This document shows positions 1-64,000 of a stretch of DNA of 64,000 nt, in pieces. The stretch lies in NCBI RefSeq assembly GCF_018603885.1, contig NZ_JAHGAW010000001.1, forward strand, positions 186,001 to 250,000, in the 5' to 3' direction. The notes under the pieces were generated by a model. The model was not told the origin of the DNA and ran no database searches. It saw only the letters and a program-made list of their open reading frames with translations. Position 1 is the first letter of the stretch. The number at the start of each line of letters is the position of its first letter. The stretch comes from Sphingobium nicotianae (GTDB lineage Bacteria > Pseudomonadota > Alphaproteobacteria > Sphingomonadales > Sphingomonadaceae). The position numbers and the translations under genes were made by a program.

Positions 1-36
1 GCCGCGATTGGCGATCAGCAGCTTCTCGATGCTCAT
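1..36 (-). CDS. accC: Biotin carboxylase subunit of acetyl-CoA carboxylase (start only)
   Basis: Only the first 12 codons are in the window. They read MSIEKLLIANRG, the conserved N-terminus of AccC leading into the ATP-grasp biotin carboxylase fold. The gene runs off the left edge on the minus strand and begins 14 bases after the accB stop, the usual accB-accC operon. AccC carboxylates the biotin carried by AccB. The identification rests on this short peptide plus position. Confidence 0.85.
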   Translation of the reverse strand, partial: MSIEKLLIANRG

Positions 37-50
37 AGCGTGCGCGGCCT

Positions 51-536
51 TCAACCGACGACGATCAGCGGCTGGTCATATTCGACCGGCTGGCCATTCT
101 CGATAAGGATCGCCTGGACCGTGCCCGCCGTGGGCGCCGTGATCGGGTTCATGACCTTCATCGCCTCGACGATCAGCAGGGTCTGGCCGGCCTTCACGCT
201 GTCGCCGACCTTGACGAAGTTCGGAGCGTCCGGCTCGGGCGTGAGATAGGCGGTGCCGACCATGGGCGACTTGACCGTGCCGGCGGCATTGCCGGCGGGA
301 GCAGCTTCGATTGCAGCGGGGGCGGCCGCAGGTGCGGGGGCAGCGACGGGCGCAGCGGCCGGCGCGGCATAGGTCGCAGCCTGGGCCGCCGGCTTGCGCG
401 CGACGCGGATCCTGCGATCGCCATCCTCGACTTCGATTTCGGTCAGATTGGTGTCGTCAAGCATCTTGGCAAGCTCGCGCACAAGCTTCACGTCCACTTG
501 CATCGCGCTGCCATTGCTGTCGGTCTTGTCGGCCAT
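51..536 (-). CDS. accB: Biotin carboxyl carrier protein of acetyl-CoA carboxylase
   Basis: This protein carries the biotin that AccC carboxylates and hands the carboxyl group to the carboxyltransferase, giving malonyl-CoA for fatty acid synthesis. The 161-aa product has the usual three parts: an N-terminal helical region, an Ala/Pro-rich flexible linker around residues 50-80, and a C-terminal biotinyl domain with VEAMKVMNP, where the Lys of EAMKVM is biotinylated. The start at 536 (MADKTDSNG) is chosen because an AGGGA-type ribosome site lies just upstream. An in-frame extension to 605 exists but lacks family similarity. accC follows at once in the same direction. Confidence 0.95.
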
Positions 537-658
537 TGAATGTCCCTTGGAAGATCTGTTCTGGTCTTTTGGAATGGGCGCAGGGCCTATTGCCCTTCGT
601 GCCATAACGCAACAGCTTCGACGCGCGCTGGTTCCGCCGTGGGCGCCAGCGCCACGCC

Positions 659-1102
659 CTAATCCATTTCGAGCGCGGCTTCGAGGGCCAGCATGTAGCC
701 GAGCGGCCCGAAGCCGGCGATCGACCCCTTGGCGGCCATGCCGACATAGCTGTGATGCCGGTAGGCCTCGCGCGCGGCGGGGTTGGAGATGTGCACCTCG
801 ATCACCGGCACCGTGATCGACTTGATCGCGTCGTAGAGCGCCAGCGACGTGTGCGTCAGCGCCCCGGCATTGAGGATGACGGCCAGTGCGCTTTCGGCAT
901 TGGCCTCGTGCAGCCAGTCGATGAGATGGCCCTCATGATTGGACTGGCGAAAGTCGATCTCCGTCGCCGCGCGGCGCGCCTCGTCCTCCATGCGCTCGGC
1001 TATGTCGTCGAGCGTGTCGAAGCCATAAATCTCCGGCTCGCGGGTGCCGAGCAGATTGAGATTGGGACCGTTCAGCACGAAGATTTTTCGGGGAGACGCC
1101 AT
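659..1102 (-). CDS. aroQ: Type II 3-dehydroquinate dehydratase
   Basis: It catalyses the reversible trans-dehydration of 3-dehydroquinate to 3-dehydroshikimate in the shikimate pathway. The 147-aa length is standard for the type II dodecameric enzyme. The N-terminus has [20 protein letters not shown], containing the conserved Asn and the catalytic Tyr, and [13 protein letters not shown] and [15 protein letters not shown] follow, all type II signatures. It lies about 120 bp upstream of accB on the same strand, the aroQ-accB-accC order common in proteobacteria, so probably one transcript. Confidence 0.95.
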
Positions 1103-1191
1103 CGGCCATCCTGTCCTTTTGGTTGCGAGCCTCTGGCGCCTCCCTATATGGCGGCCGGGGCGGCTCTCAAAGCGAAAGGTGTATCAGCGGG

Positions 1192-2196
1192 ATGAGCGTG
1201 GACGGAACCATCGGCATCCATGTGAATGGCGAGCATCGCCGCGTCCGCGCCGGCCATACGATCGCGCACCTCGCCAACCAGCTCGGCCTCGCGCCGGAGA
1301 AGATCGCCGTCGAGCGCAATCTGGAGGTGGTGCCGCGCTCCCTGTTGGACCAGGTCATCGTCGAGGATGGCGACGAGCTGGAGATCGTGCATTTCGTTGG
1401 TGGCGGTGACGGGCAGCCGGTCCTCGCCAACGACAGCTGGACGGTTGCTGGCAAGAGCTTCACCTCCCGGCTCATCATCGGCACGGGCAAATATAAGGAT
1501 TATGCGCAGAATGCGGCGGCCGTGGAGGCATCGGGCGCGCAGATCGTCACGGTGGCGGTGCGCCGGGTCAATGTGACCGACCCCAAGGCGCCGATGCTGA
1601 CCGACTTCATCGATCCGAAGAAGATCACTTATCTGCCCAACACCGCCGGCTGCTTCACGGCCGAGGATGCGATCCGCACGCTGCGCCTGGCGCGCGAGGC
1701 GGGGGGCTGGGACCTGGTGAAGCTGGAGGTGCTGGGCGAGGCCCGGACGCTCTATCCGAACATGGTCGAGACGCTGCGGGCGACGGAAATCCTCGCCAAG
1801 GAAGGCTTCAAGCCGATGGTCTATTGCACTGACGATCCGATCGCAGCGCAGCAGCTGGAGAGCGCCGGCGCGGTCGCGATCATGCCGCTCGGTGCGCCGA
1901 TCGGCTCCGGGCTCGGCCTGCAGAACCGCGTAACGATTCGGCTGATCGTCGAGGGCACGAAGCTGCCGGTGCTGGTCGATGCCGGCGTCGGCACGGCCTC
2001 GGACGCGGCCGTCGCGATGGAACTGGGCTGCACCGGCGTGCTGATGAACACCGCCATTGCCGAGGCGAAGGATCCGGTCCTGATGGCGGCCGCAATGAAA
2101 GCCTCGGTCGAGGCCGGGCGCATGGCCTATCTGGCGGGGCGGATGGGCCGGCGCATGTACGCCGACCCCTCGAGCCCGCTGGCGGGATTGATCTGA
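1192..2196 (+). CDS. thiG: ThiS-ThiG fusion: sulfur carrier plus thiazole synthase
   Basis: One 334-aa reading frame joins two thiamine-thiazole proteins. Residues 1-68 are a ThiS-like beta-grasp sulfur carrier ending in HFVGGG, but the Gly-Gly that is normally the free thiocarboxylated C-terminus is followed directly by [11 protein letters not shown] and then ThiG. The ThiG part has [10 protein letters not shown], the Schiff-base Lys in LVKLEVLGE, and the phosphate-binding [15 protein letters not shown] and [11 protein letters not shown] segments. The start is the ATG at 1192 behind GCGGG; an in-frame extension to 1123 is not family-like. No thiamine riboswitch is visible in the short upstream gap. 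The fusion implies processing or a modified sulfur-transfer route (inference). Confidence 0.92.
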
Positions 2197-2313
2197 GGCA
2201 TATCCGCCTGATGAAGCACGGCTATCGGCTCGTCGCAAACGGCTGACGTGGCCGGAACCACGCCGCAAACCGCTCGTTCTCCTACCGAACCCCTCGAACG
2301 ACGGAGCAGAAAG

Positions 2314-2496
2314 ATGGGCGAACTGATCGACAAGGCGAAAGGCATCGGCAACGAAATCGCCGGCAACGCCAAGCAGGCGCAGGGCGAGGCAACCAACAAT
2401 CCTGACAAGAAGGCCGAGGGCCTGGGTCAAGAGATCAAAGGCAAGGCGCAGCAGATCAAGGGATCGATCAAGGGCGCGCTCGGCGACAAGGTTTGA
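2314..2496 (+). CDS. CsbD-like stress protein
   Basis: A 60-aa, highly charged, helix-forming protein with MGELIDKAKGIGNEIAG and the repeated lysine/glycine pattern KAEGLGQEIKGKAQQIKG, typical of the CsbD (YjbJ) family. Members are abundant in general stress or stationary phase, but their molecular function is not established. The ATG at 2314 is preceded by GGAG at the right distance; the longer in-frame extension upstream has no such site. A strong hairpin terminator follows at 2541. Confidence 0.85.
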   Translation: MGELIDKAKGIGNEIAGNAKQAQGEATNNPDKKAEGLGQEIKGKAQQIKGSIKGALGDKV

Positions 2497-2540
2497 TCCA
2501 TAGATTCGGGCTTCGCGCCCCCATCGCGAAGGTCATGACG

Positions 2541-2571
2541 GGCCATCCGATCTCTGTCGGATGGCCTGTTT
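2541..2571 (+). terminator. Rho-independent terminator after the csbD-like gene
   Basis: A perfect 10-bp stem (GGCCATCCGA paired with TCGGATGGCC) with a 6-base loop is followed by TGTTTG. It lies 45 bases after the csbD-like stop and before the GNAT gene on the same strand. Confidence 0.7.
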
Positions 2572-2619
2572 GTATCCGGCCTGCTTGATCGGGCGCGAGC
2601 GCCACCCTATCGGCGCCGC

Positions 2620-3066
2620 ATGACACCGCTCAGCATTCGGTTGCTTCGGGCCGACGAGACCGATCTGGCTGCCGCCATCTCCCGCCGTGCGATGCGGACC
2701 GTGCCCTGCTTCGACGAGACGCTGCACAGCCCGCAGGAAGACAGGGACTTCTGGCGCGAGCACATCTTCCCGACCTGCGAGATCTGGGGCGCCTTCGAGA
2801 AGGATGTGCTGCTCGGGCAGGCCGCCGTCTCGGAAGGTTGGGTCCATCAACTCCATGTCGATCCGATCGGGCAGGGGCGTGGCATCGGCAGCGCGCTGCT
2901 GGCCGCGCTCAAGATCGGTATGCCGGACATCCAGCTCTGGACCTTCCAGGCCAATCACGGCGCGCGGCGCTTCTACGAGCGGCATGGCTTCATCGCAGTG
3001 GAACAGACGGATGGCTCGCGTAACGAGGAGCGCGAGCCGGACGTGCGCTACCGCTGGGTACGATAA
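2620..3066 (+). CDS. GNAT-family N-acetyltransferase
   Basis: A 148-aa protein of the Gcn5-related acetyltransferase fold. The acetyl-CoA pyrophosphate-binding loop is seen as IGQGRGIGSALLAALK (motif A, Q/RxxGxG/A), preceded by the beta-4 strand VHQLHVDP and followed by the motif B segment FQANHGARRFYERHGFIAV, including the conserved N and YERHGF. The substrate cannot be told from sequence. It is a stand-alone gene between the csbD terminator and the scoA locus. Confidence 0.88.
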   Translation: MTPLSIRLLRADETDLAAAISRRAMRTVPCFDETLHSPQEDRDFWREHIFPTCEIWGAFEKDVLLGQAAVSEGWVHQLHVDPIGQGRGIGSALLAALKIGMPDIQLWTFQANHGARRFYERHGFIAVEQTDGSRNEEREPDVRYRWVR

Positions 3067-3177
3067 CCCCCTCCGTTTCATATTGCTGCCGTTTGCGGCA
3101 AACCGGCGGTTTGACCGAAAAGCACGCGCATCCTATGGGCGGCGCACATATCTTCCGATCCGTGCAGGGAGTCGCGC

Positions 3178-3885
3178 ATGAAGAAACTCTATCCCGATGC
3201 CAAGGCAGCGCTCGACGGCCTGCTCTTCGACGGCATGCTGATCTGCGCGGGTGGCTTCGGCCTGTGCGGCATCCCGGAACGGCTGATCGACGCGATCCGC
3301 GAGTCGGGCGTCAAGGATCTGACTGTTGCCTCGAACAATGCCGGTATCGACAATGAGGGCCTCGGCAAGCTGCTGCGCACCCGCCAGATCAAGAAGATGA
3401 TCAGCTCCTATGTCGGGGAGAACAAGGAGTTCGAGCGGCAATATCTTTCCGGCGAGCTGGAGGTCGAGTTCTGCCCGCAGGGTACGCTGGCCGAACGCTG
3501 CCGCGCGGGCGGCGCGGGCATTCCGGGCTTCTACACCAAGACCGGCGTCGGCACGCTGGTGGCCGAGGGCAAGGAAGTGAAGAATTTCGACGGGCAGGAT
3601 TATGTGCTCGAGCGCGGCATCTATGCCGATGTGTGCATTATCAAGGGGTGGAAGGCCGACGAGGCCGGCAATCTGGTCTTCCGCAAGACCGCGCGCAACT
3701 TCAATCAGCCCATGGCGACGGCCGGCAAGATCTGCGTCGCGGAAGTCGAGGAAGTGGTGCCGACCGGCAGCCTCGATCCGGACAGCATCCATCTGCCCGG
3801 CATTTATGTGAAGCGTATGGTCGTCGGCGCGCCCTATGACAAGAAGATCGAGTTCCGCACTGTCCGTCAGCGTGAAGCTGCCTGA
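3178..3885 (+). CDS. scoA: 3-oxoacid CoA-transferase subunit A
   Basis: Alpha subunit of the succinyl-CoA:3-ketoacid CoA transferase, which moves CoA from succinyl-CoA to acetoacetate or related 3-oxoacids. The 235-aa product has the family glycine-rich start [19 protein letters not shown] and the segments [15 protein letters not shown] and [21 protein letters not shown]. The ATG at 3178 follows GCAGGGAG. Its partner scoB is not adjacent: a phosphatase (3888) and a 39-codon gene (4781) lie between them in the same direction with almost no gaps, so the four are probably co-transcribed. Confidence 0.93.
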
Positions 3886-3887
3886 CG

Positions 3888-4784
3888 ATGCGGAGCGCTC
3901 TTGTCCCAGCAGGAGCAATGGCGCTGGGCGCGCTGGTGGCGGGTTGCACGCCATCGGCGGCGCCGTCGTCCGCGAGCGGCCGTCCTGCTAGCGCGCGCGA
4001 TGATGTCGGCGCGGAGCGGATCAAGCCGTTCCAGTATCTCTATGGATCCGGCGAGGTCGGCGCGCTCTCGATCCAGGCCTATCATGCGCTGATCGGATAT
4101 GCCCAGGCTCAGGTCGCCAGGCGGCCGGTCGACAGCGTGGTCTTGGCGGAGAACGCGACCCTGGCGGCGCCGGCTTTCGTGCCATGCGCCGACAAGCCTT
4201 TCGCGGCGGTGTTCGACGTCGACGAGACGGTCGTGGCCAATCTCGGCTTCGAGGCGCGCGCCGCGAATGGCGAGGGTTATGACGGCAAGCGGTGGGACCG
4301 CTGGGAAAAGACTGGTGGCGACAAGGTCGGGCCGATCCCGGGCGCTGTCACGGCCGTGAAGGCCCTGCGCGCGATGGGCGTCACGGTGATCTTCAACACC
4401 AATCGCGCATCGGCCCAGGCCGAAGGCGCCGCTGAAGCGATCCGCCACGCCGGCCTCGGCAGCGCCGTGCATGGCGAGACGCTCTTCCTCAAGGGCGACG
4501 ACGCGATGGGCTCGAAGAAGGATGGTCGTCGCGCGACGATTGCGGACAGATATTGCGTGATCGCGATGGGCGGCGACCAGCTCGGCGATTTCTCCGATCG
4601 ATTCAATCAGATCAACGCGACGATGGACCGGCGCGAGGCGGCGATCAGCGGCCGGATCACCAATCTGTGGGGCAATGGCTGGTTCGTCCTGCCGAACCCG
4701 GTCTATGGCAGCGGCCTCGACGGCAAGCTCGACGAGATTTTCCCGCCTGAGGTCCGCTGGACCGATCCGGAGGAGGGAAAATGA
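3888..4784 (+). CDS. HAD-type acid phosphatase lipoprotein (class B/C, e(P4)-like)
   Basis: A 298-aa predicted lipoprotein: the N-terminal hydrophobic stretch ends in the lipobox LVAGC. The catalytic HAD motif I is FDVDETVVAN (DxDxT), motif II is INFNTNR-like (VIFNTNRASA), and a Lys-bearing KKDGRR and GDQLGDF (acidic motif IV) follow. This matches periplasmic or outer-membrane 5'-nucleotidase/acid phosphatases, which free phosphate from nucleotides. It starts two bases after the scoA stop and its TGA overlaps the next small ORF start (ATGA). Its position between scoA and scoB is unusual. Confidence 0.85.
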   Translation: MRSALVPAGAMALGALVAGCTPSAAPSSASGRPASARDDVGAERIKPFQYLYGSGEVGALSIQAYHALIGYAQAQVARRPVDSVVLAENATLAAPAFVPCADKPFAAVFDVDETVVANLGFEARAANGEGYDGKRWDRWEKTGGDKVGPIPGAVTAVKALRAMGVTVIFNTNRASAQAEGAAEAIRHAGLGSAVHGETLFLKGDDAMGSKKDGRRATIADRYCVIAMGGDQLGDFSDRFNQINATMDRREAAISGRITNLWGNGWFVLPNPVYGSGLDGKLDEIFPPEVRWTDPEEGK

Positions 4785-4900
4785 GCTTCGGCCGTGCCCA
4801 TGCTTGCGACATCGATGAAGAACTGGCGCTGCAGCGCATCTGGATAGGGATCGACGCGGAGCGATCGAACCCGACCGACCTCGGACAAGGAGTGAATTAA
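4781..4900 (+). CDS. 39-residue conserved-looking small protein between phosphatase and scoB
   Basis: This short frame begins at an ATG overlapping the phosphatase stop (ATGA) and ends with a TAA that overlaps the scoB ATG (TAATG). It encodes 39 residues beginning [18 protein letters not shown] and ending PTDLGQGVN. Stop-start overlaps at both ends imply translational coupling, which argues that it is a real gene. An AAGGAG sequence inside its last codons serves as the scoB ribosome site. No function is recognised, and it has no membrane segment or signal peptide. Confidence 0.55.
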
Positions 4901-5535
4901 TGCCCTGGACTCGCGATGAAATGGCTGCGCGCGCGGCGCGAGAGCTGAAGGACGGCTTCTACGTGAATCTTGGCATCGGCATCCCGACCCTGGTGGCGAA
5001 CCATATCCCGGCCGGCGTGGAGGTCACGCTGCAGTCCGAGAACGGCATGCTCGGCATCGGGCCGTTCCCCTATGACGACGAGGTCGATCCCGATCTCATC
5101 AATGCCGGCAAGCAGACGATCAGCGAGCTGCCGAGCTCGGCCTATTTCAGCTCGGCCGACAGCTTCGCGATGATCCGCGGCGGCCATATCGACCTCACCG
5201 TGCTGGGCGCGATGGAAGTCTCCGAGGGCGGCGATATCGCCAACTGGATGATCCCGGGCAAGATGATCAAGGGCATGGGCGGCGCGATGGACCTGGTCGC
5301 GGGCGTCAAGAAGATCATCGTGGTGATGGAGCACACGGCCAAGGACGGTAGCCCCAAATTCATCCCGGCCTGCACGCTGCCGTTGACCGGCAAGAATGTC
5401 GTCGACATGGTCGTCACGGACCTGTGCGTCTTCGCGCGGCCGGATCATGAGTCGCCGTTCAAGCTGGTCGAGCTGGCGCCCGGCGTCACCGCCGAGGAAG
5501 TGGCGAGCAAAACGACCGCGAAATATGTGAGCTGA
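4900..5535 (+). CDS. scoB: 3-oxoacid CoA-transferase subunit B
   Basis: Beta subunit (211 aa) of the CoA transferase whose alpha subunit is scoA. It contains the catalytic glutamate in [12 protein letters not shown], which forms the glutamyl-CoA thioester, with the N-terminal [12 protein letters not shown] and [21 protein letters not shown] signatures. The start codon overlaps the stop of the 39-codon gene, and AAGGAG sits 7 bases upstream. Roles in the family include ketone-body and PHB use; which 3-oxoacid is preferred cannot be read from sequence. Confidence 0.94.
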
Positions 5536-5632
5536 CCCGGCTCGAGGCGACGGTCCGGCGCAGGGGAAGCGCGGCGATCCGGTGCGATCGATCGCGCTCG
5601 ACCGCGCCTGCGCTCTTGCGCTAATATGGCGC

Positions 5633-6388
5633 ATGGCCGGAACCGCTCTCGTCGCTTTTCCTGCGGTCGCGCTGCTCGGCGCCGGCGGTGTGCTGGCCTA
5701 TCGACGGGACCTCAAGCAGCGGGTCCGCGATCGCTATCTCGACGTGCTCGCCTCGATCTACGTCTATAACGAGCATCGCGGATATACGAGCCTCGACCGC
5801 GTGCTCGAAGCGGTTCGCAAGCGCTGTCCGGACGACCTGGCCTTCATCGCCGCTGTCGAGAAGCACCGGGCCGACGAGCGCAAGCATTATCTCATGTTCA
5901 AGCGCTATTATGAACTGGAGGGGCGCATGCCGCTCGCCATCGGGCGGACTTGCGGACATATCGACCATTTCATCAGCATCATGTTCGGCAAGCCCATTGA
6001 TGCGCTCGATACGGACGCGATCGTGGCCGACGACGCCTTGTTCGAGAAGCTCTGCCGGGTGATCATGCTGACCGAGAAGCGCGGCATGGCGCAGGTAGAC
6101 ATTCTCCTGCGTTCCCCGCTGATCCTGAGCAACACCAAGCTCAAGGCGATCTTCAAGGTCGTCGAGCGCGACGAGCCCAGCCACTGGATGCCCTATGAGG
6201 ACTGGCTGGCGCGCAATCATCGCCGGCAGCCGCGCTGGTGGGAAAAGCTCGTCGACCTGCGCATCCACCGCGAGCTCATGCTGGTGCGCATCCCCGCGCT
6301 ATTTCTCAATTGGCGAATGGGCCGCATGACGCGCTGGCCGGATTCCGACGACCGTATTGACCTGTCCCAAACTGGCACAGCGCGCTAA
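5633..6388 (+). CDS. Ferritin-like (di-iron) domain protein of unknown role
   Basis: A 251-aa protein with an N-terminal hydrophobic segment (FPAVALLGAGGVLAY) and a helical body. EKHRADERKHYLMFKRYYE gives an E/H-rich ExxxxDERKH pattern, and VVERDEPSHW gives a second ExxxSH-type pair, suggesting a four-helix di-iron fold. The membrane-like N-terminus and basic C-terminus are not typical of storage ferritins. The ATG at 5633 is taken because the upstream extension is arginine-rich and lacks a ribosome site. The function is unassigned; the di-iron call is inference from motif spacing. Confidence 0.6.
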   Translation: MAGTALVAFPAVALLGAGGVLAYRRDLKQRVRDRYLDVLASIYVYNEHRGYTSLDRVLEAVRKRCPDDLAFIAAVEKHRADERKHYLMFKRYYELEGRMPLAIGRTCGHIDHFISIMFGKPIDALDTDAIVADDALFEKLCRVIMLTEKRGMAQVDILLRSPLILSNTKLKAIFKVVERDEPSHWMPYEDWLARNHRRQPRWWEKLVDLRIHRELMLVRIPALFLNWRMGRMTRWPDSDDRIDLSQTGTAR

Positions 6389-6435
6389 GTCGCGTTGACT
6401 TAGTCTGATTTCCTTCCGTCAGGCCTCATTTTCAT

Positions 6436-7764
6436 TTGGCCTCGCCGCGCCGCTCGGGCATCAAAGCGCGAGAAAAGGGGAGGAGACCGATCATCAAGAT
6501 CACCAAGCAGCGCCCTTGGCTGGCGCTCGTGCTGCTGACCGCGATCGGCGTCGTCGGCTTCATCGACCGTATCATCATGAACGTGCTCGCCGAGCCGCTG
6601 CGCCGCGAGTTCGGCCTGAGCGATCTGCAGCTCGGCGTGGTCAACGGGCTCGCTTTCGCATTGCTTAATGTGGTGCTCGGCCTCGTTATCGCGCGCCTCG
6701 CCGAGCGCACCCGGCGCATGACCTTGATTTCGATCGGCACGGTGCTGTGGTCGATCGCCACCGCCGCCTGCGGGCTCGCCGGCACTTTCACGCAGCTCCT
6801 GCTCGCGCGGGTGAGCGTCGGGGTGGGCGAGGCGGTGGGGCTTTCGTCCACCTATTCGGTCGTATCGGACTATTTCCCGCGTGAGAAGCGGGCGACGATG
6901 ATGTCCGCGCTCAATCTCGCCCCGCCGATCGGCGCGTTTCTCGGCGCCAGCGGCGGCGCCGTCATTGCGCAGATCTATGGCTGGCGCACAGCGCTGTTCG
7001 TCGCCGCCGTTCCTGGTCTGATCCTCGCCATTCTCCTGGCGCTCTTCGTGGCCGAACCGAAGCGTGGCCAGTTCGACGACGCGGCGGGAAGCGACGAGGT
7101 GCCGCCCATGGGCACCGTCATCGGCCGCTTCCTCGCCTGGCCGACGATGCGCAACATGCTGGCCGGCGCCACCATTGCGAGCATGGTCGGCTTCGGCCTC
7201 AACGCCTTCCTCGCCGCCTATCTCATCCGGCGCTTTGGTTACACGCTTGTCGAGGCGGGCCTCGTTGCGGGGCTGGTCGCCAGCCTGCCCTCGACGCTCA
7301 GTATCCTCGGCGCGGGCTGGCTGTCGGATCGTTTCGCGGCGCGGGGCGACCGGCGCGGCTACGCCCTGATGCCGGCGCTCACCCTCCTGATTTCGGCGCC
7401 GCTCTATGCCTTCGCGATCACGCGAGATCAGCCGGCGATGATCGTCGCCCTGGTCGGGCTGTGCGGCCTGTTCCAATATACCTATCTGGGGCCGACAGCG
7501 GGCACGTTCCAGAACATGCTCAGCGCGCGCATGCGGGCGACGGGCACTGCCTTTACCGGCATGATCTATTCGCTGGTCGGTGGCGGCTTCGGGCCGTTGA
7601 TCCTCGGCGCGGTGAGCGATCGTTACGCGGCCGCCGGCGTCGCGAGCGGCGTTGCGCTGGGCTTCGCGATGGCGACGCTGTCGCTGCTCTATCTTTGGTC
7701 CTCCCTCCACTACTGGCTCGCCTCGCGCAGCATCGAGGCCGATTTCGCGCGGCCGATCGGATAG
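6436..7764 (+). CDS. MFS transporter (spinster-like)
   Basis: A 442-aa protein with twelve hydrophobic helices. The family signatures GVVGFIDRIIMNVLAEPLRREFGLSD (in part), the loop 2-3 motif ARLAERTRR and the TM5 motif ARVSVGVGEAVGLSSTYSVVSDY (in part) place it with the spinster/aromatic-acid-like MFS carriers. The substrate is unknown. The frame has no ATG near its start: a TTG at 6436 gives the full frame, while the best Shine-Dalgarno (GGGGAGGAG at 6477) precedes ATC codons. The start is therefore uncertain by about 50 bases. Confidence 0.85.
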   Translation: MASPRRSGIKAREKGRRPIIKITKQRPWLALVLLTAIGVVGFIDRIIMNVLAEPLRREFGLSDLQLGVVNGLAFALLNVVLGLVIARLAERTRRMTLISIGTVLWSIATAACGLAGTFTQLLLARVSVGVGEAVGLSSTYSVVSDYFPREKRATMMSALNLAPPIGAFLGASGGAVIAQIYGWRTALFVAAVPGLILAILLALFVAEPKRGQFDDAAGSDEVPPMGTVIGRFLAWPTMRNMLAGATIASMVGFGLNAFLAAYLIRRFGYTLVEAGLVAGLVASLPSTLSILGAGWLSDRFAARGDRRGYALMPALTLLISAPLYAFAITRDQPAMIVALVGLCGLFQYTYLGPTAGTFQNMLSARMRATGTAFTGMIYSLVGGGFGPLILGAVSDRYAAAGVASGVALGFAMATLSLLYLWSSLHYWLASRSIEADFARPIG

Positions 7765-7857
7765 GCTTTCGAAGTGCGCCCGCCCCCTTGAGGCGACAAA
7801 AATCCTTCCTACTTTCTCCTTTCCCCGCCGAACGCTGGGCGCTAGGGAAACCGCGCC

Positions 7858-9303
7858 ATGACAGACAAACCCCGCACATTATACGAGAAGATCTGGGACG
7901 CGCACGTCGTCGAGACGCGCGATGACGGGACGGCACTCGTCTATATCGATCGCCACCTCGTCCATGAAGTGACCAGCCCGCAGGCGTTCGAGGGACTGCG
8001 CCTCGCCGGTCGTAAGGTGCGCCGGCCCGATCTCACGCTTGCCGTGCCCGATCACAATCTGCCCACCACGCCGCGCCTCGATGCGGAGGGGAAACGCATT
8101 CCCATCGCCGATGCCGAAAGTGCCCAGCAGCTCGCCGCGCTGGAACAGAATGTCGAGGAATTCGGCGTCAAATATTTCGACGCGACCTCGGCCGAGCAGG
8201 GCATCGTTCATGTCGTCGGCCCGGAACAGGGCTTCACCTTGCCCGGCACGACTTTGGTCTGCGGCGACAGCCACACCGCGGCGCATGGCGCGCTCGGCGC
8301 GCTGGCCTTCGGCATCGGCACCAGCGAGGTCGAGCATGTGCTGGCGACCCAGACGCTGCTGCTCAAGCCGTCCAGGACCTTCGCGATCACCGTCGACGGC
8401 ACGCTCGGCTATGGCGTCACCGCCAAGGACGTCGTGCTGGCGATCATCGGACGCACCGGCACGGCGGGCGGCACTGGTCATGTCGTTGAATATCGCGGCT
8501 CGGCCTTCCGCGACATGAGCATCGAGGGCCGCCTCACCGTCGCCAACATGGCGATCGAGGGCGGCGCCCGCTCGGGCCTCTTCGCCCCCGATCAGCTTAC
8601 CTATGACTATATCAAAGGCCGCCCGATGGCGCCGTCGGGCGAAGCCTGGGACCGCGCGGTCGAATGGTGGAAGACGCTCGTCACCGACGAGGGCGCGCGG
8701 TTCGACAAGAGCCTGCGCCTCGATGCGACCGACATCGCGCCCAACGTCACCTGGGGCACCAGCCCGGAGGATGTGATCGCGATTACCGGCAGCGTGCCCG
8801 ATCCGGAGAGTTTCGAGGATGCCTCCAAGCGCATCGCGGCCGTCAAGTCGCTCGATTATATGGGCCTGCATGCCGGGCAGCGCATGGAGGACGTGACGGT
8901 CGAGCATATCTTCATCGGCAGTTGCACCAACAGCCGCATCGAGGATCTGCGCGCCGCCGCCGCCGTGCTGAAAGGCCGCCATGTCGCCGACCGCATCAAG
9001 CAGGCGCTGGTCGTTCCCGGCTCTGGCCTGGTCAAGCGCCAGGCCGAAGCGGAAGGGCTCGATCGCATCTTCATCGAGGCCGGCTTCGAATGGCGCGAGC
9101 CGGGCTGCTCCATGTGCCTTGGCATGAACCCCGATCGGGTGCCGAGCGGCGAGCGCTGCGCCTCAACCAGCAATCGCAACTTCATGGGACGGCAGGGGCC
9201 GGGTGCGCGCACCCATCTCGTCTCGCCGGTCATGGCCGCAGCTGCGGCAATAAAAGGTCGACTTGCCGACGTTCGCGACCTAATGGGGAATGAGCGTGGT
9301 TAA
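7858..9303 (+). CDS. leuC: 3-isopropylmalate dehydratase large subunit
   Basis: The [4Fe-4S] subunit of isopropylmalate isomerase in leucine biosynthesis. The 481-aa product has the substrate-site [22 protein letters not shown] (in part), and the three cluster cysteines are in IGSCTNSR and GCSMCLGMN. Length and motif order are standard. It is followed by a 35-codon membrane peptide (9313) and then leuD (9540) on the same strand. Confidence 0.97.
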
Positions 9304-9312
9304 GGGGCGCAA

Positions 9313-9420
9313 ATGAAAAAGATTTTCTGGATCCTGGTGCTCGGCGCGGTCGGCAGCGCGGCAATGGCCGTCGGCCTCGGTCATGCCGCTGACGCCAAGC
9401 AGGCTGCCAAGCCCCGCTGA
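9313..9420 (+). CDS. Small signal-peptide or single-TM protein between leuC and leuD
   Basis: A 35-residue frame starts nine bases after the leuC stop behind GGGGCGC: MKKIFWILVLGAVGSAAMA, then VGLGHAADAKQAAKPR. It has a positive start, a hydrophobic core of about 16 residues and a charged tail, so it is either a tiny membrane protein or an exported peptide cleaved near AMA or AHA. Position, ribosome site and codon bias support translation. No family is recognised. Confidence 0.55.
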   Translation: MKKIFWILVLGAVGSAAMAVGLGHAADAKQAAKPR

Positions 9421-9539
9421 TTTTCGGCCTGTTCGGTCGAACTTGGCGCTCGGCATCGCGGAGAAGGGCTCTGGCCCTTGACGCGATCAGTTGCATTCGC
9501 CACCTGCCGTCCAGCATTTGAACAATCGGACCCGCCCGC

Positions 9540-10133
9540 ATGGAACCCGTCAATCACGTCGAAGGCCGCGCCTATCCGTTCGGCATGAAGAATGTCGACA
9601 CCGACATCATCATTCCCGCCGAATGGCTCAAGACGATCAGCCGGAATGGCCTCGGCAAGGGCGCGTTCGAGGCGCTGCGCAAGGAACCGGGCAATGTGTT
9701 CGATGATCCGCGTTATGCCGGCGCGCCGATCATCGTGGCGGGCGATAATTTCGGCTGCGGTTCAAGCCGGGAGCATGCCGCCTGGGCTTTGATCGACATG
9801 GGCGTGAAGGCCGTGATCGCGCCGAGCTTCTCGGACATTTTCTCGGGCAATGCGTTCAAGAACGGCATCCTGACGGTGGTGCTGCCGCAGGAAGCGATCG
9901 ACCGGCTTGTCGAAGTCGCGACGACCGATCCGATCAGCATCGATCTCGAGCATCAGACGGTGACGACACCGTTCCAGGACCGCTTCAGGTTCGAGATCGA
10001 CCCGTTCCGCAAGAGCTGCCTGATGGGCGGGCTGGACGAAGTCGGCCTCACCATGGCACGGGGCGATGCCATCGCGACGTTCGAGCGGATGGATGCGCAG
10101 CGGCGCCCGTGGCTCGTTCCCGCAGCGGCCTGA
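9540..10133 (+). CDS. leuD: 3-isopropylmalate dehydratase small subunit
   Basis: The small swivelling subunit (197 aa) that completes the isomerase with LeuC. It shows the conserved [17 protein letters not shown] (in part) and the substrate-specificity loop [16 protein letters not shown]. Its start lies about 120 bp after the small membrane peptide, with no clear terminator between leuC and leuD, so co-transcription is expected. Confidence 0.96.
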
Positions 10134-10212
10134 TTCGTCTGGCGCGTTGCGCTCCACCGGCGCAGTTTCTAAGTAGAACCCAGATTCGCACATTTATAAG
10201 GGCCCGTTTGCC

Positions 10213-10536
10213 ATGACTGCATTTGAAGATCGCGAGAAGGCCTTCGAGAACAAGTTCGCCAAGGACCAGGAGCTGGCCTTCCGCATCGCAGCGCGCCGCA
10301 ACCGGCTGCTCGGCGAATGGGCGGCGTCCTTGATGGGCCTGACCAGCGAAGAGACCGATGCCTACGCCAAGTCCGTCGTTCAGGCCGATTTCGAGGAAGC
10401 CGGCGACGAGGATGTCGTCCGCAAGCTGCTTGGCGATCTGGTCTCGGCTGGCATCGACATGGACGAGGGCCGCATCCGCCAGGCGCTGGACGACAAGGCT
10501 GTCGAAGCGCGCCGCCAGTTCATGCAGCAGGGCTGA
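10213..10536 (+). CDS. DUF1476 protein (alphaproteobacterial F1-ATPase inhibitor zeta type)
   Basis: A 107-aa helical protein that begins MTAFEDREKAFENKFAKDQ and contains FRIAARRNRLLGEWAA, the hallmarks of DUF1476. In Paracoccus the homologue is the zeta subunit, which inhibits F1F0-ATPase hydrolysis through its N-terminal region (family knowledge). It is followed immediately by bolA and grxD in the same direction. Confidence 0.88.
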   Translation: MTAFEDREKAFENKFAKDQELAFRIAARRNRLLGEWAASLMGLTSEETDAYAKSVVQADFEEAGDEDVVRKLLGDLVSAGIDMDEGRIRQALDDKAVEARRQFMQQG

Positions 10537-10547
10537 GGGCGCATCCC

Positions 10548-10781
10548 ATGCCCATGGCTGCCGACGAAATCGAGGCGTTGATTCGCGAAGGGATTCCCGA
10601 CGCGACGGTCGAGATCACCGATCTTGCCGGCGATGGCGATCATTACGCCGCGCACGTGACGGCGGAGAGTTTTCGCGGCATGAGCCGCATTGCCCAGCAG
10701 CGCGCGGTCTATGCCGCGCTCGGTGGGCGGATGGGCGGCGTGCTCCATGCCTTGCAACTGACGACAGCCATACCCAAGTGA
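10548..10781 (+). CDS. bolA: BolA family protein
   Basis: A 77-aa BolA-like protein with the class II KH-like fold, including [26 protein letters not shown] (in part) and the loop-helix [17 protein letters not shown]. BolA proteins form [2Fe-2S]-bridged heterodimers with CGFS monothiol glutaredoxins and act in iron-sulfur handling. The partner grxD follows 55 bp downstream. The start at 10548 (MPMAADEIE) is used; a second ATG lies at 10554. Confidence 0.92.
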
Positions 10782-10836
10782 GGATTTGACCGGAGCGGCG
10801 AGGGGCCGCCCCGACTTGTTTGCCGGAGCCGAGCCC

Positions 10837-11166
10837 ATGACCGATCCCGTCCACGCGCGTATCAGCGACATCGTGAACAGCCACGACGTCGTGCTGTTCA
10901 TGAAGGGCACGCCGCTCTTCCCGCAATGCGGCTTTTCGAGCCGTGCCGTCGCCATTCTGGAGCGCATCGGTGCGCCGTTCGAAAGCGTCGACGTGCTGCA
11001 GGATCAGGAGATCCGCCAGGGCATCAAGGGTTATTCCGACTGGCCGACCATCCCGCAGCTTTATGTAAAGGGCGAGTTTCTCGGTGGGTCGGACATCATG
11101 ATGGAGATGTATGAGGCCGGTGAGCTCAAGCAGCTGTTGAGCGAGCAGGGCGTCATCGCCGCCTGA
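10837..11166 (+). CDS. grxD: Monothiol glutaredoxin, Grx4 family
   Basis: A 109-aa glutaredoxin with the monothiol active site [10 protein letters not shown] and the GSH/cluster contacts [28 protein letters not shown] (in part). Grx4 proteins bind and pass on [2Fe-2S] clusters, often with BolA, which is encoded just upstream. The ATG at 10837 fits the family N-terminus; the in-frame extension from 10786 does not. Confidence 0.95.
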
Positions 11167-11189
11167 GTTCTAGCCGATTGCTGGAATCG

Positions 11190-11222
11190 AACGCGCGTCC
11201 GCGAGAGCGGGCGCGTTTTTTT
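11190..11222 (+). terminator. Terminator after grxD
   Basis: A GC-rich imperfect stem (AACGCGCGTCCGC with GCGGGCGCGTT, GAGA loop) is followed by seven consecutive T. It closes the DUF1476-bolA-grxD transcript. Confidence 0.8.
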
Positions 11223-11499
11223 GTTCGTCTGGGCGACATGCATCTGGGCAAAAATATGGGGGATGGAACGAGGAGACCTGTGTTCCATCCCCCTAGGTGC
11301 GGGTGTACCTTCTATATCGCAAGGCCTATGCCATTTTTCCAAACCTACGCAAAATCTGGGTTTTTGATAGTTAACGGGCAGCTCGGTTCGTCGCAATTGT
11401 AAAATCCCCCGACGGTCCGGTGCCCTGTGCGCCCACATCGCAAGAGCGGGCGACCGCGCCTCCTTCATCATTCATGTTGCGTGCAGCTTCGCGACCTTA
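11223..11499. other. Non-coding gap between grxD terminator and blaI-like promoter
   Basis: No plausible gene is seen. The stretch is less GC-rich than its surroundings and carries a perfect 12-bp inverted repeat, GGGGGATGGAAC at 11258 and its complement ending at 11293, with a 12-base loop and no T-run. It is described separately as a finding. Confidence 0.6.
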
Positions 11500-11537
11500 T
11501 TGACTACAAACGTAGTTGTTGACTACATATGTAATCA
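11500..11537 (+). promoter_or_regulatory. BlaI/MecI-type operator overlapping the blaI-like promoter
   Basis: Two similar dyads stand 19 bp apart: CTAC-AAAC-GTAG (11504-11515) and CTAC-ATAT-GTAA (11523-11534), both preceded by TGA. TTGACT at 11500 can be the -35 box and TACATA at 11524 the -10 box (18-bp spacer), so both promoter elements lie within the dyads. This is the layout expected for an autoregulated BlaI/MecI repressor, whose sites centre on TACA-N-TGTA. Inferred from sequence only. Confidence 0.65.
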
Positions 11538-11562
11538 GTCGAGTCTGAAAGGGAGACAAGAC

Positions 11563-11931
11563 ATGGCGGAACGGATCAGTGATGCCGAACATGCCGTGAT
11601 GGAAGTGCTGTGGCGACGCGCGCCGCTCACCGCCACCGAAGTGAGCAATGCGCTGTCGGGGGATCGGGACTGGAGCCTCCAGACGGTCAAGACCCTGCTC
11701 GGCAGATTGCTCGGCAAGAATGTCATCGCGCATGAGGAAGATGGCCGGCGCTATCTCTATCGACCACTGGTCGCACGGGAAGAATATGTCGCGGGCGAAT
11801 CCCAGCGCCTGGTCGACCGGCTATTTGGCGGCAAGGTGACGCCGCTGGTCGCTCATCTCGCCGAGACCCAGCAATTGTCCGATAAGGATATTGCCGAGAT
11901 CGAGGCCCTCCTGAAGGCGCTCAAGTCATGA
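11563..11931 (+). CDS. BlaI/MecI/CopY-family winged-helix repressor
   Basis: A 122-aa protein with MAERISDAEHAVMEVLWRRA (in part), LTATEVSNALSG and WSLQTVKTLLGRLLGKNVIAHEEDGRRYLY (in part), the BlaI DNA-binding winged helix, and a C-terminal dimerisation helix. Such repressors are inactivated by the M56 peptidase encoded next to them. The start at 11563 follows GGGAG; a frame extension to 11500 would run through the operator. Its TGA overlaps the next start (ATGA), so translation of the pair is coupled. Confidence 0.92.
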   Translation: MAERISDAEHAVMEVLWRRAPLTATEVSNALSGDRDWSLQTVKTLLGRLLGKNVIAHEEDGRRYLYRPLVAREEYVAGESQRLVDRLFGGKVTPLVAHLAETQQLSDKDIAEIEALLKALKS

Positions 11932-13622
11932 TCGCCTGGCTTGTCGAAACCCTGATCGTCACCAGCGTGCTGATGCTGCTGGTGCTCGCCCTGCGCGGTC
12001 CCGTGCGCCAGCAATTCGGCGCGAAGGTCGCCTATGCGCTCTGGCTGCTGCCGGCGTTGCGCATGATCATGCCGCCATTGGCGAGCCTCGTGCCCGCCGC
12101 GCTGCCCATCGCGCAGGTTGCCCCGGCCTCCGGCGCGCTCTCGCAACTCATCCGCGAACGGGTGGCGCAGTTCGATGCCGCGCCGGCTCTCGCCACCGAT
12201 GCGGCGCCCGTCCTGTCATGGCCGCTTATCTTCGCGGCCTTGTGGCTCGGCGGCATGCTGGCCTTCGTCCTGTGGCAGACGCTGAGCTATCAGCTTTTCA
12301 CGCGGAGCATCATCAAGGGCGCGCGGGTTCGCCGCTCTCCGGCCAAAGGCATCAAACTGCTCGCCAGCCCGCGCGTTAAAGGGCCGATGGCCTTCGGGCT
12401 CGCGCGCCGGTTCATCGTCTTCCCGCACGACGCGCTGATGCGCTTCGATGTCGAGGAGCATGCCATGGCGCTCACTCATGAGCTGGCGCATCATCGCCGT
12501 GGCGACTTGCTCGCCAACGCCTATGCGCTCGTCTTTCTGGCGCTGCACTGGTGCAATCCGATCGCCTGGATCGCGCACCGTGCCTTTCGCGCCGATCAGG
12601 AAATGGCCTGCGATGCCGACGTCATCGCCGCCATTCGCGACCAGGGGCTGGGGCACGCTTATGGTCGCGCACTCGTCAAATGCGCGAGCGGAAGGGACTC
12701 CCTCGCCATTTGCCACCTCACAACCGTCGATCGTCTGAAACGGAGATTGTTCATGTTGTCCAAGAAAAGTCCCAGTCCGCGCCGTCGCCTTGCCGGTCTC
12801 GCTATCGCCGGCACCCTCGTCCTCTCGGGGCTTGCCTTGACCGCGTCGGGGCAAGGCATGGCGGCGCAGGTCGGCCAGAAGGTGAGCCAGGCATTGCCCG
12901 AGGGCAGCCATTTCCTCCCGGCGCTTGCTGCCGTGCCGACTGCGTTCGCCGCACAGGACGACGCCCAGCGCGCGACCGACGATGCGCGTGGCCCGGCGGA
13001 GATCGCCCGCCATCAGGCCGAGTTGGCGCGCAGAAAGGCCGAGCTGGCGCGGGACAAGGCCGAGCATATGCGTCTCGCCATGCTCGACGACCTTCCGCCG
13101 CCGCCTGAGCCGCCAGCGCCACCGGCACCCCCCGCGGCACCCTCGCTCGATCGTGTGTCGCCTCCGCCGCCGCCAGCCCCGCCAGCGCCGCCGGCAATGG
13201 CTCACGAGCCGGTCCCGCCCGTCCCTCCGGTACCGCCTGCACCACCGGCCGCCGGCAACCGCATCGTCAAGTATCACTATCTGACGCGGACTGGGGGCAG
13301 TGCCGGCATTCCGAGCCGTGCCGAGATCGAGGCGAGCGTGCCGCTGATCGAGGTGAAGGAAGGCACGGGCTGCAAGGGCGCGCGCGAGCTGGTGAATACC
13401 AGCGAAAGCACTGTCAGCGTCGACGGCAAGACCCGCAAGCAGATCAGGATATTGGTCTGCGGCAAGGACATCCACCAGGAAGCGCGCGCGCGGGCGCTGC
13501 AGGGGCTCCAGGAAGCGCGCAACGACATTGCCGGGGAGCGGGAACTGTCCGAGGCGGCACGCGGCAGGATCATGGCCGATCTGGACCGCCAGATCGCCAG
13601 GCTGCGCGCCGGCAGGAACTGA
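11928..13622 (+). CDS. BlaR1-like M56 membrane metallopeptidase with proline-rich C-terminal region
   Basis: A 564-aa membrane protein. N-terminal helices near residues 3-23, 37-60 and 95-115 precede the zinc peptidase motif ALTHELAHHRRGD and the downstream EMACDADV, the M56 signatures. A further helix (LAIAGTLVLSGLALTASG) leads to an outer part with a charged coil (ELARRKAELARDKAE) and a long Pro-Pro-Ala-rich tract. The penicillin-binding sensor domain of classical BlaR1 is absent. It probably cleaves or triggers cleavage of the BlaI-like repressor in response to an envelope signal that is not necessarily a beta-lactam (inference). Confidence 0.85.
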   Translation: MIAWLVETLIVTSVLMLLVLALRGPVRQQFGAKVAYALWLLPALRMIMPPLASLVPAALPIAQVAPASGALSQLIRERVAQFDAAPALATDAAPVLSWPLIFAALWLGGMLAFVLWQTLSYQLFTRSIIKGARVRRSPAKGIKLLASPRVKGPMAFGLARRFIVFPHDALMRFDVEEHAMALTHELAHHRRGDLLANAYALVFLALHWCNPIAWIAHRAFRADQEMACDADVIAAIRDQGLGHAYGRALVKCASGRDSLAICHLTTVDRLKRRLFMLSKKSPSPRRRLAGLAIAGTLVLSGLALTASGQGMAAQVGQKVSQALPEGSHFLPALAAVPTAFAAQDDAQRATDDARGPAEIARHQAELARRKAELARDKAEHMRLAMLDDLPPPPEPPAPPAPPAAPSLDRVSPPPPPAPPAPPAMAHEPVPPVPPVPPAPPAAGNRIVKYHYLTRTGGSAGIPSRAEIEASVPLIEVKEGTGCKGARELVNTSESTVSVDGKTRKQIRILVCGKDIHQEARARALQGLQEARNDIAGERELSEAARGRIMADLDRQIARLRAGRN

Positions 13623-13654
13623 TGCCCCCTTGCAATCGGATCGCCGCGTGACAC

Positions 13655-14545
13655 ATGGGGAGCATGGCTGAGCCTGCTCCCCAAACGTTCGAGGAAACTG
13701 GCGTCGCGATGCGCCTGTCGCCGCTGGTGCGACGCGTGCTCGCGCCCAATCCGTCGCCTTTCACATTCCATGGCACGCAGAGCTATGTTGTGGGGGAGGC
13801 GGATGTGGCAGTGATCGATCCCGGCCCGGCTGACGACGATCATCTGGCCGCACTGATGGCAGCGATTGGTGATCGCTCCGTCGCTGCGATCCTCTGCACG
13901 CACACGCACCGCGATCATAGCCCGGGCGCGCGTCCGCTGTCTCTTAAGACCGGCGCGCGGGTCATCGGCTGCGCGCCGCTGACGCTCGATGATGACGGTC
14001 CGCGCGCCGATGCCGCCTTCGATCCCGATTATATGCCCGATCGCGTGCTGACCGACGGCGAACAGATAGCCGGGCAGGGCTGGACCCTGACGGCGCTGGC
14101 GACCCCCGGCCACACCTCCAATCATCTCTGCTTCGCGCTCGAGGAGGAAGGCGCTCTGTTCACCGGCGATCATGTCATGGGCTGGTCGACCAGCGTCGTC
14201 TCGCCGCCGGACGGCGATATGACCGACTATCTCGCCTCGCTGGAGCGCCTCGTCAGGCGCGACGACCGCATCTATTATCCTGCGCATGGCGATCCGATCC
14301 CCGATCCGCAACGCTTCGCGCGTCACATGCTCGGCCATCGCAGGATGCGCGAAGGGCAGATCAGGCGTTTCCTTGATCGGCAGGGATCCTCCACCATCCC
14401 GGAGATGGTGGCGACCATGTATGTCGGCCTCGACCCGAAGCTTCTTGGCGCCGCCGGTCGATCGGTGCTTGCGCATCTGATCGATCTCGACGGACGCGGG
14501 CTGGTCGAACAAGCCACCCCGGGGCACTGGGTGCTGGCGAGCTGA
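13655..14545 (+). CDS. MBL-fold hydrolase, LACTB2-like
   Basis: A 296-aa metallo-beta-lactamase-fold enzyme. Metal ligands are visible in CTHTHRDHSPG (HxHxDH), ATPGHTSNH, FTGDHVMGW and YPAHGDPI. A C-terminal winged-helix part (STIPEMVATMYVGLDPKL, in part) is typical of the LACTB2/RNase-Z-like branch rather than of antibiotic beta-lactamases. The substrate is unknown. The ATG at 13655 is used; a second at 13664 gives three fewer residues. Confidence 0.85.
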   Translation: MGSMAEPAPQTFEETGVAMRLSPLVRRVLAPNPSPFTFHGTQSYVVGEADVAVIDPGPADDDHLAALMAAIGDRSVAAILCTHTHRDHSPGARPLSLKTGARVIGCAPLTLDDDGPRADAAFDPDYMPDRVLTDGEQIAGQGWTLTALATPGHTSNHLCFALEEEGALFTGDHVMGWSTSVVSPPDGDMTDYLASLERLVRRDDRIYYPAHGDPIPDPQRFARHMLGHRRMREGQIRRFLDRQGSSTIPEMVATMYVGLDPKLLGAAGRSVLAHLIDLDGRGLVEQATPGHWVLAS

Positions 14546-14617
14546 ATTGGGAGAACGACGCCCTATTTCGCTTGCCGCGTCTTCCATGCTATAGGCGCGG
14601 CCGGGCAGGGGGGACAA

Positions 14618-15385
14618 ATGGCAACGATCACATCCGACATGCGCTCCGACATCGATCGCGAGCGCGCCTTTTTCCTGAAGATGGCGCTGGCCATGGCCGC
14701 GGTCATCGTGGCGGGCTTCTCCTTCAATCTGGCGGCGGGGCGTTCAAGCTTCTCGGTGTCGCCAATCTATCATATTCATGCCTTCGTCTTCTTCGGATGG
14801 CTGACCCTCTATGTGACGCAGAATGTGCTGGTGGTGACCGGGCGGACCGAGCTTCATCGCACGCTCGGATGGCTGGCGCTGGCCTGGATCCCGATGATGA
14901 TCGGCATGGGCATGGCGCTCACCCTTCACTCGATCCGGACCACGGGCGGGCCTTTCTTTTTCGACACGAACGAATTTTTGTTCGGCAATTCGCTGGGCGT
15001 GATCGCCTTTGGCGGCACGGCGATCGCGGCCATCATTCTGCGACGCCGCAGCGACTGGCATCGGCGGCTGATGTGCTGTGCCATGGCGTCCCTGACCGGG
15101 CCGGGCTTCGGCCGGCTGCTGCCGATGCCGTTCCTCATTCCCTGGGCCTGGTGGGTCGCCTCGGTCGGCGTTCCGATGATCTTCGCCCTGATCGGCATGC
15201 ACCGGGACTGGCGACACAGGGGCCGCGTTCATCCCGCCTGGCTCTGGGCTGTGGGAGGGCTGGTCGCAAGCCAGGTCGTGGCGGACCTCGTCGCATATAG
15301 TCCCGCCGGCATCGCCATCACCCACAGCGTGGTCGCGGGAACGCCGGGCGCCGCGCGAACGGACATGCGCGCGCATTTTCCCTGA
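14618..15385 (+). CDS. Multi-pass membrane protein of unknown function
   Basis: A 255-aa protein with about seven hydrophobic helices (for example MALAMAAVIVAGFSFNLAAG and YHIHAFVFFGWLTLYVTQNV) and conserved-looking His residues at helix ends (IYHIHAF, LHRTLGWLAL, DWHRRLMCC). The pattern resembles small heme- or proton-handling membrane families, but I do not recognise a named one. A good downstream boundary precedes nadA. Confidence 0.6.
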   Translation: MATITSDMRSDIDRERAFFLKMALAMAAVIVAGFSFNLAAGRSSFSVSPIYHIHAFVFFGWLTLYVTQNVLVVTGRTELHRTLGWLALAWIPMMIGMGMALTLHSIRTTGGPFFFDTNEFLFGNSLGVIAFGGTAIAAIILRRRSDWHRRLMCCAMASLTGPGFGRLLPMPFLIPWAWWVASVGVPMIFALIGMHRDWRHRGRVHPAWLWAVGGLVASQVVADLVAYSPAGIAITHSVVAGTPGAARTDMRAHFP

Positions 15386-15469
15386 CGATCGCTTGGGCCT
15401 GCGCGCTTAAAGGTTGATCACGGGGCAACTCGGGGCCATCTCCGCGCCAGCCACCCAGGAGATTCGGCA

Positions 15470-16468
15470 ATGGACGCACGCAACGGCATCGGCGGAAGCC
15501 TGCAGGGTCTGGACCTGTTCGCCGAGATCAACCGGCTGCGCAAGGAGCGCAACGCCGTCATCCTCGCGCATTATTACCAGAAGCCGCAGATTCAGGATCT
15601 GGCGGACTTCGTCGGCGATTCGCTGGAGCTCTCGCGCAAGGCAGCGGAGACCGACGCCGACGTGATCGCCTTCTGCGGTGTGCGCTTCATGGCCGAGACG
15701 GCGAAGATCCTGAGCCCTGAGAAGATCGTGGTGCTGCCGGACATGGACGCCGGCTGCTCCCTTGAGGACAGCTGCCCGCCGCACCAGTTCAAGGCGTTCC
15801 GCGACGCCCATCCCGATCACATCGCGCTGAGCTACATCAATTGCTCCGCCGAGGTGAAGGCGCTGAGCGACATCATCGTCACCAGCTCGTCGGCCGAGAC
15901 GATCATCAGCCAGATTCCGCCCGAGCAGAAGATCATCTTCGGGCCGGACAAGCATCTGGGCGGTTATCTCGCGCGCAAGTTCAATCGTGACCTGCTGCTC
16001 TGGCCGGGCGTCTGCATCGTCCACGAGGCGTTCAGCGAGACCGAGCTGCTGAAGCTCAAGGCCCAGCACCCCGACGCGCCGATCGCCGCGCATCCCGAAT
16101 GCCCGCCCTACATCGTCGATCATGCCGATTATGTCGGCTCGACAAGCGGCATCCTGCAATATGCCAAGACGATGCCCGGGGACACTTTGATCGTCGCGAC
16201 CGAGCCGCACATCATCCACCAGATGGAGAAGGCGGTGCCGGAGAAGAGCTTCATCGGCGCGCCGGGTGCGGACGGCAACTGCAACTGCAACGTCTGCCCT
16301 TATATGGCGATGAACACGATGGAGAAGCTTTACCTCGCGCTGCGAGACCTCACGCCGCGCATCGAGATGGACGAGACGCTGCGCCTCGCCGCGCACAAGA
16401 GCCTGCAGCGCATGCTCGACATGGCGAGCGGCACGGTCGGCAAGGGCGATGTCGGGGCGCGGCCTTGA
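15470..16468 (+). CDS. nadA: Quinolinate synthase
   Basis: A 332-aa [4Fe-4S] enzyme that condenses iminoaspartate with dihydroxyacetone phosphate to quinolinate in de novo NAD synthesis. The cluster cysteines are seen in AFCGVRFMAET, AHPECPPYIVD and CNVCPYMAMNT, with YYQKPQIQDLADFVGDSL (in part) near the N-terminus. GGAG lies upstream of the ATG at 15470. Its stop overlaps the nadC start. No nadB is adjacent, so iminoaspartate must come from elsewhere in the genome. Confidence 0.96.
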   Translation: MDARNGIGGSLQGLDLFAEINRLRKERNAVILAHYYQKPQIQDLADFVGDSLELSRKAAETDADVIAFCGVRFMAETAKILSPEKIVVLPDMDAGCSLEDSCPPHQFKAFRDAHPDHIALSYINCSAEVKALSDIIVTSSSAETIISQIPPEQKIIFGPDKHLGGYLARKFNRDLLLWPGVCIVHEAFSETELLKLKAQHPDAPIAAHPECPPYIVDHADYVGSTSGILQYAKTMPGDTLIVATEPHIIHQMEKAVPEKSFIGAPGADGNCNCNVCPYMAMNTMEKLYLALRDLTPRIEMDETLRLAAHKSLQRMLDMASGTVGKGDVGARP

Positions 16469-17325
16469 GCTTCGCGCTCCCCGGCTTCGACCTCGCGGTC
16501 TTCGTCGCATCCACTCTGGCCGAGGATCTCGGCGGGCCTCTGGGGGCGGGCGGACACGATGTCACATCCGAGAGCGTGATACCGGCGGATGCGCTGTTCA
16601 CGGGCGTGATGGACAGCCGGGATGCCGTGACCGTCGCCGGCCTGCCGATCGCGGAAGCCTTCTTCCGGACGCTCGACGCCGACGTCGAGATCGAGATATT
16701 GGTCGCGGAAGGTGAACAGGTGCCGGCGGCCACCGATCTTATGCGCCTGCGCGGCAAGGCACGCGCGCTGCTCACGGCTGAGCGCTCGGCGCTCAACACC
16801 GTCCAGCACCTGACCGGGATCGCCACGCTCACCCGCGCCTATGTCGATAGGATCGCGGGGACCGGTGCTACTCTGCTTGACACGCGCAAAACGATCCCGG
16901 GCCTGCGCGTGCTCGACAAATATGCGACGCGCATGGGCGGCGCGCAGAACCATCGCATGGGCCTGTGGGATGCGGCGATGATCAAGGACAATCACATCGC
17001 CGTCGCCGGATCGATCGGCCAGGCGGTCGGCGCCGCCAAGGCGGCCGGCATCGTCCGGATCATCGTCGAGGTCGACCGGATCGACCAGATCGAGCCTGCC
17101 ATCGCGGGCGGTGCGACACATTTGCTGCTCGACAACATGCCGCCCGAGATCCTGCGCGGCGCGGTCACGCTGGTCGGCAAGCGCGTGCCGACCGAGGCAT
17201 CGGGCGGTATCAGGCTGGAGAATATCCGCGAGGTGGCCGAGACGGGGGTTGATTATATCAGCGTCGGGCGCCTCACGCAGTCCGCGCCGGCGGCGGACAT
17301 CGGGCTCGACTTCGCCAATGTGTGA
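16465..17325 (+). CDS. nadC: Nicotinate-nucleotide pyrophosphorylase (carboxylating)
   Basis: A 286-aa quinolinate phosphoribosyltransferase, the step after NadA. The signatures RTALLTAERSALN-like LLTAERSALNTVQHLTGIAT (in part), LDTRKTIPGLRVLDKYA and MIKDNHIA are clear, and the ending EASGGIRLENIREVAETGVD (in part) is family-typical. The only start matching the family N-terminus is TTG at 16465 (SFALPGFDLAVF), overlapping the nadA TGA by three bases, so translation is coupled. Confidence 0.94.
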   Translation: MSFALPGFDLAVFVASTLAEDLGGPLGAGGHDVTSESVIPADALFTGVMDSRDAVTVAGLPIAEAFFRTLDADVEIEILVAEGEQVPAATDLMRLRGKARALLTAERSALNTVQHLTGIATLTRAYVDRIAGTGATLLDTRKTIPGLRVLDKYATRMGGAQNHRMGLWDAAMIKDNHIAVAGSIGQAVGAAKAAGIVRIIVEVDRIDQIEPAIAGGATHLLLDNMPPEILRGAVTLVGKRVPTEASGGIRLENIREVAETGVDYISVGRLTQSAPAADIGLDFANV

Positions 17326-17379
17326 GGGTGCGATTCTGCCACCCAGCCGCTGCTCCTGCGAGGGCCGGAGCCCCTCACG

Positions 17380-18135
17380 GTGAGGATGGTCCGTTGGGCC
17401 TTGGGCTCAGGCCTGCGCCGAAGAAACGGTCTTTTTCTCGCCTTGCTCGCCGCCGCGCCGGCCCATGCGCAGATCACCGCCTGCGCGCTGCCGAGCCCGT
17501 TCCCCACACCCAAGCTCGTCGAGCCCAGCGCTGACGATCCCAGGCGTCTCCTCCCGATCGCGGCCTATACGCTGGCGCTGAGCTGGTCGCCGCAATATTG
17601 CGCGCGGCCGGGCGTCAGCGATGAATATCAGTGCGACACGAAGGGCAACCGTTTCGGTTTCGTCCTGCATGGCCTGTGGCCCGACGGCCCGGGCCGAGAC
17701 TGGCCCCAATATTGCCGGCCGGCGCAACGCCTCTCGAGGGCGCTTCTGCGCCGGAACCTGTGCATGACGCCGTCCGTGAACCTGCTGCAGCATGAATGGG
17801 CGGTCCATGGCACGTGCGTGACGCGGTCGCCCGAGCGCTATTTTGCGCAGGGACGGGCACTCTTCAGCCGCGTTCGCTATCCCGATATGATGCCGCTGGC
17901 ACGCGACGAGGGTCTGACCGTCGAGCGTTTCAGCCGCGCCTTTCTCGACGCCAACCGGCAAAGCCTCCCGGGGCTTTCGCCGCGCGCCGTCCGTGTCCGC
18001 CTGAGCCGCGACGGTTATCTGAGCGAGGTGTGGCTCTGTCTGGATCGCCGGCTGCGCTTCGGAGCCTGTCTCGCCAGCCAGGACGGCGGGGCAAAACCCG
18101 ATCAGCGCATGCAGGTCCGTCTCAGCGCTCGATAA
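17380..18135 (+). CDS. Secreted ribonuclease T2
   Basis: A 251-aa T2-family endoribonuclease. Both catalytic sequences are present: CAS I as FVLHGLWP and CAS II as HEWAVHGTC, with the active His residues and Glu, and several cysteines for disulfides. An N-terminal signal peptide ending near APAHAQ sends it to the periplasm. A GTG at 17380 or an ATG at 17386 can start it. The start lies in a palindrome-rich stretch. Its 3' end overlaps the convergent DUF4112 gene by 14 bp. Confidence 0.9.
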   Translation: MRMVRWALGSGLRRRNGLFLALLAAAPAHAQITACALPSPFPTPKLVEPSADDPRRLLPIAAYTLALSWSPQYCARPGVSDEYQCDTKGNRFGFVLHGLWPDGPGRDWPQYCRPAQRLSRALLRRNLCMTPSVNLLQHEWAVHGTCVTRSPERYFAQGRALFSRVRYPDMMPLARDEGLTVERFSRAFLDANRQSLPGLSPRAVRVRLSRDGYLSEVWLCLDRRLRFGACLASQDGGAKPDQRMQVRLSAR

Positions 18136-18553
18136 TCGCCGTCTGTGGATGATGCTTGTCGAGATGCCTGCGGATGATCCGCAAATTCTTGCTGTTCGAC
18201 CGGAAGACGAGATCGAAGGCATCGCCGACGAAGGGAATCGCACCGATCGCGGTGTCGATCCCCACATTCGCGCCCATCCGCCAGAGCTGCCACTTCGGCA
18301 TGCCGAGGTTGCGCGCTTCCCAGACGATCCACGCGCCCATCGCCGCCGAAATCAGATCGCCGAGCACGGGGACGACGCCAAGAATCGCATCGAGGCCGAC
18401 GCGGAAGCGCGTGCCCGGCACGGTCAGCGCATTTTCGAGGAGATGCTCCATCACCTCGATCCGCTGGCGGATCGCGCGCGGATCGCGGCCGAGACCGGGA
18501 AGGGCATCGAACTGCGCCATCACGTCGTCTAAGCGGGAAGTCGGTCTGGCCAT
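18122..18553 (-). CDS. DUF4112 membrane-associated protein
   Basis: A 143-aa protein with the DUF4112 core: VPGTRFRVGLDAILGVVPVLGD (in part), a hydrophobic segment around LISAAMGAWIVWEA, and IGAIPFVGDAFDLVFRSN. The repeated G-[IV]-P-[VF]-[VL]-G-D pattern is the family mark. The function is unknown. It is convergent with the RNase T2 gene and overlaps it by 14 bp. Confidence 0.85.
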   Translation of the reverse strand: MARPTSRLDDVMAQFDALPGLGRDPRAIRQRIEVMEHLLENALTVPGTRFRVGLDAILGVVPVLGDLISAAMGAWIVWEARNLGMPKWQLWRMGANVGIDTAIGAIPFVGDAFDLVFRSNSKNLRIIRRHLDKHHPQTAIIER

Positions 18554-18599
18554 TGGAGCAATCGGTCCTTTTCCGGGCGGACCCTTCCGCCAGGACCAT

Positions 18600-20084
18600 C
18601 TAATTGGGGACGATAATGAGCCGGTTCAATGGATGGATGCCACGCGGCGACGCCTGAAAGCCGCTCAGCCGCTTGCCGGCCAGTGCCCAGCGGATCGGCG
18701 CGCCGAGCGGAATATAGCCGACATAAGCGACGATCTTCTGCTCCGCTTCGCCAAGCAAGCGGCTTTGCTCCGCTTCGTCATGTGCGCCGCGCGCCGAGGC
18801 CAGCAGCTTCGAGGCGGCAGGATCGCACAGGCTTTTCGCCGCACAATCGAGACGGCTCAAATACCAGAGCGCGCTGTCGAATGGCGCCACCTCGTCGATC
18901 AGGCGCAGGTCTGCCGGCGCATCGATCGGCACCCGATCGACGCGGACACCGATCTGGCTGAAGTCGCGCGCGAGACGAACGAACAACAGGCTGGCCCCGG
19001 CGCCTTCGGGCAGGGCGATGCGCAGCACCGGCGGATCGCCCTGCGACGCCGTCCAGCGGGCCACGATCTGCCGTGCGCTGGCGATCCGGTCCGCCATGGG
19101 CTGCCCCGACCAGGCCGGTACGCTCGGCGGCCGGTCGAGTTCCAGCGGCGCGGGCAGAGGCGTGTCCGCCGTGTGCCAACCCTGAAGGCCAAGCGCTGCG
19201 GCAAAGGCCGCGCGATCGACGACGCGCGAGAGCGCGTCCCGGATTGTGATGTCCTGCAGAAAATCCGAAGAGCCGGTGAACGCAAGGCCCAGCAGGCCGG
19301 ATACCGGATCAACCCGCAGATCGCCGAATGTCAGGCCCGCCGCCGGCACCAGACGCAAATGCTGGAAACGGCCGCCCAGCACCAGGTCGGTCTGCCCCGC
19401 CTTGAAGCGAACGATTGCCAATGCCCCCCGGTTCACCTCCAGCAGCCGCTGCTCGACGGACTTGGGCTCGCGTGCCTCCTCCCCCTCAAGCTGGCTGCCG
19501 GAGATCGGTTTCAGTGCGATTAGGCCCGCCTTGCCGGATGACAGATAGGGACCGGTTCCGCCGGCACGGGACAGGATGCCGAATTGCGGCTGCGCCAGCA
19601 GCTGCAGGAACGCGGGCAGAGCGACATCGAGCCGGATCTCGATCACGCGATCGGTCATCGCGCGTACCTCAGGCTTCAGGCCGGCCAATGAAAGCGGGTT
19701 GGCGCGCATCCGTTCACGCAGCAGACGGGCGACCTCCTCGGCCTTGACCAGCTCGCCATCCGGCCAATGCAGCCGCTTCAGGCGGAAGATATAGCTCTGG
19801 CCGCCATCCTCGACGATCCAGCTCTCGGCCAGTGCATCGACGATCTCGCCTCTGCCGTCGTAGCTGAGCAGACCCTGCGCCACCGCCCCGAGCACCACCT
19901 TTGCAGCCGGGGCATTGCTGTCGCGCAAGGGCGAGGCGGCCTGCTCGGCGTGGCCGATGACGTCGACCTTCACCGGGCTGTCGTTTGGCTGGACGTCGCA
20001 GGCCGCTGCCCCCAGCAGCCCAGCCAATGCGAGGCTACGCCATGCCCGGCCCGCCTTCGGTCTTCCGCTCGTCCTCGCTCGCAT
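18600..20084 (-). CDS. ABC-type peptide/solute-binding lipoprotein (SBP_bac_5)
   Basis: A 494-aa extracellular solute-binding protein of family 5 (oligopeptide/nickel type). The N-terminus has a signal with lipobox LGAAAC. The mature part has the family pattern of a YxFRLKR-like segment followed by WPDGELVKAEEVARLL and DVALPAFLQLLAQP. The start at 20084 removes 12 unlikely residues. No permease or ATPase genes are next to it, so it is an orphan binding protein. Its ligand is unknown. Confidence 0.8.
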   Translation of the reverse strand: MRARTSGRPKAGRAWRSLALAGLLGAAACDVQPNDSPVKVDVIGHAEQAASPLRDSNAPAAKVVLGAVAQGLLSYDGRGEIVDALAESWIVEDGGQSYIFRLKRLHWPDGELVKAEEVARLLRERMRANPLSLAGLKPEVRAMTDRVIEIRLDVALPAFLQLLAQPQFGILSRAGGTGPYLSSGKAGLIALKPISGSQLEGEEAREPKSVEQRLLEVNRGALAIVRFKAGQTDLVLGGRFQHLRLVPAAGLTFGDLRVDPVSGLLGLAFTGSSDFLQDITIRDALSRVVDRAAFAAALGLQGWHTADTPLPAPLELDRPPSVPAWSGQPMADRIASARQIVARWTASQGDPPVLRIALPEGAGASLLFVRLARDFSQIGVRVDRVPIDAPADLRLIDEVAPFDSALWYLSRLDCAAKSLCDPAASKLLASARGAHDEAEQSRLLGEAEQKIVAYVGYIPLGAPIRWALAGKRLSGFQASPRGIHPLNRLIIVPN

Positions 20085-20126
20085 GCCAAGCGGTCTAGGA
20101 TGTGCGCCGATGATCGGCAATGGCTC

Positions 20127-20558
20127 TCAGGCGAAGAGATGGACGACCTGCGCCTCGGGCATCACCGCCTCGATCAGCAGCGAGCGGTGGCAGCCGCCCG
20201 GCTCCCGCTCGAAGCAGAGCAGGGCGGTCGGCGCTTCCCGGGCGCAATCGATGAGCTGCGCGGCCTGGACCATCGCCTCGGGCAAGTCGAGCTGTCCCGC
20301 ATACACCTCCGCCAACCTGGCATGATTGCCCTTGCGCGCCGCTTCGCGGCCTTCCGGCGGTGTGCCCAGCGCCTTGTAGCCGATATAATCGATGCCCGCC
20401 TCGCGCAGGCTGGCGGCCAGGACATTCTTGGAGAAGCCGGGGCGGCGGGAGAGGGGGACCGCACGGACATCGGCCACGCGGCGCACGCCCGCGTCCGTCA
20501 GCGCGGCGATGAAATCCGCCTGCGTCGCTCCCTCATAACCGATGGTGTAGATCTTCAT
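20127..20558 (-). CDS. DUF488 family protein
   Basis: A 143-aa protein with the family start IYTIGYEGATQADFIAAL (in part), then VADVRAVPLSRRPGFSK and the C-terminal ALLCFEREPGGCHRSLL, the conserved Cys/His-bearing end of DUF488. The family is widespread and has no established enzymatic function. The gene lies between the solute-binding lipoprotein and tRNA-Leu on the same strand. Confidence 0.88.
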   Translation of the reverse strand: MKIYTIGYEGATQADFIAALTDAGVRRVADVRAVPLSRRPGFSKNVLAASLREAGIDYIGYKALGTPPEGREAARKGNHARLAEVYAGQLDLPEAMVQAAQLIDCAREAPTALLCFEREPGGCHRSLLIEAVMPEAQVVHLFA

Positions 20559-20604
20559 TGCGCTGATATGGGGGCCGTCCGGTCGATGCCAATGTCTGGC
20601 GGCG

Positions 20605-20690
20605 TGGTGCGGACGGCGGGACTCGAACCCGCACTCTCAGGGAGAAGCAGATTTTAAGTCTGCTGCGTCTACCGATTTCGCCACGTCCGC
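20605..20690 (-). tRNA. tRNA-Leu (anticodon TAA)
   Basis: An 86-base gene with the long variable arm of class II tRNAs. The acceptor stem is GCGGACG with CGTCCGC, the anticodon loop is CTTAAAA (anticodon TAA), the T-loop is GGTTCGAGTCC, and CCA is encoded. Confidence 0.95.
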
Positions 20691-20764
20691 ACGGGGCGCC
20701 GCCGGCACGATATCCGCCAGCCAGGGGGCCATGCCATGCCGGGCAGTCCGGTTCCAGAGCCTTT

Positions 20765-20792
20765 GGCGAGGCGTCCCCCCGAACGCCTCGCC
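20765..20792 (-). terminator. Hairpin downstream of ihfB
   Basis: A perfect 10-bp stem, GGCGAGGCGT with ACGCCTCGCC and an 8-base loop, lies 9 bases after the ihfB stop. There is no T-run, so intrinsic termination is likely but not certain. Confidence 0.5.
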
Positions 20793-20800
20793 GCAGCACA

Positions 20801-21082
20801 TCAACCGGCGTTCAGGCGAACGCGCATTTCCTTGCCCGGCTTGAAGTGCGGCACCCGCTTGGGCGGCACCACCACGGCCGATCCGGTGCGCGGATTGCGC
20901 CCGGTGCGGCCTTCCCGCGAGCGCGTCGTGAATGCGCCGAAACCGCGCAATTCCACGCGCCCGCCTTCCGCCAGACGCCCACCGATCGAATCGAACACGA
21001 TATCGACGATGCGGTCGACCTCCTGAAGGCTGAGGTCTGGATGAAGCACTGCCAGTTTCTGCACGAGCTGCGAACGAATCAT
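20801..21082 (-). CDS. ihfB: Integration host factor beta subunit
   Basis: A 93-aa HU/IHF-family DNA-bending protein. It starts MIRSQLVQKLAVLHPDLS, has the core VELRGFGAFTTRSREGRTGRNPRTG (in part) and the arm VVVPPKRVPHFKPGKEMR. The position downstream of rpsA on the same strand is the usual rpsA-ihfB order, which separates it from HU genes. It can bend DNA at promoters and at integration sites such as that of the neighbouring element. Confidence 0.93.
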   Translation of the reverse strand: MIRSQLVQKLAVLHPDLSLQEVDRIVDIVFDSIGGRLAEGGRVELRGFGAFTTRSREGRTGRNPRTGSAVVVPPKRVPHFKPGKEMRVRLNAG

Positions 21083-21231
21083 CTCTGCAATCTTTCCGAT
21101 TTGGCCGAAGCCTGCCCCTTGGAGTCAGCGGTAGTGCTCTGATTCCCCCGAATTTTACACAACCGTGACAAATGCGATTTGCCACAGGCGAAGGCCAAAG
21201 CAAGCGGAATCGCGAGAGAACGGGCATAATG

Positions 21232-21264
21232 AAAAGGGCCGGTCGATCCAGGATCGACCGGCCC
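21232..21264 (-). terminator. Rho-independent terminator after rpsA
   Basis: A perfect 14-bp inverted repeat (GGGCCGGTCGATCC and complement) with a single-base centre at 21250 is followed on the minus strand by TTTT. It lies 30 bases beyond the rpsA stop. Confidence 0.85.
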
Positions 21265-21294
21265 CTCAGTTTCTCCGGCAAATGCCGGTCGAAA

Positions 21295-23004
21295 TCAGTT
21301 CTTGGCCTTGAGCGCTTCGCCCAGGATGTCGCCCAGCGACGCGCCGCTGTCGGACGAACCATACTGTGCCACGGCCTGCTTCTCTTCGGCGATCTGGAGC
21401 GCCTTGACCGAGAAGTTCGGCTTCTTGGAACGGTCGAAACCGATCACCATCGCGTCGAACTTCTGGCCGACCTGGAAGCGGTCCGGACGCTGTTCGTCGC
21501 GGTCGCGGCCAAGGTCGCTGCGCTTGATGAAGCCGGTGACGCCGTCGTCGCCCGCCTGGACCTCCAGGCCGCCGTCGCGCACTTCAAGCACGGTGACGGT
21601 AACCGTCTCGTTCTTGTTGACGCCGGCACCACCCGAGCGACCCACGGAGCCGGCAGCCGGCGCGCCCTTCTCGAGCTGCTTCATGCCGAGGCTGATGCGC
21701 TCCTTCTCGACATCGACGTCGAGCACGATGGCCTTCACCATCTCGCCCTTGCGATGCAGGTTGAGCGCGTCCTCGCCCGAAATGCCCCAGGCGATGTCGG
21801 ACATGTGGACCATGCCGTCGACGTCGCCGTCCAGGCCGATGAACAGACCGAACTCGGTGGCGTTCTTGACTTCGCCCTCGACGACCGAACCGACCGGGTG
21901 ACGCTCGGCGAAGCTATCCCACGGATTGGAGATCGCCTGCTTGAGGCCTAGGCTGATGCGACGCTTCTCGGCATCCACCTCGAGCACGATGACGTCGACT
22001 TCCTGCGAGGTCGAGACGATCTTGCCGGGATGGACGTTCTTCTTGGTCCAGCTCATCTCGGATACGTGGACCAGACCCTCGATGCCCGGCTCCAGCTCGA
22101 CGAAGGCACCATATTCGGTGATGTTCGTGACGCGGCCCGAAAGCTTCGCGCCGACCGGATACTTGGCGGCGGCGCCTTCCCACGGATCGCTCTCGAGCTG
22201 CTTCATGCCGAGGCTGATGCGCTGCGTGTCGCGGTTGATGCGGATGATCTGGACACGGACGGTGTCGCCGATGTTGATCATCTCGCTCGGGTGGTTGATG
22301 CGCTTGTAGCTGAGGTCGGTGACGTGCAGCAGGCCATCGATGCCGCCCAGGTCGACGAACGCACCATAATCGGTGATGTTCTTGACCACGCCGTCGATGA
22401 TCTGACCCTCGGCCAGCGTCTGGATGAGGCCGCTGCGCTGCTCGGCGCGGGTCTCTTCCAGGATGGCGCGGCGCGACACCACGATGTTGCCGCGGCGGCG
22501 ATCCATCTTGAGGATCTGGAAGGGCTGCGGAATGTCCATGAGCGGCGTGACGTCGCGCACGGGGCGGATGTCGACCTGCGAGCCGGGCAGGAAGGCCACG
22601 GCGCCGTCGAGATCGACGGTAAAGCCGCCCTTGACGCGGCCGAAGATGACGCCCTCGACACGGGCATTCTCGGTGAACTCGGATTCGAGCTTGTCCCAGG
22701 CGGCTTCGCGGCGGGCGCGATCGCGCGACAGCATGGCCTCGCCATTGCTGTTCTCGACGCGGTCGACATAGACCTCGACTTCGTCACCGACATTGAGCTC
22801 GGCCTTCATGCCGGGAGCGGCGAATTCGCGCAGGGCGACGCGGCCCTCGCTCTTCAGGCCGACGTCGATGACGACCATGTCGTTCTCGATCGCGGTGACG
22901 GTGCCCTTGACCACGCGGCCTTCGAAGCCGCCGTCCGCACCACCAAGAGATTCGTTGAGAAGCGCGGCAAAATCATCGCGCGTGGGGTTTGCCGTAGAGG
23001 CCAT
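21295..23004 (-). CDS. rpsA: 30S ribosomal protein S1
   Basis: A 569-aa S1 protein with six S1 RNA-binding repeats. Landmarks are VVKGTVTAIENDMVVIDVG (in part), VEGVIFGRVKGGFTVDL, the recurrent YGAFVDLGGIDGLLHVTDLS (in part) and YGAFVELEPGIEGLVHVSEM, and the linker KRRISLGLKQ. It brings mRNA to the 30S subunit and helps translation initiation. The start at 23004 (MASTANPTRDDF) matches the family; the upstream 29 codons do not. cmk lies 180 bp upstream on the same strand, the conserved cmk-rpsA-ihfB order. Confidence 0.97.
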   Translation of the reverse strand: MASTANPTRDDFAALLNESLGGADGGFEGRVVKGTVTAIENDMVVIDVGLKSEGRVALREFAAPGMKAELNVGDEVEVYVDRVENSNGEAMLSRDRARREAAWDKLESEFTENARVEGVIFGRVKGGFTVDLDGAVAFLPGSQVDIRPVRDVTPLMDIPQPFQILKMDRRRGNIVVSRRAILEETRAEQRSGLIQTLAEGQIIDGVVKNITDYGAFVDLGGIDGLLHVTDLSYKRINHPSEMINIGDTVRVQIIRINRDTQRISLGMKQLESDPWEGAAAKYPVGAKLSGRVTNITEYGAFVELEPGIEGLVHVSEMSWTKKNVHPGKIVSTSQEVDVIVLEVDAEKRRISLGLKQAISNPWDSFAERHPVGSVVEGEVKNATEFGLFIGLDGDVDGMVHMSDIAWGISGEDALNLHRKGEMVKAIVLDVDVEKERISLGMKQLEKGAPAAGSVGRSGGAGVNKNETVTVTVLEVRDGGLEVQAGDDGVTGFIKRSDLGRDRDEQRPDRFQVGQKFDAMVIGFDRSKKPNFSVKALQIAEEKQAVAQYGSSDSGASLGDILGEALKAKN

Positions 23005-23184
23005 AAAAGATCGTTCCTTCAAGTCGTTGCTGGCCAACCGGTTGTCTCCGGTGGTCTTTGGCCAAACTGCCCGGACGGCCGGATGCCGCACGAGCGTCCG
23101 TCACGCGAGAGGGCTAATGAGATGCGCTTTGCTGGAAAGCAAAATGGGCGCTCCGCATCGCGAAGCGCCTCGGCCGGACCGGTT

Positions 23185-23799
23185 CTAGCGGTCTTTCAGG
23201 CGGGCATCCACCAGCGCAATCGCGCTCTGAACGGCCGCGCCTATACTCAAATCGCTCGTATCAAGCAAGTCCGCATCCGTCGCCTGCATGAGCGGCGCAT
23301 CGGCGCGGCCCATGTCACGCGCATCGCGCGCCTCGATATCGGCGGCGATCGCCTCCAGCGTCGTGCCGGGGAGCTCGGCATGACGACGCTGCGCGCGCAC
23401 GGCGACGCTCGCGGTGACGTAGAGCTTGGCGTCCGCATGCGGCGCGATGACGGTTCCGATGTCGCGCCCGTCGAGCACCGCGCCGCCGGGCTGATCGGCG
23501 AAGGCGCGCTGGCGATCGAGCAAGGCGGCGCGGACGCCGGGATGGCGCGAGACGCGGCTCGCCAGCGGGCCCGCCTCTTCCGAGCGCAGCGCGGGATCGT
23601 CGAGCAGGCTGTCCGGAAAGGCACAGGCGCGCTCGGCATCCTGCGGATCGTCCGGGTCGCCGCCGGCTAGCGCCACGCTGACGCCCACGGCGCGATAGAG
23701 CAGGCCCGTGTCCAGCAGCGGCAGATGATAATGCGCGGCCAGCGCGCGCGCGATCGTGCCCTTGCCGGAGGCCGCCGGCCCATCGACCGCGATGATCAT
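23185..23799 (-). CDS. cmk: Cytidylate kinase
   Basis: A 204-aa (d)CMP kinase. The P-loop is [14 protein letters not shown], followed by [12 protein letters not shown] and the NMP-binding [11 protein letters not shown]. It phosphorylates CMP and dCMP. The stop of the small membrane-protein gene upstream (23796) overlaps its start by four bases, so the aroA - small membrane protein - cmk - rpsA genes form one minus-strand cluster. Confidence 0.96.
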
Positions 23800-24041
23800 G
23801 CGCGTTTCCGCCAGGCCGTTATCAGGCCGAACAGGGCGATCATCGCCCAGACGATCTCCAGCGCCATGGAGGCCATGTTGAAATGAACGGTGAGCGATGC
23901 GATCAGCATGAGCGCCCCGACGAGGTTCAGCAGGTTGAACAGGCGGAAGTTCATCTGCCGGGCGATGTTCGAGTAGCCATAGGCGATGACCATCAGGGCG
24001 CTGCCGAGCAGGCCGACAATGTTGGGGAGGTCGATGGTCAT
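23796..24041 (-). CDS. Small membrane protein of the CBU_0592 type
   Basis: An 81-aa protein with three hydrophobic helices: [20 protein letters not shown] (in part), [19 protein letters not shown] (in part) and [18 protein letters not shown]. The G-S-x-x-x-x-x-A-Y and N-L-x-G-A patterns match the CBU_0592 family of uncharacterised membrane proteins. It overlaps aroA by four bases upstream and cmk by four downstream, so translation is coupled. Confidence 0.75.
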
Positions 24042-25378
24042 GCGCCGCCCTTGAGGCTGGCCATCATGTCCACGAAACCGGGAAAGCTCGTCGCCACCGG
24101 GCTCATGTCGTCGATGATCAGGCCACCGCGCGTGTTGAGGCCGGCAATGGCGAAGCTCATCGCGATCCGGTGGTCCAGCTCGGCCGCGATCGTTGGCGGG
24201 CTGTTACCGCCGCCGAGCGGGTCGCCGCCACGACCGGTGATGACGAGGCCATCCTCAAGCTCTTCGACCGAGACGCCGATGCGCGCGAGGCCCCTGGCCA
24301 TGAGCGCGAGGCGGTCCGACTCCTTGACGCGCAACTCGTCGAGCCCGCTGGTCCGCGTCACCCCTTGCGCGCAGGCCGCCGCGACGAAGAAGATCGGGAA
24401 TTCGTCGATCATGCTCGGCGCGACGTCGGCGGGCACGTCAATGCCGGTCAGCACGCTGTGCCGCGCGACCAGATCGGCGACCGGTTCGCCGCCCACCTCG
24501 CGTGCATTGGTGATGGTCAGGTCCGCGCCCATCGCCTGGAGCATCCGGAAGAGGCCGGTGCGAGTCGGGTTCATGCCGACATTGGTCACGGTCACCTCCG
24601 ATCCGGGCGTGATCAGCGCGGCGACGATCGGGAACGCGGCGGAGGAGGGATCGCCGGGGACGGTCAGTGTCTGCGGCTTCAGGTCCGCTTCGCCGCGGAT
24701 GGAGATGATCCGCGTGCCGTCCGCCTCGGTCTCCACCGTCAGCTCCGCGCCGAAGCCCTTCAGCATGCGCTCGCTATGATCGCGCGTGGGGATCGGCTCG
24801 ATCACGCGGGTGATGCCCGGCGCATTGAGGCCGGCCAGCAGCACGGCCGACTTCACCTGCGCGGAGGCGACCGGCAGGCGATATTCGATCGGCACGGCCG
24901 GCACGAGCCCGCGCATCGTGAGCGGCAGGCGCCCGCCCGGCGCAGTCATGAACGCCGCGCCCATCAGGCCCAGCGGCGTTGTGACCCGGCCCATCGGCCG
25001 CTTGCTGAGCGACGCGTCGCCGACAAAGGTCGCGGTGACGGCATGGCTGGCGAGCAGTCCCATCAGCAGGCGGGTCGAGGTGCCGCTATTGCCCATGTCG
25101 AGCGCCGTGCCGGGCTGGACCAGCGATCCGACGCCGACGCCGTGGATATGCCAGATGCCGTCGTCCGTGCGCTCGATGCTGGCGCCGAGCGCGCGCATGG
25201 CCGCCGCCGTAGCCAGCACATCCTCGCCTTCGAGCAGGCCGGAGACCCGGCTTTCGCCGACCGCGAGCGCGGACAGCATCAGCGATCGATGGGAAATGCT
25301 CTTGTCGCCCGGCACGCTCACCGTGCCGCGCAAGGGGGCGCCAGGCTCGAAGAGCATGTTGCGCGCAATGTCAGTCAT
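24038..25378 (-). CDS. aroA: 3-phosphoshikimate 1-carboxyvinyltransferase (EPSP synthase), class II-like
   Basis: A 446-aa enzyme that joins shikimate-3-phosphate and PEP to EPSP. The motifs [16 protein letters not shown] (in part), [42 protein letters not shown] and MNPTRTGL match class II (CP4-like) enzymes. However, the PEP-site loop reads GNSGTSTRL, with Gly where CP4 has Ala. The start at 25378 (MTDIARN) is chosen because the upstream extension is unrelated to the family. Confidence 0.95.
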
Positions 25379-25558
25379 GGGCTTGCGGTCCGGAAATTGA
25401 ATCACCACGTCAGCGAACAGGCGCACGAGCGGGCGGAAGAAAAATGGCGGACTGCTTTTGACAGCGCCGATCCGCTATGGCAAGGCGCCCGACACTTCGC
25501 GGCAAGGCTCCCTTTCCGCGCGCGTTTTCATTTCATCTGGAAGGTTATGAGGCAGCAC

Positions 25559-25882
25559 ATGGTGAAGCCTGAATGGGGAACGAAGCGGACCTGTCCCAAA
25601 TGCGCGACGCGCTTCTATGATCTCGGCAAGGACGAGCCGGTCACCTGCATCGAGTGCGGCAATGTCTGGACGCCCGAGCCGGTGCTCAAGTCCAAGCAGC
25701 CGCTGCCCTTCGAGGAAGTCAAGGTCGCGGCCGTGGCCGAAGTGGTGGCGGATGCCGACGATGATCTCGACATCGACGTCGATGTCGATGACGCGGAAGG
25801 CTCGCCGGACAATGACGTCGACCTGGGCGGCGACGACGATCTCGGCGTCGATGCGGCCGACGATGGCGACGAGGAAAACTGA
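25559..25882 (+). CDS. TIGR02300/FYDLN-acid zinc-ribbon-like protein
   Basis: A 107-aa protein starting MVKPEWGTKRTCPKCATRFYDLGKD (in part) with paired CPKC and CIEC cysteines suggesting a small zinc ribbon, and a strongly acidic Asp-rich tail. This is the alphaproteobacterial TIGR02300 family of unknown function. The ATG at 25559 follows GAGG. It is divergent from aroA. Confidence 0.85.
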   Translation: MVKPEWGTKRTCPKCATRFYDLGKDEPVTCIECGNVWTPEPVLKSKQPLPFEEVKVAAVAEVVADADDDLDIDVDVDDAEGSPDNDVDLGGDDDLGVDAADDGDEEN

Positions 25883-26002
25883 GCCATCGCTAAGTGCGCG
25901 TTAACGACAGCGCACTAATGAAATTGGACTTGCAGCGGGGCGGGGCCTGACATAAAGGCAGCGCCTCGCCGCGACGGGCCCATCCGTCGCGAACAAATGA
26001 TT

Positions 26003-26078
26003 GGGGCCGTAGCTCAGCTGGGAGAGCGCTACACTGGCAGTGTAGAGGTCAGGGGTTCGATCCCCCTCGGCTCCACCA
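26003..26078 (+). tRNA. tRNA-Ala (anticodon GGC); integration target of the element
   Basis: A 76-base gene with acceptor stem GGGGCCG/CGGCTCC, anticodon loop CTGGCAG (GGC), T-loop GGTTCGATCC and encoded CCA. Its last 14 bases fall inside the 18-bp repeat that also occurs at 45188, so the element restores an intact tRNA at its left end. Confidence 0.96.
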
Positions 26079-26082
26079 TTTC
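26065..26082. other. attL-type core repeat
   Basis: The sequence CCTCGGCTCCACCATTTC spans the tRNA-Ala 3' end and is repeated exactly at 45188-45205. It marks the left limit of the integrated element. Confidence 0.85.
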
Positions 26083-26171
26083 CTTTTTCTATTATATTGA
26101 AATTAGGGCGAAATACCTCATCGCCCGATTTCTGTTCCCACACAAGTTCCCACGGGCTTGCTTTGTCGCCG

Positions 26172-26909
26172 ATGAACATCGGTGAACAATCTTGGACATT
26201 TGTGCGTGCCGGAAGGGCAATTTTCACGATTGCCGATCACATGGGTCCATCGCTTTATCCAGCCGTGGAACGACCATTGAGCGCTTTCAAACCAATTCCG
26301 CCTCATGCTGCCCTGAAGTTGCTAGAAGACGCGGATGTGGGCGTCGATGCCGAGCAACTCCTTACCGATTTGGCGGCAGCCGGACTCATCAAAGGCTATG
26401 CGCGCGTAATCGCCGAGAACGAAGCCACGGTGCGCGACAGCCGCATTCCTCGTCACATCTGGGAGCAGATCGTGACGGAGGACAAGGTGTCCGATGTCTT
26501 TGCCGGAGGTAGCGTGCGGCTGGGTCAGGGCGGCAAAGGTCCGGCTCGCAGCATCATCGGTATTCGATTTGACGAAAGGTCGGTTCACACCGCTGCGGAG
26601 TGCCACGGCTTGGTGTTGCCGGCCAAGACGACCATCCCGGAAGTCAAACCCAACGCCGGCAGTTCGGATCTTCCCAAACGCGACTCGCAGCCTGTCATAA
26701 AGCCTGTTGAGTTGGAAAAAGCAGCACCTCGTCGAATGGGCCTAGCACCTGATGTGCTGACCGTTTCCATTAAGGAAGCGATGGCGATCCTGGGCGTCAG
26801 CCGCGGAACGATCAACAATCTTATCAATCGCGAAAAGCTGGAGATCAGCAAGGTTGGCGGCAGAGTGCTAATTGCGGCTGAAAGCATCCGCGTTCTGCTC
26901 GCCCCTTGA
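26172..26909 (+). CDS. Protein with C-terminal excisionase-type helix-turn-helix
   Basis: A 245-aa protein, first gene inside attL. The last 55 residues form an HTH_17-type (AlpA/excisionase-like) DNA-binding unit: SIKEAMAILGVSRGTINNL followed by LEISKVGGRVLIAAESIR. The N-terminal 180 residues (containing PAVERPLSAFKPIPPHAAL, in part) are not recognised. The start at 26172 is the first ATG after the promoter-like AT-rich stretch. It may bind the att or promoter region of the element (inference). Confidence 0.65.
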   Translation: MNIGEQSWTFVRAGRAIFTIADHMGPSLYPAVERPLSAFKPIPPHAALKLLEDADVGVDAEQLLTDLAAAGLIKGYARVIAENEATVRDSRIPRHIWEQIVTEDKVSDVFAGGSVRLGQGGKGPARSIIGIRFDERSVHTAAECHGLVLPAKTTIPEVKPNAGSSDLPKRDSQPVIKPVELEKAAPRRMGLAPDVLTVSIKEAMAILGVSRGTINNLINREKLEISKVGGRVLIAAESIRVLLAP

Positions 26910-26946
26910 GCGTGTCGATATTCTTACGGATATGTTCCGTGGCGAC

Positions 26947-29181
26947 TTATCGGATGCCGATTCGAGCGTAGAAAGGCCTCAGCGGACGCAACTCGTCGCC
27001 TGGCCCACCAGACCTCTGCCAAGACACTTTCAGGCTGTAAGTTCCGTCCTTCTGGATCAGTCTCTGGCCTGACAGGGGTTCAGTCTCCCCAGCCGTTACC
27101 AATGACACGTCTAAGCCGCGGGCGCTCGCTGGCGAGAAAGAGACGATTTGTCCTTGGCGTAGCTGGAGCCGATATTCGCACCCTTCGATGCCGCGCAGGG
27201 CACCCGAGAGCTGCATCGTGCTGTTGGCTCCCCTGCCAACGTTAGATCTGCAAACCGACGTTTCGATAGGGAACGGACCGATGTCAGCGGCGGCCCCGCC
27301 AACGAATTTTTGGACGTCGCCCGGTTTGAACAATATGCGTCCCGTGCTCCGATAGATGCTAAGTTTTCCGTCTTTGCGTACACCTACTTCTATCTGCCGG
27401 GTGCGTTGATCCATCAGCAGGTAGGCTCCGTCCTGACTATCCCGCGCCCGAGTGCCGAGAGCCCACAGTGTCGGTCCACGTCGCCGCAACACAGACTGAA
27501 CGGCCATGCTCCGCAAAAACTCCTCGTAATCTCCGCCCAACATGTCTCTGATTTGGGGTGCGACCACGCTGGATGTAAACAAACCGCTGTCGCGCGGTAA
27601 CCGGCCCACTGCACCTTCAAGTGAAGCCCACGGGCCTTGAGCCGCATCAGACTTCCGCTCGGCGACCGGAGGAACGACGTTCTTCGGCGTGAGCTGGTAG
27701 GCTGCCCATCCAATAAAACCGACCAAAGCACCTAGGAATGCGAGCTGTGCGTAGTAACCTACGCGGTCGGCCCTGCTTCGCTTGGCGACCTCTGCACCAA
27801 GAGCAGCTGACATGAGCCGCACGAAGCGCAAGATCGGCTTAGCGAGCGGCACATTGGTGACGCCGCGAAACAGGAAAATATAGGCCAGGAAACCCGCCAT
27901 CGTCAGTACGACGACAAACCCAAGCGGATTTGCGACCACCCAATTGATAAGATCGGTCGTGATGCCTGGGCGCGTCGGCGGACAGATCGCGGCATTGGCA
28001 CGCGAGTCACCGCATAGAATGGGCTGAATTTGAACGGCGCCGGCCCAAAGGGCCAATGCCGATAAGATCACACCTATCAATATTCCAAAGAGCTGGAGAT
28101 GGCCGCTGCGCCGTGTCTCGGACAAAGCATCGAGGGCTTCGATAGAATCTCTCGAGTGATCAAAGTCGTATAGGATGACGTCGTCGATGGGGAGAAACCC
28201 AGCGTTGAGGTCGGTGGCTCTCTTGACCCTCGCCAAAAGCGATTGGAAGGCATCGGCATAAGCGAGCACTCCCAGGGCTTTCTTATTGCTGTCGGGACGA
28301 GGAGACTGGCGATATTCGACTACGACTTTTGCCAAACCTCTGAGAGTGTCTATCCTCCACTCGACGTCTGTGTTGAGTGCGGAGGCTTGATTTCCGAGGG
28401 ACGTCAAATCCAGGAGCTGATCGGTCCGCGGATCATGATGATAGTGGAAATGGAAGACGTCCTTCAAAAAATAGTAGGCTTGGGCTGGAAGGACGTCGCC
28501 GACAATTTGCTCATACCGATCCGCCGGCTCGGCGATTGAATCTCTCCCGAGGAAGTCGTTCCAGTCATACCAGAGCCGCACTTCACCGGTTCTGAATATC
28601 GCAAATTTGATCCGATAGCAGGCGATGAGGTCTCGCTTCGCTTCGATTTCGTTGAGGATCTCCGACGGCAACCTCTCCATTGCCCCGGACGCCTGCGCGG
28701 GATGGGCCTGCTGTTGCTCATCCATTGCCTGATGAACTGTGTTCAACAGCTCTTTCAGGGTCCGCTTGGTCTCCTTGTCGCTATCGCGCGGCAGCACAAT
28801 GACCTCACCGACCAAAACCCCATTGGCCTCATCCCTGAAATGGGGCTGGGCGTCTTTGAGGTAGGGCGTCTTGGCTCGCGCGGTGTTGGCGGCAATCAGG
28901 AAGTCCTGCGTCACTGATCGTCGAAAAAGCCCAACCAATCCGCCTGGCAGTGGAAAATCTTCGGCTGAGCGCGCTTCGTGGGCGACAATGACTCTCGTAC
29001 CCTGATGGTCACAGTGTTGGTTAACCGCATGGCATTTTCCACGGCCATCGACGACGCCGAACGACAAATGACCGGATACCACCGGTATCCAGCCAACATA
29101 GCTCTTCTGAGCCGCGACCCATGGAGCTGGGCCTGACTGAGGAAAAGAATATGGTAACTGATTGGCCGGAGCCTGGCTCAA
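26947..29181 (-). CDS. 744-aa membrane protein of unknown function (element cargo)
   Basis: I do not recognise this protein. Residues 1 to about 360 are soluble-looking with a His/Tyr-rich stretch (YYFLKDVFHFHYHHDPRTD). Three hydrophobic helices follow: LFGILIGVILSALALWAGA, LGFVVVLTMAGFLAYIFLF and YAQLAFLGALVGFIGWAAYQ. A soluble C-terminal region of about 230 residues ends the protein. Start: TTG at 29181 behind a G-rich stretch; no ATG is near. It begins 30 bp after a 91-aa single-TM gene on the same strand, so the two probably form a unit. Its position next to a transposase and other cargo fits an accessory, possibly defence, role (inference). Confidence 0.75.
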   Translation of the reverse strand: MSQAPANQLPYSFPQSGPAPWVAAQKSYVGWIPVVSGHLSFGVVDGRGKCHAVNQHCDHQGTRVIVAHEARSAEDFPLPGGLVGLFRRSVTQDFLIAANTARAKTPYLKDAQPHFRDEANGVLVGEVIVLPRDSDKETKRTLKELLNTVHQAMDEQQQAHPAQASGAMERLPSEILNEIEAKRDLIACYRIKFAIFRTGEVRLWYDWNDFLGRDSIAEPADRYEQIVGDVLPAQAYYFLKDVFHFHYHHDPRTDQLLDLTSLGNQASALNTDVEWRIDTLRGLAKVVVEYRQSPRPDSNKKALGVLAYADAFQSLLARVKRATDLNAGFLPIDDVILYDFDHSRDSIEALDALSETRRSGHLQLFGILIGVILSALALWAGAVQIQPILCGDSRANAAICPPTRPGITTDLINWVVANPLGFVVVLTMAGFLAYIFLFRGVTNVPLAKPILRFVRLMSAALGAEVAKRSRADRVGYYAQLAFLGALVGFIGWAAYQLTPKNVVPPVAERKSDAAQGPWASLEGAVGRLPRDSGLFTSSVVAPQIRDMLGGDYEEFLRSMAVQSVLRRRGPTLWALGTRARDSQDGAYLLMDQRTRQIEVGVRKDGKLSIYRSTGRILFKPGDVQKFVGGAAADIGPFPIETSVCRSNVGRGANSTMQLSGALRGIEGCEYRLQLRQGQIVSFSPASARGLDVSLVTAGETEPLSGQRLIQKDGTYSLKVSWQRSGGPGDELRPLRPFYARIGIR

Positions 29182-29211
29182 ACTTGCGCGCCCCCCGACG
29201 CGAGGACGCGA

Positions 29212-29487
29212 CTAAAGCAGCTCAGGCGATGGCGCGCGAGTCTTTCTGGCGTGCACAAGGCGACCCCGAGATGCCTTCATCTCGATGCCCTCTAATTCAC
29301 GCATGGTGGCGCCCTTGGTGGCCTTTCGCATTTCGCCAGACATCCAAGGCTTCAGCCCGTAGTCTTTGCGGCGTAAATGGGAAACCTCAGAGGGCCCGGC
29401 CTTCAGGACACTAAGAAAAACAGTGAGCAGAATGATGGCAAGAAAGCCAAGCAGGATCGCTCCAACTGTAGCTGCAACCTCATTCAT
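29212..29487 (-). CDS. Small single-TM protein paired with the 744-aa membrane protein
   Basis: A 91-aa protein with an N-terminal membrane helix (VGAILLGFLAIILLTVFLSVL) and a basic cytoplasmic-looking tail rich in Lys and Arg (RKATKGATMRELEG). It ends 30 bp before the start of the 744-aa membrane protein on the same strand. No family is recognised. The ribosome site is weak. Confidence 0.5.
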   Translation of the reverse strand: MNEVAATVGAILLGFLAIILLTVFLSVLKAGPSEVSHLRRKDYGLKPWMSGEMRKATKGATMRELEGIEMKASRGRLVHARKTRAPSPELL

Positions 29488-29919
29488 AAAAGCACCGATT
29501 CTTTCCTGTCAGCGCCCGCGCCAACCTCCTCGATCGCGCGCGCCATACTCAGCACGGGCAAAAAACGCAACTGGGGAGACGACGAAACGCCCCAAGCGTT
29601 ATACCAACGCCCGAGGCCGAACGGCCGTTCCCTAGCCAAATGTAAGTAAAGAAGCGGTTATTGCAGTGCGACCTTCTCACAACGCCTGCTCCCCCGAACT
29701 GCTCCTTGAAGGTTTCAACAAATATATGCGCAAATCAAGCGATTCGATTTTGCCGTGATCGATAATGAGACTCATGCTGGGGCAAGCCTAAGCTTCGTCA
29801 GCCGGCGCGGGTTTTGATTTTGAGGGGCATAAATCTGCTAGAGATGGCAGGCACTCTTCCGACGCGCTCACAGCCGCTTCATCTACCGAGATTTAACCGG
29901 CGCTCGTCAATCAAGGGGC
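29488..29919. other. Non-coding stretch upstream of the ISL3-type transposase
   Basis: No convincing gene is seen in these 430 bases. It should contain the left end of the insertion sequence and the promoter of the 91-aa gene. I could not identify a clear terminal inverted repeat by comparing it with 31321-31456; GGGCATAAA at 29825 and its loose counterpart near 31410 are the best, weak, candidates. Confidence 0.4.
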
Positions 29920-31320
29920 ATGAGCGCTCACTTCTTACCCTCCAGCTTCCAGATCGACCGGTCCTATCCGACCTCGCACTGGCAAATCTTCGACGTGACG
30001 CTGAGCTCCCGGGCGCCATGCCCGGTTTGCGGGCCACATGGCCGGATTCAGAGCCGGGGCTTCCATAGCGACGGAGCGATGGAGATCTTCGATCTGCCCC
30101 GCACGCGCCCGGTACAGCTTCGTGTGCGTCGGCGCCGCTTCGAATGTCTCGTGTGCAAGGGGACGGGAAAAGCTCGCACCTTCTCCGAGCGAGGCCCCGA
30201 CATCCACGAGCGCTACAACATGACGCACCGCCTCTACGAGCATGTTCTCGACGCCATCACCAAGAAGCCTCTCGCGCTTGTCCAGAAGGAAACGGGCGTG
30301 CCAGCAGGCACCCTGTGGAACATCGCGCACGATCTCGCTGTGAGGCTATGGGCCAACCACAAGTTCCCCACGCCGCGCGTTCTCTCCATGGATGGCGTCA
30401 AGCTCTATGGGAAGGAGTATATGGTGATCGGCGATGCCCACACGGGCATACCGATTGGTTTTCTCGAAACGATCGAGGCCTCACCTATCAGAGCTTGGGT
30501 CCGTGATAACGTGGAAGAGGCGAGGGTGGAGGTGTTCGTTGCCGATCTCCACAAGAGCAACACGAGCGTCGGCGAACTGCGACTGGGCCGGTCTCTTCGC
30601 GTCGCGGACAAGTGGCACGTCATTGAGCATTATCAGCGAGTGCTATCCCGGCAGATCAACAGCGAGATCGACAGGCTCCGCAAATCGGGGCGAAAGGAGA
30701 TGGCGAAAACGCTTTGGGATCTGAAGCCTGCCATGATGGCCGTGGACCCAAAGAAGTGCAGGTGGCGGCGATATCCGAAAAAGCCCCAGCGCGAATTTGA
30801 TCTGGTGCGCGACCTGAAGCCGATCTTGCGCCGGTTTCCCTTGCTCAGCCGGGCGTACTGGGGCCGCTATGATTTCCTCAAATTCTATAGCAGTGAAGCG
30901 CTTGGCGACGCCATGATCTGGCTGAACCGCTTTCATGCGAGGACGGCGCCCTTTTCCCACACCCAGGATATGGTCGCATTCAACAAGCGCCTCACCAAGA
31001 ACTGGGAGCTCATAACCAACTACTTCCTGTCGGCTCGCCAGATCGCTGGAGGTGAATGGAAGCGGGCAACCACTAGCGCGATGGAGCAGCAGAACCGGGA
31101 GATAAGGAAACGGCTTTCGATCCGGCATGGCGTGCAGAATTTTGCCCTGATGCGCATGGTCGTACTATATGCTCATTGGCACGTGGGGGGCGAGATTGTC
31201 CTGTGCTCCGGGCCTGGCTGCTCGGCTGCGTACGGTCCTGTCGCGGGGCCACCAGTCCCGCCCGAAATCCGAGCCGCTGCGGGCATCTACCCGCAATGCT
31301 CCGAATGCGCCGGTCGTTAA
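29920..31320 (+). CDS. ISL3-family transposase
   Basis: A 466-aa transposase. The N-terminal zinc-finger-like part has CPVCG and CLVCKGTG, followed by HTH-like LALVQKETGVPAGTLWNIA (in part). The DDE residues can be placed as LSMDGVKLYG (D1), FVADLHKSN (D2) and SAMEQQNREIRKRLSIRHG (E), the ISL3 layout. It looks complete and uninterrupted. The terminal inverted repeats were not identified, so the limits of the insertion are open. Confidence 0.85.
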   Translation: MSAHFLPSSFQIDRSYPTSHWQIFDVTLSSRAPCPVCGPHGRIQSRGFHSDGAMEIFDLPRTRPVQLRVRRRRFECLVCKGTGKARTFSERGPDIHERYNMTHRLYEHVLDAITKKPLALVQKETGVPAGTLWNIAHDLAVRLWANHKFPTPRVLSMDGVKLYGKEYMVIGDAHTGIPIGFLETIEASPIRAWVRDNVEEARVEVFVADLHKSNTSVGELRLGRSLRVADKWHVIEHYQRVLSRQINSEIDRLRKSGRKEMAKTLWDLKPAMMAVDPKKCRWRRYPKKPQREFDLVRDLKPILRRFPLLSRAYWGRYDFLKFYSSEALGDAMIWLNRFHARTAPFSHTQDMVAFNKRLTKNWELITNYFLSARQIAGGEWKRATTSAMEQQNREIRKRLSIRHGVQNFALMRMVVLYAHWHVGGEIVLCSGPGCSAAYGPVAGPPVPPEIRAAAGIYPQCSECAGR

Positions 31321-31421
31321 CCACCCGCCCCACAGGCTCGAGGCGCGCGCTAGTGGCTGATCTCTTCACCAGCCCGTGGGTGGCATCAATCGACTGGGAC
31401 CGCGTTTAATTGCCCTTACGT

Positions 31422-31450
31422 GAAGGGCGCCCGGCGTGCGGACGCCCTTC
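31422..31450 (-). terminator. Hairpin after the ParB-like gene
   Basis: An 8-bp stem, GAAGGGCG with CGCCCTTC and a 13-base GC-rich loop, stands 6 bases beyond the stop of the minus-strand gene. There is no clear T-run. Confidence 0.4.
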
Positions 31451-31456
31451 CGCCAG

Positions 31457-32575
31457 CTATCCGACGGGCGTCATTGCTTCAATGATCGCGGTCCTCATGG
31501 CGAGGGTGCGAAGGGCAGGGGTGCTTGCATCCTTCGCTACGGCATTCCAGCCACGAGAATCGCGCTTCGCCAAGGCGTTCGGTAGCATGTCTGGGTCGAA
31601 ACTGTCCGGCGGCGAGTTGAAGATATCGGCCAATCCGGAAAATAATGGGCCATAGAGAGGCTGATTGGGGAATGCCTCTGCCATGGTCGTGAGGGCCGCG
31701 GAGACCACTTGCGGGCCCTGCCTTCGAAGAGAATGAGCGATCGAAGAAGTGAATGCGACTTCGTTCGCTCGCCCACCCAATGACGAGACAGTACGAGCAA
31801 CGGTTAGCCCCGCCTGTGTAACCAGCTCCAGAATTTCCAGCGCATCATCATCTGCGGCCGCCACAGCAGCATGAAAGTCGTCCAGCCGGCTCATGGCTTT
31901 TCGTGCCCTGTTGGCCAGAATGAACATGCGCGCTTCTTCCTCGGCGGTTCCATAGCAGAACACGCAGCAGGGGAGTTGCAGAAGGTCTCCCCGCCGCATT
32001 GCGGCTGCCCAGCGGTGTTGGCCGTCTATTATGATCAAGCACTCGTCTGCCCGTCGTGAGACGACGAGTGGCGCGCAAAGCCTCCAATCAAAATTGGCGG
32101 CAATGCTCGCAATTAGCCGGCGAGAAGATTCGTTTTGGATGGAACGCTGATATGACGGATCTACGCTCAGTTGGACGGTGTGGACCCACTCGATGCTTGG
32201 CATCTTCCCGATAGGCGGTCTGAAACTGAGGGGGCGAGCGGCTGGTTTCCGGGATGGCTTCGCCGCACTTTTCGCCCCGAAGCGTGTCGCCTTGCCCGGA
32301 CCGATCGCCTCTGATGCCGGCAATTCATGGTCTCGAAAGCCATCGAGCAGTTCTGGGACTTCCTCAGGCGAGCGGACCCATAGTCCGCTATGGTGCAGGA
32401 TGACGACATGGCCCGGTAGCACGCGAGCTTGTCCGAGATCGGTTGCGAGCAGGAAGCTGCCATTTGGGCACGGGTCGCCTACGATTTGGGCGGCGACCCA
32501 GTCTGGAGGCTCTTCTCCGTTATGGCTCCAGGTTTTGGTTTCTGACGGGACTGCGAGGCGTCGTTGAAAGTTCAT
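31457..32575 (-). CDS. ParB/DUF6551-like protein
   Basis: A 372-aa protein. Its centre has a ParB-like N-terminal fold: QLSVDPSYQRSIQNESSRR (in part), APLVVSRRADECLIIIDGQH (in part) and DGQHRWAAAMRRG, the DGQHR signature of the ParB/DUF6551 group. In family members this domain binds or cleaves nucleotides, and CTP use is known for true ParB. The C-terminal 150 residues are helical and unassigned. The start at 32575 (MNFQRRLAVPS) follows GGAGA. It lies downstream of a small HTH gene on the same strand. A hairpin (31422-31450) follows the stop. Confidence 0.7.
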   Translation of the reverse strand: MNFQRRLAVPSETKTWSHNGEEPPDWVAAQIVGDPCPNGSFLLATDLGQARVLPGHVVILHHSGLWVRSPEEVPELLDGFRDHELPASEAIGPGKATRFGAKSAAKPSRKPAARPLSFRPPIGKMPSIEWVHTVQLSVDPSYQRSIQNESSRRLIASIAANFDWRLCAPLVVSRRADECLIIIDGQHRWAAAMRRGDLLQLPCCVFCYGTAEEEARMFILANRARKAMSRLDDFHAAVAAADDDALEILELVTQAGLTVARTVSSLGGRANEVAFTSSIAHSLRRQGPQVVSAALTTMAEAFPNQPLYGPLFSGLADIFNSPPDSFDPDMLPNALAKRDSRGWNAVAKDASTPALRTLAMRTAIIEAMTPVG

Positions 32576-32735
32576 GACACATCTCCTTCGTCCGCCGAAA
32601 ATCCGGCGGCGAGGGGAGGGTGATGGAAGACGCAATCAGCTTGGAGTCCACGCGGCCCATTTACGAGACCATCAATCGATACTCTGTGGATAAGAACTGA
32701 GCAGGCTATCGAAATGCCCGCCAGCCCTGTCGCAG

Positions 32736-32981
32736 CTAAGTTCGGCGAACCCCTTCGCCGCCTTTGCCGCCGCTCTGGCCGGTGGACAGAAACTGGATCC
32801 CGCCACCTTCTAGAGCGGCCTTCACAGCTGCGCTGCTTGCGGGCCTGACGGTCTCACCGGCCTCGAGCCGCTTGACGGTGGCGATGCCGACGCCAGCCTT
32901 TTCCGCAAGGAGCGCGGCTGTCCAGTCCAGCAAAGCACGTGCTGCACTTACCTGTCGGGGGGAAATATCCATTTGAGCCAT
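32736..32981 (-). CDS. Small Cro/CI-type helix-turn-helix regulator
   Basis: An 81-aa protein with an XRE-type HTH: RQVSAARALLDWTAALLAEK, then AGVGIATVKRLEAGETVRP. It is divergent from the 33100 gene cluster; the 118-bp gap holds CTGAT-N9-ATCAG (33018-33036), a possible operator. It lies upstream of the ParB-like gene and may control both directions (inference). Confidence 0.75.
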   Translation of the reverse strand: MAQMDISPRQVSAARALLDWTAALLAEKAGVGIATVKRLEAGETVRPASSAAVKAALEGGGIQFLSTGQSGGKGGEGVRRT

Positions 32982-33099
32982 TTAGCATCAGAAATCGCTT
33001 GCAGCAACATTCCATAACTGATACCAAAAGGATCAGCCGAGGCGGAAGCTACCAACGACCGCCCCGGCCTAACTCCAGCCTGATTGAGAGGCTTAAGCT

Positions 33100-33537
33100 A
33101 TGACCGATCTACTCGTTTCCGAGTGCGCAGTCACGCGCGCCATCGCGTCCGCAGCCAACTGGCATGACAGCGAAAAGGCCAAAAGTCTGACCTCTGCCAT
33201 CATCGGCGCTCATCTCCTTTCCTGCTCGTTGCCTCACGAGGTTCGCAGGCATCTCGGCTATCTCGAAGGTCGGGCGGTTCGTGTCGGCCTTGCTCACGGC
33301 TGGGATTGGGCGCTCACGCCACATGGCGACGGCTTGGTCTCTGCCTGGGAAGAGCTGAAGACCGTGCGCGGCGACGCGATCGAGATAGCGATGCGGGAGG
33401 CAGGATGCGCGCCCTACAGCTGGCACATCAACTCCGAGCTGTTCTTCCAGCTGGGCGATGCTGCTCCCTCGGTGGAACAGGTCGTCGGCGTAGCCTTGGC
33501 CGCGCGAGACGCGCTGATTGAGAGGGAGGCCGCGTAA
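33100..33537 (+). CDS. Hypothetical protein, first of a four-gene cluster
   Basis: A 145-aa soluble protein (MTDLLVSECAVTRAIASAA, in part) with no recognised domain. Its TAA overlaps the ATG of the next gene (TAATG), so translation is coupled. The next three genes follow with gaps of 3 and 1 bases, forming a compact rightward operon in the element. Confidence 0.6.
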   Translation: MTDLLVSECAVTRAIASAANWHDSEKAKSLTSAIIGAHLLSCSLPHEVRRHLGYLEGRAVRVGLAHGWDWALTPHGDGLVSAWEELKTVRGDAIEIAMREAGCAPYSWHINSELFFQLGDAAPSVEQVVGVALAARDALIEREAA

Positions 33538-34025
33538 TGGATCGCCGAACATTTCTCACCAGAGGCGCTTTGATCGCGCCGCTCGCTATGGCACCGGCTA
33601 TCCCGTTTGAAGCCTCTGCCAGCGTTGTGGATCGTAGGGTGTGGGACTCCACCATGCGCAAATGGCAGACAGCAAAGGCTAAGGGCCATACGTTCGACAT
33701 GGAATATGTCGATCCTCTGTACGAGGCCGAGAAGGCGGCTTTCGGCAGAGGGCATATCTATCCGGACGATCCTCGGTACGACGAAGTCTGCGCTTGGCGG
33801 GACAAGCGCAACTACGAAGCTATCCACAATCGGTGCGAGGAGTTGGCGGACGCAGAGGCGGACGCGCATGTCGCACTCCTCCGCATGCCGGCTCCCGACA
33901 CTGCCGCGCTTCGCTGGAAGCTGGATCAAACGATCGAGGAAGACGGCGAAATCGCGCTTTGGTGTGAGGAAATCGCTCTTGCCATCCAGGCCGATTATCG
34001 CCGCCTTCTACCGGCGGAGGGTTGA
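33537..34025 (+). CDS. Hypothetical protein with Tat-type signal
   Basis: A 162-aa protein starting MDRRTFLTRGALIAPLAMAP, a twin-arginine signal (RRTFL) with a hydrophobic core, so it is probably exported folded. The rest is acidic and rich in aromatic residues (YVDPLYEAEKAAFGRGHIYP) and unassigned. Exported proteins are uncommon inside small elements. Second gene of the 33100 cluster. Confidence 0.6.
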   Translation: MDRRTFLTRGALIAPLAMAPAIPFEASASVVDRRVWDSTMRKWQTAKAKGHTFDMEYVDPLYEAEKAAFGRGHIYPDDPRYDEVCAWRDKRNYEAIHNRCEELADAEADAHVALLRMPAPDTAALRWKLDQTIEEDGEIALWCEEIALAIQADYRRLLPAEG

Positions 34026-34028
34026 GCA

Positions 34029-34271
34029 ATGCAGTTTCTCGCGAGCGCCCACCCTGTTTTCAAGGATGATGAGGTCACGGGTCTCATCGAAATGAAAATT
34101 CCGAGCGGCAAATCCGAAATGGCTGTCATGCTGAGCCTTCATCAGCTGAGCATGCTGGCTCACCGGGCAACGTGTCACGTCCGAGAAAGGCAAGATGCCA
34201 ACAGCAGCAGTGCTTTGGTTCTGCATCTGCGGAAGGATGAAGCTCCAACACGGCGCAGGAGGGCACGCTGA
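34029..34271 (+). CDS. Hypothetical 80-aa protein
   Basis: A small protein starting MQFLASAHPVFKDDEVTGLI, ending in a basic tail (APTRRRRAR). It begins three bases after the preceding stop and ends one base before the next start. No domain is recognised; the cluster context supports it as real. Confidence 0.5.
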   Translation: MQFLASAHPVFKDDEVTGLIEMKIPSGKSEMAVMLSLHQLSMLAHRATCHVRERQDANSSSALVLHLRKDEAPTRRRRAR

Positions 34272-34272
34272 T

Positions 34273-34500
34273 ATGGGCAAGCGCAAGCAGAAGAAGGATG
34301 TGGTGAAGGAAGCGGCTCCCGAGCCCTCGAGTATCACGCCCATTCGCGCAGACGTGACGCCGCGCCAGAAGAACCGCAAGAAGGATGAAGAGACAATCCG
34401 GCGCCGGGCACATATCCATTATTGGGGACGCTATCGGAGCCAATCCGCCGTGGACAATCTTCCGTGCAACAATCTGAGACTGATTGTGACCGGCAAATAA
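34273..34500 (+). CDS. Hypothetical basic 75-aa protein
   Basis: A highly basic protein (MGKRKQKKDVVKEAAPEP, then TPRQKNRKKDEETIRRRAHI) that could bind nucleic acid or a protein partner. The ATG at 34273 stands one base after the previous stop, which argues for this start rather than the longer frame from 34195. No family is recognised. Confidence 0.5.
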   Translation: MGKRKQKKDVVKEAAPEPSSITPIRADVTPRQKNRKKDEETIRRRAHIHYWGRYRSQSAVDNLPCNNLRLIVTGK

Positions 34501-34672
34501 TGGCTTTTAAAGACAAGCGCCCAGGAGGGTTTCTGCGACGATGGGGGTCAATAATCAGTAGCACCTGCTTGGCCGGCCAAGGGATGTAAAACAACCGCAG
34601 TTCAAGACTTGATTTACGGGAGCGTAGTAAAAGGCTATTTGACCGCGCCTTAGTGCGTTGTGACCAATCTCG

Positions 34673-34747
34673 ATGGAGGGGAATCGAGTGATCGCAAATA
34701 GCCAGCCAGTAGTGCTTGACGCAATTGTCGAAACCGAGGGCGTGTGA
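34673..34747 (+). CDS. Possible 24-codon leader ORF coupled to the methyltransferase
   Basis: ATG at 34673 (or GTG at 34688, behind GGAGGGG) opens a short frame reading MEGNRVIANSQPVVLDAIVE and ending in a TGA that overlaps the methyltransferase ATG (TGATG). It is either a short leader that couples translation or a chance frame. No conserved motif is seen. Confidence 0.35.
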   Translation: MEGNRVIANSQPVVLDAIVETEGV

Positions 34748-37700
34748 TGTTGCCATCGCACATCGCTGGGCTGCTTGCCTATCTCGACCGTCCGCACGAA
34801 CGAGCCAACGAGGATATGGCGCTCGCGTATTTCCGGGCGCTTTTTCCTAAGTCGTTTCAGCGGCAGAGTGACGCAAAATTGGCGGATGGCTATGTGCCCG
34901 GCCGATTTGTTCTTGAGCTAAAAGGTCAGACTTCAAACTGGCTGGCGGGCTTGTTTCAGGCCTTGGCATACCGCAATTTCGACCTGGATTTCGGGCAAGT
35001 CGTCGTTGCAGCTCACGGGTTTCTGTCGGCATGGCAAGTACGCGATTTGCCCGGGTACCTGCTTGATGAGGTGCGTGCTTGCGAGGGCGCGCCAAACGTT
35101 GTGGGCAGAGAACTTGCACGAAGATATCAGCAGAAGAGGTCAGATTTGCTGGCTCTGTCCTGCTGGAACGGCTCTGATCTGTTCACACCGCTATTTGGTG
35201 CCCAGCCGGAGCTTCTCTTGCATCGGCTCGCTTCGTTTGAGGCCCTCTTAAAAGAAGGAAGGCCCGTCCGACAGCGCGTGACGCTTCGAAACTTTGCCAC
35301 GGTTCTGAAAAACATGGTGCCGTACTTTGATGCTCAACGGCCCGTTGCAGCTGTCAGAGCCTTCTACAGCATGATCTATGCCTGGAATGCCAATTCGGCT
35401 CTGCAAATCAGCGAACGAGCACACGACCAGGCGACGATTGGGGGTGAGATCGTAACCGGCCTGCGGACCGCATCGAGGGAAGCGTTCAAAGAATTTGTCG
35501 AAGGCCATTTCGTGGAGTTGCGCGCTGGCGAGAATCTGGACGACTTTTTCGCCAGATATGACGAGGCGCTGGATGCCGTAGATCCGGAGTTTCGGCGGCA
35601 ACATGGAATCTATTTTACGGACCTACACTTGTCCAAATTAGCGATGTGGATCGCTAAGCAGCATGTGCCAAAGCTTGGCGAAAACTATCTCGTGGTTGAT
35701 CCTGCATGCGGCAGCGGAAATTTGGTCACGAATTGGCGTTCGCCCCTTGAGCTTCGCCACAAGGTTGTGAGCGAGATCGAACCCGAACTGCTTTTCGCCG
35801 TCGAACAACGAATGAAGCTCGATCATTGGCACAACGGTCGCTTTACGGTTGTACCTCGCGTCTCGGAAAATCGCGGTCTCAACTTTCTTGATCGAAGTGC
35901 ACAGGACTACATTGATGAGCTCCGCGACGCTCTCAGCGACAAGGGACATGCACCGGACAAGCCGTTGGCTATCCTCTGCAATCCGCCGTACCGCAGCGAC
36001 GATGATCAAACTGCTGGGGCCATAACCTATGCCGTTCATCCGTCCCTCGTGGCGTTGACCGGTAAGGATGCCGCGAGCGAGAGATACTGTTGTTTCCTCG
36101 CGCAAATGAAGCTGATTTGTGAGGCTGCAAGGTCAAGCGGCTTGCCGGGTGACTCTTTGCTTCTACTCTTCACGAAATCGGCTTGGTTGACCAACAGGGC
36201 TATATTCCGCCAAATCCGACGAGAGATCGCGGGCGTGTTTGAGGACGTGGCCGGCGTTCTGGTGGACGGCAGTCAATTCTTTGATGTCCAGGGCAAATGG
36301 CCGGTCGCCTTCACCATTTGGCGATATAGGGGTCAAGAAGCTGACCTGGATGCGAACAGACCAGTCAACCTCATCGATCTGACCTGGCTTAAACGCAAAG
36401 ATCTCGCTGCAATCGCCTGGAATGATCCCGCTCTCTCCGACGCAGCATGCGATAATCTTCTGAGTGACCCGAGGGCAGCAAAGGCGTCCCTTGGCCGGGA
36501 TCTCGAAGGTATTCGCGCTTGGTCCAACCAACGCATGCTCGACTTCAAGCGTGACCGTAGGAAGTCTGAGCAAAGCAACGCCATCGTAGGAGGCCTGCCC
36601 CTTGGCGACCCGCGTCGTTCAAATCGCAAAACCTATGGCGAAGCTGACGGCAATTTCATCGGTTTCATGGACGACCTCACGCCTTGTCGTGTGAAGCGTG
36701 CGGAGCCGGGGAAGCCATGGTTTCGACTAAATTCTCAGTTCATGGACATCAGAAAAAACAGGTGCTTCTCGGGACCGCCAACCCACTGGGGCTACTGCGC
36801 GACTGATGTCGACAGCGCCAGGAAGCTATTTTTCTGGTACTCACTGGCCCGGACTTTCATTCAACATCCATATCCGATGTGGGCGGACGCAGAGGACCTC
36901 TGGGAGCCCCAAATCCCCATCCAGCACGAGGCGCGGACTTTCGCTCTCTCGGCTGCGATTGCCTATGCGGAGAACGAGTGTGTTGAAACTTGGTATCCGG
37001 CCAACAACCCAATCCATGGCACAAGGGAGGTTTATGTCGGCAACCCGTTCACGCCGCTTGTAGAGGAGTCCTTTTGGGAGCGCACCGTTCGACCAGCTGT
37101 TGTTCTGCGGTCGTCGCCCGGTGCCGCCAAACTCATTGAGGCGGTTGACACGGTTTTTGCTCTTTGGAGCAAACATCTTGGATATCGGCGTGAAATAGCG
37201 CTCAATGCCGAGCCTGCATATTTTATTGACGCGCGAATGCTGGGCCGGGGCGCGGGCTTAATTCAAATTCGAGATTACGCGGAAGCCGCTGGGCATGGCG
37301 CCTTGAAGGAAGCCTTGGCAGAGGTTCGCTCATCTCTGCGCCTTGCAAAAACAGAGTTTCACGATCTGGTCGCCGCTCCATCCGGGCTGGATTATTTCGG
37401 TGTCGCAACGAAGCGCGAAGAGCCAGTCGCGATGCCGACCGCGAGCAGATTTGAACAAGCGTTGGCCCGCCGACTGGCGTTGGCCGGCAACATTGTAAAG
37501 TCGCTCCATGATGATCGGAATTTCGGTCGAACAAAATTGGCCAAAGTCTTCTACGTCGCTGATCGGCACGAAAATTTGGGCCTCGAAACAGAATATCTGC
37601 GCGAGGCCGCCGGCCCATTGGATCAGCGCGCGCTTTACAACAAAAAGTTTGGCGTGGAGGCTCTGGGGCAGAAGCATCAGCTTTTCAGGTCGGTAAATCG

Positions 37701-38064
37701 CGGCCGCATGGTGCGCTACGAGCCGCTTCCCAAGCTGGACAAAATCGATGCATTCGCCCGAGAGCAGCTCGGTGAAAAGCTTGATAAAATCGATCGCATA
37801 ATCGACCTCATGCGTCCGTTGACCACAGACCAAGCCGAGATCGTGGCAACGCTCTATGCGTGCTGGAACGATCTTATTGGGGAGGGGGCGCAGCCCTCCG
37901 ACTGTCTAATTATCGATGATTTTCATCGAAACTGGCACCCAAAGAAAGCGCGGTTCTCGGACGCCCGTCTCGGTTCGGCGCTTGATTGGATGAGGCAACA
38001 TGATCTCGTGCCCACGGGAAGCGCGCCCAAAACGCCGCCGCGAATTAATCGCGCTTCCGACTAA
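34747..38064 (+). CDS. Type IIG-like restriction-modification protein (nuclease-methyltransferase fusion)
   Basis: A single 1105-aa protein. Residues about 50-75 show FVLELKGQTSNWLAGLFQAL, an ExK motif with a following GQ...Q helix that fits a PD-(D/E)xK nuclease. IYFTDLHLSKLAMWIAK is like N6-adenine methylase motif X. Motif I is VVDPACGSGN (near 317-325) and motif IV is CNPPY (near 412), so an adenine-N6 or amino-methylase is predicted. The C-terminal 300 residues contain FGRTKLAKVFYVADRHENL and REAAGPLD, seen in target-recognition-type regions. No separate S or R subunit genes are adjacent, so a Type IIG-like single-chain system is inferred. Confidence 0.75.
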   Translation: MLPSHIAGLLAYLDRPHERANEDMALAYFRALFPKSFQRQSDAKLADGYVPGRFVLELKGQTSNWLAGLFQALAYRNFDLDFGQVVVAAHGFLSAWQVRDLPGYLLDEVRACEGAPNVVGRELARRYQQKRSDLLALSCWNGSDLFTPLFGAQPELLLHRLASFEALLKEGRPVRQRVTLRNFATVLKNMVPYFDAQRPVAAVRAFYSMIYAWNANSALQISERAHDQATIGGEIVTGLRTASREAFKEFVEGHFVELRAGENLDDFFARYDEALDAVDPEFRRQHGIYFTDLHLSKLAMWIAKQHVPKLGENYLVVDPACGSGNLVTNWRSPLELRHKVVSEIEPELLFAVEQRMKLDHWHNGRFTVVPRVSENRGLNFLDRSAQDYIDELRDALSDKGHAPDKPLAILCNPPYRSDDDQTAGAITYAVHPSLVALTGKDAASERYCCFLAQMKLICEAARSSGLPGDSLLLLFTKSAWLTNRAIFRQIRREIAGVFEDVAGVLVDGSQFFDVQGKWPVAFTIWRYRGQEADLDANRPVNLIDLTWLKRKDLAAIAWNDPALSDAACDNLLSDPRAAKASLGRDLEGIRAWSNQRMLDFKRDRRKSEQSNAIVGGLPLGDPRRSNRKTYGEADGNFIGFMDDLTPCRVKRAEPGKPWFRLNSQFMDIRKNRCFSGPPTHWGYCATDVDSARKLFFWYSLARTFIQHPYPMWADAEDLWEPQIPIQHEARTFALSAAIAYAENECVETWYPANNPIHGTREVYVGNPFTPLVEESFWERTVRPAVVLRSSPGAAKLIEAVDTVFALWSKHLGYRREIALNAEPAYFIDARMLGRGAGLIQIRDYAEAAGHGALKEALAEVRSSLRLAKTEFHDLVAAPSGLDYFGVATKREEPVAMPTASRFEQALARRLALAGNIVKSLHDDRNFGRTKLAKVFYVADRHENLGLETEYLREAAGPLDQRALYNKKFGVEALGQKHQLFRSVNRGRMVRYEPLPKLDKIDAFAREQLGEKLDKIDRIIDLMRPLTTDQAEIVATLYACWNDLIGEGAQPSDCLIIDDFHRNWHPKKARFSDARLGSALDWMRQHDLVPTGSAPKTPPRINRASD

Positions 38065-38101
38065 GCAACCGACACATGCGCGGGCGGGCATTGTGTGCCA
38101 C

Positions 38102-38704
38102 CTACTCGCATTTTTCGGAGAACTTCTCCAGCGCTCGATCTTTGCCGAGGAGATAGTCTTCGACCCATACGCGGCCGCTGTCCCCGCTTTTTAGGTATAT
38201 AATGTCCTTGAATCCGTAGCCGCTCTGATAGCCGACTAGGGCCTCGCCGATCTCCGGATCATGACCTCCGTACCATTCTAATATGTAATATCCCTGCGGG
38301 CCGTCGGCGATAAAATAGTCGCAGCCGCGCTTTCGAAGGACCACTGTCAGAGCATTGGGCGGGAGGTTGGGCTTGTTCTTCGGGGTGCTGCCTTGGGCCT
38401 TACTCTGCGGCGCGGCTTCAGAAGGCCGAATGCGGATAACGCTGATCGTTTTCCCTTCGACGGCCATCACGCCTCTATCGGGGCAAACTATGACGCTGGG
38501 GGTATAGGCATACAGGTACTCATAAGAATATTTGACCTGCCAAATCGAGCCGTCGCTTAGTTGGAAAACCTCATCGTTATTGCCCATGAACGGGGTAGGT
38601 CTCGCTACGCTGGAACTGAAGCATTCCGCGGCCCAGGCAGAAGTCGGCAGCCAGAAGGCCAGCAGCGCCAAACTCCACAAAAGATACTTAGTCCCGAGCT
38701 TCAC
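38102..38704 (-). CDS. Secreted protein of unknown function
   Basis: A 200-aa protein with a clear signal peptide (LLWSLALLAFWLPTSAWA, cleavage after AWA). The mature part has several cysteines (AECFSSS, IVCPDRG, KRGCDYF, SEKCE) and beta-rich Gly/Tyr segments. It is convergent with the methyltransferase. No family is recognised. Confidence 0.6.
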   Translation of the reverse strand: MKLGTKYLLWSLALLAFWLPTSAWAAECFSSSVARPTPFMGNNDEVFQLSDGSIWQVKYSYEYLYAYTPSVIVCPDRGVMAVEGKTISVIRIRPSEAAPQSKAQGSTPKNKPNLPPNALTVVLRKRGCDYFIADGPQGYYILEWYGGHDPEIGEALVGYQSGYGFKDIIYLKSGDSGRVWVEDYLLGKDRALEKFSEKCE

Positions 38705-38786
38705 AATCCTCCCCCGCGATTATGAGGCGGTCAATCTATCCGAGCAAACATCGATAGACCAGCGCCGACGATTGGTCAGTCTGGGC

Positions 38787-39047
38787 TCAACCTTGCGCCA
38801 GGAGCTTGGCCAACTCCCGAAGATAGCGGGCCGCCCCGATCGCTTCTGCCGAGCGTCCGCCGTGTTTCCAGGCATTGCGGTTACCCTTGGGCGCGCCGGG
38901 GTTCGTTCCACCGTGCATCCGGCACCGCTTCCGGCCTTTCACCGCCGGAGATTGGCACTCCATTCCCGAGCGGGTCCGGGCTAGGCAGCGCCGCGCTGAC
39001 GATAGTCGCTCCGGCTGCTGCTTGAGATTGATCGTCTGGTTTTCCAA
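38787..39047 (-). CDS. HGG-type small basic protein (phage/element associated)
   Basis: An 86-aa protein with the conserved pattern CLARTRSGMECQSPAVKG, then GRKRCRMHGG and GAPKGNRNAWKHG. This motif recurs in small proteins of phages and integrated elements and at the N-terminus of some terminase small subunits. The Cys/His pattern suggests a zinc knuckle. It overlaps the upstream 311-aa gene by 167 bp in another frame. Confidence 0.65.
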   Translation of the reverse strand: MENQTINLKQQPERLSSARRCLARTRSGMECQSPAVKGRKRCRMHGGTNPGAPKGNRNAWKHGGRSAEAIGAARYLRELAKLLAQG

Positions 39048-39816
39048 ATCCGGTACCCCCTGTGTTCACGGTTTCTGCAATGACGGCCTGTCCACCACGG
39101 TTGTCGACGTGCACGTGACGAACCACCTGCTCGCCGCCACGTTGCATCTTCGCGAGCGTCTCGGCCTGCTGGGAGAAAGTCCTGAGCAGCTTCACCGCGA
39201 GATTTCCGAAAGTTGCCATTTGCGGCACCCATTCGGATTTGCCGATCATCCTAAGCGCACGCAGCGCTGCATCGTTCGTCAAAGCCATTTGAAGCGCTAG
39301 AGTAGCTTCAACCTCATTCTGCGGCTTGGCACCGGCGATGAACGCCAGGGCTGAGTTGACCTCCATCTCGCTCGCGCCTCGATTGTTGCTCGAAGAGAAG
39401 TGGTTGATGAGGTCATTCAGCTTGTCGGTCGTGAAAGAAGCCGACACTGAGGAGAAGGTCTCCGCCAGCTTGAGCGAATGATAGGTGGCGTTGTCGCCTG
39501 GAGCTAGGCCCACAGAATAGCCGCCTGCCTCCGTGCGCTTCAGACCAACGGCGAGTGGCTGAGGCGTCTTGAGGTAGTTGCTGGCCATAGCGATCATCTC
39601 GTCGCGCTTCGCCTTAGGGATTTGATCCCAGCCGGGTACCAGCTCGGCATATTTCCTCTCCGCTACCTCCGGATCGGTCGTGTCGACGATGTGGGCCACG
39701 GTGTCCCCTTCGGCTTGATTGGCGGCAGACCTCTTGGGGCGAGGGGCCTGTTTCCGGCCTGTTAAAACAGGCGTGCGCTTAGGTTTGCTCATTTGATTTC
39801 CTTTGATTGTTTTCAA
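38881..39816 (-). CDS. Conserved element-associated protein with HVHVDNRGGQAVI motif
   Basis: A 311-aa protein. Its middle reads VEATLALQMALTNDAALRAL, then LAVKLLRTFSQQAETLAKMQ and VVRHVHVDNRGGQAVIAETV (in part). The HVHV-x-x-GGQAVI motif is typical of proteins encoded next to HGG-type genes in alphaproteobacterial elements (recalled, not searched). The N-terminus is basic and disordered. The last 55 codons overlap the HGG gene in a different frame. Confidence 0.65.
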   Translation of the reverse strand: MKTIKGNQMSKPKRTPVLTGRKQAPRPKRSAANQAEGDTVAHIVDTTDPEVAERKYAELVPGWDQIPKAKRDEMIAMASNYLKTPQPLAVGLKRTEAGGYSVGLAPGDNATYHSLKLAETFSSVSASFTTDKLNDLINHFSSSNNRGASEMEVNSALAFIAGAKPQNEVEATLALQMALTNDAALRALRMIGKSEWVPQMATFGNLAVKLLRTFSQQAETLAKMQRGGEQVVRHVHVDNRGGQAVIAETVNTGGTGFGKPDDQSQAAAGATIVSAALPSPDPLGNGVPISGGERPEAVPDARWNEPRRAQG

Positions 39817-39837
39817 ACTGAAGATTGCCGGCGTCTG

Positions 39838-40668
39838 TCACGCCGCTGCTCGCTGAGCGCGCGCCAGCTCGAGCTGCAGCGAAACGAAGTGTGTTCGGTT
39901 CAGGCCTTTGCCGGCGATGAACTTGGAGAGCGTGCCGCCCGGGATCTGCGCTGCTTCGGCCAAACGACTTTGCGCGCCCATGCCTGATGCGTGAAGGTGT
40001 GCCGCCAGCCGTTCACGGAGAGCAGCCAGTAACTCATCGCCGATGAGGTCCGTGGAAACGCCACGCGAGATATTGGCCTGTTTCCGTTGCCCTTCGATGC
40101 TCCCGGAAACGCTCTGCCCATGGCATACTATTTGTGTAGCAATATTTGCGACAGCAGCGTCGGTGGAAACACGGCTCGTTTCCGTCGTCACGGTCCCAAT
40201 TTTTGCGACCGTCGCTGGAGATGTTTCCACATCTGTCGCAATTTTTGCGACCGTAGAGGTCAAATTTTGCGACCGTGATTTGTTTCCAATGGGCTTCTGC
40301 CACTTCTCGAAATCGCGGGTCGGCGCCTTGCCGGTGGTCGCGATCCAGGTTGCTCTCCATTGGGTCGCAGGGCCTCGCTTGCGTTGGAAGTAGCCCCGCT
40401 CGGTGGCTGCGATGAAGCCGTGCGCCTCAAGCTCCCGGAGCGCCCTCCAGGCGGTATTTTCAGATAGGCCAGTCTCTTCTGCGGCGACGCGCACCGACAT
40501 GAATAGCTCGCCGTTCTCACCTCCGCGGTCGAAGCGTAGAAGCGCGACCAGAACCTTGATCGCATTGCCGGAGAGATCCCGCCAAGCCTCGCAGCCCGTG
40601 ACGGAGTGATAGAGGCGGATGTGGCGAGGCTCGGAGCGCCTACCCTTGGAATTTACGTTCTTGACCAT
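39838..40668 (-). CDS. Winged-helix replication-initiator-like protein carrying internal DNA repeats
   Basis: A 276-aa protein. The N-terminal 100 residues resemble the winged helix of plasmid/phage initiators and Rep-type HTH proteins: FMSVRVAAEETGLSENTAWR (in part), ALRELEAHGFI. The last 60 residues form a second HTH (GAQSRLAEAAQIPGGTLSKF, in part). The middle is a low-complexity segment coded by direct repeats (TTTTGCGACCGT) in more than one frame. Its start overlaps the stop of the upstream 77-aa gene (TGATG). A replication role is inference from fold and repeats. Confidence 0.65.
   Translation of the reverse strand: MVKNVNSKGRRSEPRHIRLYHSVTGCEAWRDLSGNAIKVLVALLRFDRGGENGELFMSVRVAAEETGLSENTAWRALRELEAHGFIAATERGYFQRKRGPATQWRATWIATTGKAPTRDFEKWQKPIGNKSRSQNLTSTVAKIATDVETSPATVAKIGTVTTETSRVSTDAAVANIATQIVCHGQSVSGSIEGQRKQANISRGVSTDLIGDELLAALRERLAAHLHASGMGAQSRLAEAAQIPGGTLSKFIAGKGLNRTHFVSLQLELARAQRAAA
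40080..40287. repeat. Iteron-like repeats inside the initiator-like gene (possible origin)
   Basis: The 12-mer TTTTGCGACCGT occurs at 40201-40212, 40243-40254 and 40265-40276, with a diverged copy (AATATTTGCGACA) at 40141. The third exact copy is out of phase with the others (22 bp from its neighbour, against 42), so protein-level repetition cannot explain it. One copy lies in the palindrome TCGCAA-TTT-TTGCGA (40236-40250). The hexamer GGAAAC/GTTTCC appears six times from 40080 to 40287 in both orientations. Confidence 0.6.
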
Positions 40669-40901
40669 CAGGCGGCGACCTCATCGTCTGCCGGCGCGCT
40701 CGACATACCAATGATGGAGCAACCGAAATGTTGGGCGAGCCCGCGGGCGAAGGTCTCGGCATCCGCGCGCTGGTTGAAGCGATTTTCGTGGGCAAGGCGA
40801 GGGGTGCGCCCCCGGCTCGCGAGGAAAACGACCGTGCCGCCTTGTTCGGGCAGGACAAACACTGCTCGGTGATCGGCCAGGTGCAGCACGGTCGCTTCCA
40901 T
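40668..40901 (-). CDS. Hypothetical 77-aa protein
   Basis: A small protein (MEATVLHLADHRAVFVLPE, then FARGLAQHFGCSIIGMS) that reads like a compact alpha/beta domain. Its stop overlaps the initiator-like start, and its own start overlaps the 40901 gene stop by one base, so it belongs to the leftward early operon. No family is recognised. Confidence 0.55.
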   Translation of the reverse strand: MEATVLHLADHRAVFVLPEQGGTVVFLASRGRTPRLAHENRFNQRADAETFARGLAQHFGCSIIGMSSAPADDEVAA

Positions 40902-41230
40902 CAGTTGGCGCCTGTCGGAAGAAGGTGATCGGGCGTGATCCAGACGATCGAGCTGATCCCGGCGCTACTTTTTCGGCGCTTTCCGCTGTCCACGATCTTA
41001 CCGGCGACCCGAAGCTCGCTGGTGCGGGGCCTGACGCGGAATTTCTCCCATTGCAGCCGCCCGGCAATTTCATCACCGGTCGCGCCTTCCGGGCCGGCAT
41101 CGCCGATCGTTCGAAGGACCATACTTTGGAGCCGGGGCAGGGCGGGTTGAATATGCTCGGCACCTTCGACACTGGTGTCCACGCCGCGATGCCCTGCGCC
41201 GCCCTTTGCGTAATGGAGGAGCTCAGTCAT
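40901..41230 (-). CDS. Winged-helix-like small protein
   Basis: A 109-aa protein. The C-terminal 70 residues (VLRTIGDAGPEGATGDEIAG, then RVRPRTSELRVAGKIVDSGK) have the RxxELxxxGKIxxSG pattern of short winged helices found in phage and element proteins. It may bind DNA. It overlaps its neighbours by one base and eight bases. Confidence 0.6.
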   Translation of the reverse strand: MTELLHYAKGGAGHRGVDTSVEGAEHIQPALPRLQSMVLRTIGDAGPEGATGDEIAGRLQWEKFRVRPRTSELRVAGKIVDSGKRRKSSAGISSIVWITPDHLLPTGAN

Positions 41231-41429
41231 GAGGCTCTCCTTTTACGAGCTGCGGCATGTTCGCCCGATCGAGGAGCTTGCCCAGCCAATTGGTCTGCGC
41301 CGCGCTCATCGGAGCGTCGTCGACCGCCAGTTGTCCGAGAAACGATCCAGCTTTTCGGCTTAGCCTTTCGCCGGAACTGAGCAGCGCCAACGCGGCGTCC
41401 CGAGGAGACGAGAAGGGTTCATTCGTCAT
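41223..41429 (-). CDS. Hypothetical 68-aa protein
   Basis: A small helical protein (SSPRDAALALLSSGERLSRK, then SAAQTNWLGKLLDRAN). It overlaps the next gene by eight bases and the previous one by eleven, as expected in a compact leftward operon. No function is recognised. Confidence 0.5.
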   Translation of the reverse strand: MTNEPFSSPRDAALALLSSGERLSRKAGSFLGQLAVDDAPMSAAQTNWLGKLLDRANMPQLVKGEPHD

Positions 41430-41607
41430 CGCCCGTCTCCCCGAAGTGATGCAGCGAAACCAGTCTTGCCAAGGGCAGGTTCAGGCCGAAACGGCTGCAA
41501 AGCCATTGCTCTCTGAACCCGGAAGAGATAGACGGGAAACGCGATGAGCCGCCAAGCATGTCGCGCGAGACCCCGGCCCGCCAGCCGGGGTTTTGTATTT
41601 GAGCCAT
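41419..41607 (-). CDS. Hypothetical 62-aa protein
   Basis: A small frame (MAQIQNPGWRAGVSRDMLGG, in part; FGLNLPLARLVSLHHFGE) between the AlpA-like gene and the 68-aa gene. The support is context only: it starts 3 bases after the AlpA-like stop and overlaps the next start. It could be a spurious frame. Confidence 0.4.
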   Translation of the reverse strand: MAQIQNPGWRAGVSRDMLGGSSRFPSISSGFREQWLCSRFGLNLPLARLVSLHHFGETGDDE

Positions 41608-41610
41608 TGT

Positions 41611-41799
41611 TCAGGCCTCCCCCGCCACGAGAGCGTAGAGGGCATCTGCCGGGATGATGGTGCGGCCGCCAATGCGGGTCGCACGGAGCCTTCCGGCAGC
41701 AATGTGATTGTAGAGCGTCGTCCTTCCCAGACTGGACGCCTGGCAGGCTTCTCGGATGCTATATCCGATCTTCGGTGAGTGGTGGTCGATGGACTGCAT
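41611..41799 (-). CDS. AlpA/excisionase-type helix-turn-helix regulator
   Basis: A 62-aa DNA-binding protein of the HTH_17 type: IGYSIREACQASSLGRTTLY, then HIAAGRLRATRIGGRTIIPA, with the R-I-G-x-R-x-I-P motif. AlpA-like proteins switch on integrase or act as excisionases in P4-type satellites. The start at 41799 is preferred over 41832. It lies two genes from the integrase on the same strand. Confidence 0.78.
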   Translation of the reverse strand: MQSIDHHSPKIGYSIREACQASSLGRTTLYNHIAAGRLRATRIGGRTIIPADALYALVAGEA

Positions 41800-41889
41800 T
41801 GGTTTACCTCGGTTTCGTTGGAACCGAGGCAATGAGGGGGCATCAGAAAACCCGCAGCAAATCGCCCATGTGGGGGTTCAGGTGCGGGT

Positions 41890-43689
41890 TTATGCGGCCT
41901 TTTTTGGCCGCCCTGCGGGCTTCCAACGACCCTTTATCAGATCGCGTACCGTGGTTGTGGCCACGTTCTCAAATCCAGGCTCAAGACGCATACACTTGGC
42001 GATCGTGCGTCCATCTAGCCCGCGCGCCTTCATCTCGTCGGCTTTGGATAGTATCTCGCCATCACTTGGTGGCCGGCCGGTCTTTACAGCCGGCGCACGA
42101 CCATAACCCACCGATCGATCGATCTCTGACGGAAGATGTGGAATCGCTGCGATGACCTCGGCAGATGAAAAGATCGGCGCTGGCTTCAAATCATGCCAGT
42201 CCGCACCGGTCGGGCGTTGTCCAACACCAGCAAATTCATGAAAAGCCATCGGGCGCGAAACGCCATTAATCAACTGGACGGGATGCACATAATTCAATCG
42301 GATTTGGTCTAGTAGCTGCCGCCCCGCATCCCGAAAGCATGTGCACCATTCCCAACGGTTGACAGGATCGGTTGCAGCCGCAGCACAGGTGCATGCGTTT
42401 CGAGAAACGTAGAGAAGGACCATGCTGGAACAGATGAACTGGGCAATTTCCTGGTCGTTGTGAGCTTCTAGTTCTCCAACTCGCTCCACGAATGCCGCGC
42501 TACGTGTTGCCACCCAGGCGAGTGATTGAAGCACCGTCCACCAAGGTGCGATATCTGCTGCGGCCAACGGGTCGAAATGCTCATCAGGTAATTGCAGTTC
42601 GCCTACGCCAATAGCGAGCGGTACTGAAGCGGCACTAGCGTTCTCGGTGTCCCCCGGCGATTCCCCACCCGGAAATTGGGTCATCAATTCCGAGCGGGCT
42701 ACCGTAACGTTAGAGAACAGATCGCGCCGATCACTGCCGCGCAGATGAGAATCGTTCGGCGATTTGTACCAGCGGCACAAACCTTCCCCGTAGCGGAGAT
42801 GGTCGTGCCCTGTGATGAGCACTTGCCGATAATCTACGAGCGCTAACACGTCGATTTTCTCTGTGCGCTTCCCCTTGTCTTCATAAGCATCGATGTGGCG
42901 ACCAAAGAAGGACACTCGGCCGGACGATCCGGCTTCCAGAAGCGTTGCAGCCGCGTCCTGCAACCGGTGTTGTGCGGTGTCCAAATCACCGCCGCAAAGC
43001 CGCCTCCATCGCAGTGCCTGATCCAGCCGATCGGCGTTGAGCGCGACGCCAAAAGCAATCCAAGACACGGCCTCTGACAGCGGGACGTGCTCGCTAACGG
43101 ACGGTTTTCGGGAACTGATCGCAAATTCATCTGGCTCAAGCTGTGTGGGAATTTGAGGCGGCAGCCCGGCAGGATCCACAGCATCTGGAGACGCCAACCA
43201 GACTTCAAATTGTTCTTTTTCGATCGCCCAGCCTTGGCCATTCCAGTGTTGCCACTCGTCGGACCACAGCGGATCAATCTCAAAAGTGCCATGCAAAAGC
43301 GCGTTGTGAAGAGCTGAGGTGTTCTGAGCTGCCGGCATGGGAATCGATCGAAAGTCCGATCCATCAAACCATGATGCCGCCAACTGCCCAGAGAGCAATG
43401 CTCGTTGAATCGTAGCAACAATCCGTACCGACAATTTCTGCTTGGATGCGTAGTCCTCGGGAGGATCGCCGAAGTGTGGCCCCCAATAATCAGCGTTGAT
43501 TACGTCGTGCCACGGCGCTGGATCGCCGTCGCCATATTCGGCCTTGAGGCGGCGGAAAAGGTGCCTCGCGCAAATGAATCCATCAATCCAGCCGGCGGGC
43601 AGACCTTTCAACCAGCCGGCATCGCTCAAGTCTTCGTTGTTGCCCTGCTCGTCATATCTCGCCAACTCCGCCTCCCTAGCGGTTCCCAA
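41890..43689 (-). CDS. 599-aa protein of unknown function with C-terminal HTH-like tail
   Basis: I do not recognise this protein. The N-terminal 450 residues are rich in Trp, His and acidic residues (PAGWIDGFICARHLFRRLKA, DEWQHWNGQGWAIEKEQFEVW, in part). The C-terminal 60 residues read VKTGRPPSDGEILSKADEMK and RTIAKCMRLE then LIKGRWKPAGRPKKAA, an invertase-like helix-turn-helix with a basic end. The gene lies between the integrase and AlpA-like gene on the same strand. A role tied to recombination, replication control or defence is possible. Confidence 0.65.
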   Translation of the reverse strand: MGTAREAELARYDEQGNNEDLSDAGWLKGLPAGWIDGFICARHLFRRLKAEYGDGDPAPWHDVINADYWGPHFGDPPEDYASKQKLSVRIVATIQRALLSGQLAASWFDGSDFRSIPMPAAQNTSALHNALLHGTFEIDPLWSDEWQHWNGQGWAIEKEQFEVWLASPDAVDPAGLPPQIPTQLEPDEFAISSRKPSVSEHVPLSEAVSWIAFGVALNADRLDQALRWRRLCGGDLDTAQHRLQDAAATLLEAGSSGRVSFFGRHIDAYEDKGKRTEKIDVLALVDYRQVLITGHDHLRYGEGLCRWYKSPNDSHLRGSDRRDLFSNVTVARSELMTQFPGGESPGDTENASAASVPLAIGVGELQLPDEHFDPLAAADIAPWWTVLQSLAWVATRSAAFVERVGELEAHNDQEIAQFICSSMVLLYVSRNACTCAAAATDPVNRWEWCTCFRDAGRQLLDQIRLNYVHPVQLINGVSRPMAFHEFAGVGQRPTGADWHDLKPAPIFSSAEVIAAIPHLPSEIDRSVGYGRAPAVKTGRPPSDGEILSKADEMKARGLDGRTIAKCMRLEPGFENVATTTVRDLIKGRWKPAGRPKKAA

Positions 43690-43785
43690 GGGTGAGACGG
43701 GGATGCACGTGGGATGCGCGCTTGTCGGCTGGCCAGCCTATCCCCATTGCAATGCTAGCTGTTGGGGCCGGCATTGCCAGATCTA

Positions 43786-45066
43786 TCAGGCGCCTTCTCT
43801 CTTGGGGAAGGGCACGATTTCGGCGTCGCTTGGGCTGCGCAGCACATAATCGGCCCAGGCGTTCATAAGGACACGTCGACGCTCGAAGAAATCAGTTCGT
43901 CGATAGGCAGCCTCGACCCGGTCGGGCAGCTTGTGGGCAAGCGCCTTATCGACCACCTCTTTCGGGATGCTGGTCATCTCGGCCGCCCAGTCCGTGAAGC
44001 TGCTCCGGAAGCCGTGGACGTGCGCATCGGCGATTTTCATATCCCGAAGCACCTTGGTCATCGTCATATCGGACAGCGGCTTCCCCGGGCTCGAGAAGAA
44101 CACCAAGCCGTCCTTTTTCGTGCGTGCCTCTTTCCGGCGCTCAAGGATCTCCAGCGCCGCAGACGATAAAGGGACGACGTGTACCTGCCCGGTTTTCATC
44201 CGAGCGCCAGGGATGGTCCAAGTTCCCTTCGCCAAGTCGATTTCTGTCCAGGTGGCAAAGCGCGTCTCGTTGGAGCGGACTGCGTTGAGAATGGTGAACT
44301 GGAGCGCCTCCCGACCCGCCGTGGGCGTTTGTTCACGCAGCTCTTGCATGAACACGGGGACCTCTTGGTATGGCATGGCGTCGAAATGGTTGTCGTCATT
44401 CGGCTGGCGCGGGAGTCCCTTGCGAACCGACTTCAAGCTTGTCTCGGTCGGTCGCCATCCCTTGATATGGGCGAAGTCTAAGACCGCGCCGATGCGCTGG
44501 AGGATGCGCCGTGCCGTCTCAGGGATATCTATCCAGATGGGAGCGAGCGCATCTCGCACCATGAGGCTGTCGATTAGATCGACGCTCTTGGAGCCAAATG
44601 CATCGGAAACATGGTTCTCGAGGCTCGCAAGCCAGGACTCTGAATGCTTCTTGTTGCGCCATCCGCGCTTGAGCTCTTCATGACAGGCGCGCGCAGCCAC
44701 GTCGAAAGTGGGGATGGTCGGAATTGATTTCTTGCGCTCGGCGACCGGATCGATCCCTGCCTTGACCATCTTCGAATAGGCTTCGGCCTTTTCACGCGCC
44801 TCTGCGAGAGTCAGCTTCCGCCGATCAAGGATGGGGATTTGAGCGGCGAGGCGTTTGGCTTCCGGCGAACGCTCCGAGGTGTCCGCAGGTCCCAATCCAA
44901 GATCGCGACGTTGACCGTTCACCTGAACGCGCAGGAGCCAGGAGCGCGTGCCACTTTCCTTGACGAGCAGATAGAGGCCGTTGCCATCGCGATGGCGACC
45001 AGGCCCCAAACTCTTCACATCAGCTGCTACAAGCTCGCCCACCGAGGTTCCCCCAATTGTTCCCAC
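43786..45066 (-). CDS. int: P4-type tyrosine integrase
   Basis: A 426-aa site-specific recombinase with an N-terminal arm-binding region (DGNGLYLLVKESGTRSWLLR, in part) of the DUF4102 type. The catalytic residues are the Arg in LNAVRSNETRFA, HxxR in VHGFRSSFTDWA, the later His in LAHKLPDRVE, and Tyr in EAAYRRTDFFERR. It should recombine at the 18-bp tRNA-Ala core next to it. A GTG at 45066 gives the longest frame; a GTG at 45042 is an alternative start. Confidence 0.9.
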   Translation of the reverse strand: MGTIGGTSVGELVAADVKSLGPGRHRDGNGLYLLVKESGTRSWLLRVQVNGQRRDLGLGPADTSERSPEAKRLAAQIPILDRRKLTLAEAREKAEAYSKMVKAGIDPVAERKKSIPTIPTFDVAARACHEELKRGWRNKKHSESWLASLENHVSDAFGSKSVDLIDSLMVRDALAPIWIDIPETARRILQRIGAVLDFAHIKGWRPTETSLKSVRKGLPRQPNDDNHFDAMPYQEVPVFMQELREQTPTAGREALQFTILNAVRSNETRFATWTEIDLAKGTWTIPGARMKTGQVHVVPLSSAALEILERRKEARTKKDGLVFFSSPGKPLSDMTMTKVLRDMKIADAHVHGFRSSFTDWAAEMTSIPKEVVDKALAHKLPDRVEAAYRRTDFFERRRVLMNAWADYVLRSPSDAEIVPFPKREGA

Positions 45067-45187
45067 ATCATAGCTTGGCTAAGGTTGAACAGCAATGAAG
45101 CTGGTTGAACAATCGAAGGCGTAAAATCCTAGAAATAAGGGCGAGTCTTGAGCAAAGCCGAACTAGGCTGGACAAACGTTAGATGGA

Positions 45188-45205
45188 CCTCGGCTCCACC
45201 ATTTC
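45188..45205. other. attR-type core repeat
   Basis: An exact copy of the 18-bp tRNA-Ala 3'-end sequence at 26065-26082. It is the right limit of the element, about 120 bp past the integrase start. Confidence 0.85.
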
Positions 45206-45461
45206 ATTTCAACGATCACGACGATGTTCATCGCGCACCAATAGTCGGAGGGCTCTTCGAGGATGGTGAGGCCGTGTGTGCCGGGCATGTCGCGATCGAG
45301 CAGGATAGATATTCGGCAGCACCCATTCGATGTCATGATGGCCTCGTCACGGCTGGACGCGATGCCGCGAATATCGAAGGCCTGCCCTGAAGATCACTGT
45401 CGTCAATGACATAGACTCTCGGCCTGTTCTTGCGGAACCTCTGGATGGAAAGCGTCTTCAT
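45206..45461 (-). pseudogene. Decayed response-regulator receiver fragment
   Basis: From an ATG at 45461 the minus strand reads RVYVIDDSDLQ, the acidic pocket of a receiver domain. The frame soon stops, and in another frame about 37 codons on it reads LDRDMPGTHGLTILEE, like the phospho-acceptor Asp region (D-x-P-x-x-G-L). The spacing fits one receiver domain broken by a frameshift and ending at attR. It is non-functional and lies next to the tRNA-Ala target in the ancestral order. Confidence 0.4.
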
Positions 45462-45703
45462 TGATGCGATCCTTCGCTGTTCAACATTCCCACATGCTGC
45501 CGAACGACGCCGCGCGCCGGGACCTTGGTGTTAGCGAGGATGAACGCCGAATATCTGGATGGGGATGATGAGATTTCTCCGTCAGCGCGTTCCATCCTTG
45601 TCCCAAAATGGCGCGGGATATGGTCATGATGCTGGCGGAGTCCTTGAGTCTGCACTAATCTTACCCGCCGAAAGGGCTTCGGGGGCTCAGGGAACGCTGG
45701 TTG
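45462..45703. other. Intergenic region upstream of the ECF sigma gene
   Basis: I see no supported gene. The minus-strand frame ending at 45458 (last residues VRQHVGMLNSEGSHQ) may be a remnant of a gene once upstream of the receiver fragment. The ECF sigma promoter should lie here, but no clear boxes stand out. Confidence 0.35.
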
Positions 45704-46240
45704 ATGGACGTGGATGGGACGGCGATCGCCCGCGAACCGCTGCTGGCGCAATGCTATGGAGACATGCGCCGTGTTGCCCGCCGCATCCTGGCGGGCGACG
45801 GCCTGGCCATTTCGATTCAACCCACTGACCTGGCGCACGAGGCGGCGGTCCGCCTGATCATGTCCGATGCTGACCTTGTTGCAGCCGACCGCGGCCATAT
45901 GCTGGCGCTGGCCGCCCGGACGATGCGCCGCATTCTCATCGACGAGGCCCGCAAGGCCGGGGCCGCCAAGCGGCATGCGCCGACGCTGATGACGATCTGG
46001 CCTGGCGCGCCGAACACGATGATCGACCTTGCCGATCTCGACGAGGCACTTGGCGCGCTGCAGAACTTTTCGGACGATCATGCCGCCATCGTCGAAATGC
46101 GCTTCACGCTGGGCCTCACAGTCGAGGAGACCGCGCGCCAGACGGGCATTCCGGAGCGGACGGTGAAGCGGCGCTGGCAGGTGGCGCGCGCCTGGCTGCA
46201 AGACTATCTGCAATCCGGCGACGACGTTCGTGCCGGCTGA
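45704..46240 (+). CDS. ECF sigma factor of the kinase-linked type (TIGR02999-like, ECF43-like)
   Basis: A 178-aa sigma-70 family protein. Region 2 is seen in SIQPTDLAHEAAVRLI and HMLALAARTMRRILIDEARK, region 4 in VEETARQTGIPERTVKRRWQ. The pattern ARTMRRILIDEARKAGAAKR is that of the TIGR02999 group, which is linked to Ser/Thr kinases. The ATG at 45704 follows a GGGAACG stretch; a TTG at 45701 gives one more residue. It overlaps the kinase gene by 11 bases. Confidence 0.85.
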   Translation: MDVDGTAIAREPLLAQCYGDMRRVARRILAGDGLAISIQPTDLAHEAAVRLIMSDADLVAADRGHMLALAARTMRRILIDEARKAGAAKRHAPTLMTIWPGAPNTMIDLADLDEALGALQNFSDDHAAIVEMRFTLGLTVEETARQTGIPERTVKRRWQVARAWLQDYLQSGDDVRAG

Positions 46241-48563
46241 GGTGGAGCGGCGCGCGCTCGCGCTGCTCGAGGAATTGCTCGACCATCCGGATGACGAGAC
46301 CTTCGCCCGGACGCTGCTTGCCGGAGAAACCGAGGCGGTCCGGACGCGCGTCTCGGCCTTGCGGGCGGCAATGGCCCGGGCGTCCAGCCTGTTGCCGACG
46401 GAGTTGGCTGATGGGCCCGGTATGCAGGACGACCTGAGCCCGCCCCCGCAGATAGGCGCGTTCAGGCTGGTGCGGCGCCTCGGCCAGGGCGGCATGGGCG
46501 GTGTCTGGCTCGGCGAGCGCAGCGACGGCCTCTACGACCAGAAGGTCGCGATCAAGTTCATTCGGGCGGGTCTGGTCGACCTTGCAGGCGACGCTTTCCG
46601 CGCGGAGAGGCGGATCCTGGCCCGGCTTGAGCATCCCAATATCGCGCGCCTCATCGACGGAGGCGTCACCGCCCAGGGCACGCCCTATCTCGTCATGGAA
46701 TATGTCGACGGGCTGCCGATCGACGAGGCGGTGCAGGGCCGGACGCTGGCGGAAAAGGTGAAGCTGTTCGTGAAGGCGGCGGATGCGGTGCAGTTCGCGC
46801 ATGCCCGGCTCGTCGTGCACGCGGACCTCAAGCCGTCCAACATCTTCGTGGACGGGCGGGCTCGCGTGAAGCTGCTCGATTTCGGGATTTCACGGCTGCT
46901 CGAGGGCGAGGATGAGGCACACGGCGCGCTGCCGATGACGAAAGCCTATGCGAGCCCGGCGCGTCTCGCCGGGGCAGCGCCCGCCATTGCCGACGATGTC
47001 TATGCGCTCGGCATCATTCTCGCGGACCTGGTCGATGCCGATTCGGACGCGGATCTGCAGGCCATTGCCGCGATGGCGCGCAATGCCGATGAAGCGCGGC
47101 GATATGGTAGCGTCGCGGCACTGATCGCCGATCTCGACCGCTGGCGGGAGCAGTTGCCGGTCGCGGCGCGCGAGCCGACGCTCGCCTATCGCGCGCGCCT
47201 GTTCATGCGCCGGCATTGGCTCGGGGTGCTGCTGACGGCGGCGGCATTGGTCGCGCTGAGCACGCTGGCGGCGGTCGCGATGGTCAACGCGATCCGGGCG
47301 GAGAATAATCGCGCCCGCGCCGAACAGCGCTTCGACGAAGTGCGGGCGCTCTCCAAGTTCATGCTCTACGACCTCTATGACGAGCTGGCGCGACAACCGG
47401 GGACGGTCGTGAAGCGCGAGGAGATCGCGAGGAAGAGCGCCAATTATCTCGCGCGCCTCAATCTCTCTGCCGAGACCTCGCCCGCGCTCAGGCTCGATGC
47501 GGCACGCAGCTACCGGCGCCTAGCGGCGATCCAGGGCCTGTCGGGCACCTCCAATCTCGGCCGGCCGGACGATGCGCTCAAGTCGCTGGACCGGGCCGAA
47601 CAGCTGGTTGCGGACGGGAAGGACGCCGGCGCGTTGCCGGCCGATTTCCTGACCGAGCGAGGTTGGATCCATCTCGACCGCTGGCTGCTCCAGCCCGACA
47701 ATGCCGCATCGGCCAGGGAGAATGGTCGCGCCCGTCATTATCTCGAACAGGCGCACAAGCTGGCGCCGTCGAACATCGACACGGCTCTCGGCCTGCTGTT
47801 GACGGCGAAGAACGACGCTTATGACGCGATCTGGTCGCGCGATGACGCGCCGGGTGCCATCAGGATCGCGTCGCAGGCGCTCGACCAGCTGAAGATGCAG
47901 AACTGGCCGTCATCGCTTGTCGATCTCGCTGCCAAGCTGCGCATCGATCTGCTCAGCGTCCTGGGCGAAGGCTATTATCAGGCCGAGAAGCTGGACGAGG
48001 CGCTCGCCGCCTATCAGGAGTCGGACATGGTGATCGACGGGCTGATCGCACGCGAGGGGCCGATGCCCAGCCTCATCATCATGAAGGGGCAGAACGCCTT
48101 CGATCTTTCCGGAACGATGGGCGACATGCCCGGCCGGAACCTCGAGGCGCTCGAAATCTCCCGGCGGGGCGAGGCGGTGCTCAAGGACATGCTGGCCCAC
48201 GGGCCGGACGCCGCTGCCGAGAAGAAGCTGCTCATCCTTTACGGCCAGGAGGCGTTGCTGCTGAGCGACCTCGGGCGCAAGGCGGACGCGCTTGTGCCGT
48301 CGGCGGCGAGCGTTGCCCTGCGCGAGAAGCGCCTGGCCGCTTCGCCCGGCGATCCGCAGCGCATGCGCGATCTCGCCATCGGCCTCGGCAGCCATGTCGA
48401 CCGGCTTGCCGATGCGGGCAACCGGGATGAAGCCTGCTCGGCGGCGCGGCGCACCGTCGCGATCTGGCGGCGGATCACGGCGCTCAAGCATCTCGGCGCG
48501 CTCGACGCGCGCAAGAATGTCCCGAAATCGGACGAGCGCGTCAAAACTTCCTGCGGAAATTGA
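46230..48563 (+). CDS. Membrane-anchored Ser/Thr protein kinase with TPR-like extracytoplasmic region
   Basis: A 777-aa protein. The kinase domain shows LGQGGMGGVWLGE (glycine loop), VAIKFI (Lys near 109), HADLKPSNIFVD (catalytic loop, near 199) and LDFGISRLL. The catalytic loop has HAD instead of HRD, and the APE motif is replaced by YASPARL. One membrane helix, LGVLLTAAALVALSTLAAVA (near 333), separates it from a helical C-terminal half with TPR-type repeats. Start: GTG at 46230, inside the sigma gene end. By analogy with ECF43 systems, it may phosphorylate the sigma factor to activate it. Confidence 0.88.
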   Translation: MPAEVERRALALLEELLDHPDDETFARTLLAGETEAVRTRVSALRAAMARASSLLPTELADGPGMQDDLSPPPQIGAFRLVRRLGQGGMGGVWLGERSDGLYDQKVAIKFIRAGLVDLAGDAFRAERRILARLEHPNIARLIDGGVTAQGTPYLVMEYVDGLPIDEAVQGRTLAEKVKLFVKAADAVQFAHARLVVHADLKPSNIFVDGRARVKLLDFGISRLLEGEDEAHGALPMTKAYASPARLAGAAPAIADDVYALGIILADLVDADSDADLQAIAAMARNADEARRYGSVAALIADLDRWREQLPVAAREPTLAYRARLFMRRHWLGVLLTAAALVALSTLAAVAMVNAIRAENNRARAEQRFDEVRALSKFMLYDLYDELARQPGTVVKREEIARKSANYLARLNLSAETSPALRLDAARSYRRLAAIQGLSGTSNLGRPDDALKSLDRAEQLVADGKDAGALPADFLTERGWIHLDRWLLQPDNAASARENGRARHYLEQAHKLAPSNIDTALGLLLTAKNDAYDAIWSRDDAPGAIRIASQALDQLKMQNWPSSLVDLAAKLRIDLLSVLGEGYYQAEKLDEALAAYQESDMVIDGLIAREGPMPSLIIMKGQNAFDLSGTMGDMPGRNLEALEISRRGEAVLKDMLAHGPDAAAEKKLLILYGQEALLLSDLGRKADALVPSAASVALREKRLAASPGDPQRMRDLAIGLGSHVDRLADAGNRDEACSAARRTVAIWRRITALKHLGALDARKNVPKSDERVKTSCGN

Positions 48564-48635
48564 AGACTCTGTGGCCCGCTTTCCGGGCGGGCTGCGCATC
48601 CTCTCCGACATTGCGTCAATTGTGGGAGAAAGATC

Positions 48636-49718
48636 ATGTTGCGTGGAAAGTTTCTTGTGATGGCCACGGTCGGGGCTTCGGCCGCGGCATTGGCGGCGGG
48701 CTCGGCAGAGGCGCAAACCGCGCCACCATCCTATAATACCTGCTCTTACAGCGCGAACGGCAATTTGAGCCAGACCTATCCGCACAGCTGCGTCGCGACC
48801 AGTGTATCGGGCACCCCAGTGGGCAATTGGGGCCAGATTTCCGGCGCCGGCACGGCCATCGTCAACGGTCGGGTCGACGGCAGCGTGACCTATTCTTCGG
48901 GGGGCGGAATCGACGGCTATAGCTCGGGCTGGTCGGCGGGCGGCTGGAACAACGCAGCGAGCGCCAATTCCAACGCGGGCACGGTTGCGTCCGGCAGCGC
49001 CAATCTCACCGACGGAACGGTGCATGCCTTCGTGACCAATCCCAATCCGTCTTGGGGCGCCGGCTTCGTAACGTCGGAGATCGCGGACATCGTGACCTTC
49101 ACGAACAACAGCGGCAGCGCGATCATGTTCAATGTCGGCTATGCCTTCGATGGTCTGTTCAGCAATGTGACGCCCGGCAACGGTGCTGCGAACGGGTTCG
49201 TGAGCTTCGCGCTGACCTCGCCCGATTACACGCTCCGCTTTGGGGGAAGCGGTAATTTCATGCCGGGCGGCACGAACGGCTATGCGTCGGGCGGCACGTC
49301 CATGTTCGATGCCGCCGGTGGCGGCTATGGCGTCCCGGGCTATCTGGGCCTTTCGACCCTCTACGATCCGCGCGACTACAGCTTCACCGGCAACTTCGAC
49401 CCGAGCGGCTTTGTGACGGGTGCCTTCACGACGCAGCTGATCATCCCGGTCGGCGTTTCGCAGCTGGGCTTCGCGCTGGTGCTTGCCCTCGATTGCCGCA
49501 ACCATCTGGCGACCTGCAACTTCGGCAATACCAGTGCCCTGACCTTCGATCCATTGCCTGACGGCCTGAGTTTCACCAGCGAGTCCGGGCAGCTGTTCAC
49601 CGCCAAGGCGCCCGCGCCCGGCGTTCCGGAGCCAGCGAGCTGGGCCCTGATGATCGTGGGCCTCGGGGTGGTTGGGGGCACGATGCGCCGGCGCAGGATG
49701 GCCGTCAGCTTCGCCTGA
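48636..49718 (+). CDS. PEP-CTERM-anchored surface or extracellular protein
   Basis: A 360-aa protein with a signal peptide (VGASAAALAAGSAEAQ) and a C-terminal PEP-CTERM sorting tag: VPEPASWALMIVGLGVVGG followed by RRRR. The middle is Gly/Ser/Asn-rich and beta-strand-like, with few Cys. The tag would direct it to exosortase/archaeosortase-type processing. It follows the sigma-kinase pair on the same strand after 72 bp and may be a target of that regulator (inference). Confidence 0.88.
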   Translation: MLRGKFLVMATVGASAAALAAGSAEAQTAPPSYNTCSYSANGNLSQTYPHSCVATSVSGTPVGNWGQISGAGTAIVNGRVDGSVTYSSGGGIDGYSSGWSAGGWNNAASANSNAGTVASGSANLTDGTVHAFVTNPNPSWGAGFVTSEIADIVTFTNNSGSAIMFNVGYAFDGLFSNVTPGNGAANGFVSFALTSPDYTLRFGGSGNFMPGGTNGYASGGTSMFDAAGGGYGVPGYLGLSTLYDPRDYSFTGNFDPSGFVTGAFTTQLIIPVGVSQLGFALVLALDCRNHLATCNFGNTSALTFDPLPDGLSFTSESGQLFTAKAPAPGVPEPASWALMIVGLGVVGGTMRRRRMAVSFA

Positions 49719-49755
49719 TCGACTCTGCCAGGGTCGAGGCGACCCGGCCTCTGAA

Positions 49756-49791
49756 GGGGTGGCGGCATGGAAAGATGCCGCCGCCCCATTT
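49756..49791. terminator. Bidirectional terminator between the PEP-CTERM gene and gyrA
   Basis: A 13-bp stem (GGGGTGGCGGCAT with ATGCCGCCGCCCC, one G-T pair) with a 6-base loop lies between two convergent genes. Short T-runs flank it (ATTTC on plus, TTCAG on minus). Confidence 0.65.
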
Positions 49792-49799
49792 CGTCGGGA

Positions 49800-52517
<2,718 letters not shown>

Positions 52518-52598
52518 GCGTTTTCTCTTATGACTGTTGTGTGAAAATTGGGCCCGGGAAGCCTAGCCGCCGGGGAGTTGGATTGCCAGCAAAAAGGG

Positions 52599-53153
52599 TT
52601 AGCCGAACAGCCAGTGACCCAGCAGGCGGTTGAACGGAAAGGTGAAAAATCCCGCGATCAGAAGCGCGCCGGTCACCATACCGCGCACGGCGCGACGGTG
52701 GGCGGTCTGGCGGTGGGTGCGGGCCGCCCAGACGATGCGTGGGACCATGACGAGCGTCCAGATCGAAAGCAGGTGAATGATGCTGAAGCCGCCATGATTG
52801 GTCACGCGGATGTCGAACGAGATGAGCGCCGTCCCGACGAGCGATATGCACCAGATCCAGCCCAGCATCCGATGCCGCGCGTCGCCCCGGCGGCGCAGGA
52901 GCATGACCGGCGTCAGGACGAGCGCGATCAGCATGGTTGCCAGATGAGCCCAGATCGACGCGGGAATCCTGGGCCAGTCGGCATGGCCGCGCAGAATGGC
53001 GGCGATGACGGCGGTCAGCAGCAGCACAGCGCCCCCGCTCAACAGCTTCTCGTAGCGATCCGGCCCCTGCAACGCGTTCGTCATGCGCTGCGCGTAAAGC
53101 GACAGGATGGTGCTGTCCATCGACGAGTTGGCGATCGCGCGTCGGTCCCTCAT
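52599..53153 (-). CDS. DUF2306-type membrane protein
   Basis: A 184-aa protein with four hydrophobic helices, for example GGAVLLLTAVIAAILRG, LATMLIALVLTPVMLL and MLGWIWCISLVGTALISFDI. The RHRMLGWIW and NHGGFSIIHLLSIWTL segments, with paired His residues, match the DUF2306 family. The start is uncertain: ATG at 53153 or 53120, or a TTG at 53189. None has a strong ribosome site. Function unknown. Confidence 0.7.
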   Translation of the reverse strand: MRDRRAIANSSMDSTILSLYAQRMTNALQGPDRYEKLLSGGAVLLLTAVIAAILRGHADWPRIPASIWAHLATMLIALVLTPVMLLRRRGDARHRMLGWIWCISLVGTALISFDIRVTNHGGFSIIHLLSIWTLVMVPRIVWAARTHRQTAHRRAVRGMVTGALLIAGFFTFPFNRLLGHWLFG

Positions 53154-53288
53154 GACAAGCAGGATTTGCCGCTCTATATGGCCGTTCAATCGCGGTTAAC
53201 GCGCGTATCGCCAGGGACATCTGCAGCTATTGGCTCAGGCCTGATCCGGGGCGAAAATCGGGTTGGTCTTAGTTTTGGAGGAATATCG

Positions 53289-54590
53289 ATGCGTTTGTGG
53301 TCCACTACTGCTCTGTCGATCGCGCTAGCCGCCTTTTCGCTCGGGGTTGTCATGCCGTCGGCTGCAACCGCCGCGAAGAAGGAAGAGAAGGCAGCCGCGA
53401 ACGCCGGGCCCAAGCTCACGTTGAGCAAGGAATTCATGCCGGGCGCACAGGCGATCCAGAAGCTCGTCCAGGCCCAGGACTGGGCCGGCGCCAAGGCGAA
53501 GATTCCCGAGCTGGAGCCGCTCGCGACCAAGGCGGACGACAAATATTTCCTCGGCCAGATGATCCTCAACATCGGCCTGCAGCTCAAGGAACAGCCGCTC
53601 CAGCGCAAGGCGCTCGAGATGATGCTGGCCTCGGGCCTCACCCCGGCGGCGGATGTCGGCAAGTTCAACTTCTTCGTCGGCCAGTTCGCTTTCGTCGGGA
53701 AGGAATATCCCTCGGCGCGCGCCAGCCTCGATACGGCGATCAAGGCGGGCTATGACGATCCGCAGGCGCTTGTCCTCCTCGCCAACACCTACTTCCTCGA
53801 AGCGCAGGGCCAGATTTCGGGCAACGCCTTCACCCCGGCCGGTCAGACGCTGATCCGCCAGGGCCTGCCCTTCCTCAAGCAGGCGATCACGGCGCAACAG
53901 GCGAAGGGCGCCGCCGCCGATGCGAGCTGGTACAATACCGGCTTCCGCATGGCGATCGCGAGCAAGGATCCGTCGCTTCCCGAATGGACGAAGTGGGCGC
54001 TGACCAATGCCGGCACTGGCGAGAACTGGCGCCTGGCGCTGCGCGAGATCCAGAACAACAACGAGACGATGACGCGCGACGAGAATCTCGATCTGCTGCG
54101 CCTCATGGCATCGAGCAAGTCGCTGCAGAATGCCTATAGCTACAGCGAATATGCCGAGACCGCCTGGAAGGCGGGTCTGCCCGGCGAGGTCAAGTCGATC
54201 ATCGACACAGGCCGTCAGTCCGGCGAGATCAACGCAACGCAGCTGACCGATCTCTATCAGCTCGCCAATGGCAGCATCGCCAAGGACAAGGCGTCGCTCC
54301 CGGCGTCCGAGAAGGCCGCGGCGGCCGCGCCCACCGGCAAGCCGGCCGGGTCCGCCGGCAATGCGTTCCTGAGCTATGGCGATTATGCCAAGGCGGCCGA
54401 GCTCTATCGCGAGGCGCTTCAGAAGGGCGGCGTCGATGCGAATGAGATCAACACCCGCCTCGGCATCGCGCTGGCGCGTTCGGGCGACAAGGCGGGCGCG
54501 CTGGATGCCTTCGGCAAGGTGACCGGCACCGGTGTCCGCAAGCAGATCGCCGATCTCTGGATCGTCTGGGTGAACAAGCAGACAGCCTGA
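53289..54590 (+). CDS. Exported TPR/helical-repeat protein
   Basis: A 433-aa protein with a signal peptide ending near AATAA. The mature part is all-alpha with TPR-like units (EYPSARASLDTAIKAGYDDP, in part; YGDYAKAAELYREALQKGGV; NTRLGIALARSGDKAGALDA). It probably mediates protein contacts in the periplasm. Downstream is a strong terminator (54613). The start ATG at 53289 follows GGAGGAA. Confidence 0.8.
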   Translation: MRLWSTTALSIALAAFSLGVVMPSAATAAKKEEKAAANAGPKLTLSKEFMPGAQAIQKLVQAQDWAGAKAKIPELEPLATKADDKYFLGQMILNIGLQLKEQPLQRKALEMMLASGLTPAADVGKFNFFVGQFAFVGKEYPSARASLDTAIKAGYDDPQALVLLANTYFLEAQGQISGNAFTPAGQTLIRQGLPFLKQAITAQQAKGAAADASWYNTGFRMAIASKDPSLPEWTKWALTNAGTGENWRLALREIQNNNETMTRDENLDLLRLMASSKSLQNAYSYSEYAETAWKAGLPGEVKSIIDTGRQSGEINATQLTDLYQLANGSIAKDKASLPASEKAAAAAPTGKPAGSAGNAFLSYGDYAKAAELYREALQKGGVDANEINTRLGIALARSGDKAGALDAFGKVTGTGVRKQIADLWIVWVNKQTA

Positions 54591-54612
54591 TCGCCACAAC
54601 GCAAACCATCAG

Positions 54613-54641
54613 CGCCGGCGGGTTAGCGCCCGCCGGCGTTT
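54613..54641 (+). terminator. Terminator after the TPR gene
   Basis: A perfect 10-bp stem, CGCCGGCGGG with CCCGCCGGCG and a TTAGCG loop, is followed by TTT; the stem can extend with GCAAA/TTTGC outside. It ends 23 bases past the stop. Confidence 0.75.
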
Positions 54642-54675
54642 GCATGGTCGGCATTTCGGTGTGCGGATCAGATCC

Positions 54676-55158
54676 TCAAAGCTCGATCGGAACGCCCGGC
54701 AGGCTCTTGGACGTGCGGATCGTGGGCGAGGTCTTGACGCTCACCACATTGGGCGCGGGGGTCAGCTTCGACGTCAGGAACTGCTGGAAGCTGCGCAGAT
54801 CCTTGGCCACCACCTTGAGGATGAAATCCACCTCGCCGATGAGCATGTGGCACTCGCGCACCTCGGGCAGCTCGCCAATATAGGCTTCGAACGCCTTGAG
54901 ATCGTCCTCCGCCTGGCTCTTGAGGCTGACCATGGCGAACACCGTGGTCGTGTAACCGAGCGCCATCGGATCGAGATGGGCATGATAGGAGGCGATATAA
55001 CCGCGCTCCTCCAGCGTCCGCACCCGGCGCAGGCAGGGCGGCGCGGTGAGGCCAACCTTGGCGGCAAGGTCGACATTGGTCATGCGACCGTCGGCCTGCA
55101 GGATATCGAGGATCTTGAGATCGATTTCGTCGACCGCTGCGCCTGGCATGCCTGACAT
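54676..55158 (-). CDS. Lrp/AsnC-family transcriptional regulator
   Basis: A 160-aa Lrp-type regulator. The HTH is VDEIDLKILDILQADGRMTN, then LAAKVGLTAPPCLRRVRTLE, with a C-terminal RAM/ligand-binding domain (MVSLKSQAEDDLKAFEAYIG, VRECHMLIGEVDFILKVVAK). The start at 55158 follows AAAGGAAAT; the longer frame lacks this. The ligand and targets are unknown. It is divergent from the histidine-kinase-like gene. Confidence 0.92.
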   Translation of the reverse strand: MSGMPGAAVDEIDLKILDILQADGRMTNVDLAAKVGLTAPPCLRRVRTLEERGYIASYHAHLDPMALGYTTTVFAMVSLKSQAEDDLKAFEAYIGELPEVRECHMLIGEVDFILKVVAKDLRSFQQFLTSKLTPAPNVVSVKTSPTIRTSKSLPGVPIEL

Positions 55159-55300
55159 TTCCTTTCGCTTCAGCTCCCTATACCAGAAGATAATGTCGCC
55201 ACAATGCAATTGTCCCACAATGCGACGTCCCATTTTTAACAACTATCCCTAACGCGCCGGCAAGGTTACCCAGTGGTTAATAGCGGGGACCTGACCATAT

Positions 55301-57037
55301 ATGCGTTTCAACGATCTTCTGAGCACCGTGCTCGCCAATATGGGCGAGGGGACGGGCGCAACGGTGACTCGTTGGCGTCAATGCATTGATTTACTTGCAC
55401 AATATGACGTTTCGGGCGCGCATAGCGCCAATGCGCTTGCTCCGGAGGACCGCGACTCGATCCTTGGCATGATCGAGGACATGCGCGCGCGCCTCAGCGC
55501 CGATCAGCGCATCGCCTCCATTGCCGAGCTGGGCTCGCGCTTGCGTTCGCCGAGCCTTGTGCGCTTGCTGGCGCAGGATCATCCCTCGCTCGTCTCCTCG
55601 ATGATGGCCAATGTCCGTCTCACCGATGCCGACTGGGCTGCGATCATTCCGGATCTCGGCCCGCTTGCGCGCAGCGTCCTGCGCCGGCGGACCGACCTGG
55701 GTGAGCGCACGCAGGCGGCGCTGCGCCAGTTCGGCAATATCGACATGGCGTTGCCCTCGCTCGTCGCCATTCTCGAAACGAGCACGTCCACGGTGATCCC
55801 GATCGATCGGCCGCTGGTCGCGGCGAACACCGATCTGGCGGATGAGGCGCCTGTTCGCTTGCCGGACGAACCGAGCCAGATCGGCCGCATCGTCGCGCAG
55901 ATCGAGCGCTTCACCGAGGCGCGCGGCCATCGCCAGGATGACGCGGGGCTGGCCCCCTCGCCCGAGATGGCGCCACCTCCCGAGCCCGCTCCGGTCAATG
56001 CCTTCACCTTCGAAGCCGACCCCTCGGGCCTCATCACGCTTGCCACCGGCGCCCCGCGCAGTGCGGCCATCGGCCTCAGCATCGGCATGCCGGAGCTCGA
56101 CAGCCGTCACGGTGCCGACGGCTTGGCCCTTGGCGCGTTTCGCCGCAGGGCGGCCTTCGAGAATGCCCGGTTCGCCATCGGCGAGGGCCTGCTAGAAGGG
56201 GAGTGGCGCATGTCCGCCGAACCCCGCTTCGATCGCGCGACGGGGCGGTTCACCGGCTATGCCGGCGCGGCCCGGCGCGAGTTTCCGCACGAAAGCCTGG
56301 TCCGGTCGGCACCGGCATCGGGCGGGCACGGCTGGGCCGGCCTGTCCGCGACCAGCACACGTCAGCTCATTCATGAGCTGCGCACGCCACTCAACGCCAT
56401 TCAGGGCTATGCCGAGATGATCGAGAGCCAGCTCGTCGGCCCGGTCACTGACGAATATCGGGATATGGCCCGCCGCATCCTCGCCGACGCGCATGCGCTG
56501 CTCGCCACCTTTGACGATCTCGACATGGCGAGCCGGATCGAGCGGGGCGATCATTTCGCGGCGGACGAGCGCATCGATCTGGAAGCGGCCGTCCACTCGG
56601 TCATCGGCTCGTTCGCGCAAGGCGGCGATCCACGGATCGACGTCATGATCACCGAGCCCTTGCCTGGCATCGGCGGCGATCGCGGTCAGATCGAGCGGAT
56701 GCTGGGCCATCTCATCCGCGCCGGTCGCGCGGCGCTTGCAGGGGACGAGCGGCTGGACGTGCGGCTCGCCACCAACCCGGGGGGCGGCTCGGTGAGCATC
56801 GTCATGCAGCGCCCGCGGACCCTGCGCGGGATCAGCGACCAGGAGTTGCTCGATAACGGCTATCTGGTCGATCAGAAGCTGAACGACGCGCCGGCGCTCG
56901 GCCTCGCCTTCACCCTCAAGCTGGTGCGCGGGATCGCCCAGCATCTGGGTGGCAGCTTCGAGATTGCACCGGACGCCTTCGGCCTCTTCCTGCCGGTCAT
57001 GCCGGCCGCCGAGGGCGAGCAGGAGCATCATCGCTGA
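55301..57037 (+). CDS. Histidine-kinase-like protein with divergent ATPase domain
   Basis: A 578-aa soluble protein. An acidic and PAS-like sensor portion (residues 1-340) leads to a clear HisKA H-box, STRQLIHELRTPLNAIQGYA, with His near 358. The expected catalytic ATPase shows only the G2-like end ALGLAFTLKLVRGIAQHLGG. The N-box would be QIERMLGHLIRAGRAAL, which lacks the usual Asn, and no DxGxG (G1) is visible. It may be a phosphotransfer or pseudo-kinase protein. No response regulator is adjacent, and no membrane segment is seen. Confidence 0.78.
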   Translation: MRFNDLLSTVLANMGEGTGATVTRWRQCIDLLAQYDVSGAHSANALAPEDRDSILGMIEDMRARLSADQRIASIAELGSRLRSPSLVRLLAQDHPSLVSSMMANVRLTDADWAAIIPDLGPLARSVLRRRTDLGERTQAALRQFGNIDMALPSLVAILETSTSTVIPIDRPLVAANTDLADEAPVRLPDEPSQIGRIVAQIERFTEARGHRQDDAGLAPSPEMAPPPEPAPVNAFTFEADPSGLITLATGAPRSAAIGLSIGMPELDSRHGADGLALGAFRRRAAFENARFAIGEGLLEGEWRMSAEPRFDRATGRFTGYAGAARREFPHESLVRSAPASGGHGWAGLSATSTRQLIHELRTPLNAIQGYAEMIESQLVGPVTDEYRDMARRILADAHALLATFDDLDMASRIERGDHFAADERIDLEAAVHSVIGSFAQGGDPRIDVMITEPLPGIGGDRGQIERMLGHLIRAGRAALAGDERLDVRLATNPGGGSVSIVMQRPRTLRGISDQELLDNGYLVDQKLNDAPALGLAFTLKLVRGIAQHLGGSFEIAPDAFGLFLPVMPAAEGEQEHHR

Positions 57038-57131
57038 GCTTGCCCGCACCCACCTGCCAGGCTTAAGCCGACGGCAGGAATTTGCTGCTAGAGGGACGGC
57101 CAGAAGTCCCGCTTCCCAGGCAAAGGCGCGC

Positions 57132-58139
57132 ATGTCGATGGCATCATCTGCGGCAAATCTGCTCGACCGTCCGCCCGCCGCGGCTGCGATCGCCTGGCCG
57201 CCCGCGATGGGCCGTCGCTTCATGCTGTGGATCGACACGGAGGAGGAGTTCGATTGGGCGGCGCCATTCAACCGAAACGCGACGCAAGTGAGCGTGACGA
57301 GCGGCATGGCCCGTTTCCAGCGTTTCATCGCCGGGGCGGGGGTCAGGCCCGTCTATGTCACTGATTATGCAGTGATCGAGGACCCCGCCGCCAACGCGCT
57401 GATGCGCGAATGGATCGCCGAAGGTAGCGCCGATATTGGCGCCCATCTTCACCCCTGGGTCACCCCACCACACCAGGAAGAAGTAAATAATTTCAATAGC
57501 TATTCCGGCAATCTTCCGCCGGCGCTTGAACGCGCCAAGCTGATCGCGCTGCGCAATCGCATTGAGGAACGGCTGGGCATCCGGCCGATTGCCTATCGCG
57601 CCGGGCGCTACGGCGTGGGCGCCCATACCGCAGCGCTCCTCGAAGAGGCCGGCTTCCGCATCGACAGCTCGGTGCGCAGCCGGTTCGACTATCGCGGCCA
57701 GCACGGCCCGGATTTCACTGGAATGCCGCTGCATCCCTATCGGGCCGGTCCTCAAGGCAAGCTGATCGAGTTGCCGCTCTCCACGGCCTATGTCGGGCAT
57801 CTCGGCCATTGGGGCGAGAAACTCCTGCCGCGCCTGCAGCGCGCCTGGCGCCTTTCCGGAGCCTTTTCGCGCTCCGGCCTCCTCGCGCGCGTGCCGCTCA
57901 CTCCCGAAGGCGTGAGCGCGACCGAATGCTGCGCGGCGATCGACAGCCTGATCGCGGAGGACGTGCCCGTGCTTAGCTTGTCCTTCCATTCCCCGACGCT
58001 CGAGGCAGGCCATACGCCCTATACGCGCTCCCCCGCCGATATTGAAGGTTTCTACCGCTGGTGGGACACGGTGCTGGCCCATCTTGCGCGCCGGAACATC
58101 CGTCCGCTCAGCCAGGACGAGCTGCTCGCCGCGATATGA
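57132..58139 (+). CDS. Polysaccharide-deacetylase-like (WalW type) protein
   Basis: A 335-aa protein of the NodB/WalW-like carbohydrate esterase fold. Metal and catalytic-type motifs: MLWIDTEEEFDWAAPF, GAHLHPWVTPPH, AYRAGRYGVGAHTAALLEEA (in part), and LSLSFHSPTLEAGHTPYT. Such genes occur in exopolysaccharide and cell-surface contexts. The start at 57132 is behind GGCGCGC. It lies 94 bp after the histidine-kinase-like gene on the same strand. Confidence 0.82.
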   Translation: MSMASSAANLLDRPPAAAAIAWPPAMGRRFMLWIDTEEEFDWAAPFNRNATQVSVTSGMARFQRFIAGAGVRPVYVTDYAVIEDPAANALMREWIAEGSADIGAHLHPWVTPPHQEEVNNFNSYSGNLPPALERAKLIALRNRIEERLGIRPIAYRAGRYGVGAHTAALLEEAGFRIDSSVRSRFDYRGQHGPDFTGMPLHPYRAGPQGKLIELPLSTAYVGHLGHWGEKLLPRLQRAWRLSGAFSRSGLLARVPLTPEGVSATECCAAIDSLIAEDVPVLSLSFHSPTLEAGHTPYTRSPADIEGFYRWWDTVLAHLARRNIRPLSQDELLAAI

Positions 58140-58196
58140 CCGGCATGTCGATGCTTGCCAATGGGGGAGGGGGCGGGCTAACGCCTGCCTCCGGTG

Positions 58197-58272
58197 GGGC
58201 CTGTAGCTCAATGGTTAGAGCTGGCCGCTCATAACGGCTAGGTTGCGGGTTCGAGTCCTGCCGGGCCCACCA
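58197..58272 (+). tRNA. tRNA with CAT anticodon (elongator Met or Ile2)
   Basis: A 76-base gene with acceptor GGGCCTG/CGGGCCC, anticodon loop CTCATAA (CAT) and encoded CCA. The paired first base G-C excludes the initiator. Elongator Met and the lysidine-modified Ile2 cannot be told apart with confidence here. Confidence 0.9.
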
Positions 58273-58613
58273 TCATTAGCGGCAGTCTCCCGCCCAGAGA
58301 AAGGGCCCTCCGATAACGGACGGCCCGATCTGTTCTTCTGCGCAGCAGGCTAAACGTTTGGCGGCTGGCCTGGTGCGCGTGTTGGCCGGGTCACTGGTTC
58401 TGGCTTGCCATTTTCGGTTTCTTCTCTCTGCCGTTATGCGGCCTGCGGGCTATTCCGGCGACGGCATGTGCTACTTCCCAAACAAGCAAGCGCGCGATGG
58501 GCCGGCGTGCGACCGTGCCCATAGAAATATCCCTTATCACATTAAATATAACGCCCTAAGCTCGGGGCGCACGACGACAAGTTCAAAGAAACAAGCGGGC
58601 CCGGAGAGCGTTG
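58273..58613. other. Intergenic region before the MFS gene
   Basis: Besides the hairpin at 58303 I see no supported gene. A frame at 58358-58621 lacks conserved features. AT-rich TTATCACATTAAATATAACG near 58532 is a plausible promoter for the MFS-amidohydrolase genes. Confidence 0.35.
58303..58326 (+). terminator. Hairpin after the CAT tRNA
   Basis: GGGCCCTCCG pairs with CGGACGGCCC across an ATAA loop with one mismatch. It is followed by a pyrimidine-rich GATCTGTTCTTCTG and likely ends the tRNA transcript. Confidence 0.5.
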
Positions 58614-60008
58614 ATGACTGATGTTGCGAATGTGCCTGCGGCGGACCTTGGGACCGGGGAGGCGCCCGCGGTCGCCGCGACGCCCGAGAGCCAGCCATGG
58701 CCACCGCGCCGGGACGCGAACTATTCGCTCTTCTGCATGACCATCGTCGTCATGTTCACGGTGCTCGATCGCAGCGTGATGTCGCTGCTGATCGATCCGA
58801 TCAAGCAGGATTTCGGCATTACCGACACCCAGGCGGCGATCTTGATCGGCGCGGCCTTCTCGCTGCCTTACGGCATTGTCGGTGTCGTGGTCGGGCGACT
58901 TGCGGACACGATGAATCGCCGCAACGTCGTGGCGGCCTCCCTGGCCGTCTGGAGCGCGTTCACCGTCGCGTGCGGCCTGGCGCAAGGATTCGTGAGCCTG
59001 TTGGTTGCGCGCATGGGTATCGGCGCCGGCGAATCCGGCTATGGCCCGGCAAGCTGGTCGATCGCCACCGACAATTGGCCGCGCGAAAAGGTCGCCTTCG
59101 CCACCGCCACCATGGGCATCGGCGCCATGCTCGGCACGGGGCTGGCGCTGTTCCTGGGCGGCGCCGTGCTCCATTTCGTCTCCGGCATGCCGCCCGTGGA
59201 TATCGGCTTTGGCGTGATCCGTCCGTGGCAGTGGACTTTCATCATCGTCGGCGCGCCGGGCCTGATCTGGACGCTCGTCGTGCTGACCAGCAAGGAGCCG
59301 CCGCGCCGCGGCCTTGCCGCCGGAGCCAAAGCGGAGAAAACCCCGGTGGGTGAAACGGTGCGCTGGATCCTCGACGATTGGCGCACCTATTTCGCGGTGA
59401 TCGGCGGCATGGCCATGAAGGCGATGATGCTGGCCGGGCCCGCCACCTGGGGCGCCACCTTCATCCACCGTCAATTCGGCTGGGAGCTCTCCAAGATCGG
59501 CATGATCAGCGGCACGATCACGCTGATCGTGTCTCCCATCGCCCTGATGGCAGGCGCCAAGCTCTCCGAATATTGGACCAAGCAGGGCCGCCAGGACACC
59601 AATCTGCGCATCGTCCTCTATGGCCTGATCGCGGCGATCCCGCTCATGATCATGTCGCCGCTGATGCCCAATCCCTATCTCGTGCTCGCCGTCAATGCGA
59701 TGGCCAGCTTTGTCGGCACCCTCGGCTTTGGCCCCAGCATTGCAGCCTTCCAGGTCATCACGCCCAACCGCATGCGCGGGCAGATCGGCGCGCTTACCCA
59801 GTTCTGCAACAATGTCATCGCCTTCGCGCTGAGCCCGATCATCATCGCGCTGTTCACCGACTATATCTTCCACGACGAAAGCTCGCTCAAATATTCGATG
59901 GTGCTCAATGCCTCGATCATGGGCGCACTTTCGCTGATTATCGTGCTGCAAGGCATGAAGCCCTATGCGCGATCCCATCAGCGCGCACTGCGCGACTTCG
60001 CCAACTGA
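58614..60008 (+). CDS. MFS transporter (aromatic/organic acid type)
   Basis: A 464-aa, twelve-helix MFS protein. Landmarks: MFTVLDRSVMSLLIDPIKQD, GVVVGRLADTMNRRNVVAA, RMGIGAGESGYGPASWSIAT. It resembles spinster and organic-acid carriers, like the 6436 gene. The ATG at 58614 follows GGAGAGCG. It is followed after 37 bases by an amidohydrolase, which suggests uptake of the compound that enzyme works on. Confidence 0.85.
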   Translation: MTDVANVPAADLGTGEAPAVAATPESQPWPPRRDANYSLFCMTIVVMFTVLDRSVMSLLIDPIKQDFGITDTQAAILIGAAFSLPYGIVGVVVGRLADTMNRRNVVAASLAVWSAFTVACGLAQGFVSLLVARMGIGAGESGYGPASWSIATDNWPREKVAFATATMGIGAMLGTGLALFLGGAVLHFVSGMPPVDIGFGVIRPWQWTFIIVGAPGLIWTLVVLTSKEPPRRGLAAGAKAEKTPVGETVRWILDDWRTYFAVIGGMAMKAMMLAGPATWGATFIHRQFGWELSKIGMISGTITLIVSPIALMAGAKLSEYWTKQGRQDTNLRIVLYGLIAAIPLMIMSPLMPNPYLVLAVNAMASFVGTLGFGPSIAAFQVITPNRMRGQIGALTQFCNNVIAFALSPIIIALFTDYIFHDESSLKYSMVLNASIMGALSLIIVLQGMKPYARSHQRALRDFAN

Positions 60009-60045
60009 CGATGGCCGAAAAGCCCGACCAACACGAAAGCCCGGC

Positions 60046-60963
60046 ATGAGCAACAACCTCGAAGCGATCGAGATCATCGACGCACAGATTCACGAGCCCG
60101 CGCCGGGCGCCGCCTGGGACGAGAGCCAGAAGGGGCACATCCATCTCTGGCAGGTCGAGCTGGCCCGCGAGGCGATGGATGCGGCCGGCGTCGACATCGC
60201 GCTGGCCGTCACCAGCGAGCAGTTCATCGAGGTGGCGCACGCGCGCTATCCAGGTCGCTTCCCGGGCGTGCCGGTCATCTTCCACATGGCGCCGGACATG
60301 GCGGCGGCGGTTCGGCGCATCCGGGCCAATCCCGCCATGGTGGCCGCCCGCGCGCTGGTCGGCGACTATGAGAAGGCAATCATGCGGCCGGAGTTCGCCG
60401 CCGGAGCCTATGATCCGCTCTATGCCACGGCCGAGGAAGTCGGCCTGCCGATCTTCAATTCCACCCATGGCGGCTGCGCCAACATGGCGGCTATTGCCGA
60501 GCGGCATCCCAACCTGACACTCATCATCGATCATATCGGCGTAGCCCAGCATCCCAGCTCGCCGCCCGAGGCGATGAGTTGGGCGCCATTCGAGGATCTG
60601 CTGACCCTGGCCAGATATCCCAACGTTCATGTGAAGCTGTGCGGCGCGCCCTTGCTCAGCCAGGAAAATTATCCCTACGAGGACGTCTGGCCCTATCTCG
60701 ACCGGCTGTTCGCCGCCTTCGGGTACGACCGCGTCATGTGGGGCAGCGATTATACGCGCCCGCGCAGCGCCGACCGGCCCCGGGGTGATCGTCCGCGCCG
60801 CCGTGGCATCACCTATGGCGAAAATCTCAACCATCTGCTGCACAGCGACCGGCTCACCTTCGAGCAGAAGAGGCTGGTTCTGGGCGGCAATGTCCGCCGC
60901 CTGTTCAATCTCCCGCCCATCTCGGAGGATTGGCGGCCGACGAACTGGTGGATGTCGCGGTGA
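60046..60963 (+). CDS. Amidohydrolase-family (PF04909) protein
   Basis: A 305-aa metal-dependent hydrolase/decarboxylase-like protein. Landmarks: IEIIDAQIHEPAPG (where family members often have DxHxH, here a single His), STHGGCANMA, LIIDHIGVAQHP, DRVMWGSDYTRPRS. Family members include decarboxylases of aromatic acids. The first HxH is reduced, so metal use is uncertain. Its ATG overlaps the stop of a 12-codon frame (60011-60049), which may only couple translation. Confidence 0.82.
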   Translation: MSNNLEAIEIIDAQIHEPAPGAAWDESQKGHIHLWQVELAREAMDAAGVDIALAVTSEQFIEVAHARYPGRFPGVPVIFHMAPDMAAAVRRIRANPAMVAARALVGDYEKAIMRPEFAAGAYDPLYATAEEVGLPIFNSTHGGCANMAAIAERHPNLTLIIDHIGVAQHPSSPPEAMSWAPFEDLLTLARYPNVHVKLCGAPLLSQENYPYEDVWPYLDRLFAAFGYDRVMWGSDYTRPRSADRPRGDRPRRRGITYGENLNHLLHSDRLTFEQKRLVLGGNVRRLFNLPPISEDWRPTNWWMSR

Positions 60964-61077
60964 TCCGGGAGAGCCGCCGGACTGGGCAGTCGGGGGCGTT
61001 CAATAAAATCTTCCGGTGCGGGCAAATTCGTGCCGGAAGCGCGATTTCCTTAACGTGTGAACCATGTTAGCGATTTG

Positions 61078-61114
61078 GGTTGCGGGCCGAACTCTCTCTC
61101 CTCGGCCCGCAACC
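61078..61114 (+). promoter_or_regulatory. Strong hairpin upstream of the MetE-like gene
   Basis: A 13-bp perfect stem (GGTTGCGGGCCGA and its complement) with an 11-base pyrimidine-rich loop lies 115 bp after the amidohydrolase and 87 bp before the MetE-like gene. A second, 7-bp hairpin (CTTCCGG/CCGGAAG) precedes it. Either a terminator or a leader element is possible. No known riboswitch is recognised. Confidence 0.4.
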
Positions 61115-61200
61115 TTCAGGCTTTTCGACGAGGGCCTGTGCATCAATGAAGCGATGGGCCTGCGTATCCGGCGGGCCGGCAAGTCAAGGGGTGGATCTTT

Positions 61201-62421
61201 ATGAGGCGTTCGACTGATTATTTTCTGAGCAGCCACGGCGGCAACCTTCCGCTGCCGGACAGCCTCGACAAGCTGATCGCCAACGCCAAGGAGAATGAGG
61301 CGGCCATCGCGGCCGAGCTGCCCAAGGCGGTCGACTGGGTCGTCAAGCAGCAGATGGACTGCGGCGTCGATATCATCAACGACGGCGAATATGTGAAGGC
61401 GGCGACGCCCGGCACTTATGCCGGATATATCTATGACCGCATGACCGGCTTCAATTCGGTCGACAGGCCGGCGGGTTGGCAGCCCAAGCGCGCCTTCACC
61501 GCCGAGCGCGACAAGCGCGATTTCCCGGGCTTCTATGAGTCCGGCCTGTGGTTTTCGGGCTCCGGCGGCCAGCAGCGCCCCGGTTTCGCCAAGCCAGGCA
61601 GCGGCGTGCCCGCCTTCATGAACCCTTCGGGCAAGATCCGCGCCTGCAACGAGGCCGTTACCTACAAGGATTATGAGCCAATCAAGAAGGACATCGCCGC
61701 TCTCCAGACGGCGCTTGCCGGCAAGTCCGGTGTCGATGGCTTCATCGCCGCACTCGGCCCGCTCAGCACCGGCGCCGGCATGACCAATCTCCATTACAAG
61801 GATGAGCGGGACTATATGTTCGCCGTCGCTGACGCGGTGCGCGAGGAATATAAGGCGATCACCGACGCCGGCCTGATCGTTCAGATCGACGAGCCGGAAT
61901 TCGCGACCACCTGGATGTTCTATCCCGACTGGTCGGTCGAAGAATATCGCAAGCATCTCGATTTCATGGTCGAGATCATCAATCACGCGCTGCGCGGGCT
62001 GCCGGAAGAGCAAATCCGCTTCCACATGTGCTGGGGATCGGGCCATCGCCCGCACGTCCACGACATCGAGTTTAAGCATATCGTCGACAAGTTGCTGCAG
62101 GTGAACGCGCAGGCTTATTCATTCGAAGCCTCGAACCCGCGTCATGCGCATGAATATCATGTGTTCGAGGATGTGAAGCTGCCCGACGGCAAGATCATCG
62201 TGCCGGGCGTGGTCGGGCACTACACCGATCTGGTCGAGCATCCCGAACTGGTCGCCGAGCGCCTCGTCAACTTCGCCAAGCTGGTCGGCATGGAAAATGT
62301 CCACGCGGGCACCGATTGTGGCATCGGCTCGCGCGTCGGTCATGAAGAGATCGTCTGGGCGAAGCTCAAGGCCATGTCCGAAGGCTGCCGCATCGCCGGA
62401 AAAAGGATGAAGGGCAAGTAA
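61201..62421 (+). CDS. Cobalamin-independent methionine-synthase-like (UROD/MetE C-terminal) protein
   Basis: A 406-aa protein like the C-terminal catalytic half of MetE and the alkyltransferases of that superfamily. Predicted zinc ligands are the His and Cys in RFHMCWGSGHRPH, the Glu in SFEASNPRHAH and the Cys in AGTDCGIGSR. N-terminal MetE homology is absent, so it may be a methyl- or alkyl-transferase for another thiol or a demethylase, not a methionine synthase. It lies near the MFS-amidohydrolase pair on the same strand. Confidence 0.8.
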   Translation: MRRSTDYFLSSHGGNLPLPDSLDKLIANAKENEAAIAAELPKAVDWVVKQQMDCGVDIINDGEYVKAATPGTYAGYIYDRMTGFNSVDRPAGWQPKRAFTAERDKRDFPGFYESGLWFSGSGGQQRPGFAKPGSGVPAFMNPSGKIRACNEAVTYKDYEPIKKDIAALQTALAGKSGVDGFIAALGPLSTGAGMTNLHYKDERDYMFAVADAVREEYKAITDAGLIVQIDEPEFATTWMFYPDWSVEEYRKHLDFMVEIINHALRGLPEEQIRFHMCWGSGHRPHVHDIEFKHIVDKLLQVNAQAYSFEASNPRHAHEYHVFEDVKLPDGKIIVPGVVGHYTDLVEHPELVAERLVNFAKLVGMENVHAGTDCGIGSRVGHEEIVWAKLKAMSEGCRIAGKRMKGK

Positions 62422-62547
62422 GGCTCGACGTTTGTCGGGTTGGACGCGCAAGTCGAGAAGCGTGGATATATTCTGCGTGTCTCGACTTGAGCGACGAACA
62501 GCGCATCGCCATGGGCATTTGCCCCTCGCCCGCGAGGGGCGGCCAAT

Positions 62548-62760
62548 TTAGCTCGGCCTAGCGATCATGAATGCGGTCACCATGTGGTCTTCGCCGGCGG
62601 CCTTATAGACGATCGTGCGTCCCTTCGAGGAGGGCCACATGTCGCCGCGCAAGCTGATGACCGAACAATGCCATGCATCGGCGGCCTGCTTGATCTCGGC
62701 CCACCAGCTGACTTCATTCCGTCCCGGCTTCATCGTGCAAGCGATGGTTTCCGATCTCAT
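62548..62760 (-). CDS. Hypothetical 70-aa protein
   Basis: A small soluble protein (MRSETIACTMKPGRNEVSWW, then AADAWHCSVISLRGDMWPSS). GGGAG stands at the right distance before the ATG at 62760. No family is recognised. It is convergent with the MetE-like gene. Confidence 0.55.
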   Translation of the reverse strand: MRSETIACTMKPGRNEVSWWAEIKQAADAWHCSVISLRGDMWPSSKGRTIVYKAAGEDHMVTAFMIARPS

Positions 62761-62887
62761 TTGTCGCTCCCGATCCGCGGACTATCCGCGCCGTGGCGCG
62801 CGACTGACCCAACCCGGCGCGATGAGGCGCTTGACGGGTCAATAACGGCTTATTGCCGTCCAGCGATCTAAGAAAAATGAACGGAAT

Positions 62888-62964
<77 letters not shown>

Positions 62965-63065
62965 ACGGTCGCCCGCTTAACCGAGCGGAGCGTAGACGGC
63001 AATCTCGCTGATCGAAAGATCGATCAGAAATGACGATGCCGACATGATTATTAGGCCAGACATGA

Positions 63066-63101
63066 TAAGGGCGGCGCCACAATGCGGCACCGCCCTATCA
63101 G
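63066..63101 (-). terminator. Hairpin downstream of the Asn/Ala lipoprotein gene
   Basis: AAGGGCGGCGCC and GGCACCGCCCT form an imperfect GC-rich stem around ACAATGC. No T-run follows on the minus strand. Confidence 0.4.
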
Positions 63102-63127
63102 GTTGCCCGGCCGAAGCCAGTCAGCAA

Positions 63128-63340
63128 TTACTTCGCAGCGTTCGTCGCGTTGGCCATCGCGTTGGTCGCGTTGGCAGCGTTGTCGATCGCATTCGCGGCA
63201 TTGTCGGTCGCGTTGGCGGCGTTCGCCACTTCGTTCACGACGACTTCGTTAGCCGCATTGTTCGTAGCCGCCGGCTTCTCGCCGCACGCAGCCAGGGTCA
63301 TCAGCGCAGCAGCGGCGCATGCCACAGCAAACTTCTTCAT
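63128..63340 (-). CDS. Asn/Ala-repeat lipoprotein
   Basis: A 70-aa lipoprotein: signal MKKFAVACAAAALMTLAAC with lipobox LAAC, then a low-complexity tail of near-repeats (NEVANAANATDNAANAIDNA, in part). It is probably a small envelope protein with little fold of its own. The start at 63340 is the signal-peptide ATG. A hairpin lies beyond the stop (63066-63101). Confidence 0.7.
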   Translation of the reverse strand: MKKFAVACAAAALMTLAACGEKPAATNNAANEVVVNEVANAANATDNAANAIDNAANATNAMANATNAAK

Positions 63341-63614
63341 ATTATTTGGCTCCCATAGCAAAGTGCGTGCTCCACTTAAGGGCACGAGCCGCCCAATTAC
63401 CAAGTGGAGCGGGGAAATCAATAGCTTTATCAACTGGACCAATTAGAAATTCGCCGCGATGCAACAAATTTTCAACAGGCGAACAGGCGTTGGAGGCTTG
63501 CGGTCGGCACGAAAATTCCCCGGTCGTGCAGCCGACATTTGCCAAGCGGGGCGGGCTCGGCTAACCGGGCGCGGATTCTCGCACATTCCGCAAGACCCAA
63601 GAGGACCCTTTTCG

Positions 63615-64000
63615 ATGGCCGTCCAGTACAGCTTCGTCATGAAAGGTCTCACAAAGACCTTTCCCGGCGCTAACAAGCCGGTTTTCAACAATATTAACCT
63701 GCAGTTCCTGCCCGGCACCAAGATCGCCGTGATCGGCGTGAACGGCGCCGGCAAGTCGACGCTGATGAAGGTGATCGCCGGTCTGGACACCGAGTTTCAG
63801 GGCGAAGCCTGGGCGGCTGAGGGCATTCGCGTGGGCTATCTCGCGCAGGAGCCGCAGCTCGATGCGAGCAAGACCGTCATCGAAAATGTTAAGGATGGCG
63901 TGCGCGGCGTCGCCGATCTGGTCGATCGCTTCAACGAGATCAGCACCATCATGGGCGATCCGCCGGAGGATGTCGATTTCGACGCGCTCATGGAAGAGAT
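63615..64000 (+). CDS. ettA: ABC-F protein EttA, energy-dependent translational throttle (partial)
   Basis: The first 128 codons of an ABC-F ATPase, cut by the window end. The start MAVQYSFVMKGLTKTFPGAN (in part), the Walker A GVNGAGKSTLMKVIAG and the segment GYLAQEPQLDASKTV are those of EttA. It acts on the ribosome E site and links translation to ATP levels. The start ATG at 63615 follows AGGACCC. Only the N-terminal half of the first nucleotide-binding domain is seen. Confidence 0.9.
   Translation, partial: MAVQYSFVMKGLTKTFPGANKPVFNNINLQFLPGTKIAVIGVNGAGKSTLMKVIAGLDTEFQGEAWAAEGIRVGYLAQEPQLDASKTVIENVKDGVRGVADLVDRFNEISTIMGDPPEDVDFDALMEE

Follow-up and report, generated by a model that had tools for sequence, protein, structure and literature searches.

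Can the gene of a replication initiator-like protein carry, within its own coding sequence, the origin at which that protein acts? We addressed this question in a Sphingobium genome, at an island lying in the window (the whole 64-kb stretch of DNA analysed here), where a 276-aa initiator-like protein is encoded at 39838..40668 on the minus strand and where the original prediction had proposed an embedded origin. We judge it probable (about 0.8), from the sequence and by analogy with known systems, that a four-repeat array and an A/T-rich box in the linker-coding DNA of this gene constitute the island's replication origin, with the protein's own winged helix as the predicted binder.

A repeat array and an A/T-rich box within the gene

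We found exactly three copies of the 12-mer TTTTGCGACCGT in the 64-kb window (at 40201, 40243, and 40265; 0 in the other orientation) and a diverged fourth copy at 40136-40155, in agreement with the numbers given in the original prediction. Among 20,000 synonymous-codon shuffles preserving both the protein and its codon use, none contained any 12-mer three times. On the coding (minus) strand, the copy at 40265 lies in a different frame from those at 40201 and 40243, so that the earlier remark on one out-of-frame copy also holds. Each copy, read on the coding strand, is one arm of a 19-bp inverted repeat composed of a 7-bp arm, a 5-bp core, and a 7-bp arm (7-5-7). Four such iterons were placed on the minus strand, with starts spaced 22, 42, and 57 bp: iteron 1 (40256..40274; GGTCGCA aaatt TGACCTC, 3/7 arm positions), which carries the copy in the different frame, iteron 2 (40234..40252; GGTCGCA aaaat TGCGACA, 6/7), iteron 3 (40192..40210; GGTCGCA aaaat TGGGACC, 6/7), and iteron 4, the diverged copy (40135..40153; TGTCGCA aatat TGCTACA, 6/7). 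The automatic dyad scorer picked three of these four and missed iteron 1, which was placed by analogy with two homologous genes (L033 and L068) in which the scorer picked the whole set of four with identical spacing. The TCGCAA-TTT-TTGCGA palindrome noticed earlier is present and corresponds to iteron 2. Abutting iteron 4, as the sequence after the last iteron, is the A/T-rich box TACACAAATAGTATGCCA (40121..40138, minus strand), a candidate unwinding element.

Such repetition could merely mirror selection on the linker for recurring protein motifs (TVAKIAT-like). TVAK does recur in the protein, and a looser dyad score of the window gene is borderline against codon shuffles (20 vs 15.6 ± 1.9, equalled in 6 of 200). 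We nevertheless give this explanation hardly any credence, because it is already contradicted by the copy in another frame and by homologous genes in which sites continue beyond the open reading frame (7 of 37, see below); the lack of a 12-mer triplet in the codon shuffles and the very low model confidence of the linker, as in disordered stretches, also argue against it.

The encoded protein and its relation to known initiators

The protein has an HTH_36 match at residues 31-86 (Pfam, 2.1e-8), and in PHROG its top matches belong to replication initiation, helicase-loader, and O-like families (best 7.7e-7). Its domains are ordered as winged helix, repeat-encoding linker, and C-terminal HTH. The N-terminal winged-helix domain spans residues 16-125 (40294..40623, minus strand; Pfam match, AlphaFold model, and fold search), and the predicted C-terminal domain spans residues 211-275 (39844..40038, minus strand; predicted structure and fold neighbours). 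AlphaFold gave a confident winged helix and a confident four-helix C-terminal domain, with pLDDT below 50 across most of residues 134-205 in the linker between them; the iterons and the box are the codons of approximately residues 132-183, nearly all within this low-confidence linker. Modelled alone, the C-terminal domain reached a mean pLDDT of 84.6, and its fold neighbours were XRE/lambda-repressor-type and POU-specific domains (Foldseek E 0.5 or worse). Among 11 members of this domain scanned with Pfam, two matched YdaS, two HTH_3, and one HTH_31, while the window protein's own domain had no match. The domain thus looks like an XRE/lambda-repressor-like HTH, a label that rests on the Foldseek neighbours and on the Pfam matches of some members.

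We further compared the protein with solved and predicted structures. With Foldseek, neither the initiator model nor the C-terminal domain alone had a PDB match at E ≤ 0.001; a lambda O structure was absent among the PDB matches listed, which says nothing on the absence of similarity. In a viral structure library, 45 models were found at E ≤ 0.001, one of them named lambda GpO N-terminal, with low TM-scores. A sequence search of solved structures returned weak matches only, mostly generic DNA-binding proteins, and hhalign against lambda O gave an E of 0.001 but a probability of 21%. In Pfam, the window protein had no match up to E 0.1 to Phage_rep_O (PF04492; lambda O itself, 5.7e-36) or RepA_N, and none to RP-C. 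In lambda the partner helicase loader P is encoded next to O; the two neighbouring genes scanned here (38881-39816 and 40901-41230) had no match to a named replication family. Downstream of the initiator gene, the segment 38787-39816 (minus strand) encodes a 311-aa protein and an 86-aa HGGT protein, which occur as a pair in only one (L032) of the 20 contexts compared.

The likeness to lambda O that was originally suggested is supported in anatomy, with an N-terminal winged helix, 19-bp 7-5-7 repeats within the gene, and then an A/T-rich box. The lambda iterons are annotated at 39034-39118, inside gene O, and in both systems the repeats follow the N-terminal DNA-binding domain, the window array being a predicted origin. 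Measured as 7-5-7 units, the lambda iterons have arm matches of 6, 5, 6, and 3 of 7; both systems therefore have four 19-bp imperfect inverted repeats (6, 6, 6, and 3 of 7 in the window), and a 19-bp inverted repeat is the smallest lambda O site reported (PMC7466680). The A/T-rich region adjoining the lambda iterons is a longer tract, to which one short box in the window may correspond, and the two proteins share the O-like families phrog_678, 345, 18020, and, weakly, 391 (E 0.023). In contrast, the iterons are spaced 22/42/57 bp in the window and 20/24/23 bp in lambda, the window protein combines a predicted C-terminal HTH and extra GGAAAC sites with the lack of Phage_rep_O, and its gene resides in a Sphingobium-type island rather than a coliphage.

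The second comparison concerns the RepA_N initiators, for which PDB 4pql and 4pt7 are, we assume, structures of the winged-helix N-terminal domain. For pSK41 Rep (RepA_N), it is reported that the N-terminal domain binds four boxes inside rep, that the origin-encoding part is the linker, and that pPR9 is a natural chimera of an N-terminal domain plus origin (PMC5703833). This layout of N-terminal domain, origin-encoding linker, and C-terminal domain is matched by the domains and repeats of the window gene (PMC5703833). The window protein differs by having no RepA_N Pfam domain, and whereas the pSK41 C-terminal domain interacts with DnaG, that of the window protein looks like a lambda-repressor-type HTH with a DNA word of its own. 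Because it has neither Pfam domain, the window protein appears to be lambda-O/RepA_N-like in working yet to stand outside both families. A third system is RepC of repABC replicons, an alphaproteobacterial origin inside repC that is A/T-rich and free of iterons (PMC3155836). The window gene resembles it as an alphaproteobacterial initiator gene with a predicted origin inside, and RP-C gives a sub-threshold match (2.1e-4) in one homologue, L035; the difference is that iterons dominate the window array and are absent from the repC origin.

Layout and sequence of the array among homologous genes

A protein search identified 72 relatives among the 7,994 best candidates, some of them named Sphingobium, Sphingomonas, and Erythrobacter. 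Of the 72, 52 entered alignment A1 alongside the window protein, and 20, fragments plus some others, were left out by choice. Scanning contigs of close relatives yielded 0 loci with a single-protein query and 8 with an alignment query, and searches of plasmid proteins and of phage proteins produced one weak match each. The resulting DNA set, for which part of the available loci was fetched, held at least 65 non-redundant homologous genes, the window gene included.

The original prediction would have been refuted by homologous genes that lack the repeats while keeping the protein, and this check came out in its favour for part of the genes. Using as threshold a dyad-and-repeat score reached by at most 2 of 200 shuffles, we found that 37 of 65 genes exceeded it against dinucleotide shuffles, mostly with a different word, while 28 fell below it, and on visual inspection some of these had dyads that were fewer or weaker; against codon shuffles, 23 of 46 testable genes exceeded it. 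A score of 20 was reached by the linker in 29/65 genes and by the winged-helix part in 0/65. Exact 6-bp-arm dyads with a gap of 5 numbered 47, compared with a shuffle mean of 5.0 (10 shuffles, 65 genes), and there were 3 and 4 at gaps 6 and 8 and 50 at gap 7, the last including the GGAAAC dyad. Dyads were in excess at odd gaps across the 65 linkers, but gaps 12 and 14 also had raw counts of 20 and 28 (shuffle mean for gap 11, 4.7).

Words were compared in the 37 threshold-passing genes, with the other 28 of the 65 left out. These 37 carried 28 distinct half-site consensuses, including GGTCGCA, GGTACCA, TGGCTCA, TGCTGAC, GGTATTG, and GGTCCGG. Picked sites fell in more than one frame in 22/37 genes, a count inflated by some chance picks, and repeat sites extended past the end of the open reading frame in 7/37, with some of the early-stopping frames coming from incomplete genomes and possibly representing broken genes. 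Judging from these sequences, the layout and geometry of the array persist while its word varies, and coding is not required for it, because of the sites beyond the reading frame, the mixed frames, and the 28 half-sites.

The A/T-rich box was similarly widespread. A loose pattern (roughly CACATATA-n-TAnnCCA), drawn by eye from the same sequences in which it was counted, was found in the linker of 35/37 genes (shuffle mean 8.0, maximum 16); it was missing in L003 and L037, and in L090, L113, and L046 the match appears fortuitous. In many genes the box could be seen directly after the last picked iteron, in 10/65 it lay outside the reading frame, and it occurred also in genes without detected iterons. 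The box may serve in unwinding. Five genes (L060, L065, L100, L014, and L021) have the box CACATATAATATACCA, one base off in L060, and no significant iteron array. An array was also seen at 4162-4291 of a Pseudomonas phage record (vB_Pae_U1; L103), which has an O-like gene and four GGGTACA-gaaac-TGTACCC-type iterons, of which two lie past the end of the reading frame; this 16-kb 'phage' record also contains Rhs genes and has the look of an island more than of a complete phage.

Association of the iteron word with the winged helix

Mantel correlations of half-site similarity among the homologues with protein identity gave r = 0.53 for the recognition helix, 0.53 for the wing, and 0.48 for the earlier part of the winged-helix domain. 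The recognition helix kept an r of 0.36 after the earlier part had been regressed out, and the earlier part kept a partial r of 0.26 after the recognition helix had been regressed out (0/2,000 permutations each); since the genes are related, these p-values are not those of independent samples. Half-sites ending in A were present in 8/8 genes with Asn-Thr in the recognition helix, compared with 4/29 others. These results support, but do not prove, recognition of the iteron word by the winged helix, the correlation falling short of proof because the relatedness of the genes remains in it.

GGAAAC as a probable second type of site

The original prediction listed six GGAAAC hexamers in both orientations within 40080-40287; all six were recovered, together with a seventh at 40054. 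On the minus strand they comprise GGAAAC site 1 (40282..40287), site 2 (40223..40228), sites 3 and 4 forming a GGAAAC-N7-GTTTCC dyad (40165..40183), GTTTCC site 5 (40105..40110), GGAAAC site 6 (40080..40085), and GTTTCC site 7 (40054..40059), and they are interleaved with the iterons. Seven hexamers in the linker were reached in 0/300 codon shuffles (mean 0.72), and outside the gene region the densest 330-bp stretch of the 64-kb window contained two. Among the homologues, 15 of the 22 genes that have the C-terminal HTH contained three or more GGAAAC, as did 2 of the 43 that lack it (Fisher, 8e-8); this test was formed on the same related sequences in which it was counted, and its p-value, too, is not one of independent samples. 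GGAAAC was the commonest hexamer in the linkers of C-terminal-HTH genes (81 copies), and the 15 GGAAAC-rich genes were spread over 6 of 15 winged-helix clusters. The remaining 7 of the 22 had fewer than three copies: L093, L094, and L096 had 0, 0, and 1 despite an HTH that looks intact, and L004, L016, L043, and L046 had 0-2. These distributions suggest that GGAAAC probably represents another kind of site, one that goes with the C-terminal domain.

One gene, L013, is a natural chimera, combining the repeat type of its N-terminal relatives with the GGAAAC of its C-terminal relatives. Its winged helix is nearest to that of L022 (62%), which lacks both such a C-terminal domain and GGAAAC, and its C-terminal domain is nearest to that of L033 (93%), with four GGAAAC present in L013. 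The iteron spacing of L013 is that of L022 (33, 33, 78), and the words are similar, not identical (TGGTAAC vs CGGTGAC).

The HTH domains at both ends of the protein, the resemblance of GGAAAC-N7-GTTTCC to a repressor operator, and the repressors and controller proteins among the fold neighbours of the C-terminal domain would also fit a transcription factor that uses the repeats as operators to repress its own gene or to regulate the island, with no origin involved. We consider this unlikely, as the spaced iterons with an adjoining A/T-rich box follow the lambda-O arrangement, the PHROG matches are mainly replication proteins, and the sites lie in the middle of the gene. A promoter search of 38000-45500 found no sigma-70-like promoter where 2.0 were expected by chance, which is weak evidence given this low chance level and a search that covers the sigma-70 type only.

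A proposed mechanism and its significance

For the embedded-origin reading, we propose that dimers of the winged helix would occupy the 7-5-7 dyads and form an assembly across the spaced sites that opens the A/T-rich box next to them, in the manner described for the origins within the lambda O and pSK41 rep genes. GGAAAC, and with it the GGAAAC-N7-GTTTCC dyad, would be read by the C-terminal lambda-repressor-like HTH, which, positioned on sites interleaved with the iterons, might bridge or regulate the complex. More tentatively, and at slightly less than even odds in our estimation, this could be a two-word origin, in which two DNA-reading domains have their site sets interleaved in the DNA of their own linker, and in which satellite-like islands of Sphingomonadales swap cassettes of domain plus word, changing their replication identity while the box and the layout stay fixed. 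Most likely, then, the array is an embedded origin in the style of lambda O and RepA_N, from which it departs by the predicted second HTH with its own GGAAAC sites. No published account of this type of origin was found among the best literature matches, and one may still exist.

An origin embedded in the initiator gene would keep the protein and its target physically linked. Dozens of natural variants with a constant layout and a changing likely target word would offer a series for studying how winged-helix initiators read iterons, and the same series may show how replicons become compatible. Moreover, GGAAAC and the second HTH suggest a layer of origin control that is not mentioned in the accessible parts of the lambda O and RepA_N reports.

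The island and its relatives

The gene resides in an island of approximately 19.1 kb at tRNA-Ala (26003-26078), as delimited by two exact copies of an 18-bp repeat, CCTCGGCTCCACCATTTC, on the plus strand: attL at 26065..26082, the 3' end of the tRNA gene, and attR at 45188..45205. Homology to two related genomes ends at 26083-26085, next to attL; on the other side it does not reappear until 45734 and 49867, which leaves the 18-bp repeat as the basis for the right edge. A tyrosine integrase lies beside attR (43786..45066, minus strand; Pfam and PHROG), and the island includes a small HTH_17 gene (41611..41799, minus strand; Pfam), which we take to be AlpA/excisionase-like.

A tRNA gene was present at 14 of 19 homologue loci scanned. 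We searched for att-like repeats at 14 tRNA loci (13 homologue loci and L104, the window's own site in another genome) and detected them at seven, two of which (L028 and L109) are the same place; the repeats enclose approximately 9.5-11.5 kb in L026, L028 (= L109), L035, L108, L112, and L113. Repeats of 12-13 bp only were seen in L029 and L105, and none in L106, L027, L111, L032, and L104. A PHROG scan of three relatives showed an integrase, HNH, and a capsid protein in L028 (Altererythrobacter); an integrase, HNH, TerL, major head, protease, and portal in L035 (an IMG/VR contig); and, in L106 from the window's genus, TerL, protease, and portal beside an initiator homologue that is 66% identical to that of the window, the top of 20 contexts. 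These three look like satellite-like islands resembling capsid-forming PICI. The embedded array suggests how this tRNA-targeted island family, some members with capsid genes, may replicate.

Since the three scanned relatives adjoin terminase and/or head genes, the array might instead be a packaging or recombination site of a phage satellite (pac/cos-like or accessory integrase sites). We regard this as very improbable, given that the word varies with the winged helix encoded by its own gene and that, in the window, approximately 5 kb separate the array from the att site. Classification of the window island as a PICI or cfPICI was considered and rejected, because the predicted origin is positioned differently and no capsid genes were recognised among those scanned. 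In PICI, the origin is described as lying 3' of rep, where an A/T-rich region sits between two sets of iterons (PMC6092414), whereas the window array is inside the gene and on one side of the box; likenesses are the integrase, the tRNA att site, and the six relatives with att-like repeats enclosing 9.5-11.5 kb. The cfPICI are reported to make their own capsids (PMC11389934), and are resembled among the three scanned relatives by L028 and L035, with a capsid gene, and by L035 and L106, with TerL, protease, and portal. In contrast, no capsid or packaging genes were recognised among the window-island genes scanned (5 proteins with PHROGs, 16 with Pfam, and 9 with PADLOC).

The island also carries an ISL3-family transposase (29920-31320, plus strand), which is part of why it exceeds its relatives in size. 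Possible defence cargo comprises an HTH protein matching mads_1 (26097-26909, plus strand; 8.6e-8) and a 1106-aa methyltransferase-like protein (34744-38064, plus strand) that has an end resembling type I specificity proteins (8.4e-30) as well as a mads_2-like stretch (1.2e-6).
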